From NCBI RefSeq assembly GCF_037975245.1, contig NC_092576.1, positions 9,565,501-9,629,500 on the forward strand: DNA of 64,000 bases, given 5' to 3'. Each line of letters starts with the position of its first letter. The stretch's first letter is position 1. A program made the position numbers and the translations under genes. The notes beneath the pieces are model-generated. The model worked only from the letters and a program-made list of their open reading frames with translations, was not told the DNA's origin and did not search any database. This DNA comes from Apostichopus japonicus. Taxonomy: Eukaryota > Echinodermata > Holothuroidea > Aspidochirotida > Stichopodidae. Below are positions 1-64,000 of the stretch, piece after piece.

Positions 1-465
1 TATAAAGTAATTCTTCCCGTCCCAATCCCAGACCTGAGGTGGGCTAGAGGTGGGGCTTACGGCACTTGTCTTTGGGGTCGACACCCAGCCAAGCCATCCC
101 CCCTCACTCCACATGTATTTTAAAATACATTAAATCATGATAGTTGTTTGGACCTATTGCTTTAGCGAAGGGCTGTGAATAAATAGGCCTATACTCAGTA
201 AACAACCAAATAACTCTTCTGTCAGGATCCCACACATAACTATCCCCCTCCTTCAGCACGGTCACGGTACTGAAGTTGATTATGTTACTGGTGGATCTTG
301 AATATCCTGCGTGTTACGTTCACTGGCGAGATTGTCCTGTCAGCTTACAGAATCCAAATTTAAATAGTCTTCTGAGCCCTGCGTTTAGTTTAGTTTTTTT
401 TTCTCAAAAAGCTCTTACTTAAAACCCTTGCCAGGGCGTATCCAGGATTTTTTAACCCGGGGGGC
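1..465. other. No gene recognised
   Basis: AT-rich intergenic sequence. I see no exon-like reading frame, RNA gene or complete repeat here. It ends in a GC-rich stretch that leads into a transposon-derived fragment. Confidence 0.5.
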
Positions 466-575
466 GTGAATTACTATCTAAGCGAAGCGCCACCATCGGT
501 CGGCCCGCAGCGTACAAGAAAATTTCTGGTTTGGATACCCCCTAGATCACCGGAAATGGCACTTCTCGGGCTTGA
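466..575. repeat. Fragment of GC-rich hairpin repeat family
   Basis: The core AGCGCCACCATCGGT followed by a GCAGCGTACAAGAAAA-like stretch matches cores at about 1650-1820, 2828-2865, 4055-4095, 5125-5165 and 12480-12515. The short reading frame here is repeat sequence, not a gene. The copy at 2752-3132 shows that the family can be carried by hAT-type elements. Confidence 0.6.
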
Positions 576-1600
576 AAATGACCAACCAGATGTATACTTT
601 TGCCTGAGAACCAAGTATTACCCAATAGTTTTTTCCCCATCCATAACCCTTTTGAAGATTTTCACCAGTCACACATCATGTTCGACCTCATCGCATGTCC
701 TGTGAATCATTGCTTTTGTAGGTTATTCTACGTCGCGGCCCACAATACCCGACATCCCCACTTTTCATTATTTGTTCCGAATTATAAATTCATTTCAAAA
801 CATACCCATAATGTTGCAAAAAATGTCATCTATGGACAACCAATATAGAAAAACCTCCTTCAACCCCTAACAGACCGGTCAAAATAACACCAGTATAGTG
901 GGAAGTATGATTAAGAATTTTGGTCAGGAAATTTTCGAAAATAATTTATTGGTGTACAAATATTAAACCCTCTTATAACGGCTATTATAAAACTTGGTTG
1001 AAGGAAATGAAAAAATAGCAGATATTTCCGAAACCGAACACTACACACATAGGCGTAGGAGGCGTGCGGAGGGGGCTCCTACTAAAAGAAAAATAAATTG
1101 CAATGATGTAGCTAAAGGAAATGAATCTCCTTGATAATTAAAATAAAGTTGTAAGCTTGGCCGACTAATTCGCCATTACTATGGAGGTAAAAACAGACCA
1201 TTACTAATGTAAAAGCATGGAGGTAAAAACAGATGGTAAAACAAAGAATTTGACATAATTTGACCTCCATGCTTTTACTACATCTACATAAGACATTTCG
1301 TTGTTTACATTAGCATCCCGCGGTATACTGCGCAATTTCCACGGACCGTACGGTACACGATGGCATGCGATGTAATAACCGATGCTTGCTTATATGATAT
1401 TGACTTTAACATGTTGAACGCGCGCGGAGCGCGCGAAAACTTTTGGTTATTTTTTTCGGGAAAGTCGTTATAGCCCCCAAATCAAATTGGGTTCCTATAA
1501 CTACACACATCGACAGTTTTGAGGCTGTTCATCCTGGAACCGCCATTTTCATGCTCACTGATATGATGTCATATCTGCTGTTTGCTTTACAAATTCGAAC
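576..1600. other. No gene; one inverted repeat
   Basis: No coding exon is recognisable. The only structure I can support is an inverted pair with 16-bp perfect arms, GTAAAAGCATGGAGGT at 1209-1224 and its complement at 1263-1278. The arms could form a hairpin with a 38-nt loop, or mark a small decayed DNA element. Confidence 0.5.
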
Positions 1601-1920
1601 AGGCGCGTAGCGAATAATTTGCCAAGGGAGGTGTGAAGCGCGAAGGCAAACTATCTAAGCGTAGCGCCACCACGGGTTGGCGCGAAGCGTACAATAAAAT
1701 TTTGGCCGAAACTGCCTCCCAGATCGCTGGAAATGGCACTTCACAGGACCATGGGTTGGCGCGAAGCGTACAAGAACATTTTGGCCGAAAATGCCTCCCA
1801 GATCGCTGGAAATGACCTTTCCGCTGCCTTTGAGTTGCATCGAAGCATTTTCTATTTTGAAATTACTAGCGATATCATAATAAAAAAATAAACTCGGGGG
1901 GGGGGGGGCGTTCGTCCCCT
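1601..1920 (+). repeat. Two partial copies of the GC-rich hairpin family
   Basis: Two successive cores (about 1660-1735 and 1752-1825) share GGTTGGCGCGAAGCGTACAA, then a TGCCTCCCAGATCGCTGGAA-like segment. The stretch begins with GGCGCGTAGCGA and ends in a poly-G run near 1898-1909. Overlapping reading frames on both strands come from the repeat. Confidence 0.6.
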
Positions 1921-2222
1921 TCCCGAAATGCGTCATGTTCCCCGACGACTCGGTCGAGTTCGAGACCAGCCACAGTTGGTTTCATAGCACAAATGTTTAA
2001 GGCGTCCATACGCACACACGCGTTATGATAGGCCATATATAGTATATATATATATAGATACATTAGTGAGAGAGGAAAAATGGAAACGTCAAAAATGGAG
2101 TTGTCGGTGTAAGGGGTAGGGTGAGGCGCACGCCCCTTCCGAAATCCTCGATCCGTCACTGGCTACCCTGTGTATATAATAGGGATCAGCGCTGTAATTA
2201 TGTCACTGTTCCCCTTTCTCTT

Positions 2223-2395
2223 CCCTTGGCGTTTTTTTTTTCATTTACTCCCTCCTTTTCTCCTTTTTCTCCTTTTTCTCCTTTTTCTCCCTTTCTTCTT
2301 TTTCTTTTCCCTTCCTTCCCCTCCTCCTCCTCTTTTCCCCCTCTCTTTTCCCTTTTTTCTCTCCTCTTTTTCTCTCCTCTTTTTCTGACCCGGGT
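2223..2395. repeat. Polypyrimidine tract (CCTTTTTCTC-like)
   Basis: About 170 bp is almost purely C and T on the plus strand, with runs of CCTTTTTCT. It opens several reading frames rich in Phe, Ser and Pro, or Lys, Glu and Arg on the other strand. These are simple-sequence artefacts. Confidence 0.85.
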
Positions 2396-2751
2396 GGCGC
2401 GCGCCCCCAACGCCCCCCCCCCTGGATACGCGCCTGCTTGCTTAAGATCAATCGGAATCTTCAATATTTTTAATAAGTGGCCGATACCAGTAATGTGACA
2501 ACTGCGTCTATGAATGCCACACGTTGTACTACGAGCATTTTGGTATCAATAACAGTATGTAGAGTACAGAAGGTCGTATACAATAGTTAATTAAAACAGA
2601 GTAAACACTTTCATAGCCAAACGAAACAGCATATTTGGACAATGAGGCTCTTAATTAAGTATTCTGTGTAAGACTTCAGACTTATCTTATTGCTGAAAGA
2701 CATGTCAAATTCAAATGGACCCCAGAACAAAGGTAAGTTTAGGCTTTGCGG

Positions 2752-3132
2752 CAGTGGCGGAGCTAGGGGTATTGGTCTGGGGGGGGGGGTCGAGAATGGT
2801 CTGTAGGGGCGCTTTCGACACTGTCTAAGCGGAGCGCCACCACAGGTTGGCGCGCAGCGTACAGAATTTTTTTGAGTAAACTTACTCCCTACATCGCCGA
2901 TAATTACCCTTTCCAGGCCTTGCTAATTTGCAGATAAACGAAGAATAAATAGGTGTCATCGCCAACAAAATGTGACAAAATGACAATAGGTAGATGAGAA
3001 CGCAATAAAAAAGTCAATAATCGCGAATAAGTAAAAATTTGTAAAAAGGCTGAAAAGGGCGCCAGCAGTCCATTTGAGTCCGTCAGGGGGGGGGGAATCC
3101 GCCCCCCTGACTGTATGGACGCTCCGCCACTG
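2752..3132. mobile_element. Non-autonomous hAT-type element, 381 bp
   Basis: The element has perfect 12-bp terminal inverted repeats, CAGTGGCGGAGC at the left and its complement at the right. It is flanked by a perfect 8-bp duplication CTTTGCGG (2744-2751 and 3133-3140). An 8-bp duplication is the hallmark of hAT transposons. The interior carries poly-G runs and the GC-rich hairpin core, with no transposase. It is a MITE that needs a transposase from elsewhere. Confidence 0.85.
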
Positions 3133-3152
3133 CTTTGCGGTAACGACGATAC

Positions 3153-3302
3153 GTTGACCAAAGGACCATATTTGAATATCTAGCATATTTGGGGCCAATA
3201 CAGCATACCTTTAAACACATATAGAGTACTCTATATGTGTTTAAAGGTATGCTGTATTGGCCCCAAATATGCTAGATATTCAAATATGGTCATTTGGTCA
3301 AC
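3153..3302. repeat. 150-bp near-perfect palindrome, no spacer
   Basis: Two 75-bp arms meet at GAGT|ACTC (3227/3228) with one mismatch and no loop. The right arm continues into a dispersed repeat (3228-3490) that recurs at about 7030-7265. The palindrome is therefore a truncated copy joined head to head to a longer one. Long perfect palindromes are unstable, so this one is either young or an assembly fold-back. Confidence 0.9.
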
Positions 3303-3490
3303 TTCTTAGACTGTTTTTATTACAACCTTTGAGCAAAATTTCCTCACTGGGACATTCAGTCATCTTGTGTGTTCCTTAAAAAATGTCTGAGAACAATTTG
3401 TAGAGAAAAGATCTCCAGGAAATTACTTTCTAAAAACTTCTAGCAATTATTGAGTGCTATAATTTGGGGCCTATGCTGACTACCTTTTAA
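3228..3490 (+). repeat. Dispersed repeat B, copy 1
   Basis: It shares several diverged blocks, in the same order, with 7030-7265: a segment with CAAATATG and ATATGGTCA, then CCTCACTGGGACATTC, then AATGTCTGAGAA. I do not recognise the family, and no coding potential is visible. Confidence 0.7.
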
Positions 3491-3890
3491 GTAGCCTAAC
3501 AATTTTATACACTAGTTTAGAGACAGTAAAGCATATCAAATTTATAATAACACATGACTCATTTTAGTGTCAAAATCAGTGACGCTATTCGAAAGTTAAA
3601 AACAATTCGAACCAAAAGGACGGTCTCGGACAAAATTTCGCAGTTCTTTGATTTCAATTTTGGTTGATCGATTTGAATTAGGGTCGGCATTTCGTTTTAA
3701 TTTTAATTTAGTTCTTATCCTGCAAAATAATATATTACATTATGTAAAACAAAACTCGAAAATCATAAAGTTAGAAACTCTAAAATACACACACACACAC
3801 ACACAAAAACGACGTTTAACGAACAACGCAAACCTTAATCTGTGAACTTGAAATATTTGTTGTCATCATGTGACAAAACAGAGACTCTAG

Positions 3891-4177
3891 GCGCGTAGCC
3901 AATGGGGGGGGGGGCGAAGGGGGCGACCGCCCCTCTTGAGCATATTTTTTGTTGTATGTTTTTATGATGTCGCTAGTAATTTCAAGCTTAGATGCAACTT
4001 ACAAGGCCTGGGAAGTGCAATTTCCAGCGATCTGGGAGGCATTTTCAGCCTATTGTACGCGTAGCGCCAACGTATGGTGGCGCTACGCTTACTATAGTTT
4101 TAAATGCAGAATCTACGGCTCTGATAGTTTGCCTACAGGTTCGCCCCTCCCTTGGCAAATTTCTGGCTATGCGCCTG
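3891..4177. mobile_element. Probable non-autonomous DNA element (GGCGCGTAGCC ends)
   Basis: The left end AGGCGCGTAGCCAA and right end TTCTGGCTATGCGCCT form imperfect inverted repeats. Between them lie a poly-G run and the GC-rich hairpin core in reverse orientation (about 4055-4095, CGTAGCGCCAACGTATGG). I found no clean target duplication, so the boundaries and superfamily are uncertain. Confidence 0.5.
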
Positions 4178-4310
4178 CAGGGACTTCTGTAAAGTTTTCA
4201 GTTATGGTGAAATGTAGGCCACATATGTAATGATCATGAACATGTTTTTCTTTAACTTTTTAGCATTCATGAACAGTAGTTATGGCAACAGGTATCCGGA
4301 GGACTGACCA

Positions 4311-4660
4311 AAAACGTTATTCCCGGTCCAAACCGTTAATTACTACCCGGTAAGCAAATTCGTAAAAAAAAACTAACTTTCTTCTCCATTTCCAGTTACA
4401 TTTTTATTCGGGGGTAATCGTGGGTATTCTTCCGTAATTTCATCAGGCTAATGTGCAAACGTTTTTAAAACGTTATTAAAACGTTTCGTCTTTTGTTTTG
4501 ATAACGTTATTTGTGGTGTAATAAATATGTCACGAAAACGGGCTATTATTTCAAAACATTTTTTCGTTAAAACGTTTATGCCGACGTTTCTATAACACCA
4601 CATTTAACGTTATAAAAAACATATTTTAGAGGCTCTTTTAAAAATGTTATGGTAACGTTT
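4311..4660. repeat. AACGTT-rich segment
   Basis: The palindromic hexamer AACGTT occurs about eight times in 350 bp, mostly within A/T runs such as AAAACGTTA and TAACGTTAT. No exon is visible. It could be part of an old transposon or a composition artefact. Confidence 0.55.
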
Positions 4661-4930
4661 TGTGTTTGCTGGCATGGATCGGTTATTACATCGCAGGCCA
4701 ATAACATACAACTTGCCGCGTAAGTTGGGGAAGTCGTTACAATGATAATAATAATATCATTTTAACCATTGAAAAACACAATGCAAATTATATTTCTTTC
4801 AGTAGGTGCCCAAAATATTCTCAGCATATTTCCCGAATTTTCACGAAAATATTTGGTTGCATACTCTTACTTAAGTTAATTTCTGAAGCTGTAAAATGAG
4901 CCTACTGACGCATGACCATTGGAGCTAGTC

Positions 4931-5594
4931 CAAGGGCGGCGGAACCGGGGGGGGGGCACAGGGGGCACGTGCCCCGCCCCACTTTTCCTCAGGTTAAAAA
5001 TGTGCCCTTTTTCTACATAAAAATTGAGGTGTCTCAAGTTAGCAAGAGGCCAGGGAACCAGAATGAACAATCGGGAAGGGCCGTTTCCGGCCATCTGAGG
5101 GGTTTGTAAAACCAAAAAGTTTTCTAGTACGCTCCGCGCCAACCGATGGTGGCGCTCCGCTCAGATAGTCGTGCATACAACTTTGCAAATCCTGGCTACA
5201 CCCCTGACTTTTAATGAATTTCTGTGGGTCAAACTCAAAGCTATTTCGAATGGGAAAAAAATCGATATGATATTAACAAGAAATAAACTCTAATTTGGAA
5301 GATTCGTACATTAGCAACTAGCATGGTTTCACCTCATTTTGTCTCAAAAGAAAACTTGTTCCTTGATTCCCAATTTGCACATTGTATATTGCAGTGCTAG
5401 TATGCATATTTTCCTTGAGGGAGGGGGGGGGGGGTGGGCGTTGATGTAGTGATTTGTATACGCAAATAAGGTAATACAATAAGAGTTATAAAGGGTACTA
5501 AATGTAAGGCTGCATCAGTCCAATCGAATTTCTGCAAAGTGCCCTTTGATATCGGTGCCCCCCCCCCAGATTAAAAGTGCTTCCGCCGCCCTTG
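4931..5594. mobile_element. Non-autonomous hAT-type element, 664 bp
   Basis: The ends CAAGGGCGGCGGAA and TTCCGCCGCCCTTG are inverted repeats. The flanking 8-bp duplication AGCTAGTC (4923-4930 and 5595-5602) is perfect. Poly-G lies just inside the left end and poly-C just inside the right end. The interior includes a GC-rich hairpin core at 5125-5165 and no transposase reading frame. Confidence 0.85.
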
Positions 5595-5813
5595 AGCTAG
5601 TCCCCCCCCCCCGCCCCATCCCAGGCGTTACTTGTACCTTGTAATTGAACTATGGTGACCCTATGGTTCATACATGTTGCACAGTCTATGTCTATAACAA
5701 TCACTAGCCTGAGTTTGTTATAAGTTCATATTTTTCTCATCAAGGTCCGTTGCTAGGATACGCTGGTAAGTTAGAACAAGGTTTCTTCATGCTTCCTAAC
5801 AATCCTGTGCGGG

Positions 5814-6010
5814 TGTGACAGGGAATAGTGTCCGGGCGTCTCACGGACACTATTCCACGGGAATTGTGTCCGTAGGACAACTTTCTCGGGGGGAATTGTG
5901 TCCGGCGGACAGTATTATCTGTCCAGACGGACACTATTAACTAGGAAAAAACGTCCGTGTGTGGTGATTTTCTGTCCGCGCGGACAGGATGAGAGAATAG
6001 CACGGATAAA
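5814..6010 (+). repeat. Left terminal region of the Ginger-type element, hairpin-rich
   Basis: It is dense in GTGTCCG and CGGACAC words. GGAATAGTGTCCG (5822-5834) pairs perfectly with 5844-5856 across a 9-nt loop. Shorter palindromes follow, including CTGTCCGCGCGGACAG near 5970. Repeated subterminal motifs often serve as transposase binding sites in DNA transposons; that role is inferred here. Confidence 0.65.
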
Positions 6011-6380
6011 TGTGTCCTACAAGCTCTTCTGTATGGAAACGTAGTGCAAAAACATCAGGACAGCAAGGCTTCTTTGGAATATGCCTTTTCATCTTAATTG
6101 CATTTCTTAATGGCAGGATTTATTGAGGAACTTTAGACCAATTTCGCTACATGATGAACGGCTGAAATATATGGTCATTAATGATTTCTTGCATGATACT
6201 ATTTGGACAGACACAAATGAATGGAAATATCAATTTAATTTAAAATTTATTGCAAATTTAATTCTCCTTCATGTTCTCTGCTGCATAAGATAAATACATT
6301 TCTAAAAAATGACAAAAGTGCTGCAAGACTCGTGCAACATCCTACGTCTATTGTGACATAGAACAACTGTATCTGTTTCT

Positions 6381-6626
6381 TTATTTTAGTACAAGCTGTT
6401 TCAAATACTTTGTTTTATAAAAATCATCCAATTTCCCTTCTACTTTTAATACTAATGCTTGACAACCATTGACAATAACAGATAGCCTCACATCTAGTAA
6501 CTTTTGAAATCTTGGGGATCTCAAGACAAAATGACATTCACATGGGAAAAAAAGGTTACATAAATCAAAGTAAACCATGCTTTGGCGTCCACAGTTGTAG
6601 CCTAGCAGTATTTGTTGGTCAGGCAA
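6381..6626 (-). pseudogene. Possible non-LTR retrotransposon C-terminal fragment
   Basis: A minus-strand frame contains ECHFVLRSPRFQKLLD-like text near its middle. This resembles the E-x-HF-x-L-x-CP-x-F-x-x-LR segment near the C-terminus of many LINE reverse transcriptases. The normal Cys is Ser here and no other domain is present. If genuine, it is a short decayed piece inside the Ginger-type element. A chance match cannot be excluded. Confidence 0.35.
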
Positions 6627-7029
6627 TCAATTAAAGGTAGACTATTGTTAATCCAATTATCGACGGGCTGTGAATGTCAACTATGGTGAAAATACTTGGG
6701 AATTCCTTTTCATGTGATATATTTTAAGATTGGGCAATGCCTAGCTGGTTGGAAATGGTACTTGGGAAGCAATATAAAATCATATGGTATAGGAGCAGAG
6801 GGTTTGTGTAGGGTGTTTTCGTGTGTTCATGACATGTCAACCATCGAATCATGATATATTGCCTGCACAGTTAGGCAGTGCATTATTCATTAGAAGGTAT
6901 TTCCAAACGAATATCTCACCATGCACAACTGGTATTGATAAACACCAAAAACGTTTGTTGCTACGATGTATTGTTAATGGGCATAAAGGCCTCTAAGCTA
7001 TATCAATTATTTTCAACAAAAATCAGCTG

Positions 7030-7265
7030 AAAGTTATGTTGCATTGGCTTCAAATATGCCAGATACTAAAATATGGTCACCTATGGTCAAAATTATTCAA
7101 CTGTTTTTGTACCACCTGTAGGAAATTTACCTCACTGGGACATTCTGTCCTTTTGCATGTTCTTTTAAAATGTCTGAGAAAAATTTGGAGATTATATAGA
7201 CCTCAAGGAAAGTACTTCTTGATGTCACAATACAACTTTGTGGCCTATACAGACTACCTTCAAAT
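7030..7265 (+). repeat. Dispersed repeat B, copy 2
   Basis: This is a diverged copy of 3228-3490, with blocks CTCACTGGGACATTC and AATGTCTGAGAA in the same order. It lies inside the Ginger-type element, so the family was active after that element inserted, or the element carried it. Confidence 0.65.
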
Positions 7266-7654
7266 GACATGCTGCTGGTCACACTAAGTATCAGGCTTAA
7301 CATAAATACTGGGAAAGGAGGCTGTGTGAGAACCAGTTCTACTACACTCAGATTGTTTAGTGTTAGTCAAAGTATCTCAATGACTATTGTTCAAATGTTG
7401 GAAAAGAAAAAAAATCAATTAGGGCTAATTTGGAAATGCAAGCTGAAGCCAGTAAAATCATATTTGTACACAATTCACACAACTTGGTATCTGTTAACAT
7501 TTCTCTTGCTTTTGTCTACATATTTGGCCCACCTTTTCCTTTGACATTAAATAAATATTCTTTGCACTAAAAGTTTGGTCTTGACACAGTCAACAGTATA
7601 ATCACCTGAATCCTTTACTGGGGAGCATCCAAGGCCAGTCAACACTGAAAATAA

Positions 7655-7738
7655 AAATACACATACATACACATACATACATATACATATATACACACAT
7701 ATACACACACACATACATATACACACATATATACAAAA
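7655..7738. repeat. ACAT/ACACAT microsatellite
   Basis: An imperfect run of ACATACAT, ATATAC and ACACAC lies about 85 bp downstream of the LINE stop codon on the minus strand. It may be the remnant tail of that LINE insertion. Confidence 0.8.
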
Positions 7739-7822
7739 CGTACAAGTGCAGCTGTCTACAATAAATTATCCAGATTACCATTTTGTAAATAAAATAGCAG
7801 CACAATAAATAAAACTGTAATA

Positions 7823-8378
7823 CTATCTATACACATTAATTCTGAATTTTGGTGTTATTGCTTTGTGTCTCAGATTATACCTAGTAGTTTCTCGAAGTAG
7901 AGAGTTAAGTTCGGTATGCAAAGAATGTCTGTCATTTCTCTGTATGCAATTTACACTTCTAATGAACTCATTTTTAGCAGCATTGTTTACAGTACTCATA
8001 AGAAAGTTAAAATCTATATTAAAAATTCTAGAACAATACTTTAAAAAAAAAAAAAATTCTCTTATTATCTTTAATTAGTAAAAAGTGATACCAAGCAGAA
8101 ACAGCATATATTAGGTGTGGTAAGATATTGGCAGTAAAAACTCTTTTGCTTACATCAACATGAAAATATGGAACTATATACGATAGAGTTGAGACTATGA
8201 AGTACACCCGTTTAAGTATTCTGCTTATATGACCAGTGAAACTTAGTTTGTCATCAATACAAACACCTAGATATACTGTATGATGAGTGCGTTCTACTTC
8301 TGCATCTTTAATTGAGATTTTAGTTAACTTACATGATAAAAGACCTTTTCTACGAAAACGCTTATTCAGTTGCAACAA
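7823..8378 (-). pseudogene. LINE (non-LTR) reverse transcriptase, 3' remnant
   Basis: The minus strand encodes a TVYLGVCIDDKLSFTGHI segment followed by LPHLIYAVSAWYHF. Both are typical of the thumb and post-RT region of LINE reverse transcriptases. A poly-T tract at the minus-strand position matching 8041-8055 breaks the frame. The text resumes in another frame with TRYNLRHKAITPKFRI and ends at a stop at 7823-7825. Catalytic RT motifs and the endonuclease are absent, so this is a 5'-truncated, inactive insertion. The clade is not assignable from this piece. Confidence 0.8.
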
Positions 8379-9973
8379 CTACATAATGCATCACAGATAA
8401 AGAAACTATATCCCAGTTGTTACTTGCCTTGATATACTTGAATGGCATATGAGGACAGCTGTCAAGTAGCATGTATGCATAAACCAGACTGTGGTTTCTA
8501 TGATCCAACATGAGTATCCTTTCATATGAATGGGACATACTGACACACTTGATCTTTAGTAATACAGCAAGAAGTGACAAACAGTATATTCACAATGACA
8601 GATGCTGACACAAATGACCACTGATAGCCTGCTTGTACTCACTCAATGTGATACATACTACAGTAAATATGAGATTTCTTCCAGCTTCCTCATCTTGAGA
8701 TATCAAGTTTTAAAGGTTTACAAAATTTGACCACTGTTAATCTCCACAATAACAAAGGCCTCTTTTAGCCATGTGGTATACTTACAGACTAAATATGATA
8801 TCTGTTCAGCTTCCTTTCTTGAACTTATAATTTTTACAAGGTTTTCACAACTTGAACCCTGTTTACCCTTTGACATCCACCTCAAAAATATAGGATATAA
8901 TCAATATGATTCACATACATGCCAAATCTTACATTTTCCAAGCTTCCCTTCTAGAGATAGCGTGTTTGAAGCCAGGTGTCATACCGCACACACAAGTATT
9001 AACGCATAGGTTTATTAAATCAGCAAACAAATTAAGCATTGATATTGAGATGACGCAATATGACAAATCATTTTTTTCTAACCCATACCGTCACGACTCT
9101 AAGTTTATGCTTAGAACTAACAATGAATGTATGCTATATCAAGTGAGCTGGCTTCCCTCATCTTGGAAAGATAATTGTTCTGCTTGTTTTAGCCAGTTTT
9201 CTGTTAATTAGTACCTATTCGTGTGACCAAAGCAAAGCATAGCAGAACAGAATTTAAAAAATTAGATGGTGAATGTAAAAATTCCATTTACCTGAAGAAA
9301 GACGAACTAACTGCCATTTACTGTCCTGGATGTGACACATCAGTATATAGATTACAACTACCAATAGAACAACTTAATTTCTACGTGTGGTAAAATATAT
9401 GCTTGTTATGTGAGACTTTTGTTAGAATTTTGTCACCTTAGAGTCCTTTGAACTTCACAATCAACAAAAACAATCCCAGGATTTACTTATACCATCATTC
9501 TGACTGGAGTTCTCTGGGAACATTGCTCTTGATTCAACCTTACAATGCCATTACTAAATGCATTATAAGATAATAGGAATACTAATTCTATTCAGTATAC
9601 TAATTGTGTGCACATTTTCCTCCTTGCCAGGGGGAGAAAAACAGACCCTTTGATATACATGGAGGGGGAGGAAGTGTGTGTGTGAGGGGGGGGGGGGGGG
9701 TTATGAATTGAATTGAAACCAATCTAGTGTGGTTTGAACAGAGGGAATGTGTGAATTAAATATTGCTTAATATAAGGACACTTATTGCCGGTTCCAAAAA
9801 GTGCTATCTGACGGCATTTATGCTTTGTTTTTCTTGTTGCTTGCTGTTTTTAATCTATCTTGCACATATAAACATACTTAAACTTTAGGGGTTTTTTTTT
9901 TTCTGGAATTGTCTATCAGTGGGGGTGGGGGGACAAACAATAACGATATGCATGAAAGAAAGAAACCTTTTAA
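8379..9973. other. No gene; interior of the Ginger-type element
   Basis: No exon is recognisable. A poly-G run lies near 9688-9700 (GTGTGTGAGGGG context). The stretch 8640-9010 contains text similar to dispersed sequence at 12600-13020. It would lie downstream of the transposase stop. Confidence 0.5.
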
Positions 9974-10494
9974 TCATAAATTATCAAGTTCTTGTCTTAA
10001 CCACTGGTTGTTATACTCAAACACCTGATTATCTCCAACCTCATCATATTCAGCTTGGATAGCCTCCCTTCCTATCCTGGTGAAATGCTCTGACCCTTGG
10101 CACCAACCTATACCTATACATAAAAGTTTAAAATTATTGACTGAATAGAGAAGTTAATAAGTAACCACATTCAAGCTAAAAAAATGCATGTTTACACCAC
10201 ATATCATATTGAAAAGATAATTGTGCATCAGGATCATTACTTTGGTAAGCTTTTGCGCAGTTGACTACAGGCTGCCTCAGCTTCTGTTTCGGTGCAACAT
10301 GTGACAAGGTGGTAGAGATGGTCCACAGCATGAGAGACAAGAACGTCATTGAGGTAATTCAGCCTGCAGAAAAAGACGCATGAATAGTAAGCATTGCTTC
10401 AAAGTTACAGAAATTAAGTAGAAAGTAAATATTACTGTGAAAACATGATTTCAGCAATCATTACGAATGGGTACTTCAAATTAATGTATGTTGC

Positions 10495-10935
10495 AGCATT
10501 CGGTAATAACAAGGTGAAGCATTCAGACTAGCAATATTGTTTATTGCCACAAATGCAGATCTGATCCTCCATGAGCATGCGAGCATTCAGACTGTAGCAA
10601 ATTGATCCCCCAATTGTGGGTCTGATCCACCGTGAGCATGTATGGAGTATATTCAGACTAGCATGTTGTTCGCCCTTGTGGGTCTGATCCTCCTTAACCA
10701 TGCAATAATTTATACTATAGGACGTTGATCACCCAAATTGTAGGGTCTGATCATCCTTGAGCATGCGAGAATGCAAACTATAGCAAGTTGATCACCTCAT
10801 TTGTGGGGTCTGCTTGATCCTCCTTAAGCATGCGATTATTCAGAGTATAGCAACTTGAATCCCCAAGTGTGGGATCTGATCCTCCTTGAGCATGCGAGCA
10901 TTCAGATATACAGTATGGCAAGTTGATAGCCTATT
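10495..10935. repeat. Degenerate minisatellite, about 60-66 bp unit, about 7 copies
   Basis: GAGCATGCGAG, GCATTCAGACT and GATCTGATCCTCC recur in order at roughly 60-66 bp spacing. The array lies in an intron of the transposase pseudogene. Confidence 0.8.
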
Positions 10936-11739
10936 GAAGTCTGTACGCATTCCTGTGTATTGTATCAAGGCCAAGCTTAGAGTGAGATCTGATCAAGTGT
11001 GACCTATGTGCAGCACTAAGGTCACGTCTCGACGTAAGTCAGTGTTAGATTCAAATTTTCTGGCAGGACGGGCCAACAGTTCAAGCACTCAATCACAGAA
11101 AGTAAAATTCATGACAAGGCAAGGCTTAGGGCGATAAACTTACAAACAATGATATGACCAGAAGGACTGGATCCCATTTTTCAATAAAAAGTTCCTTTAA
11201 ATGCAGTGCTTAACCATTGAAAGTATACATATCATTACTATATAGCACAATAAAAGTTTGCAACAAGTAGCGAAACATCTAAAAGCGTTTGGCCGAGCGA
11301 TGATGATAGGTAACAGGTAGAGCACCTTTATCATTAATATTAATCAATATTTGTTTCTGCTTGAATTTTGAGAGTTGCTTAAGCACTACAAAATTTTGCT
11401 TGTAACTGCCAATGTATACCACTTAGGTTGGTATCAGTAACTGCATGATTATGGAGTGCATATAATCCCACTTTAATGAAATATTTAACACTTACTGTAC
11501 TTCAAACTTTTTGAGTTTCTTCAATTGGTCATACAACTGCTTCTTGGAACTTGAAGAAAAACTGTTGCAAACAGATCTCTGTTGAATCAAAGCAAAGAAC
11601 ACAATCATAGCACACTGGAAACTTACTTAACCATGAATTGTAAAAATAGGCCTGGGGGGGGGAGTCTTAAAAAACAAATTTCCAGAGGACAAGAAATTCG
11701 GGCAAAAGTCCTGAAAAATTCGGGCAGCCTAAGAGGAGA

Positions 11740-11741
<2 letters not shown>

Positions 11742-11831
<90 letters not shown>

Positions 11832-11838
11832 GTATATA
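11742..11838. repeat. (TA)n microsatellite
   Basis: About 95 bp of nearly pure TA dinucleotides with a few TTA and AAA interruptions. The reading frame of alternating Ile and Tyr over it is an artefact. Confidence 0.95.
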
Positions 11839-12399
11839 AATATGCAGTAGCTTGCGCAAATCTTTTTCAAATTTTTGCCCGACAATTCATTGATTTTCTT
11901 TATTTAGCATCATGATGCCCGAATATTTCCGTGTAACACCACCGTAAGCACAGCTCACCTGGGCTACCACACTTTTTGCGCGATCAATTTTTTTTCTAAC
12001 TAGTCAACTGTATACCTGGACATCTCCGACATGAGTGTATATAAGAAACATTTTCTTTTTGATGGAATGGATGGTGGGGGGGGGGGGAGTGCCTACAAGC
12101 CTAGAAGTACAGGTTTATCATATTCTTTGTTACATTTTATACTGTTTTGTGAGACAAATTGCAGTCTCACCCGACACAGCGACATTATCCCGCCTACATG
12201 TCGTTGAACAATGTATGTTTTTCTGGAGGTAGCTGAGTACTGTGTTAAAATAATAAATACGGTAACTAAATATGAGCTTAAAAAATATACTGTCCTATTT
12301 TTCCTCTTCAAAGTGATGTAACCATTTTTTCTTCAACTAATTTGCCAAATTTTTGGGGAAGTGTCAATTTCTAAAATGTGAGATTATAAAATAAAGAAT

Positions 12400-12580
12400 G
12401 TTTATATGCAACTTGCAAGGCCTCAGATGTGCCGTTTCCGGCAATCCGAGAGGCTTTTTTTGCCAACAATTTTCTCGTACGCTACGCGCCAACCGATGGT
12501 GGCGCTCCGCTTGGATAGTGTCACAGGAACTTTCGGGCACAAAACTTTCTGCCCCCCGAATTAAAATGGTCCCGTACGCC
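12400..12580 (-). repeat. GC-rich hairpin family copy
   Basis: It contains CTACGCGCCAACCGATGG, then TGGCGCTCCGCTTGGATA, after a segment like GTGCCGTTTCCGGCAATC. The order matches that at 5080-5165. It sits in the intron between transposase exons 5 and 6, so it is a nested insertion. Confidence 0.65.
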
Positions 12581-12599
12581 TATGACCTCGGCCCACAAC

Positions 12600-13025
12600 A
12601 TTAGGCTTCTGTACTCAATGTGGTACAATTACATACCATATGCGCAATCGTTCCAAGCTTCTGAGATATTATGTTTAGGAAGGTGCGTTAGTGTAGGGAC
12701 AGGTTAGAGGGGAGTGAGGTAACTGTTTGGCATTTTTTGACTTCAAATGACCTTTATGACCTCCGACAAAATCAAACAGTTTCTTTTACTCAATGTTATG
12801 CACTATCTTACCAAGTACGAGATCTGCCCAAGCGTCCAATATTGAGATACCATGTTTACACAATTTCAGGTTTCACAATTTGACCCGAATGACCTTTGAC
12901 CTCAAACAATACAATACGCTTCTTGTACTCAACAATGTACTCTTTTGCACAAACTATGGGATCAATCTAAGCTTCGATTTTTACAATGTGGGCGGTACAA
13001 AGACACGCACACACACGCCAGCATG
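12600..13025. repeat. Dispersed repeat with TGACCTTTGACCT motif
   Basis: Three loosely repeated units combine a TACTCAATGT-like word, a GATACCATGTTTA-like word and a GACCTTTGACCTC-like word. Similar text occurs in SHOC2 intron 1 (54050-54200). One perfect DR1 direct repeat lies at 12890-12902. Confidence 0.55.
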
Positions 13026-16000
13026 AATAAATAGGTTACGATTATTATCAAAGCCAGGAAAGCTGCTCTTCAGAAGTTGAACATTAAATTGCAGAGTTTC
13101 AAACTGACATCACATAAAATTATCTTCTCAAAACTAAAACAAATGAAATTTAATTTCTGAAAACAATTGTCAGGAAACTGAAGTTTTCTTCTAATTAACT
13201 TATTCCCGTCTTTTTTATTGTTGGCAATAATGGTTAATTTGTTAGGCCATTAAGTCGAAACTGATTTATTGTGTGAAGACAGCTACAGCACTTTACCCTC
13301 ACATAAGCCAGCAAATACTCAGAACTGATTAAGTTGCTGATTATTTTTAAGGAAATTCTGGAGGAATTATGCCAATCCTCCTCCTCCCCCACCCCCCCCC
13401 CCCAAAAAAATACTGCAAAGAAATCTTACTTGTGCAAAATTCTTTAAGTAAAATTGAATTGAATTTCTTCTTCTGAGGAAGGCCTGTGGTACTGTTAATA
13501 AGTGTGTACAGTACTTTCTCATTCACAGCCTTCACTTCATACGGCCCAATTAGCCAAGAGTTTTCGAGCTTCCCTCCTCTTCGGGCATCCTTTCTAGCAT
13601 TCCATACGAGAACACTGGAACCAACTTCGAAGCTCTGAATAAAATAAAATCCAGCAGATATACGTAAACATCATAATACAATGCATATGTTGCCATTCAT
13701 TTAATTACAACTTCAATGTACAACATAGCATTATATAATTACCTTTTTTGGTGCCTATTATCCAAATTCTTTTTTTGCCGTTCTTGGGCTTTGCCAATAT
13801 TTTCTTTCACAACACCTTTGATTATGTCCCGCGACTGTGACATGAGTTGAAAAACCCTCTCCCGCTGTGCATCGCTGCAGTCTGTAGTAGGAGCTTCTGG
13901 TTGGACAATGGAGTCTTCAATGTCGACTGGTCGCAATGGCTCTCTGGATATATGAAGATAAATTAACATTCAATTATTCACAACACTTTCTTGACGAAGA
14001 ATAAATAAATATTTATATATTTTATTTTCACTATTAAGACCATTGAACCAGAAATTTGAGTCACATCACATACTCAAACCAGCACAAATATAAAACCCTT
14101 ATATATATTCTGTGCTGTTATAGGTCCAACTTGCATACCAGTCAATTATGATAAATATATAGTATATGAAAAACAAAACCAATGTCAGTGGCATTAATTG
14201 CATGTATCTTTTAAGTTAATGGGCATGCATTTACAGTTTAATGAATGTTCATATTTTGTACTTGCTGCAGAGTGTACCATATACAGGGTTAATATTTATT
14301 TGTTTAGATATTATAACTTAAATTGGGTTATTGATGGTCCTCTATTTAGCGTTTTTTCCCAGGACCTGGAATGTGTCAAATTAGATTTTATCGTACAGAG
14401 GACTGGTGTAGCTATGCAAGATTTGTCCAAACTCTCTTATCCCTGATTGTTTTTTCTCTGTATATGGCCTTAGCAAATGTAAATCTCTATTCAGCAATGG
14501 CAGGTTTAAATTATTACAAACCTTCCAAACATCACAGCAAAAGGTGAAAGACCTATTGAACCATGTCTGGCTGTATGGTACCCCATGAGAATTGAAGACA
14601 GCATTTCATCTCAGTCATGTTGGTTTTCATTGACAACCTTGATGAGTGACCTTTGCAGAGTTTGGTTGAATCTTTCATCAAGCCCATTGGTCTGTGGGTG
14701 GTAGCTAGAGGATTCTCTGTGGTCTACCCCTATCATGTCAAACAGGGACTTGTTCAGAGCATTAACAAATTCTCCTCTCTGGTCTGAGATGACAATTTTC
14801 ATGCACCCAAATCTAAATAAATGGAAACATTTAAATAACTATTGTTAAAGTATTGATTACGAGTAATGTAATGAACTACTGGCATCTGCAGAATGGCTAC
14901 ATGGTTTAATCAGGAAATCATTTCAGCACTGATTTAAAAAAAAAAGTAAGTTAAAAGCACTGACCATATCCCACTAACATTTCATTGACATTAACTTAAG
15001 AAACAACTTCTATAAATTCCTGTAACCATTTGGCCGCTTTCTGGGTCACAGTTAAAACAGTGCAAATGCAGGTCTGCATAACTAATTCCATGTAAAGTAG
15101 AAACAAAAGTAGATGGATATTTACCTGGCCATGGTTTCAAACAGAAAGTTTGCAACAGTTTTTGCTGTTTTGTTTCTGTACAGCAACAGCCTCTGGCCAT
15201 TTTGAAAAATAGTCACATAGGGTTTATATGATGTACTTATTTCCATTGATGGTCTCTGGAAGGGGTCCAATCATATCCACACCCATCTAAAAAAAGAAGT
15301 AAAATGGCATTCAGAACCATACACAATCTAATCATACGAACTGATGTTCAAGTGATTTATATCTGAGTTTTGTAAAATGCTAAACATTCAATTGTTTTTT
15401 TTATTTTTTATTGTAACTCACACTGGAAGACTCTGTTACCAATTTTTTTCTTCACTACCAAACCTATTAGTTACTGACTTGTCAAACCCAGCTGTTATAT
15501 GGAAGTCCAATGGGAAATCTCTGAAGTAAGATGCAAGTCACATACATTGATCTAGCTGACAACCTAGATGGTAATTGTCACTAGGGACTATCATAGGCCT
15601 GGTAACCATTTTCATCACCTTTGAATGTGGGGTGGGGGGGGAACAGATGTATAAGTACCTGGATGAGTGATTGATAGTTAGTCAGAAAATTGCCTTGGAA
15701 TCTGTCAGTGAGATGACAGGGTTACACCTAACTGATGTAGGAAGCATACATTGGTAGTATAGGTACCTATACTTTGGTATCTATATATTGTAAGCATTTA
15801 GAAATGTTACAAATTAATCTTTGAAGGGAATTTGCAGAATTTTTTATATTAATGATAGAAATTCACACTGTAGAGTTACAGTATGGAAGGAAAGACTTCT
15901 TGGTTATTAACCAAGTAGCAAATTTTACTTAAATAGATGTTGAAATAAGCATATGGGTTCATTGGGGATGAATTTTGGACAAAAGGCTATGGCTCTGTTG

Positions 16001-17202
16001 GTACTTTAGTTATGAACTGCATATGAATGTACGTACTTAGGACATTTTCTCGGATACTTCTTTATGACAACAATTCAACTACTGAACTCTGTTATGTTCA
16101 TGTGTCATTCTTGCTTCATATCACAATTCAGTTTTCTTTTCATTTTGAAATTCATATCAGATAATTATGAAGTCCAATGTAAAGGTTTTCCTGTTGCTTT
16201 AATTATACGCAGCTAAAAAAAAATATACCAAAATGTGTTCTTAGCGAAATTTGTGTTTATGGCTGCAGTACATGAAAATTCCCGACAGTACTGCGAGTCA
16301 TTAAGTCTACTGAATGTACCACCATCATGATCATCTTTAATATATGCTTAGTAAATTATAACTTTAAGAACAAATGAATGAGCTAGATCTTTCATTCTCT
16401 GGACAATCTCCACACATACTCCTTATACTCTTGCACTGGCCAACAAAGGGATGCAAACTTTAAGCATCGGTTGATAACTTGATATGCATATGGTGAATGA
16501 CTTTGCAGTTACAATCATGCAAACAAATATTGCTTTTAGATGACAAAAAACAAAGTGATTTAGTGATAACTGTGCTGCTTGTGAACAGTATTTTCGACCC
16601 AGGCCTAGCATTAATAAGCTGAACGCATAAGGTGGTCCATATGTATTCCATTAACATGTAAGGCCTATGAGCTAGGATAGGTATTTGAAAAAAAAAACAT
16701 GTTACACAACTTCCATTGCAGATTCCATCAAAATCAGGTGTACATGTGCCTCCTGCTGAAATGCAGATGAAAATAATACTTAGGTGGTGAAATTGTCACC
16801 ACTCGTGTCCTACAAGGACTCTTACAGAAATTGAAATGAACCTGATATTTCTATTGATTTAGCCACCTTCTCAGATCCCTTTCTTTCAAATTAGGGTCTT
16901 ATACCAAAATACTCCTATCATTTGGTCAAATAAGTTCATGATAACATGTGGGATAAAACGAAAGCAAATTGTTGTGCATTTTTATTTGCTCTTTTTTCAA
17001 TTGTTTCTCTCAACAACCAGCTATCCCCCTGAATAGAAATTTATTCACCCACCCTCAAATTTGTCAAAGCGATTACACTAGGCCTATATTAGTTTTTTAG
17101 GTCCATTCTGGTCACTATTCTAGCAATACTACAGTATATCACCAAGCAGTGTCTACATGTGATAATACATTGCAAATTTAATATAAATGATATAAACTTG
17201 GT

Positions 17203-17238
17203 CCATGGAGCTATAATCCCAGGTTTATAGCTCCATGG
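17203..17238. repeat. CCATGGAGCTATAA hairpin, copy 1
   Basis: Perfect 14-bp arms (17203-17216 and 17225-17238) flank an 8-nt spacer. The same arm sequence forms a tighter hairpin at 49889-49923, so this is a recurring palindromic element. Confidence 0.8.
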
Positions 17239-19257
17239 TTTAACCTGCACTAATTTAATTGCAACATTGTTTTGTGCATATATTAACAACCTTAATTACT
17301 GTGGAAGAATGTTTAATGAATATTCATACCATAACCATGTACATGTTTGCATAATTAAAATATCACCAGCAAAGAGGCCCATTAAACTTATTAAAAATTA
17401 TTAGCCAACACAGCTAACCTTCTGACAATGAAGTGATGGGCAGGTGGCCAACTGATTACCTATAGCATATATTCGACCTGCTGCAGTGTCTGTGCACATC
17501 CCGGCACCAATATATTAAAAAAATATGGGAAAACCTCTAAAAAGAAAGAGATAATAAAGTAACACTCATTAATTTAATTGATCCTCCAAATGGACAAGAC
17601 AGGGACCCCCCCCCCCTCTCCCTTGCTACCTTGTGTTTTAACTAGTAAGGGGACTAATCCCAGGACATATCTTTCAGAAAATCTGAAAAGTCCTATCCTG
17701 AAGATTTTTTTTTTTTAACCTAGCAATTTCAAACACATAATCATTATTGAAATTAAAAGCTTGTATACTCATGGTAGCATGGGTACACAATACACAGCTG
17801 ATATGTAACTGACAGCTGATCTGGGAGTTTTGGCAGCTACCAGAGTAACAAAAATTATACCAAGTAGGCTTTATTTCAGAGATTGGCAATCGGAGTGGCT
17901 TGAATTTGAATAAAGCAAATTATTTGCAAATAGGGTTAACTCTCGAAGTCCTACTCCTAGGCTACAGTAGGCTAGCCTATAGTAGCCTAATACTATTCGT
18001 GTCTTGCCGACTAATTATGCATCACGATATTCTCTAACACTAATAAAGTTTAGACTTTTCAGTTCTACTCTTAGGTGATTACAAATAATAAAATATACCT
18101 ATAATCTGCAAGGCCCAAATGGCCAATGCACTTAGTTCAAGTTATATGCATATCTATGGAATCATTTTCTTCAGTGGAAATAATTCCTAAAAGTTTTATA
18201 CAAATAAACAAATAATACACTTACCGCCAAACCCTTCTTGTAAGCTTTAATTTTGTGGGCTTTGGCCAAGGGCCTATCTTCGTTGCCATGTGGGCCGACG
18301 TAAACTAGATCGGCATCTCCCGTCAGTCTAAAACTCTTCGATCTTCCCCTTATCGATCTTTCTAGATTTATCGTAGACTTTTCAGGGTACAGTCCTGACG
18401 AAAGATATTTTTCAATGATAATGTAGGCCTACTCGTCATCGGTATCCAGGTCAGGAGAAGTCATCTTGTAATATCAGATCGGGCTAAGTAAGTTAACGGT
18501 CTCAACTCTTAATGCAATTACTGTGCGTGCATATATGCAGCTACTAAGAAATTTTGGGCCTGCGACATGTAACGACGTAGACGGCACATTCGGCTTACTT
18601 CACTGAGTAAACAGCAGTATACATTTTACAGTAGAATGCAAATACGCATGTCACACCTAGAACGTAGAGCGGGAGATTTCCACATTTCCCGCGTACTGAA
18701 TAAAATATATTGACTCTGACCAGGGAGTTTTTCCATAACAACTCCCTGCTCTGACCCCGGATTTGACCTCCATGCTCCGGATGGCGGGGAACTATCACCG
18801 CCGCGTATCGGTTAAAATACATTTACCTTCGACCTACATGGTTGATCTTTCTCCAACGTTTAGAAATTCCGACCTTCCAAACAACTACCCTAATGGTAGT
18901 AACGATTGATAAGCTGCAGAGTCAGACAGACATGACTAATTAGTTCGGAAGATAAGTTTAACATTCATTATGCAGCCTTCTGACAGTCGACGATCGAAAT
19001 AGAGCGGACAGCGTCCCTCTGGAGTGTAGTCTCCATGATAATAATAACATTTTGCCGCCTCTTCCCACAACAGTCGACACTCGAAGTATTAGTTATACTT
19101 TAACCGAGTTTTGAGGGTGCATGCTGACCGATATATAACATTGTCAACCTGGTCTTCGCTAGTAAATTACCTCCTTTTAAGTAATAAGGGAACGTAGATA
19201 GGGCCAGAAATGTTTGTCACTCAACAGAACCACGTTAAAGCTCTTTGAAGAGAACCC

Positions 19258-19381
19258 GGACACTTTCCACGGTGGCGTAGAAAGCAAGGGAAAGTGTCCC
19301 TGAGACACTATTCACGCAAATGAGACACTATTTCCTAGTAATAAGTGTCCTACGGACGCCCGGACACTCATTACTGCCACA
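19258..19381 (-). repeat. Right terminal region of the Ginger-type element
   Basis: It is rich in GGACAC and GTGTCC. GGACACTTTCC (19258-19268) pairs with 19289-19299. The outermost 27 nt (19355-19381) is the inverted counterpart of 5814-5840, and CGGG follows immediately. Confidence 0.65.
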
Positions 19382-19385
19382 CGGG

Positions 19386-21285
19386 GACGTGGCTCATATG
19401 AAACATACATGTACGCGATCCATTCCTATCAGTTACCAACGGTAACATAAAATTCTCGAAAGAGACAGGTCTACCTAGTAACGTGGTAAAGATTGGACAC
19501 ATCGAGCACGAGGGTTAACCAGTGGAGCTGGTTTCCTCCGTGTCGGTTGGCCTAATCGAGGAAGGGGTGTTGTCTACGGTATCGCTACAACGGAACCTTC
19601 AAATCTGAAAGTAATACTGAAAGAAGATACACGTACCTTCGATCAGAAACAAGTATATTCCTTCAATAATTATTATGAACGATGGAATCGATAATTACAG
19701 AAGAGTAGTACAGAATAAACCATAACCGTCATGTACAATCACCAATAATGGGGTCCGACGACATATTCTCACCCAGTGGGGTGAACAAGGGGGGGGGGAG
19801 GTATGGCCATCGTCACTTTTGGGACATGGTTCAGGCGGGGGATATTGAAATATCTGCTAGGGCAGAATTAGGCCACAGGTACACCGGTGTACATTCCCAG
19901 GGTCTCTATGCCATTAGGAAACTTAAAAAAGAGTGCCAGATGCTTAAATGGCCGTTCATCAAACAATAAGAGGGATATCGAAATGCCACCTGCACTGATA
20001 GCAGGGTTTTTTCCTGTCTAAAATATATTCAAATTAATTTTGTAGTTACGATTATCAATTTTCAAACCCCTTCCTTCACTATCAAACACGTTCTTCTCAC
20101 AAGTGATGTTCACCAGAATCTGCTACAGATCAACCCCCTAGGAAACACATCTGTTCATTTACTTTCTTTGCTAATGCAAACCTTGTTATCATTTCTTGAT
20201 ATAACGTGAGCGGCAAAAGAGAAACCGATGTTTTCAGGCACGGTTCGTTTCCTTTAACAATCTGGTGTTCGACTATGGTACCATACGATTGTTGCAAAAT
20301 CAATGCAGCTTTACATTTGGACTAAAATATGGTTTCATTCATTCGCGATTTGTGATGGATTAATCAATAAAAGGAATAAATCAATCAATATATTAATAAA
20401 CAAGAAAGAAAGAAAGAACAATAAAACACGGATGAAATCGCAAAATTTCTCTCTCTTTTTATCACCTCGTTATGCATCGAAATGTATTGACATTATTACA
20501 ACATCACTGTTATTGAGAGAGAGAGGATCATTTACGCCCTTCGGCAGTTTAACATGTTATTAAGTCTATCGATAAATCAGGTGACAAAACACATGACACC
20601 TCAACCTTCTGATCATATGATTTATTGAAGAAAAAACAAAAATGCTCAAAAATTTTGACGAGATGTCAATGTTGAACTTGGAGAATGTTAAATAGGTCAA
20701 TAACAAAACATAACCAATCTTGCACTGTCACTGTGATAACACATTTTGATGTCACACGTAACAGAATCTGTCACAAATACCTGATCCTAATATCACACAA
20801 ACTTGTGAAGTTTTTTATTTAGTGAGATTTTCCCAATCTCACTTTCCACATAAAATTTTGTTGTGAAACACATTTTTCGGTCAGGATACTTTTCTCATGA
20901 AAATAGCAGCGTAATATTTCTTAAATTTTTTGTTTAATTTCCAAAGTATAAAAAAAAAAAAAATTGGTGATAAACTCCAGATTTTGTGTAGTTATGATAC
21001 AAAATAATATGGTAAATTGCAACATTTTCCAACCCAAACATCCCAAGACATATTTTTGCAAATCAGGAGCCAAAATTGTCAACTTCATTGCTGTCACAGT
21101 AGAATTGAAATTGATCTTTGTGAGCACCATGTACCAAACAATACAATTGTGATCATATTAATAATTACTGTTGGAAATAAAACATCACACCGAGAGAGAG
21201 AGAACCAATGCAAGAAGCAAATTAAAGACCATCACATGACCGAATATCTAAGCAAAAATCATCCAATTATTTGTATGCATAGGAT
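19386..21285. other. No gene recognised
   Basis: Intergenic AT-rich DNA. A 73-codon frame at 19748-19969 has no recognisable domain and spans a poly-G run. No RNA gene or element boundary was seen. Confidence 0.5.
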
Positions 21286-21289
21286 AAAT

Positions 21290-21860
21290 GTAGCACAAAC
21301 TGTCACAGGTCAAACTGTCACAGGTCCAACTGTAGGGTTGCACTTTGAGTAGACTGTCCAGTGAATGAGCTCGAAAATTAAAATGGATGTGAAGGTCACA
21401 ATCGTCTCAACAACGATCATGTGATGGTAGTGCTAACTCCACAGGTAAACGGCTATCTTACTGCCTGACACTTAACTACAGTGTTATAGTACACATATAC
21501 TCTAACACTGCTTACATCGAGGCAATTGTAGCTGGTATACTGTCACATCTCCATGGTTACACTTGACAGCCTGTCACATTGCCAACAGTTGTCACACATG
21601 TAAAACGAATTACACAGATGACAGCCTTTGCCACTACCAGCACCGTAGTTACTTTGCAGACAGCCTATCACGTTGTTACCTAGAACCCACACTGTTAAGC
21701 CTGCTGACAGCCTTTCCCACTGTCGACACCAATGTTACACTGCTGAGAGGCTGTCACACTACTCATTAAGTGTAACACTAATGGCAGCCTGTCACACCTC
21801 TAACACCAGCATTACACCCCTGACAGCTTGTCACACTGCTAACTTCAGAGTTGCACTTTT
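21290..21860. repeat. Degenerate tandem repeat with ACAGCCTGTCACA words
   Basis: Words such as CTGACAGCCTGTCACA, AACACCAGCATTACAC and CTGTCACAGGTC recur every 30-45 bp with much divergence. The overlapping reading frames rich in Cys, His and Thr are repeat artefacts. Confidence 0.7.
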
Positions 21861-21869
21861 AATGATATA

Positions 21870-24800
21870 CGAGTTACAAAAAATCCTTTACAGATACAAC
21901 TCTTTGAGTTAACACTACTGAAACACATCCGCCCCCAAACCTCATACTTATATATTTGGTGAGATTATGAAAAGTGGGAGGGGGGAGGGTTGGGTGCGGG
22001 GTTTACAAGAACAGTACACAAAATTTGCTGAGCATGCAACTAGTTTCACAATGCCTTTTATTAAATGAAAAAGAGAAGAAAAATGGAATATAGACCAGGA
22101 CCAATTCTTGCTTGGCATATAAAATGAGAAAATGAAATAATTTTGAAAAAAAAATTACCCAAAAATCAAGTATTTACATCTGAAAGTTTGGTTGATTTTT
22201 AATTCCCCACCATATTACACGCGCGCACACACACACAATCAAACAACCTTGATTTATTTAGTATCATTAATGTCAAACAACTTGAAACATTAATGAGCAG
22301 AGACTAAGGTCAAATGTCATCTGGAAGATATGATACTCAGACCATGTACAGTTAGATGACAACACCCCACATGCTAGTACCCACCCACCATCCCCCCCCT
22401 TCCTCCTACCTGACCCCTCTGTACACACCACGTCTCGCTCACCAGCGTCATTTAAGCTTAAACCTGGAGTAGGAGCTACCACGGGCGATCAACATTTTGT
22501 TTTGCTTTGATAATTATATGGCTATACACTAGGAAGAAAAAGACATAGAATATAAGATATCCCCACACTTCATGACTGTGGTTTTTTACTTGGAAAGCTG
22601 TAAATATTGGGATTACTTTTTTTTTAATAATAATACTAAATTTACAGTCAAGAATACAAAAGAAGCTCTTTCTTTTTTTCTAGCTAAAGATCTGTCGATT
22701 TATCCACGACTAACCCACAATCCGGATGAAATCGTTTATTGTTTTTTTATTTTTTTTAAGCCAGCCAGCGTTTTTATGTACAGTAATTAAAAAACATCAA
22801 CGTTCTCTTTTTTTCCCCCACCCCCAACCCCCAAAACCCCCCTTTTTCTCCATTTTTTTTTAAGCAGACAACTATGAAACTTCTCAATCTGGCTATTACA
22901 TGAGATCTCTTTATTACAAAAGAACTAAAGAGGTCATACACACTCGCTGAATATCTTATTAATGAACGAATTAGTCTTCCCTGTTACATTTGTAAAATAG
23001 CAACACCAACAGAAAGTATGAAGTAAAAGTTAATGAATCTTCCTTTTTTTTTAACCAAAATGGCACTCCACCACCAGAATTCCTAATATGTTTAAACACA
23101 AAAAAATGGTGCAAAATGAATCACAACTTCAGCAGCAATAGTTTTTCCCCTCCTTCTTCCTACCCTCTTCTCCTACCCTCTGACCCGTTAATTTCATATC
23201 GGTTTAAATTTATGGTTCGCAAGACTAGCATGCGTGAGATATTCTATCATTTCAGCCTACTTCAAGTGATATAATGCACTCTGGCCGTGTATAACATTGG
23301 TCAATCTTTACGTCTGTGTATCTGTGCTTTGTACAGGCATTCGAAACAAGATTGTCAAAACTCGTCCAAAGAAATGTCTAATCAATTTCTCATGAGTCTT
23401 TCATTTCCTTTCTGAAGGTTTAGAATTCTTTCATAGCATCACAAGAATTAATAAACTTTATCAAACAATCACCCAAAAAATGGAAAGCTTGAACTGGTAA
23501 CAAATTAAAAAGTTCCATTAGCAGGAAAATTTTTGTTCAAAGTTTACCAAAAAGTACCATCCTACAGGAAATAATGAACCCTGTATATTTTTCCCAATGT
23601 TTTGAGAGAAAGTGAGACCAAATATTCCTCCTCATGAGGTCAAATGTTTTCATGGTGGGGTGGGTGTAAAATATTCATTTTTATTTCCAAATTCGAAGCA
23701 TCAGTGACCATTTATTGAATTCCTAGCATGTTTATTAGAAATTGAACACTGATGGCCATTATGCTGTACATATTATGACCAGATGGAATATTCGGACCGT
23801 AAAACCTAGTCTTCATCTTTTGAGACGATCTCAAAATGCCCAAGGCTACTGCCCAAGGCTACTGCCATGCTTCTACAAACTATGCAGTGAATCAGAATCT
23901 GCTTAATTCTTGTGCATTAAAAAACAACAGGTGAGGGAATGGGTAGGGAGAGAAGGGGTTGGTTTGGATTGACAGTATATCAATACCAGGTTCTAGAGTA
24001 TCCATAAATGCCAATTTCGGGGTCGTGAGTTTTGATGTTGACGATCATTGGCAAAGAGAGCCATCACTGATGATACAAAATTTGCAGTGCTTTTCTACCT
24101 TGGTGGTGTTTGAAGTTTCTTACACAATACACTGAAATATAACAGATATTTCATGACCCATGCTAAGTGGGCGGTGGTTCCATATCCACTGTGCTACAAT
24201 ACTTTTACAATGTGCATACTTTCAAGGGAAGACATTGAAACTTGAAATGACTTAACTTTAAAAAAAATATAAAAAAAAGGAATAGAGAGAGAAATAATTA
24301 GATCCCAAAAAGATGAGCTGGCATATCAACTGGTTTCTTAAAGAAGACCCCTTTTTTTCACTCCGCTCACCGTCCTTATATTTGTGCTAAGAATAGTCCT
24401 GTCATCTAAGAGTTATGAATGAATGTAAAATAAAACAACAGGCCATTGTCTCCACTATTAGCTCAGTCGTTTCTGCTCGATATAATATGCTCGATATAAG
24501 TTATAGTTGTCTTGGTTAGATACAGGCTCTATTCCCTACTGTACTTCATCCATTGAGAAAATATGCTTGTCTTCCGTGACTATGGTGACGAAAGGTTACA
24601 ACCAATCGCTGGGCACGATTTCAACATAAATTGTCGTCTGCTGGCTATGATCATATTGATCCTTAAACATACTGTGTATAACAGTTTTGATTATGTGTTG
24701 CTTGTGGCCATTGGATCGTAATAAGACTGCTATTTGACAGCATTGTAATGGAAGCTTAACCACAGACTTGTAAAGGAAGCTGTCAAGCCGTTCAACACAC

Positions 24801-25923
24801 ACGAATGTTTCAAAGCTTTATACATGACCACACAGCTTTGATAACGATGGCCTTGTAATCAGAGATAATTATAGCTGTGATAGAAAGTCTTATTCGACAA
24901 CAAGATGATTTATAACAGATCCTTACAGACTTTGTAATATACAACTTATCAATCACAATTTGCATACACTTTGGTCAAATTCTTGCACAAAGCTTTTGCA
25001 TGGGAACTTTCAAGAAGCATTAAACCAATCAGCTTACTGCACCTACAGCAGTCATCCAATCAGCTTAATGCACCTGTAGCATTAAACCAATCAGCTTACA
25101 CCACCTGCCAACTGCCGGGCAGCATTCAACCAATCAGCTCACTGCACCTGCCTAATCATTTGACATACAGTTTACTGTACCTTCAATCATATGCAACATC
25201 ATCACACAGCCAAAAATCTTAAAATACGAAGAAAAAAAACCCCAGAATAATCATAAAAATAAAAATGTGCATTATTACCAACAAGTCATATTTGCAAGAA
25301 GAAAATTAGAAAGGTTTTGAAAAGGCTAATTTTACTGTAAAAATACCTTTCAACATCAAACAAGAAAAAAAAGGAAAAAAGGACCCACAAAAAAAACCCA
25401 TTGCATCCAAATTGAACGGTTCACTGAGATCCAACGACTAAATTTTGCCCTCTTACCAACTGTACAACTTTATCGTCACCCCCACAGCAGCTGATATAGC
25501 TACCAAATTTCCTCTCAATGCCTATCATACATATTTTGTGTTTTACACTGTTGTAACTGAAAACCAAACGTTACAACACAGAGTTCATTCAACTACAAAC
25601 AAGAAATACAATGAGAGGAGAGGAGAGGGAAGGGGGGGAGGGCTGCTTTAAGATTGACCAAATCTCCAAAACGGTCAAAGGTCAAAATACTCAAATTCAC
25701 CAAACTGAATAAGCTGCATTTAGGTTCAGATAAAAAAGTGCACAAAAATTGAACCTTCCATTTCCTCCCCCTCCACCCACTCTTCTTCCCCGCCCCCCCC
25801 CCCCCAAACCACAATTTCCAAGGGAAAAAATATGCTTCTTTTTCTCTTCTTATAAATGCTAAACATTCATATTTTGATATGCAAATGATGAAACACACAA
25901 CCACAACCAATCTCTAATGTGGA
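21870..25923 (-). other. No exon; candidate long 3' UTR of ARF6
   Basis: This 4-kb stretch lies directly downstream of the minus-strand ARF6 stop and has no recognisable exon. It is AT-rich with many A and T runs. On the minus strand an AATAAA hexamer occurs near 22053-22058. A long 3' UTR ending around there is possible but inferred. A CCAATCAGC repeat lies at 25015-25150. Confidence 0.3.
25015..25150 (+). repeat. Four-copy repeat carrying CCAATCAGCT
   Basis: CCAATCAGCT occurs four times at roughly 30-50 bp spacing, each time followed by a variant of TACTGCACCT. CCAAT is the NF-Y binding core. Whether the repeat has any regulatory role is unknown. Confidence 0.75.
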
Positions 25924-30069
<4,146 letters not shown>

Positions 30070-30822
30070 GGTGTCTACAGTTTGTATGTTTAATGCAAAA
30101 CCTGCAAAACGGTAGTGACCATATCACCACCAGTGAAATCTGCTGATCTTCTGATGCTCCGGACTGGAAAGCGAATCCTTTTGAAGAAAAGAAAGAAAAT
30201 TGATAAAATCTACACCCAAAAGTTTGAACTTAATGAGAGAATAATTCAATACAGTTCCACATTAGTAAGACTGCTATATTAATGGATAAATTGCTACACA
30301 AATTTGTATTGTGTTGTATCGAACATGGTTCTCATACCCAGAACTGTACACAGGTAGCACACACTTTATGAAGAAAAAAATCCACTAACTTGATTAATTT
30401 GAATATGTTCACAAAATATGAAGACTAGATAAATAATTCCATTCTTTTCAAAGGCAACAGAGTATGCTTCACTTGTAATATACTTTTTTTCACATTTTGT
30501 TTTTTTCTCTCTTGAATTTCTTTTGTTCTTCTTCAATGTATAATTGTGATTTCTTTGTTGTTGAAATGTTTGTGCAATTTCGGTCAGTACCTTCAGTTAA
30601 TGACAGAGTTTGTTGCTTTTCCATTTTAATGGAGACTTGATCAAACTGTGTGCAATATTATTGTATGTGTGTACATGTTAATATATACAGTTTACAGTAG
30701 GAAAGTAGTCCTGTTTTACATTTATCTCTTCTCTCAGTTCTATTTCAAATCCTATTAATAATTTCTAACGCAATTGAAACAACTCTGCAATTTTAACCAC
30801 TGTTTCCTGTTTATGTGGAGAG

Positions 30823-31165
30823 CGTGGTGGTCAAGTGGTTACGGCAGTGGACTTGTGATCTATGGGATTACAGCTTCGAATCCTGGCCAGATCATTGCGT
30901 TGTGTCCTTGGGCAAGGCAATTTATCTCTGTTGCCTCTCTTCACCCAGGTGTATAAATGGGGACCTGTGAGATAAAACTGTCAGTTGGGCGCTGTTTAGC
31001 TGCTGCCATGTGGAGGGGGTTTGTCTCTATGTTTGACAGGTGATCGTTGACCAGGGAAATATTGTTATGTGCCTTGAGCACCGTTTTTGGTGGAAATGTC
31101 TGTGCTTTATAAAAGCTCAATATTATTATTGTTATTATTTTATGTCTTCCTAAAGCTGGTTTCAT
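30823..31165 (+). mobile_element. tRNA-derived SINE (family 1)
   Basis: The head resembles a tRNA promoter: an A-box-like GGTCAAGTGGTTACGGC and a B-box-like GCTTCGAATCCTGGCC. It is followed by a body containing GTGTCCTTGGGCAAGGCA and GTATAAATGGGGACC. The tail has GCTTTATAAAAGCTCAA, then TTATTATTGTTATTATT. A deleted copy lies at 60970-61040. It would be transcribed by RNA polymerase III and moved by LINE machinery. It is not a functional tRNA gene. Confidence 0.85.
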
Positions 31166-32332
31166 ATTACACTGTGCATTCTACAGTTTATCTTTTAAGA
31201 GATCATGATACAGTACAGTATGATAAAAGCTAAACGATGGAGTCAAATAGCTATCAATTTGCTAGACACTAGTAGCCAAGCCACCAGGAACCTACAGTAA
31301 TTTCAACTGTATATTTAAGTCTTCCCCTTTGCCTACTATACATTTCCAGGCCTAACCTTCTCAATAGTAACACTCTAATTGATTGCAAAATTGTTTCTTA
31401 ATTTATCTGGTGCCTCATTATAAGCAGGCATTGGAAATATTTCTAAACTACACGTACATGCCACTTGGTAAGGATGACTAAACTTCTAGTCTACTTTATT
31501 AACATCATTTAATATCACAAATGTCATGTTTTCAGTCTCTGCTGTGGTACAGTAGTTGTACAATGTCCACCATACTTACAGTACACAATAGCCTAGGTAC
31601 AAATGTGCCACTACTGCTTGCAATGTACATTGTAAAAGTTTGCTTCTGTACAAGGCAAATTTGGAAACCTCATCTCTTGAAGGAAACTGACAAGCTGCAT
31701 TAAATTGTAGAAAGCTGTGACTGATTCATTGGGGTGAGGATGACTGTGCTGACTTTGTCCCAAACTATTTCCAATTAATTGACAAGAAAGTCACTACCTT
31801 TGGCAAAGAAAGTACTTCTTCTTCTGTAACATTACTGTGATGTAGCCTACGTTACTACTAGTTACAGTAGGATTGGGCGAACGATTAAGTTTGGCAAAGC
31901 ATACACGCAACCTATGTGTCCAGGTAAGGTAGTTGGATCGTACACTCTTTGTCTTCAAACTTGAGAAAATCTGAACATTCTTTGCAAAAAGAAAATCACT
32001 GTATTGAAGGAGAGCAAACTTATTTCTCAAAGTTGGTATCTTGTGCCATGTTTTTACAAATACTTAACTGATACTAAATATCAGTTTCCTAAATATCAGT
32101 TTCCTGTTATACACTGATACTAAATAGACTAAGCTTTGTTTATTCTCTAGGACTAAAATTCAGCAATTCTTTTGATCCAGTCCACATAACACTAACTAAA
32201 TCCCCATGATGTCTACATGTGGTTCCCATATTTGATCTGACAGAAGAGAGGACTAAGTTTAGGGGCTCTCCCCCTCTTATAAGACGGGGCGAAGGCCGAG
32301 TTTTCAGCTGACGATTTGAAACTCATTGTGTT

Positions 32333-32572
32333 GTTCTAGGAGTGTTAGCTCAGTGGTCAACGCTGGTGCCTTTCAATCATAAGGTCCCGAGTTTGAGTAA
32401 CTCCAAGATTAATGTATGTCGTCCAGTTACAGACTTTTTGACAATTCATAATCATGGACGTTACATATGAATCTTAGAGACTGACTTCGGTCAGCTTGCC
32501 ACTTAGTTGGCTTCTTCGCAAGTTCCTGCTTGCAGGAGGATCTAAAATACATACATTCATACATACAATAAA
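32333..32572 (+). mobile_element. tRNA-derived SINE (family 2), copy 1
   Basis: The head TTAGCTCAGTGGTCAACG (A box) and a decayed B box near 32388 are followed by a body containing TTAATGTATGTCGTCCAGTT and GACTGACTTCGGTCAGCTTG. The tail is ATACATACATTCATAC-like. It matches 36643-36872 over nearly its full length. Confidence 0.88.
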
Positions 32573-33762
32573 ATGAATGACCGGAATGATATGTCAGGGA
32601 GATTGGTTGAGCACAGTTTTTTTGAAAATTAATACTGTAGCATCCAGGTTGCTAAAGGTCCATGTGAGATGAAAGAAATTATAACTCAAAGGCCAAACAT
32701 TTTGTATCAACTTATTTTCATTCTTGTAAAGATTGCATCATTTATTCCCTTTTTTTTTTGGCAATTGACTTAATATTTCTTCACTTTGCTTCAGGGGTGA
32801 ACTTGCCATGAACCTGGATAGGCCTATGTTGGTTTGAATGTATTATTGACATCTTAAGCAATGTTAGTCTACCACAATAAAAATATGTGTTGAATACCCA
32901 TTTTGTTATGGCAAAAACATTTTCATATGACCTTGAATTTGGTACTTGAAGCACCAACTGCACAATGGTCTTATGCTAATTTCTGCACAAAATGTATCTG
33001 AAACATTATGTTTGCCACAAATATACCCCTCACTCCTTTTGAGTTTCCCATAATAAAAAAATGATGTCTGTGCCTAGGCCTACATTAGCCTAGGTATGAA
33101 CAAACACTGTGAAACAGTTAGGTTTAAGCCTACTTAATTAATTTTCTTTTGGTTATATTTCATTAGATACAATAATAAATTAGGAGCAACGAGGAGAAGA
33201 TACTGAACATACTGCGATAACTAAACTAGCCTACACTTCAAGTTACTGTTGGTAAAATGCCTTCTCTAACTTAAGAGCCTTAGGCTAACTACTTACATAG
33301 CCTAAGCATGTCCTCATTAATATATGATAATACATTATGGTTAAGTTAAGTGTAACTTACAATTCAGCCAAAAATTAGAAGTTGAACTTGAAGTAGGCCC
33401 CTATAGGCCTATGCGTAACTTAATGTTACTTGTTAGGCCTAACTCAGGAAGAACAGCCATAGCACATATCCAATTAAAGTGAACAGGAAATGCTGTATTG
33501 CTCAACTTACAAAACCAATCGCTTGAAAAGTTGAAGGTTCTGTCGCTGCTTTTGGGTAGTGGCTGTACTAGTACTACTGTACATAAACTTCAAGTGTGAA
33601 TTCGGCCAAGACTATCGTTAAACTTAGTAATACTAGTACACAACAACGGGTCGCAATTTAGGCTAAGCCGCCCACAGTACAAACTTATGATTTAGTATAG
33701 GCCCAACGTTGTCCCTAGCCTAACTTAGGACTAACTCAACTGGGTAATGTTGTAACACTTAC

Positions 33763-34025
33763 ACATGCACACTTCTAAAGTTAGGACACCAACTTCCGGG
33801 AAATGTGACCGAGAAACGTGGTTCTTGAACAAAAGATATCCTGCTACAAAACAACTCGTTCAATTTTTACATCGATTTACAGTGCCATCTCGTAAAATGA
33901 AGTTCACTGGTCTTCTGGGGAAGCTAGTCATGAAGTTACACCCCTCTTATCCTAAAGTGGTTTACGGTCACAGTGTGTAACTCAAACGGCGGTTTCTCTG
34001 ACCTCTTCACGGAAGTGCCAGGTGA
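33763..34025 (-). promoter_or_regulatory. Candidate promoter or first exon of ARF6
   Basis: This stretch is GC-richer than its surroundings. It holds two ETS-like cores, ACTTCCGGG near 33792 and ACGGAAGTG near 34009. On the minus strand a consensus donor GTAAGT begins at 33762. Together these fit a minus-strand untranslated first exon for ARF6, 3.7 kb upstream of its coding start. This is inference from motifs and position only. Confidence 0.25.
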
Positions 34026-34663
34026 CATATTTAAGAGCTAGCTGTAATGCAATAAATATTCATTGGAAAATATAGTATGCATTTCTGTGAAAAGATGAAA
34101 AATAATACGTGATATGTCATCTTGTATTATTTAAATAGCAAAGGAGAACATTCTATGAGGATTTATTAAAGCCATTGTATGTATTCAGTTCCATGTTACT
34201 TGGCCATATTGTTGTTACAATGTAAACAATTACGCTTGCTAACATTTTCGTACCAGAAGGCTTTCACCCCCTTCTATTGAGTGATTAATCTCAGCATTTC
34301 ATTCCCCTAAATTTGGCATTGTTTCAATATTTTCCAAGTCCACTTAACTGTATTTGAATCGAAGGTTTCTTACGGTATTTCAGTTATCGAACGCCATGAA
34401 CGACTTAATCAAAACCAGATCAAATGTAAACATCCGTGAAGCCAAAGGACGCAATCGGTATGATTAGAAAATACGCTAGAATGCCACACTAACTATTGCA
34501 ACCTAGATAACGTCTCCACAAACAAATTGAATAGATGTCAAATTTTAAAATTATCCACTTCCTTCAAAAGTATGCTTGGAAAGAAAACAAGTCAACCAGA
34601 TCTCTAACACCTCAGGCCGTCCTTTATGGTCATCCGTGCGTATAAGCTATCAAAAAACGGTAT

Positions 34664-35249
34664 CCAGTCAAAACGTCCCTTTACCAAAACGTCCCCGCTT
34701 TTTTAGACCAAAACGTCCCCGCTTTTTACCAAAACGTCCCCGCAGTCAAAACGTCCCCGTCTGTCAAAACGTCCCCGCTTTTATAAGCAGTTGGAATGCA
34801 AGTGTGGATGTTTTTAGTTCAAATCAAAGAGGTAAGATAATATAAATAGAAAAGGGAATGCAAGAGGGATGTAGGGTAATAGGATTTTTTTTCTTCTTCA
34901 ATAAACGATAAGTGATTTCACTCAATTTAAAATATCATATAATTATGTATTGTATAGTATACTCATTCAAATTCTTTTTTAATTCCTCTTGTATGATATT
35001 GTTTGTTTTCCTTAATTCGTTAATTCACTGATAGACATTTAGCGTATACCTTTTTCATACCAAATATAATTAAACGAAATAGTCCTTCATGATTTATTTA
35101 GCGCCTGTAATCCAACTTGCATGCCGATAACTATTCACAACTATGACTGAATGTGATAGACGGGGACGTTTTGACCAACGGGGACGTTTTGACCAAAAGC
35201 GGGGACGTTTTGATAGGGGGTCATTTTGGTAAAGGGACGTTTTGACTGG
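34664..35249. mobile_element. Non-autonomous DNA element with reiterated AAAACGTCCCC ends
   Basis: The outer ends CCAGTCAAAACGTCCCTTT (left) and AAAGGGACGTTTTGACTGG (right) are perfect 19-bp inverted repeats. Just inside each end, AAAACGTCCCCG or its complement recurs: several copies at 34690-34780 and three at 35160-35210. TA lies close to both outer borders. The interior is AT-rich without a gene. Arrays of short motifs at both ends look like multiple transposase binding sites. I cannot name the superfamily. Confidence 0.75.
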
Positions 35250-36640
35250 TAAGCCAAAAAACTGCGTGAGTCTTTCTGTGTGTGTTTTTGTGTATGTGGG
35301 GTGGTTGGTCGGAAATCACGGTGGGCAGTCTGGAGGCTACCCCACTCTGAAAATTTACTTCTGAAGATGTTACGGTGGCCAATGTGGGACATCGTCTATT
35401 TCAAGAATGTTTCTCAAAACTTGGACTAGGCCTATTTCATTTCACACAAAATTTCAGCATTTCTCTCGATATTTCTTTTAGGAATTTTATATATTTGTTT
35501 TCATATCAGAAGTCAGCATTATTTCAGTCTGAAAATGTCGGACTTCGATGTAGGCCTAAAAGCTCGACATTTCGACAGTGTTATTTCAAAATGTCAATCA
35601 TTTTGTTTCAAACATTCGTCTATATACTTAAACTTCAGCCTTCGAAATTGCGAACTTATGAGAGGGGGGAGGGGGGAGGGGGATCGAAAACGAACTATGA
35701 GGTATGTGACACATAAACTAAAATCATTTGATTTTTTGGCACTCCAATTTTCGCTAATGCAAAGGATCTCGCTGGATGATCCAGCACTGATGTGAAGTGC
35801 ATCGCTATATATAGTTCCAAAGGACGGGGACGGGGGGAGGGGTTGGTGGGGGTTGTTACGTTTACCCCTAAATTTCAAAGTGGGGGAGGGAAATCCCGAT
35901 TGGTACCTATGCCACCTTGGTAATCTACCATAATTCAGCCGTGTATTTAACATAATTATTTCTTGAAACCACAGAAACAAATGTTTGATTTTCTTATGAA
36001 TATTGGTATGCATGTATGTTTTATGCAAGGAGGTCATGCAAGGAGTTGTGTGCATACACTGCTGTGCAATGAACTTAAACGAAGTACAGTCTAGCCATTT
36101 CAATACTTCCGCAACGTTGTAGAGTAATTTCTTATAAACATACGTCACTTCTAACGAAATGTACTACATGGACTGATCTAACAGTATGTGGTTCTTATTT
36201 TTTTCCTGGGAGTATATATCAAACAATGATTCGTTTGTGTCGATTCGTCCTTTCTATTAAATGCCCTATTGAAGATACCAAGACTAGGGTTTTCCGGGCC
36301 CCTGCCCTTTAGGGACATGGAACACCCCACCCCACCCCACCCTACACACACACACACCTAACTCTGCATCGCATGTCACCAATGTGATAGGGGGACAAGC
36401 CTGATCGAGCTGTGCAAAACACTGCTCCTGCAGGTTAGACAAAAGAAGAAAAAGCAGGCGAGTAAAATAAAGCAGGCGAGTAAAATTAACAAGGCAGAAT
36501 AGGAGAAAAGAATTAAGGCAATCAAATCATTCTCAGACAGTAAGCGTTTTCAAACCATAGACAAAAGTAAAACTAGTGTCAGCCAGAGGAGGCTGCACCA
36601 TCCCTGGTAATACCACCCTCTTAGGAGTACCTACACATAT
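35250..36640. other. No gene recognised
   Basis: The stretch contains poly-G and CACA runs and a 184-codon minus-strand frame (35594-36148) with no recognisable domain or splice context. I treat that frame as chance. Confidence 0.45.
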
Positions 36641-36642
36641 AT

Positions 36643-36872
36643 TGTGGAGTGCATGGTAGCTCAGTGGTTAACGCCGGTGCCTTCCAATCATAAGGTCCCG
36701 GTTCGAGTCACTCCAAGATTAATGTATGTCGTCCAGTTACAGGGTTGTTGACAATTGGCAATTCATAATCATGTACGTTAAATATGAATGTAAGAGACTG
36801 ACTTCGGTCAGCTTGCGGCTTTGATAAGCCATTAAGGCTTCTTCGCGAGGATCTAAATACCGAAAAAAAGAC
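36643..36872 (+). mobile_element. tRNA-derived SINE (family 2), copy 2
   Basis: It has an intact A box (GGTAGCTCAGTGGTTAACG) and B box (CCGGTTCGAGTCACTCC). The body shares TTAATGTATGTCGTCCAGTT and GACTGACTTCGGTCAGCTTG with copy 1 at 32333-32572. It ends in ATCTAAATACCGAAAAAAAG. Copy 2 is better preserved than copy 1. Confidence 0.9.
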
Positions 36873-37126
36873 ATATAGAAGTAGTCACTTCCCTGTGGCT
36901 GGGCTGTTACCCGAAAGTAAATTTGTCTGGAGAACCCTCATACCCCTAAATCCGGATTTGGCTTCACTAACCACAGGGCCACACCCTCTCTTTTTAATGA
37001 AACCCTGGATCCGACCCCTAACCCGGTGGTATCCAGGCGACCCGAGACCAGGCTAAGCTAACCTGAATGAAATATCGAACTAGAAATCGGTGGCGCTTTG
37101 TTGTATTTAGATTCGAGTCGGTCTGA

Positions 37127-37134
37127 TGACGTCA
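37127..37134. promoter_or_regulatory. Palindromic CRE (TGACGTCA)
   Basis: A perfect CREB/ATF consensus lies about 230 bp upstream of a plus-strand frame that ends at a consensus donor (37488/37489). It may mark a promoter for a plus-strand transcript such as SHOC2. Confidence 0.35.
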
Positions 37135-37332
37135 TGATGAAGGTCAGATCGTCAAGTTCACCTCTGACATATCGACCTGCTTAAAACACCGAGAGTCTTT
37201 TCGTGGTGACTATATATGGACAAATTTAACAAAGAAATAGATCCATTTATATTTTTAATGATTAAAAAAACATTAATTACACCATAAATAAATAACTAGG
37301 TGAGCAAAAAACAAACACCGTTGTGTTTGATT

Positions 37333-37488
37333 TAATTCTGCTAGCTCGGCAACTTTATGTTTTTGTTGAAAGTTCACGCAGAAGACGAAACCTTTCTCTG
37401 GATGTCAGCGAGGCACCGTCGAAATTCTGGTGCAATATTTCACCAATCGCATAATTCTACAACGGATCACCGTTCGCAATCTGAACAG
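37333..37488 (+). other. Candidate first exon of a plus-strand transcript
   Basis: An ATG at 37357 opens 44 codons that run to GAACAG|GTAAAT at 37488/37489. The protein text is not recognisable and may be untranslated. No plus-strand gene other than SHOC2 is seen downstream. A remote untranslated first exon of SHOC2, with a 15-kb intron, would fit the vertebrate layout. This is inference. Confidence 0.25.
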
Positions 37489-37559
37489 GTAAATAATGTG
37501 ATCTTAATTGTCGCTGATCGTGCAAGTTATGACTCTATTTATGGAGATTGAGGATACTT

Positions 37560-38770
37560 TTTGCCGTAGGAACCAATGAATTGTACCACGAACACTAGGT
37601 TGTGCTCATAAGCGCTAAGCCAGTAGGCCTAGGAGAATTATGTGGTGCACATCCATGCACTGGGCTAGGCACTTGGCCTATCACCGTCTCTCTTCTGTAG
37701 TGTGTGCGCTGGTCTAACCTAGTCTATCCTACAGCCTAAATACATTATTTGGCCAAATTAAAAACCTGCTGTAGGCCTACCCAATGTATCATCACTTAGT
37801 AATCCGTAGCATTAATGACGATACACAACATACCTACTAGTATCAGTAAGATATAAGCTAATCTACCTTGAACCAAGTTATACCAGAGGTGGGCCGCGTA
37901 CCTTAGCAGCACTAACAACAGTAACAATTAACATTACCCCAATGCCGACACTAGTGATGGCACTGTGTTAGGCCTGTGGTAGTATATAATTGTGGGATTC
38001 TGCAGTCCCAACATAATTTTATCAGATCTAAAGACGAGAATAAAAAAATCCGGTCACTGAAGTGATTGTCACACAGAATAATATTTTGGTGTTTCTCTCT
38101 TTATTCAATGTGTATATTCATACAATCGTCTTGGGTTAATTGTATTGGCAATATAAAAGAACCATCACTGCATTGTTCCATTGAAAAGTAGTAAAATCAA
38201 CCGCACTTCAGAAGGTAGCATGGTTTGTTCAATTATGACGTGCCTAAGATATGAAGTAACATATTTACTCATTGTCAAATAAATTGTTGTAATTTCTGGC
38301 CTTATCTAGCTTGTTGTAATACATGTATAACAATATGCCACATGAGATCAATATTTTACAAATATTTGTATATACAGTGCTATAATGCCATGTTATGGGA
38401 TGTGTGTGGTTCAGACGACCACGTCCCTCATTGGTTATGTGGCAAGGATCAATGCCAATGTCTGAATATTGTTTAGGTTCTGTAGTTAGGGAGTGTGGGT
38501 TTTAAACAAGTTGCCTAGGTTACTCTTTACTTTCAAAGGCACTTTTTGTGTTGATTTTAATATAAAATTTGCAATATCACATAATTTCAATTTAGTTTAG
38601 CAGTATTATCTAAATTTGATTTCAATTATTTAGTAAAGAAAAAGTCAAAAAATGAATGTTGAACCTTATTGACCTTTTTCTGTTTCATCAGTTTTGAGCA
38701 TATATTTCTTTGTTAAAATTGCCATGTTTGGTCTGTTTTTTTCTCCCCTTTGGTTTTTTTTACATGTTAA
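37560..38770. other. No gene recognised
   Basis: AT-rich sequence without exon-like frames. AGGCCTA words and T runs are frequent. Confidence 0.5.
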
Positions 38771-38779
38771 GTCAAGTCT

Positions 38780-40030
38780 TAATGTGTTCTTAAAGGAAAG
38801 GATTACTTTAGTACAACATGAACTTTGGTGTATTACTGTACAAGTAGACTGTTGAAAACCACTGCTATCAGTTCAGGTTGTATTTCTGCAACACTTCCAG
38901 TTTTTGAGAAACGATCCTTTAAACAGACGAAGTGACTAGACGGTGTATTCTAATATACACAGACCATTAGGTCAGATCCTCAGATGCAAAACTCCAAAGG
39001 TAAACAGGACCTTCATGGCCTCAAATGACATGTTTACAAAGTGCATTATAAATTCTTTCAGGGACTTGCAAATAGATGTTTGATATCATCCACGGATGCA
39101 GGGATGTGCGCACGCCGCTGGCTGTGCGTTGCAGTTTGAATGTCGACCAGCACAAACAGTATTTAAAACATCTCTGCCCGGCACTTTTTTAATGATTAAT
39201 GTAACAAATTTAAGCATTACCAAAACATTGGTGAATACTTTGCACATAAGTTAGCATCAGAATAGCACCATTTGCCATCTAAGCATACTTCATTTTCAAA
39301 AAAAAATCCAAAAGGGAGGGGCAAGTCCAACCCCTGAGACCCCTACCCCAGGATGTGGTCACACTACCACGCAAATCCGCCTGGCACTCAAATATTCTTG
39401 AGCCCATCCCTGTGGATGTTCAGTTGTTCATATATAAAGATGTTAAGAGAACATGTTTTGATTGAGTCTTTGTAATTTTGTAAACCAATGGATTACATCA
39501 ACTTTGAGGCCTGTGTACTAAAGAGCCGACATCATCATTAATTTGGGTTCGTTCCAAAGAATTAGCATACATATTTTGAATGGCATATATTTTGCATAGC
39601 ATAATTAGCATAAGATATCATGTCAGTCAGGAAGAGTACAGTAAGTTGATTTGTCTCAAATATAAGACTGCAGCTAAAGTGGATTTTATCAAACTAATTT
39701 TGGGAATCCATTAAATATGCTTACGAAAAGTTAATATCTCCTCAATTTTGAGTTACAAGCAATTTATGTATAAAATTTGTTATTGCAATGTCATGAAATT
39801 TCAGACAGTCTGCTAGGAGTACAGTTAGCAAAATTTAACAGTATTGTTAGCGTGCGTAATGCAGTTCCAGGAACTTTGTGAAAAAATGATATGATAGTCT
39901 TTTCTAAGTTGGGAAAATTGATGTTTCCTTTCCCCCATTCCCCCTTCGTTTTGGTTTCCAGAAAGGGAAAACTATGGAGTCACTCTTACCGACCAAAGTA
40001 TGCAATGGCTACAATATAACATGTATCATT
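38780..40030 (+). repeat. Diverged duplicate of 51600-52160
   Basis: Matching blocks in the same order include GTTTACAAAG or ACATGACATGTTTAC-like text, a GAGCCGACATCATCA or GAGCCAACTTCATCA pair, and AAAGGGAAAACTATGGAGT with TTACCGACC. It looks like two old copies of one dispersed element. The 39099 element below lies inside this copy. Confidence 0.55.
39099..39412. mobile_element. hAT-like non-autonomous element, weak ends
   Basis: The ends CAGGGATGTGCGCA and TGAGCCCATCCCTG are imperfect inverted repeats with the CAGGGATG start common in hAT elements. I see no clear 8-bp duplication, so confidence is modest. Confidence 0.4.
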
Positions 40031-40539
40031 CTCTAAAATTATTACTATTATCAGATTATTAGATTCGTCCAACACGGCAGGATACAGAAACGTATTCAAA
40101 GCTGGAGCCAAAGTGAATTAATCAGGTTACAAATCCGGAGTCTATGCATGCTAAGTTCTTCAATACCGCCCCCACTATCATTCGGGAAACATTTCATACT
40201 GTAGTATTAATTAAAATGGGAAACACTTCCTTTGTAAGGTTCCCCAAAAATTTTGAAAGTACCAGCTTGCAAATTATCGAACTTAGCTGGGTTTACAGTG
40301 TACCCATCTGCAAATTGCATTGCACAGAACAAAGACAACTATATGGAAATTGGGCTTGCCAAGCTGATAACCTGTAGAGTATGTTGTTATATGGGACTAT
40401 ATATATGGAAATGTCCTAGCACATTGGATGTCCAATCCAAAGCTGCATGCCCTTTGTGTAGATTTGGCGTCTTCTCTCTTTGAGGTCTTGGTAAATGTCT
40501 TTGACTGTGGGTACTTAATATTCATGAATTTAAAATTCC

Positions 40540-40705
40540 TTTTTTCAATTTTGATGAAATGTGTGCAGAGAATAACGACAGAGTATGAGATGGTTTAGCA
40601 AGTCATACCACTCTACTGTAAGTTCCATTCAATCAACTATACTGTCCTGTATCTAGAGTTAAGGATAAGATATTTGAGATTTTACAACTATTAAACAGAT
40701 TTAAC
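40540..40705 (+). repeat. Left arm of a long inverted repeat pair
   Basis: It is the inverted counterpart of 42315-42490. Shared blocks are GACAGAGTATGAGATGGTT, CCACTCTACTGTA and AAGGATAAGATATTTGAGAT. The arms lie about 1.6 kb apart. Confidence 0.75.
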
Positions 40706-40803
40706 AAAATAGTTTTGCTCAATTCAGATTATAGTGTACAACTGTAACAATGTCTGCCACTGGAGTATTCAGATGGAATGTTTACAATTTCTACATACAT
40801 ACA

Positions 40804-41121
40804 CAGGGATGTGCCCAGGATTTCCTGAGTGCCGGGTATACTGATCGCCGTCCTGGGCGAGGGGTCTAAGGGGAGGGGGGTGTCCCCTCCCCTTTGAGAA
40901 TTTTTTTTCGATTTTTCAAGACCTGTGCTCAGATGCCAAATGCTGGCACTTGTGTACTGTAGCTTTTGAAGCACATACACAAGTACTACTGTAGTTTTGC
41001 TAACAATTTATATTTTTTAATATTTTTTTCATACGGGATTCATGAGTTTTAAGACAGTGCTGGGCGGTAATTTTTAGTGCTGGATGGGGCCGCCCAGTGC
41101 CGCCCAGCGTGGGCACATCCC
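40804..41121. mobile_element. hAT-like non-autonomous element, about 318 bp
   Basis: The left end CAGGGATGTGCCCA and the right end TGGGCACATCCC are inverted repeats. The flanks TACATACA and TACATACC match at 7 of 8 positions, consistent with an aged 8-bp duplication. It has GC-rich ends and no transposase. Confidence 0.6.
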
Positions 41122-42314
41122 TACATACCCAATAAGTGTGATAGCAGCTTCCCATGGATGCATTCTGAAAGTGCTGCACTGACAGCCACTGGGCTAATTA
41201 TTATGATGTTGAAACTGTTTTTCAAAACGTAAGGTGTGATCAGCAAAACTACTGTTTCGATGAAGGTTGATGCTTATTAAGCGATACTGTTTAACTGCAA
41301 CAATTCAGATATATCAGCAAAAATTTGTTCACGGTTTATTTAATTTTCAGGGAGAACATGAAACTACTATTTTAATTTCTCTTTGCCCTTGTTGATGATA
41401 TGTGTGAACCAATTGTGTTTTTACTGTACACTTACATTGTATACTGTATTTTGAACAATATTAATCGATCATATCCAGAAGGATTTATACTGTACGGTAA
41501 GTATTACTGTAGTACTATTAATACTATATTCTCACAATTTTTTTGGTTCCATATATGTGCAAAAGTTATACATTATTCACCTCTAAGCGTTAGAATGCTG
41601 TGTTTGATTGTCATGTTGTAACTTTTACCTACCTGTAGATAGGCTGTTAAATATAACAGGAAGTCCCTACCTTTTTATTTATAAGAGGTTTTTGGTCTTC
41701 AAACCTTGCTTAAACATTTATGAAGTGTGTGCGAGTATGGGTGTGGTGGAGAATTCCAGGTAATCTGAAAGCATCGTAAGAAATACTGTAAGTTCATGAT
41801 ATCTCATGTTTTTGTCTTCATATCGGAATACCATGTTTAGCTTACTGTATTGTGGATCACTGAGGATTACATGAAATGTTCTTCAAGACACAAATGTAAG
41901 GCAGTATAAAAGTACTTGATTCCCTAGACACTCTGCGAGCAACACTTGTCTAAGTACTACTGTATTTCAAAATTTCTGAAACAGTTTGCCGGTAGGCTTT
42001 TGGACCACGTACAGCAGTAAAGGTTTGTACTGTACATAGTCAGCTTGTATGCTTTTGATATATAATATTTAATAATATTTTCATAGTTATCTAAGGTGTA
42101 TTTCTGTATGGAATTACTTTTGTTAACTACTCTACTGTATGTTGTTTCCATAGGATGGGGGAGGGGGGGGAGAAATGTGTTGTTTGATACTTTTGAAGTA
42201 ATTGGACATCCTTCATTAAATCAAGTGAAGTGAAAGATTGAAACAAAAGAGGATTTTCCCAATTGGCAGACAATGTAACAGTTATAATCTGAGAGAGCAA
42301 ACATTTTTTTTATA

Positions 42315-42490
42315 TTTTAAAACTTTTTAATAGTTGTAAATTCCATCTCAAATATCTTATCCTTAATTTAAGATACAGTATATAGTTAATTGGATGGAAC
42401 CTACAGTAGAGTGGTCTGACAGAGTTTGCTCAACCATCTCATACTCTGTCAGTATTCTCTGCAAAATTTACATCAAAATGAAACTTTTTT
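42315..42490 (-). repeat. Right arm of a long inverted repeat pair
   Basis: This is the reverse-complement match to 40540-40705 with modest divergence. It could be one end of a roughly 2-kb foldback element or simply a second, inverted copy of a dispersed repeat. Confidence 0.75.
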
Positions 42491-42689
42491 TGTGGTTCCT
42501 TGTTATTTTTCTTATTTAATATGAACAAGTGTTTGAAATATTATGCACTTGTACAGTACATTGATATATAACAACTACAGTATGTTGTGAAGTACTCAAA
42601 ACTCTAGACACATTGATTGCACAGTACTGTATAACAAGGTACAAAATGTGCACATTTCGCATTACAGCACCTTACAAGTACAGTACATC

Positions 42690-44128
42690 ATGCAGTGCAC
42701 GGTACACATTTTGCAGTACAGTGCAGTACAGCACTACAAGTACAGTACATCGTGCAGTGCATGGTACACATTTTGCAGTACAGTGCAGTACAGCACTACA
42801 AGTACAGTACATCGTGCAGTGCACGGTACACATTTTGCATTACAGTGCAGTACAGCACTACAAGTACAATACATCGTGCAGTGCACGGTACACATTTTGC
42901 AGTGCAGTACAGCACTACAAGCACAATACTACGTGCAGTGCATTGTACTATTCACATTTTGCAGTACAGTGCAGTACAGCACTACAAGTACAGTACATCG
43001 TGCAGTGCACGGTACCAAATTTGCAGTACAGCACTGTACAAGTACAGAACATCGTGCAGTGCACGGTACCAGTTTTGCAGTACAGTGCAGTACAGCACTT
43101 CAAGTACAGTACAGCGTGCAGTGCATGGTACACATTTTGCAGTACAGTGCAGTACAGCACTACAAGTACAGCATAGCGTGCAGTGCACAGTACCAATTTT
43201 GCAGTTCAGCGCTGTACAAGTACAGGACATCTTGCAGTGCACGGTACACATTTTGCAGTACAGTACAGCACTACAAGTACAGTACATCGTGCAGTGCATG
43301 GTACACATTTTGCAGTGCAGTACAGCACTACAAGTACAATACTACGTGCAGTGCATTGTACTATTCACATTTTGCAGTACAGTGCAGTACAGCACTACAA
43401 GTACAGTACATCGTGCAGTGCACGGTACCAAATTTGCAGTACAGCACTGTACAAGTACAGAACATCGTGCATTGCACGGTACCAGTTTTGCAGTACAGTG
43501 CAGTACAGCACTTCAGGTACAGTACAGCATGCAGTGCATGGTACACATTTTGCAGTACAGTGCAGTACAGCACTACAAGTACAGCACAGCGTGCAGTGCA
43601 CAGTACCAATTTTGCAGTTTAGCGCTGTACAAGTACAGTACAGTACATCGTGCAGTGCACGGTACACATTTTGCAGTACAGTGCAGTACAGCACTACAAA
43701 TACAGTACATCGTGCAGTGCATGGTACACATTTTGCAGTGCAGTACAGCACTACAAGTACAATACTACGTGCAGTGCATTGTACTATTCACATTTTGCAG
43801 TACAGTGCAGTACAGCACTACAAGTACAGTACATCGTGCAGTGCACGGTACCAAATTTGCAATATAGCACTGTACAAGTACAGAACATCGTGCAGTGCAC
43901 GGTACCAGTTTTGCAGTACAGTGCAGTACAGCACTTCAAGTACAGTACAGCATGCAGTGCATGGTACACATTTTGCAGTACAGTGCAGTACAGCACTACA
44001 AGTACAGCACAGCGTGCAGTGCACAGTACCAATTTTGCAGTTCAGCGCTGTACAAGTACAGTACAGTACATCGTGCAGTGCACGGTACACATTTTGCAGT
44101 ACTATATTGTACAGGTACAGTACAACAA
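42690..44128. repeat. GTAC-rich satellite, about 60-bp unit with higher-order repeats
   Basis: The basic unit (about 60-62 bp) combines CATTTTGCAGTACAGTGCAG, TACAGCACTACAAGTACA and TCGTGCAGTGCACGGTAC. Variants recur as a block of seven units. The GTGCATTGTACTATTCACAT variant appears near 42937, 43350 and 43775, giving a higher-order period of about 413-423 bp, roughly three times. All three plus frames stay open for 300-390 codons and the minus frames also partly. Nothing protein-like is encoded. Confidence 0.95.
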
Positions 44129-44202
44129 GTAATAAAGTACAATGATATTTGCAAGAAATGGGATCTGTTCAGAATGAATCCCATTAATCTTTTACTGTGC
44201 TG

Positions 44203-44373
44203 TCAGGACAGGGCAAGTTTGAAAGTGCCATCTTGGGCAAAGAAATCTGACATTTTCCCATCTATGGTGGGAGTGAGGTCATTGGTGATAACTCCTGTCT
44301 GGAGGTCCATGAACATTTCTTAAATGTCGTCCTTAGGGGTCCGTGAATGGACATACACAAGGTTGAGAAGATA
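44203..44373 (-). pseudogene. Unassigned coding-like fragment with internal stop
   Basis: After an acceptor-like TTGAGCTTGCAG, the minus strand reads YLLNLVYVHSRTPKDDI, a TAA stop (44320-44322), then 38 further codons including FMDLQTGVITNDL and GKMSDFFAQDGTFKLA. It ends at TGA (44203-44205). Codon choice looks coding, unlike the AT-rich surroundings. I do not recognise the family. It could be a dead exon or a transposon piece. The plus strand is also partly open here, so orientation is not certain. Confidence 0.35.
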
Positions 44374-44399
44374 CTGCAAGCTCAAAACAGTTCTCTTCT

Positions 44400-47300
44400 G
44401 ATGTATAATGTTTGGATATTACTGTTAAAAGAAGAAAACTAGAATAGCCATATCTAGTTTTCATAGGAACGAGTTTCAACATAGCTTCTCAGAAAAAAAA
44501 GAGGGGGAATGGGGGGGGGGGGGGTCGGAGGGGAAGAGAAGAGAATAAAGCTATCAACATAGGTATTTCATTCACTCATCTTAGAAACCTTTTCACAGCC
44601 ATTATTGTCATCAATGCCGTTTGCATGCAAGCCTCCCCGTATCAAAATCCTGTCGTGTTAGGCATTGGCCATTTGCAGGAACTGTGAGGGTTTCCTGTTA
44701 CTATGGAACATGTGTTGAAACGCTTTGTGCCAAACTAAATTTAGCTCCTGCCCTCGGTTTGTCCACATCCCATTGATTACCTCGATTTAAAACTGGTGTG
44801 TTGTGTGACAATGTACAGCAGCTCTATATATATATACAGTAGATATGTGATCTGAAAACACTCTGAATGAATTGGGTTGATTGTACTTCAGTTAGGTGAC
44901 TTGTACATTGTGTTTGGCCGATACAGTTAGGTGTATATATATGTTTTACAACTGAGCTCTGAAGTGCTTAATTTAAATTGTCCTTTTTAAATCCAATCTG
45001 TGGTACATACACCCTATTAGATAGAATCTTGGTTATTTGAAAGTGGTTACTCAAGGTTTGCTTTTATGATGTTTCCTTAGTACTTGATTGTTATTAACTA
45101 ATTTATGATTAATTACATTGGTCAAACATCATTTGTCTATAAATGACCTATACTTTCATACTTTTTGTATTGCTTTTCTTTCCTACCTTAATTTTTTTTT
45201 TTTTAATATTCGTATGAGTTTCTTATTTATATTGTTTGAAATTTGGACTAGAATAAACTGAACTGAACATATCGTAAATTGCATCATGAAAATTTGACGA
45301 AATCGCAGTTACATCTTAGTTTCTGTGCAGCCATAGATGTTAGATGCCTATCAAAAAACAGTACAAAAATTCCCCCCAAAAAATACAAATAAAGAACAGC
45401 AACAAAGAAGTTGAAGTAAAGAAAGAGAAGAAAAAAGAAAAGAAAAAATAATTGTGAGAAAAAACTGGTAGCTTCTAAAAAGCCTACTACTGCACGTTAC
45501 TTTTAATTCAACCCTGTATTTTAGTTGTATAGCAGTTGCCCTATATGCTTTTCTTGGCAACATTTGGTCAAATCTAGAAGGCAGTCATAGTTATGATCAT
45601 AAATTGTAATTCATCTTTTATTTTGAGTAATACATTACTTGGTAGAAATTTTGGACTGAACTGGGGAAAAAAGAAAGGAAAAAACAAATTCAGCTTGCCA
45701 TCGCTTAATGTTATCTATATACAGAGTACAGTATATATTGTACCATATGACAGTGTAAAGTACTGTACATACAGTACAGTAGCTGCTCCCTTCTTCATGA
45801 TGTGAGATAATCTTATACATTTCAAGGCCACATGCTTGTATGTACAGCATATAACACATGATATACACAGTATATATATATATGGCATCTTGATTCACTG
45901 TACATGTTTCATTGCATGCCCTGCTACTGATCGGGTCTTACAATGCACATCGCATACCCACACAATTATTTGTTTGCTAATTTCCCTTGTATAATTTCAA
46001 TTTTTATATATTTTTTTTCTTTACTTCTTTTTTATATTATATTTTTGATTCATGTGTATTCATTTTATTCGCAGCACAGCTCACATTTTTTTTTATTGTG
46101 TGTATGCTCATCTTACATACTGTACATGTTCTATGTATATATACATGTACAGTTTCACATGCTCTCGGTATTACATACACTGCGAACTAACTGAGAGCAG
46201 TCCTAGCAACCCCACCATGCTTCACTATGCTGCACTGTACTACAGTACTTGCCATCTTGTTCATTAGTCTCATATATGTAGTAAAGAGTAGTTTAGACCT
46301 GGATTCCTAGGTCAGTCCCTCGTTTTCTTTCGTTTTTATCATTTTTTTTTTTTTTTTTTTTTACTCAAATATCTGGGCCTTTAATTAACTATTCGTCATC
46401 TGGCTTTCTCAGATCTACAATACAAATCTTTGTAATGTGAGTGGAAGCTATAATACTCAGCTAAGCTGTGGATGAAAGGATTCTAGCATCGAAGAAAAAG
46501 ACAAAAAATCCATAATGTACGTGAAATGGAAGGTGACAATGGAAAGGATTTCTTCCCCATTTTTTCCTTTGGCCAAAAAAAAAAAAAGTAAAGGAAAAAA
46601 AAATGGGGAGACCTAGGGAAAGTTATTTAACGGCATATTTTAGGACAATGGGAAGGGATTATGTGAAACATGTGGTAATCTGTTAGGTCATTGCTTGGAT
46701 TAATAGTAAGGCTTTGTTCAGTTAATCCTCTAAATCCCAATACACAGTGCTATGCATTCAATAGAGTTATCAGTCGATAGGGTATTCAAGGTGTCATTTG
46801 TACAGCACAGGAGGTCGAGCTTTATACTCTGTATGTGGTGGGGGGGGGGGGAAGGGAAGGAGGGTGAGAGGTTCCTCATGGGAGCGAGCCTGATTCTTTA
46901 ATACTCTCCGGAACGATCTAAAATGAAATGTCTTGTATCGGTTTGGTGTCTTTTTTAATATCAGCCAGAAGAATATTACTTTTTTATGATTTTACGAGGC
47001 CATGCAAGTCACATGGTGCCTTAGTGAGGAGCCGATTGGATTACTACAGTACAACTGTATGTACACTTAAGGTCAGGTGGCAAATGCAATTTTTACCAGA
47101 CAAGTTTGAGCTCATTTGGATTTTTTATTTGTTTGGAAAGACCATTTCTGATAAGAAAACTATGGATATCTGCAAAATCAGCCAGGGCTCGAAACTCACA
47201 TCATCCCAGATGATAGGCTTTTCATTGCTTCTAATGCCATAGCCTTTATTCTAGGTTAATTTCTCTCGAACATAGCACTGCTTTAGTCTGTGAACACTGA

Positions 47301-49180
47301 AAGTTATTGAAAAACGAAATTGGAAAAAAACTCTGAAAGAGGTTGGATCGGCTGAAGCATTATCTGGTAACTTACAAATTATTACAACTAAAAGAAATTG
47401 ATGGTAAAATGCTCAGTAATTGTTTATGTGACTGTTGACATATTGTTTTTACATTACAGTACAGTAATGTTTACAGTACAGTACAGTAATTTTTGCTGTA
47501 CAGTGTTTTCACATTACAGTACAGTGTTTTTACAGTACAGTATCTAGTACTGCTCAAGCTGCATTTTGAGTTGAGTTAAAACCACAATGTGTTGGTTTTC
47601 AAATAGCTTACAGTAGGATATATGTACAGTATGTAATCTCTCTTACCTAACTGTGCAAACCGAAATTGTACCAGGAACGATAATAGTACAGGTGAAGACT
47701 TCAAGGCTTGAAACCCAACCCCCCCTGTCCCCCACCCCCCTGTCTCCCACCCAAAATTTTTTGAGATACTGTTCATTGTTCCAGTCCTAGAATTTCACAA
47801 TTTTAACTACTTGCTAAAAATGAAAACTTGGTTTATACTTAATCTTCTGGCTAAAATCATTTAAAAAACAAACAAATTTTGACTGTAATTTTCCTGTCAA
47901 CACGAACAAAACAATTACTGTACAGGCTTTGAGAGCAGGTTGCAGCTCAATAATATTTGCTGATAATGATGAAAATGAACACAGCCAGGGTAATGTCATG
48001 TACAGCAATCCCACTGATTTTTGTGACTGGCGATTAATTGTTAACGGAGTAATTACCATGTGTTTAAGTTATTAATCGATGTGTATTTGGCGGGGAAATA
48101 ATTGTCAGCTGTAGTGTCTCTTGTTTTTTGACTGCCGACAAATAGCAAAATCCACTGGCTCTCAGCCAGTAAAATACTGTAGCCTGGATTTTGAAGCCTG
48201 GATTTTCTGGTTAACTAGTTAATATCTTGTATACATGGGACAGCTACAATACTACTACTAGCAGGACTTTGTAACCATGTGAATCTCTTAGTCAGAATGA
48301 AGGCTAGCCATTTCTACATGTCCATATACAGTACTGTAGTATTACACACATGTGACTTGTTGAGATACATGTACTAACACCAGCACAAAGTGCAACCCAG
48401 ATCTGCATTTGCCAGGTTAAATAACAACATTTTTCCAAGGTTTATACGTATCCAAATCGAAAGTGCTGCAATGTATAAAATGGCACTTTCCAAAAGAAAT
48501 GGGGATGGAAGAAGTTTTATGTGTACACTTTAAAGTGTTTTAATTTAGGACAACATAGACAACACACACAAACATGTACATAAACACAAAGGTGGGTTTA
48601 AATTGGAATGAATATGCATACAGTATATGTCCGTGTCACATGATGTCACTTGATGATGAAGATACTGTATCAGATAGCCTTAGTATTTGTTCACTTATCA
48701 TATTTGAGTTACTCATGCTATTGTACATTGTACATGTCCGTTATCATATCCATCACTAGCACTATGCTAGGCAACATTGGCCAGTGTGGTGTACACACAC
48801 ACTGTAGATGGAAAACATACAATGGTTTAATATAGACTATTATTATAGTGTTCAGACTTTGTGTAGCAATTTTGAAGTACTATGGTTTCTGTGCACAGAA
48901 CTGCTGTGTTTATTTTTGCATATATGTACAGTATATAGTGCAATTTGCTCAGATTATTGGATAGCATTTTGCAGTGGGATACTGCATAAATCATGCCCTG
49001 ATGATTGCATAGATCTAGTAATCTCACCATTTTAGCATGCATTCTACTGTACATTAGAATTTTATGATAACAATAGATTAAATGCCTTGTCCTTCCAACA
49101 TTAAAAATGATAATGAGTAACATTTGGCTGCCAATCTATACATGTTAGAGTAATCAAGACTTGTGGCATAGATCTCCAAA
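44400..49180. other. No gene; TACAGTA-rich sequence
   Basis: No exon is recognisable. Short words TACAGTA, ACAGTACAGT and TACTGTA are conspicuous, for example at 45720-45785 and 47455-47545. Poly-G runs lie at 44512-44522 and 46842-46851, and a poly-T run at about 46344-46363. Confidence 0.5.
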
Positions 49181-49186
49181 ATGATA

Positions 49187-49303
49187 TTAGATATTCCTTA
49201 GCTGTTTAGGGAAGTCGTTGATCAGTGCAGTGTATCTCTCTATCGTGTTGACCAGGGATGATCGGTTGGGACCTGACTGTGTAGCCTTTGCAGCAATCGT
49301 TCT
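49187..49303 (-). other. Possible unidentified terminal exon, 38 codons
   Basis: On the minus strand, after an acceptor-like CAACAG, an open stretch reads RTIAAKATQSGPNRSSLVNT, then IERYTALINDFPKQL, and stops at 49187-49189. Composition and codon choice look coding and are distinctly less AT-rich than the flanks. No domain is recognised, and no partner exon was found. A transposon remnant or chance is equally possible. Confidence 0.3.
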
Positions 49304-49888
49304 CTGTTGTGATTTGTTTGGGTTTCATCTCTGGAAATAACCAGATGATGAGAGGAAATTGAATATAACAGGTTTGTTTTTTCGTGTGGTGCAATGAATA
49401 CATAATAAATGTATTATCATCATATCCCGACTGTCTTTACACGTGATACATTTTGCAAACCAGAGCTCAAAAAAAGTTTGGCGCTTTTTGAGCCAGAGAG
49501 ATGGTTAGCAGCAATGAGAAAAGTCACAGTTGGAATCAAGTCTGGCGATTAAAATTAGGCCAAGACAGGGGTTGTGAGCAATCCCATGAATTTTCCAGCC
49601 ATTATACTGTAGTGAAATTGTGGCATACTGAAACCCTCTGTAAACAACGACAGCAAATGTCTTTCAGAGCTCACAAATACTGGCCAATTAAATGCAATGA
49701 GTACAAACCCATGCCATAATTTTGAAAATAACACAGCATCATCATCATCATTCATAAATGGTTTGACCACCTTATTTTCTTCAAAGTCCCGTACAGCTCA
49801 TCTATCTGATGAGAATTTTTTTCTTTCTCGTCTGTTTGTCCGTGCGTTACATCTCATGAGATGTCAGTCTGTCCGTACTGTCTGTACA

Positions 49889-49923
49889 ACCATGGAGCTA
49901 TAAACAGTTTATAGCTCCATGGT
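49889..49923. repeat. CCATGGAGCTATAA hairpin, copy 2
   Basis: Perfect 17-bp arms (49889-49905 and 49907-49923) lie around one unpaired A. The core matches the hairpin at 17203-17238. Confidence 0.85.
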
Positions 49924-51005
49924 ACAACTGATCAATGAGAATTACTTTCCTTTTTGCCGTACGATATATTTTGGCAAATACCTGGCTCTAGACCAGTTTG
50001 AAGTGGCTTAAGAAATGCCCATGATGATGTAAAGGTTCTTGGAAGCTGCTTCTGGTTCACAATGAGGAAACCTTGAAATGTGTAAGCTCTGCTGCATTGA
50101 GTACTTTTGGCTATATAGATAGAGAGAGAGAGAGAGCGCCAGGCTTACAGTACAGTGTAGCTATCTCTCATCTGAAAATAAGTTTTGTTTACAAACCTCG
50201 ATGCCAAACAACTTGGCATGGAGTACCACATCTTCAGGGTAATAAAGTCATGTGGTACAAGACAAATATATACTCTGACTGAGTTTTTTCAACTTTGAAC
50301 ACTTTAAATACATACTGTACATTAAGCACATGTACATGCATACATGTATACATATTTACCATATGAATTTGTCAGAATTTAGCACTGACTGTTCCATACA
50401 TGTACTGTAGTACAGTTTGCCCATGAACAATAGCAGTGTTTCATTTTTTTTATTGTTTTTATATTTTTTTAAAAGAATTCTCTGTATCCATTTTGAAGAT
50501 AACCGTCTTTCTTTGTTTTACTGATTTGATCAACATTCCATTCCCTTGACACATCAGTTCGTGTAGAATCGGGGGATGTAAACATCGCCCGCATTTAAGA
50601 TGAACAAATAACAAACATGGCAGTTTTCTCACAAATAAATCTGGTACAATTACTCTGTTATCCCTTAAAGGTTAGGAGGACATTTACAGTACTACACAAA
50701 CTGTAGTTAACATTCCATTCAGTTTTTGTTTGTTTACACCTGTTGCTATGTATTATGTATGCAGTACAGTAGGCTATTGAAACATTTCAGGGTAACAAAG
50801 TCCTTAAATAAATGTCTCTCTTTGGTATCATTTTATATCTGCAGTAGGTACAGTACTGTTCTGTACAAGTGTAGGAACTATATATGTGATGATATCAGTG
50901 ACATTCACATTTTGTGTACTGTGGCTACACATGTGGAGGTTTCTGAAAAAATTGGGGTTTCCATAAAATACTGAAAATCCTATAGTTCAGCATGTGCAAA
51001 TTTGA
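49924..51005. other. No gene recognised
   Basis: AT-rich sequence with a (GA)n run near 50118-50135 and several GTACAGTA words. No exon-like frame is seen. Confidence 0.5.
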
Positions 51006-51009
51006 AATG

Positions 51010-51315
51010 TGAAATTTTGCATAGCATTTCCGCATAGCATTCCTCCCATTTGGCATAGCATTCCCCCATTTTGCATAGCATTCCCCCCATTTTACATAGC
51101 ATTCCCCCATTTTACAAAGCATTCTCCCATTTTACATAGCATTCCCCATTTTACAAAGCATCCCCCATTTTGCATAGGATTCCCCATTTTACAAAGCATT
51201 CCCCCATTTTACATATTCCTCCATTTTACATAGTATTCCTCCATTTTACATAGTATTCCCCCAAATTAGCACTCTCCCATTTTACATAGTATTCCTCCAT
51301 TTTACATTGCATGTT
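51010..51315. repeat. About 20-bp minisatellite (CCCCATTTTACATAGCATT)
   Basis: About fifteen imperfect copies of a 17-21 bp unit based on CCCCATTTTACATAGCATT. Variants have GCATAG or ACAAAG in place of ACATAG. Open frames on both strands over it are artefacts. Confidence 0.92.
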
Positions 51316-51599
51316 ACCCATTTTTGCATTGCAGTAGGAGATGAAATTAATCCCTTTGATATTCTGTACCTTAACTTACCTTAACTAGTATGTTAATGTT
51401 TGAGATTAAGACTAGCCTCGTGTTTCATTCGAAGCAACAGTCTGAGGTGTCCCGAAACTGATTTATATCTGTCATTATGAAGAATTCAAATACGTAGGCA
51501 AATTGGCACCATTGATAGGATCAAATTAACCCCAGTTTATTAGTACAGTCCTCAGTTACTGTATACTCAGTTATTGCTGCTATGTAAAAGTATCTTCAA

Positions 51600-52160
51600 T
51601 TCTATGTCAAAAATTGTTGCGTTTGTCAAGTTTTGTGGATCTTTACCGTAAGCTTCAAGTGATGCACTTTAATTTGTTTTGGTTTGAGAAATGACCCTAG
51701 CAGATTATTCTAGCAGGTTCATCAATTGAAGTGACTGAATTATTAAGTCTAATACATGGGCAATCAAGTCAGTTCCTCATATGCAAAGCAATACCACTCA
51801 GGGAAAGGTCATGAATTTGTTGTCCTTACATGACATGTTTACTACTGTACATATGTACAGAGTACCCATTTGCTCTGTTGTCATTTTGTTTTTGTGGGTG
51901 GGTGGGGGGATGATGGTGGGATGGTTAGAATTTACAAAACAGAGGATTAATATCAACATTTGGGCCTGCACTGAGGAGCCAACTTCATCAACTTCTAAAG
52001 CCTAAAATGAGCATTGCAGACATTTACTGACATAGCATATTTTAAAGTTGAATCTGTTACCAACTGCTTTTGGTTTACCGAAAGGGAAACTATGGAGTTA
52101 AAGTCACTGTTACCGACCTTGTAAACTTGGACCACGGATTGCAAAGTCTGCAATGACTAT
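51600..52160 (+). repeat. Diverged duplicate of 38780-40030
   Basis: It carries GAGCCAACTTCATCA and AAAGGGAAACTATGGAGTT with TTACCGACC in the same order as the other copy. It lies just upstream of the 52286 hAT element. Confidence 0.55.
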
Positions 52161-52285
52161 AAAGCGGATTAGCAAAGTAGGTAGTTACTATTACAGTCCA
52201 AAGTTTTGATGTTTAAAGGACTACAAAATTAAGGAAGATGGTGGACGTCCTTCATAATTTCTTCAAAAACTCAGCGATATTTTTC

Positions 52286-52723
52286 TAGGGATGCACCGGA
52301 TATCCGGTCCGGCCGGACTATCCGGCCGGATAGTGAGCAATTATCCGGTTCCGGCCGGATATTTTTCAAAATCTAGCCGGATCTTTTTCAAAATCGGGCC
52401 GGATCTTTTTCAAAATCTGGCCTGAATTATTCCTTAAAAAGGTGTTGGTATTAACTTAAATCAATGTAAACTATTTCCAAAAATTAATAAAAACATTCAA
52501 AAAGTAAGGAAAAATTAGGTTTAACATGTTTAATTTAATTTTCTCAATGGTCTAACCCACTGTTTCTAAAGATCAACCAAAATAATACAACTACTGTAAT
52601 AATATGAAGCTATATCTACTTCTTATTAATGATTTTCTTTTGTGTAATGAAAAAATCCGGTTCCGTCCGGATTTTATCCGGCCGGATTTCATGTACTATC
52701 CGGCAAAATCCGGTACATCCCTA
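52286..52723. mobile_element. Non-autonomous hAT element, 438 bp
   Basis: The ends TAGGGATGCACCGGAT and ATCCGGTACATCCCTA are inverted repeats with one mismatch. The 8-bp duplication TATTTTTC (52278-52285 and 52724-52731) is perfect. CCGG and TCCGGCCGGAT words are reiterated inside both ends, probably as transposase binding sites. The middle is AT-rich with no gene. It lies about 0.7 kb upstream of the SHOC2 start codon. Confidence 0.9.
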
Positions 52724-52791
52724 TATTTTTCCAAACATGTATTTCTTCTGTTGTGATGACAGTTAAAACATTCCTTTCAACTTATTCACAG

Positions 52792-53434
52792 GTGTGACAG
52801 ACGAATTGTGGGCCGACACCGATCCAAATAAAAACAGGAGAAAAATACACCAATCGGAACGTGAAAGCCCCTTTAAGCTACCACCGTCTGACAGATTCCG
52901 GTTTCAAAATGGGTGAAATTTGGACGGTTACTACATAAGTGGGGCCTACGAACCTTTTTTTCGGTATCTTTCCCGACCGGTGCTTGGTAACCAGGTCCAT
53001 CCCTCTGTCAACGGAGTGTCGCGGAAGGTGTTATAGTCAAGCTGCACCCTAAGCGTGGCAGTGGAATTCTTGAAAAGCTGATGTTGTGATTCAAAGCATC
53101 AGTGTTTTGTAGATTAGAGGACTATTCATTCATTCAGGTGTGCTAATCTCCGATCTTGACTTTAAATCTATTCTCTCAGTCGAGCCGCTTCTCTGCCGAC
53201 CATTCTGACGAGGACCGTAAGTGCTGTGGATTTAAGAAGTTTAAAGAGAACAATGTGTAAGCATTTTTAAAGTGCAGATTAACACTATAAGACACGACAT
53301 AAAAAGTTCATCATTTATCGACTTGAATTTCCTAACAGGATCGAGAGAGAGAACTTTCCAAACTTTTGCTTTTAACTTGCCAATAAAACAATAAAAACAA
53401 ACAGTAAAGACAGTAAAAATAAGCCAGTTTCAGT
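52792..53434 (+). other. Likely 5' UTR portion of the first SHOC2 coding exon
   Basis: An acceptor-like CTTATTCACAG ends at 52791, and the sequence after it is less AT-rich up to the SHOC2 ATG. It includes a short upstream frame beginning ATGGGTGAAATTTGG near 52910. If this is a spliced UTR, an upstream exon exists elsewhere (candidate 37333-37488). The region could instead be the core promoter. Confidence 0.35.
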
Positions 53435-56400
53435 ATGAGTGCACATCAAGAATTAGATGGGAAGGGTAAAGGCAGAGACAGGGGGTGTTCGACACCCACC
53501 CCGGAAGGGGGCAAGAAATCAGTCACCGTGAGGATATCTGAGAAAGATATCAAAAACACAAGGCCAGAGAAGAGGAAGAAGAAGACCGCAGATGTTGTAA
53601 GTTTCAAAATTTCCTTTTTACTTTGTTTATTTTTTCGCTATTTTCTGTTTCTCTTCAAACAAAAATTTTAAATTAAATTATTTTCAAATAAAATATTTCA
53701 ACTAGTCGCATTTTGTAATGGAAACCTTTACTGTGAAATATATTATTTAAGAGATGAGAAAATTAAAGGTAATTTCAGTTGATCCAAGGGAGATTCTTGC
53801 GGCCTATCCAATGGTAAAATTATAGCGACTGTGTGTGTTTGATCAACAACTGTTCCTCCCCCCCCCCCCCCAACTAATCTGGGTACTGCCTTGCCGAATC
53901 TGGGCACCGCCTTGATCAACTTCGGTACCACCTTGATCAACCTTGGCACCGCCTTTTATTTTCTTATCAATTATGAAATGAGGTTTTGTCAACAAGTAAT
54001 TAAACGAATCCTTTCCTTTTCTGAAAATTTTCATCACCCAAGGTGTTAGTGAAGGTCAAAGGTCAGCAGTGCTCCAAATTTGAAAATGTTAACCCTTGAT
54101 GATATCTCATGATACTAAATTTGCACAATTCCCACAATATGTGGGGATGACTCATGAGTGCAAAAGTTGTGTTAGTGGAAGGTCAAAGGTCACTTGAAGT
54201 CCACAAGAAGTTTGAACCCTGTACTTGCGGTATTGCTATAAAGAAAGTTCAGGTACTGTTTATTTTGTTCACAGTAGAATGAAACTAAAACATGGAAATT
54301 AAAACCATTTAACACAGTTTTGGATTTCTGTTTTCTCTATTTCTCTTTTTTTTGTTTTTTAGGATATTAGTAAGGAATTTTCAAAATGCAAAGAGAGAGG
54401 GGACAAACGATTGGATCTGAGCAAGCATGCAGTAAGTAGTCATTCAAATCAAAGTACCACTTATAAGCTACCTCCCCACCCCCCCCCCCTCCCCTCCACC
54501 CATGCCATTTCACTTTAATAGATAAAGTATCCCTAAGCTGCACCTTAAAAGTTTAAAAGCAATATCGGAAGTTTACCATTGTGTAATATGACCGAATGCA
54601 TTTAGTTACAAAATTCAGAAAGTGCTCCCTATTTGCATTATGGATGTTAGACTGAGCACTACCAGCCCAAATTTTGATGAATGTTTATAAACAAACATAT
54701 CTCCTCTTTGGTATATGATGGAAGAAAAAAAATATATCAGATTAAAATGATTTGATTTCGTTATCGAAATGACATAATTCCACATCCTCAGTGTCAAAGT
54801 CACACGTCAAGAACATGTATACAATAGACGTCGGAGCATTCTGTTTGTCAACTTTTCCTGTCCTAAGTTCCTGGCATCGTATTACAACAAGGTGCTCCAG
54901 TGAATAATTTAGGAATATCATTTATCAAAACATATTTGTGGTAGGTGCCCGGAGGAGATTCAAAGGTCATGTGAAAGTCGATAAACATCCATAAAATGGA
55001 AGACCCTGTATTCATTTGTAAGTTTTTGCATGATGTTTTTAACTGTAGATTTTAAATGCCAAATTACTAAGATTCTGTATAAAATAAACTACATACCGTA
55101 TTTTCATATGTCACAATTGCTAGATCTAGCAATTTTGTCAGTTTGCTCGATGTTATAGAGAAAAAACCTTATTTCCTGTTCTGTGAGAATCAAAACCAAA
55201 TATATTACCGTTCTTTAACTGACTTTTGTTGTCATTCATTTTATTTTTTTTTTTCACAGATAACCACTTTACCAATATCTGTCAAGGATGTAAGTATTGC
55301 CTGCCTTGAAGATTATGAAAATTGTTCAAAATTGTAGGAATTCATAGAAAGATGGAAAAAATCTGTACATACTGTAGAAAAATTCTGTACTAATATTTTA
55401 CTGTGAAGCCCTGGTAATCTGTTCCCCCCCCCCAAAAATAAAATAATGGTAACAGTCCGTGTTGAAAGATTAGCCAACATTTGACCAACACCGACGAAAC
55501 TCATTCGTTCGTTACGAAGACATTTCACAGTCTCGGTAGTCAGACCCATCTCAATGTCAGGTTATAATTTAGGTCAAAATCTAAAGGTTATTAAAACTAA
55601 CCAAATTAACCATAACTGAGGGGTATATTGAGCTTGATTCCAATTGAAAGTTTAACAAACTCATGTGTTCCTGTCAACCATATTAGGTTGCACGAAAGAA
55701 GAAAAATACATTATGGCCAAAAAAAAAAGAAAAAAAAGAAGTCAAATCTGATTTTTAAATCAGGTTAAATCCGATTTGTTTTAAGAAGAAAGAATTTGTT
55801 TGAAAAAAGCCAACCCTGGAAAACTTATGTCTGGGGCAGTTACTGGCGGCATTTAATTGGCAGGCTGATACAGTCTGTTTGCTCGGGACGATTAATATTT
55901 ACGGACCTGGGAAAAGCAAACAACGGCCGACAGCTGCCGTGGTCTGGATGCGATGTGGTTATTTGGTACAGTAAATTGTTTGAAAGGGAAGAGGGGACAT
56001 GGTTTAGTTCAGGTTGTAAATGCTGTAAATAATTAAAGCCCCATCATGCATATCATTATACATGCCAGGAACTAAAGCCATTCCTCACTACAACCTTCTA
56101 CAAACGTTGTTTCTGGTATCATCAAGTACGGTAGTAAATAGTCACACAAACCATGACAGTGTACTTGTCTTTGCAAATTGTTGGTCCGTTGAAGAAGTCC
56201 TGTTGTTTTCTTTGTCTATGTAGTAGCCTAATGGCAGAGGCTTGTCTAGGTATTATGGTAGCTTTGATGTGACATGTAGTATAGCTGACTCAAATTGACT
56301 ATTGGAGCTCTATTTATATTTGTATGTATATTATTGATGGAAGCCTTTAGGAGACACAACTTATTCATTCCTAGCTCGCTACACTGTATCTAGACCTGTA

Positions 56401-59400
56401 TTAGCTGACAACTGATGTCACATTAGTCACTAATGTCGAGATCTCACAACCAACCAGTGGACCTATGTTTATATTTTATGGAAGCTTTAGGGTGACCTCT
56501 AATTTATTAATTCCATTCACACACCTGATGGTGAAGCCCGGTGTGTGTTACGGTTGGCTTTGGAATGTTACATTATTTTGCTTCCAGTTTAATTAATTGA
56601 CAAAGTTCTTTTGTTTATCATTTGCTTATTTACAGTTTTGCTGGTCTAGCTTTTTTTTTACGTTACAGTAGCTTTGGTGTGACATGATTATTTCCTACCA
56701 GTATTGGCAACTGTTGCAGCTGGTGGCCTTCTAACATGATTTACATATAGTTATAAACATATAGTTATAAACCCATTATAAACTGGTCTAAGTTTGATAT
56801 ATGTTATGGTGGCTTTGGTGTAGCTTGGTGTATATTACGGTAGCTTTGAAGTGACATACTTATGACTTCTCTTTCAGCTCACTCAACTGGTGGAACTTTA
56901 TCTATATTGCAATCGACTGACCAACCTTCCAGCAGAAATTGGTCACCTTAGCAACCTAGAAATGCTTGCCCTAAGTGAGAACTCCCTGACAGACCTACCT
57001 ACGGAATTGGGCCAACTCAAACTGATCAAAGTTCTTGATCTCAGACACAATAAACTAAAGGAGGTGAGATATCACTTAAATAAATAATAATAGCTAATGA
57101 CTAATAACTAACGAGATAGCTAGATATCTAATTAATAATTAAAACTGGATGATTAAATGTAACAAAACTGTAATAACACTTACTAGAATTACAACTATTC
57201 AGCAGATTTGAGAAACTTGAAAGGAATAATAGTAATCGTTTTTTTTTTTCTTTTTTGAATTAGAAATTATATAAACCACTTCTGCTTCGACGAGATCAGA
57301 ATTTTTCGAGTATTGCAAGTGTTAAATTGAGAATCAAACACCATTTTTTGAAAAGCAAAAAAAAATAATTGGCCACATCATGCATAAAGAGATGAACAAA
57401 TTTTATTAAAAATGAAGTCATTTTTGCTAGTAGCTGTTCAACATTGGATGTGAAGCAGCTCATGAAACAGAAGACTGTGCATTGTGTTATGCAATAACTG
57501 AGAACAATAGCATACAGTGTGTAGGGAATAAGTTTGGTTTTTGTGTAGCAGTTGTTGAGTGCTCTGAATGTTGTCTCATATCAAATACTCTTATATAAAA
57601 TAATGTCTCATATGTTGCATATAAAATAATGTCTCATATAAAATAATGTCTCATATAAAATACAGTTCCTGCTTTAAAAAAAAAAAAAAACTTATATAAA
57701 TCTTTACACTTGTACAGCAATTTTTGCCCATTTTTGCAAAGCATATTGATATGTGACAATTAGTTAAATGATTCCCATCTATGTGTAGACATTGGGACAT
57801 ATATACTCGACTCATGCGGAGCAGTGACAATTCTCATAATATATCCATGGAAGGCAATACGTTTCATTTGTTATCTTTCTTAACACTGGTTGAAAAAAAA
57901 CAAAACATGAAATTTGTGGTCAATCACATGACATATAAGTTACAAACAGTTGCACACCTTCAGACCCTGCTCCTCATCTCCCCTCCTCCCCCACCCCCCA
58001 GTTCTCATCAGTCAATCAATAAATCAATTCATTTAGTTATATGGTCAAATATCAAAAGTACAAGCAATATTTCATTGGTGGCTAGATACAAGAATAATTT
58101 CTCCAGATGCTTATTGCAATTGTTGCTAAAAGTAAAATACTCTGTTTCCCAAATGCCACCCCCCCCCCCCACTCCGCCCTGTCCCTCTCCTTTTCATCAT
58201 ACACACTAATGATCAGCCGCTGGCTGTCCTTTTCTCCACTTCATCCTCAGATAGTACATTTTGAGGGTGATTTTATCCTCTACTCAAATCCTACTTTCCC
58301 ATCACTCTAAATAAAACAGCCTGTTGTGCTGTATATCAAAGAAAATATGGATAATATTGATTTTTTTTTTTAATTTTCTTTTTTTCCTGTTATGACAGAT
58401 ACCTGAAGTAGTTTACAAGTTGAATTCCCTAACAACCCTATACTTGAGGTTCAACAGAATAACGGTGGTTAAAGAAGATATTGAAAGCTTATCAGTGAGT
58501 ACCATTCTTTTACTTGAGAATCTATCAGTGAGTACCATTCTTGTACTTGAGAACTTTCAATGAGTACCATTCTTGTACTTGGGAACTTATCAGTGAGTAC
58601 CATTCTTGTACTTGAGTACTCATCAGTGAGTTCCATTCTTGTACTTGAGAACTTTCAATGAGTACCATTCTTGTACTTGGGAACTTATCAGTGAGTACCA
58701 TTCTTGTACTTGAGAACTTATTAGTGAGTACCATTCTTGTACTTGAGAACTTTCAATGAGTACCATTCTTGTACTTGGGAACTTATCAGTGAGTACCATT
58801 CTTGTACTTGAGAACTTATTAGTGAGTACCATTCTTGTACTTGAGAACTTTCAGTGAGTACCATTCTTGTACTTGAGAACTTATTAGTGAGTACCATCTT
58901 GTACTTGAGAAGTTATTAGTGAGTACCATTCTTGTACTTGAGAACTTATTAGTGAGTACCATTCTTGTACTTGAGAACTTTCAGTGAGTACCATTCTTGT
59001 ACTTGAGAACTTATTAGTGAGTACCATCTTGTACTTGAGAACTTATTAGTGAGTACCATTCTTGTACTTGAGAACTTATTAGTGAGTACCATTCTTGTAC
59101 TTGAGATCTTTCAGTGAGTACCATTCTTGTACTTGAGATCTTTCATTGAGTACCATTCTTGTACTTGAGAACTTTCAGTGAGTATGAAAGCTTTGCAATA
59201 TGAAGGGTAACTAAGAATGACAATTCATCAAGGGACGTTAAGAATTATCAGTGAGTACCATTGTTGACATTTAAAAAGTGGTCAGTGAGTACTAGTGTTG
59301 TGGTATTTCAAATTAATCAGTGCATACCAGTCTAAAGAATTTATTAGTGAGTACCAATAGGAGGGTGTCGTGGTCAAATGGCTAAAGTTAACGGACTTGC

Positions 59401-62400
59401 AATCTAAGTCACGTTTCCTGGTATAATCAATCACTCTTGTCGCAATTTCTATTTAAGGAAGGAACTCCTTTTCTCTTTCAAATTTGATTGTAGGCCTTAA
59501 AAAAAAGGTTCAAATTCTAAAATGGTCGATACGAACTTACACTATTTTTACTACACCGATCCACTCCACAGAAATTGACGATGTTAAGTTTGCGAGAGAA
59601 CAAGATAAAGGAATTACCGAGAGGTATAGGTCGACTCTCAAACCTCATAACTTTTGATGTCTCCCACAACCACCTGGAACACCTACCAGAGGGTAAGCTT
59701 CATTCTATCCAGAGTAAAACCAGGAATTTACAGATTTTTTTTTTCCTCCTAATGCACAAATAGTTATTGTTATGGCGGCACAACTGCAAAACAAATTGTT
59801 GTTTTTCCTTTCGGATTTCGAATTTTTTACTTTTGAAGAGGCTGTGTGTATCAGAATATGAAATGAGTGGTATTGTATAATAGCTTTGCAACCAAAGTTT
59901 GAGTCACACCCATATCTTAAGTCAAAACAATCGAGCCAAAACATCGCAGAAAAAAACAAAACAGCATTTTATATGGCAGTGTGCATCTATGACATCACGC
60001 CTGACTGCTTGCTTCAAGTCCAAGCGCTTACGGTATCGTTAAAACAAAAACATGTCAACCTTCAAACGATCTCGAAGGATGTTAAAATTTGAATGAACAC
60101 CTGCACCAGGATTCTAACATACATTTCCTTACTTTTTGAAGTCAAGCATAAAGTTAATCCTGAAAAATTCTCTCAAACAATTTGCCTGCTGCAAGCCGCG
60201 GATGTCTTCAATTAGGTTTTCCATTGTGCCCAGCGTTAAGCAGGTATTGTACCAAATATGTCGCATAAATTTGCGCAGAATCTGACCCGAACCTAGGAGA
60301 TAATTGAGAGGGGCGTATCTCTTCCGTACCTTCTCGTCGGAGAGTTATTCGGGTAGCTGTTTCATTGTCAAGGTGTTAAACGTTTCCAATTTGATATAAT
60401 TTCACATCGATATTTCATGTAACGGCAAAGATTTAACGAACCTCGATAAACACTTTATTTATAGTTCTTTTGTGGTTGTAGTTACATAAGTTATATAGCC
60501 ACAGAAGAACAAAACCATCTTCAGCTCAGTTGCCATGGTGACATCATCCTTGTTTGTTGTTGCCAGATGCAATCTGAAAATATCACAAAATGTGGAAATC
60601 ACTAAATGTATAAAAAAAAAGAAAGAATTAATACCTTTGCCATTACAAACATGCTATGAAGTAGGTTGTGATTTTGACTAACAGATGCAAAAAAGTTACA
60701 ACCACCAGAATATCCATGTATGGGGTATCTTCTTTTCATACTCTGTAGTTCTCATTATTTTCATTTTCCATTTTTTCAGAAATTGGCAGATGCATACACC
60801 TCTCATCTTTAGACCTACAACACAATGATCTGTTGGATCTGCCTGACTCAATAGGTTCCCTAACGTCTCTTAGTAGGTTAGGTCTCAGGTAAAAGGAAAA
60901 CTTTATGGAGTTTTTTTTCTTTAAGCTGGGAATTCAATTCGATTTGGAAGTTCCTTCAATGGTATTATATGAGAGAGCGTGGTAGTCAAGTTTGAGTCCT
61001 GGCCAGATCATTACATTGTGTCCTTGGGCAACCTCAATATTAAAATTAATTCATATTATATAACAAAATTTTCTGGATGGTGGAGTAGATAAAAGGCAGT
61101 GTGGCTTTAGAAGCAATGAAACCTAGGTTTTGGAAGGTTGTGGGTACAAAGCCGTTTGTGTATAGTAGGATAGGAGCGAAATGCAGGGAATTGACACATG
61201 TATCATGTTCTACTCAACAATTTGTTGTTTTTGAAAGCGAAGGACAATTTCAAAGTAATCCAGATATATTAGGGGCAGTGGGGGTGTGGGACTTGAGTTC
61301 TTTTTATGCAAAGGATTATAATATTGATAATAATATTTTTTAGTTTCTATGGTTACAAACACTCTCTTCAGTTTTCCTAAGTTTTGATAGTTTAAATTCT
61401 GTTTCATATTTAACAGATATAACCAACTCAGGGGGATACCACACACTCTCAGCAAATGTGTGGAAATGGAAGAGTTCAACGTGGAGGGAAATAACATCGA
61501 ATCTGTACCGGTGAGTCCCTGTTACTGAGGGTGGGGGGGGGGGGGGGGGTGGGGGGAGGGGTGGGGGGGGGGCGGGGGGAGGGGGGTCTCATATCTCATA
61601 TATTTAAATTGGACAAATTATCTATACAAGGCAAACGATGTATAGCAGTTTTTGTACAGAGAAATCATAGTAGTTTATAAGAACCAGGAGGTCAGGGGAC
61701 TTCCAAAAATTGCTGTGCAAAATTTGAAAGAGATAAATTGTTCCCCTTGCTCGGATAAGAAACGTCTGTTAATGTCGCTGGAATTGTACTCACAGTTAAT
61801 TTGTTGGATCGTTTACTTTCTCATTTTAGTAATTGAGGAGTAGAAATGCTAGAGCTGAAAGAATTGAGACTAGAATTAAAGTACTTTAGAAGCATGACTG
61901 ATAGCTAGGTCAAAGGTTAATGGAGACACAAACACAGCCATGATCTCTAGCTGATATGACAGATATCTTTGTGACGAACAACTCTCCTGAATAACTAAGA
62001 ACTGTCTCGTTCCGTGTGGGAGATATCTCAGCTTAGAGGTTGTGTCTGGGAGCTGTCAGTTTGTAAATTTGTGATGCTATCAGTGTCACTAGGATCTAAA
62101 ACAGGGTTGTCCAACCTACGGCCCCGCGGGCCACAGTCCGGCCTGCCGCAGGGTTGCGTCCGGCCCGCCAGAGATGCTCTACGGTGCGAAATTTTAGTGA
62201 GCAGATTTATTGATAACAATTTGAAGCTATATAATCAATTATTCGAACCCTCTGGGTCCAAAAAACTGCATACAGGTCAGTTTGTGTGACACTCTCTCAG
62301 CGGGGGGGGGGGGGGCGGCTGGACTTTATTCATCTGTTCTATCAGGAAGGAAAATAAATCAGTGCGCTCCGCGCGCAGTGCTCACATTTTGTTGCCTTGG

Positions 62401-63447
62401 GCTTCGGGCAAAATATCGAAAAATCGAGCTTAGGGTTCATGCGGCCCCCTCCTTCATCATAATCATTCCATGTGGCCCTCCTCTGCAAAAGGTTGGACAA
62501 CCCTGATCTAAAACCTCTCAATTTCTCCTTCGTTTCATATTTCAGGGTCTATATACTTGATTACAAGATAGAATCATTAGCTAAGGTTCAATATTGATGA
62601 TTCATTGTTTACAAAGCCCCTGCTCCATTACAGATAAAAAAAAATAAAGAAACTTAGAAATACAAATAAGTGAAGCACGTGTGGCTCGATGATGTCATAT
62701 TTTAGACTTGATCAAGTCCTTCAGCCTTGTGTGTCAAGAATCGCTATATCTGTGCTACATCCCAAAATGGTATAAGCCTTTTTCTAAACTGTTTGGGGGA
62801 ATTTTTTCATGAATGGCATCTCTATTACATAGACCAATAACAATTTAATGGTGTTTGTGTGTCTCTAAGAGTTAAACACTGTTCTTGTACCACTTTTAAG
62901 TTCATCTGCACTTATTGGTCGAATATCAGGTAACTCGTGGGGAGCGCTTCATTAATTTTGTCCACGTTTCTCTCCTTCCCACCCCTATTCCTCCCCCTCC
63001 ACCTGGTGCCTTTCAATAATATGCTGGACTGACTTCAACATGCTGCTGATGTCCCTTCTTCGTTTCTTCATTCTCTGTCAGTCAACAGTCCGCGGACGTT
63101 TACATACATTTGCAGTTACGCGGTTCATAAAGGCTTTCATCATGAAGTGTTAAACATGATAAATTTCTGTGTGCAAGTAGTTCTTATTACATTTGTATAG
63201 CATGTCAGCCAATTTGCGTAGCATGTTGCTATGGACGCATTATAAAAATAAATGACTCGCTAGCCATTTCAAACCCCCGTTGTATAGAATTTTGAGTTTT
63301 GATTTTCCAGATTGGTTTATTTTTATGATTTTTGTTTCACAGGAAGGGCTGTTGTCCAGTCTTGCTAATATGACTAACCTTTGTCTGTCTCGCAATAGTT
63401 TTAAGTCTTACCCAGTCGGAGGACCGCAGCAGTTTGCCACCGTCTAT
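53435..63447 (+). CDS. SHOC2: SHOC2 leucine-rich repeat scaffold, N-terminal 324 residues (runs off the window)
   Basis: SHOC2 binds MRAS-GTP and the PP1 catalytic subunit. The complex removes the inhibitory phosphate of RAF kinases and promotes MAPK signalling. Nine exons join in phase: 53435-53596, 54363-54431, 55260-55289, 56878-57063, 58399-58494, 59572-59692, 60780-60888, 61417-61510 and 63343-63447. Residues 1-65 are polar and basic (RPEKRKKK), matching the disordered N-terminus. RLDLSKHA starts the leucine-rich repeats, which continue in register: [53 protein letters not shown]. Similarity to human SHOC2 is high throughout, and about 260 C-terminal residues are missing beyond 64000. 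Exon 3 is only 30 nt. The ATG sits just upstream of the only open N-terminal frame and gives an N-terminus beginning Met-Ser, as in vertebrates. Confidence 0.97.
54050..54200 (+). repeat. Two DR1 motifs in SHOC2 intron 1
   Basis: AGGTCAAAGGTCA occurs at 54053-54065 and 54180-54192, each preceded by GTTAGTG and GA. DR1 is the direct repeat bound by RXR heterodimers, HNF4 and COUP-type receptors. The pair seems part of a dispersed repeat also seen near 12890. Confidence 0.6.
55796..56032 (+). other. GC-richer island in SHOC2 intron 3, function unknown
   Basis: A 78-codon frame covers a less AT-rich stretch. It has no recognisable domain and no splice borders that fit SHOC2. It might be a regulatory island or a transposon piece. 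I do not call it a gene. Confidence 0.2.
58495..59190 (+). repeat. 32-33 bp minisatellite carrying the SHOC2 exon 5 splice donor
   Basis: Exon 5 ends TTATCA|GTGAGTACC. Right after it, about 22 tandem copies of a unit with CAGTGAGTACCATTCTTGTA and CTTGAGAACTTAT follow. By my count about 18 keep GTGAGT. Four more scattered copies reach 59355. Using the second donor (58528) would add 33 nt, 11 in-frame codons. Confidence 0.95.
59362..59440 (+). mobile_element. SINE head fragment in SHOC2 intron 5
   Basis: GTGTCGTGGTCAAATGGCTA and GGACTTGCAATCTAAG resemble the tRNA-like head of family 1 (30823-31165) but the B box is decayed and the body is absent. Confidence 0.5.
60970..61040 (+). mobile_element. 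Internally deleted family 1 SINE in SHOC2 intron 7
   Basis: GAGAGCGTGGTAGTCAAG joins directly to TTTGAGTCCTGGCCAGATCA and TTGTGTCCTTGGGCAA, then CTCAATATTA. Most of the family 1 head centre and body is missing. Confidence 0.7.
61527..61587 (+). repeat. G-tract beside the SHOC2 exon 8 donor
   Basis: About 60 nt of almost pure G on the transcribed-sense strand begins 17 nt after the exon 8 donor (GTGAGT at 61511). Four or more long G-runs separated by single T, A or C fit an intramolecular G-quadruplex. Intronic G-runs near donors are known to influence splicing. Confidence 0.9.
62102..62505. mobile_element. Non-autonomous hAT element, 404 bp, in SHOC2 intron 8
   Basis: Perfect 16-bp terminal inverted repeats begin CAGGGTTGTCCAACCT. 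They are flanked by a perfect 8-bp duplication ATCTAAAA (62094-62101 and 62506-62513). The GC-rich ends contain CGGCCCGCCAGAG-like words, and a poly-G run sits near 62301-62312. There is no transposase frame. Perfect ends and duplications suggest a fairly recent insertion. Confidence 0.92.
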
Positions 63448-64000
63448 GTGAGTATTACTCTCTTGAAGGCGGTATTGAGTGTTACGGTGGTTGGGCAGTA
63501 AGACACACCCAGTCGGGGCAATTTTTTTGGGATAAAATATGCTTTAATATCCCGCTTCTAAGCATTGTTACAGGCGTTGTGAACAACGTGAACATCATGT
63601 TTGTATTAAGTAACATTTTGGAACTGTTCGTACTGCCATTAAGTGTGCTTCTAAGGCGTAATGTTAAGTATAATAGGATGGTTTTGTACTTTGCAAGGCG
63701 CCCAATTGATCAACACCCTTGCTAGGAAACATCCATAGGAAATGTTCTTCATTGTGAAGTTTATATTTGTAAGAAGCGTGTTCTCTTCGTTCATGGAAGT
63801 GCACTTTTTTCCAAGGTTTATCCATGCAATATGAGCCACACTGTGATAGTAAGATTGGTAAGGCTTAAGAGTTCATTAATATTCATTAGCTACTTGAAGG
63901 ATGTCTGGCACTGTGATTGGGCAGTAACACTCAAAAGTTGATCAATATTCATTAGCTACATATATAATTCTACTGCAATTAGGTGGCAAGGCTCATTAAT
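63448..64000 (+). other. SHOC2 intron 9 (partial), no other gene
   Basis: The intron begins at the donor after exon 9 and continues past the window. The word TTAATATTCATTAGCTAC occurs twice near 63873-63892 and 63944-63960, a short direct repeat. Confidence 0.6.

Follow-up and report, generated by a model that had tools for sequence, protein, structure and literature searches.

Positions 5814 to 19381 of the window (the whole 64,000-nucleotide stretch of Apostichopus japonicus DNA analysed here) probably hold one old cut-and-paste DNA transposon of the Ginger1 type, 13.6 kb long, a reading to which we give a probability of roughly 85%. It is most likely a decayed element that has been swollen by later insertions. 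A first-pass annotation had proposed a Ginger-type element rather than an LTR retrotransposon, and this is supported here: the ends, the duplication length, and the coding content agree. More exactly, the placement can be narrowed to Ginger1 by its GPY motif and by what reads by eye as a YPYY-like motif; both kinds of motif are absent from Ginger2 in the sections of Bao, Kapitonov and Jurka (2010, PMC2836005) drawn on here. The assignment comes with departures in the letters of the duplication, in length, and in a zinc finger and a C-terminal domain that went undetected.

Ends and flanking duplication

The left end, TGTGACAGGGAATAGTGTCCGGGCGTC (5814-5840), and the right end, TGTGGCAGTAATGAGTGTCCGGGCGTC (19381-19355, given as the reverse complement), are identical in inverted orientation at 22 of 27 positions. 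Both read TGTGR...CA, with TGTGA at the left and TGTGG at the right, and CGGG stands on either side (5810-5813 and 19382-19385). When the two 200-nt ends are aligned locally with gaps, the match spans about 58 bp and scores 42. The features at the two ends are as follows.

5810..5813, unstranded: left target-site duplication, CGGG
5814..5870, plus strand: left terminal inverted repeat with TGTGA start, about 58 bp with gaps, 22/27 against the right end
5821..5939, unstranded: subterminal short repeats by the left end, GTGTCCG / GACACTATT motifs
19257..19367, unstranded: subterminal short repeats by the right end, GTGTCCG / GACACTATT motifs
19324..19381, minus strand: right terminal inverted repeat, ending ...CCACA
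19382..19385, unstranded: right target-site duplication, CGGG

Within the window, the exact motifs GTGTCCG and GACACTATT are confined to the vicinity of the two element ends, and a search allowing up to 7 mismatches found no further copy of the 27-nt ends there. The first-pass annotation had described this inverted 27-nt match, its TGTG start, and its CGGG flanks; the coordinates proved exact, and a recount again gave 22/27. It had also called the element “complete-ended,” which is true of the ends and not of the interior, where the gene is broken, parts were not found, and repeats have come to lie.

The transposase gene

The minus strand between the ends carries a Gypsy-integrase-like transposase gene as five exon-like pieces in the correct order.

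18225..18464, minus strand: exon piece 1, with an ATG, an in-frame stop, a YP...F...Y (YPYY-like) motif, and then a GT donor
15125..15286, minus strand: exon piece 2, with the first D of the triad (VDMIGPLPE), an in-frame stop, and a frame break
14522..14812, minus strand: exon piece 3, with the second D and the E, 35 residues between them, and one in-frame stop
13743..13943, minus strand: exon piece 4, between the catalytic core and the GPY part
13430..13634, minus strand: exon piece 5, with the GPY motif (WLIGPYEV) and then a GT donor

The catalytic layout is thus D...D-35-E, divided between pieces 2 and 3. The YP...F...Y of piece 1 was read as YPYY-like by eye. An AG precedes each of pieces 2-5 and a GT follows all five, the splice points being our reading of the sequence, and these signals imply four introns between the pieces. 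A fifth would follow from use of the donor behind piece 5, and the count would rise further if the missing zinc finger was encoded by a separate exon. Piece 4 runs into piece 5 in frame only with the acceptor shifted by two bases; otherwise their junction is another frame break. Because of three in-frame stops (in pieces 1, 2, and 3, that of piece 1 coming soon after the ATG) and the frame break in piece 2, the transposase gene is dead, and the element cannot now make its own enzyme.

Homology searches were made with single and joined pieces. Exon piece 3 by itself matched Pfam rve_3 at 2.3e-4, below the curated cut-off score, and the joined pieces matched rve at 1.1e-6 and rve_3 at 4.5e-5, both likewise below their curated cut-off scores. 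In a PDB search with joined pieces 2-5, Ty3 Gag-Pol ranked first among 55 sequences (E=2.4e-10); it aligned over residues 3-266 of the 287 in the query, with the GPY of piece 5 opposite the GPF of Ty3 integrase. Several other Pfam matches fell below cut-off scores and were taken as chance (PTEN_C2 0.082, MA3 0.098, IMS_C 0.19, TcdB_N 0.12, ACP 0.13, Poxvirus_B22R 0.012, and CR_prot_dom_plant 4.2). Possible further exons downstream, near 11500-11580, 10235-10365, and 9970-10115, showed no homology and are not counted.

Relatives in other collections

Among viral contigs, none of 10 candidate stretches was confirmed with part of exon piece 3 as the query, and none of 7 with joined pieces 2-5. 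Among genome contigs, 4 of 89 candidate stretches were confirmed, here called L001 to L004. In a search of these four loci only, the integrase of L002 showed 30% identity over 253 residues (E=2e-36) and that of L001 34% over 167 residues (E=4e-28). By tblastn, the integrase pieces of both match exon pieces 2 and 3, and not 1, 4, or 5. Pieces 4 and 5 were recognised from the PDB alignment together with comparison with the L001 and L002 integrases, and piece 1 from its position and motif.

All four loci were rejected as Ginger elements, with gene labels assigned by eye: L001 and L003 have reverse transcriptase and integrase in one frame, the integrase of L002 opens a 965-aa frame that continues into something else, and L004 resembles a bacterial insertion-sequence transposase. 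The contigs of L001, L002, and L003 are filed under bacterial metagenome-assembled genomes (MAGs) and carry retroelement-like integrase genes, two of them with reverse transcriptase by eye; these are probably eukaryotic contamination.

Domains looked for in the element

In Pfam scans of all six frames of the element, no reverse transcriptase, RNase H, zinc finger, OTU, or Ulp1 domain came up, nor any other Polinton-type gene, and no PHD domain was detected in it. Such scans have limited sensitivity for broken, intron-split genes; the integrase itself appeared only as rve_3, at 3.7e-4. An H2C2 zinc finger was also absent from minus-strand Pfam and pattern scans, which an intron-split domain could escape, and the zinc-finger pieces of L001-L003 gave a best tblastn match in the element of E=0.38. 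The finger would be expected in the 2.9-kb gap that separates exon piece 1 from piece 2, which may have lost it; an OTU or Ulp1 domain may similarly have decayed or be split by an intron. As the element is a dead copy, absent domains are weak evidence.

The first-pass annotation had also held that there are no LTRs and no LTR-type reverse transcriptase. This was borne out by the six-frame Pfam scans, by tblastn of the L001 and L003 reverse-transcriptase pieces against the window (best E=0.3), and by inspection for long direct repeats around the gene, of which none was seen. Its description of the transposase as the sole large coding remnant nearly holds. The exception is a minus-strand remnant at about 7826-8378, which we take to be a LINE-like reverse-transcriptase tail (recognised by eye; Pfam did not find it).

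Interior repeats and element length

The following repeats lie inside the element.

7030..7217, plus strand: dispersed repeat sharing 78% identity with 3243-3428, which lies outside the element
7655..8378, minus strand: LINE-tail-like coding remnant (about 7826-8378) adjoining a CATA-rich microsatellite (about 7655-7735)
10560..10904, unstranded: minisatellite, period 63, 5.5 copies
11743-11843: AT array
12388..12522, unstranded: dispersed repeat with relatives to the left of the element at 473-566, 1650-1742, 1748-1858, 2817-2874, 3988-4090, and 5080-5169

The stretch 7655..8378 is likely an insertion that followed the arrival of the element. These internal repeats explain some of the length beyond published sizes, and introns (one gap is 2.9 kb) would account for more of the 13.6 kb.

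Other repeats in the window

Several further repeats were seen outside the element. A near-perfect 150-bp palindrome occupies 3153-3302; both it and its flank are related to the repeat at 7030-7217 within the element. At 40543-40759 and 42264-42483 lie imperfect inverted repeats, each some 220 bp long, with about 1.5 kb between them, and the whole (40543-42483) is perhaps another, non-autonomous element. Tandem arrays are found at 28498-29511 (34-bp units, 30 copies) and 58481-59184 (65/98-bp units), and a satellite-like array with units of 62, 121, 178, and 423 bp extends over 42654-44124, where several long open frames overlap it.

Preferred and rival explanations

How readily might such ends arise by chance? 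Against the score of 42 for the two ends, the best among up to 2,000 randomly chosen pairs of 200-nt segments was 34 (drawn from about 20000-64000, with pairs less than 400 bp apart dropped), and the best in 1,000 shuffles of the ends themselves was 27. Of 200,000 27-nt pairs drawn at random across the window, one reached at least 22 matches (it had 24). A count of every TG...CA pair in the window 100-30,000 bp apart (n=7,635,401) is more sobering: 79 have at least 20/27 matches and 17 at least 22/27, so that 16 other pairs equal or exceed our ends, several of them in the 3153-3302 palindrome and other repeats. None of the 16 has a duplication. Pairs with at least 16 matches are flanked by a 4-bp duplication in 117 of 16,667 cases (0.7%), and at this background rate about 0.1 chance pair with a duplication is expected among the 17. 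The element call therefore rests on ends, duplication, and gene jointly. That two unrelated ends were merely paired by chance is nevertheless barely credible to us: the 5814/19381 pair is alone among the 79 in having a 4-bp duplication, the same short motifs stand by both of its ends and nowhere else in the window, and an integrase-type gene lies between them.

We also judge it improbable that the ends come from a different element, cut-and-paste or non-autonomous, with the integrase-like gene as a separate, older fragment trapped between them, be it a decayed retroelement integrase or a GIN-like host gene. The gene does occupy only part of the 13.6 kb, other repeats lie inside, and the intron-rich layout recalls Ginger1-derived host genes, which have six to eight introns (PMC2836005). 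Yet the ends and the 4-bp GC-rich duplication are those published for carriers of just such an enzyme (PMC2836005), and the gene was found with neither reverse transcriptase nor RNase H, nor with long direct repeats on its flanks. It is apparently intron-bearing, whereas in L001 and L003 a single open frame contains both reverse transcriptase and integrase (as labelled by eye). Nor is the gene a working host gene, since it is broken. An integrase-like core is common to Ginger2/Tdd, Polinton, IS3EU/GingerRoot, and IS481EU elements, any of which would be a very improbable identification here. As described in the sections of PMC2836005 used, Ginger2 is without GPY/F and YPYY and targets the AT-rich RTATAY; in those of PMC10045372, Polinton, IS3EU, and GingerRoot make 6-bp duplications (for IS3EU, the usual length), and TA ends mark IS3EU and, mostly, GingerRoot. 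The Pfam scans described above also speak against a Polinton.

Within Ginger1, the element might represent a distinct long, intron-rich branch that was large already when mobile, had a Gin-like gene layout, and targeted CGGG/CCCG, not CCGG; we regard this as doubtful, if conceivable.

On the preferred reading, that of one old Ginger1-type element, an intact transposase would have bound the subterminal repeats and processed the CA ends before joining these to the target at a 4-bp stagger, the repair of which would have left the CGGG duplication. Decay of the gene and the entry of other repeats after insertion would have brought the element to its present 13.6 kb.

Ginger1 comprises small families that bear on the kinship of Gypsy integrases and DNA transposases and on the origin of the intron-rich Gin genes (PMC2836005). 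An intron count equal to or above that of the richest member of the 2010 table would bear on whether Gin genes inherited transposon introns. One dead copy alone adds little, and the element described here appears to be a modest further member of an established type of transposon, not the first of a new type.

Comparison with known systems

The closest comparison is with Ginger1 as described in the sections of PMC2836005 consulted. Ginger1 has TGTNR ends and terminal inverted repeats of about 40-270 bp, with which TGTGA/TGTGG and the gapped repeat of about 58 bp agree. Its duplications are of 4 bp; among 112 Hydra elements, 75% are CCGG and 24% CCGT/ACGG, leaving about 1% for others. Ours is GC-rich and matches in length, and differs in letters, as CGGG, known here from one copy, is one letter away from CCGG. 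The published protein has YPYY, H2C2, DDE, and GPY/F parts, with OTU or Ulp1 in all but one (Ginger1-1_BF). Our element shares the Gypsy-integrase-like DDE core, GPY, and introns, and may share YPYY, to judge by the YP...F...Y read by eye in piece 1, whereas its gene is broken and no zinc finger or OTU/Ulp1 domain was detected. Listed Ginger1 members have 0-4 introns and lengths of 2,649-7,091 bp, against at least four introns, perhaps more, and 13.6 kb here.

The host genes Gin-1, Gin-2, and Imagin (PMC2836005, PMC12863088) have a many-exon Ginger1-like gene in common with the element; they are conserved host genes, whereas the gene of the element is broken and lies between terminal inverted repeats. 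The integrase of Gypsy/Ty3 LTR retrotransposons is similar in the sequence of its core and GPY part, but our element has introns and inverted ends, and no LTRs, reverse transcriptase, or RNase H were found in it. From Ginger2/Tdd, as characterised in those sections of PMC2836005, it differs in having CGGG as its target and in the presence of GPY.
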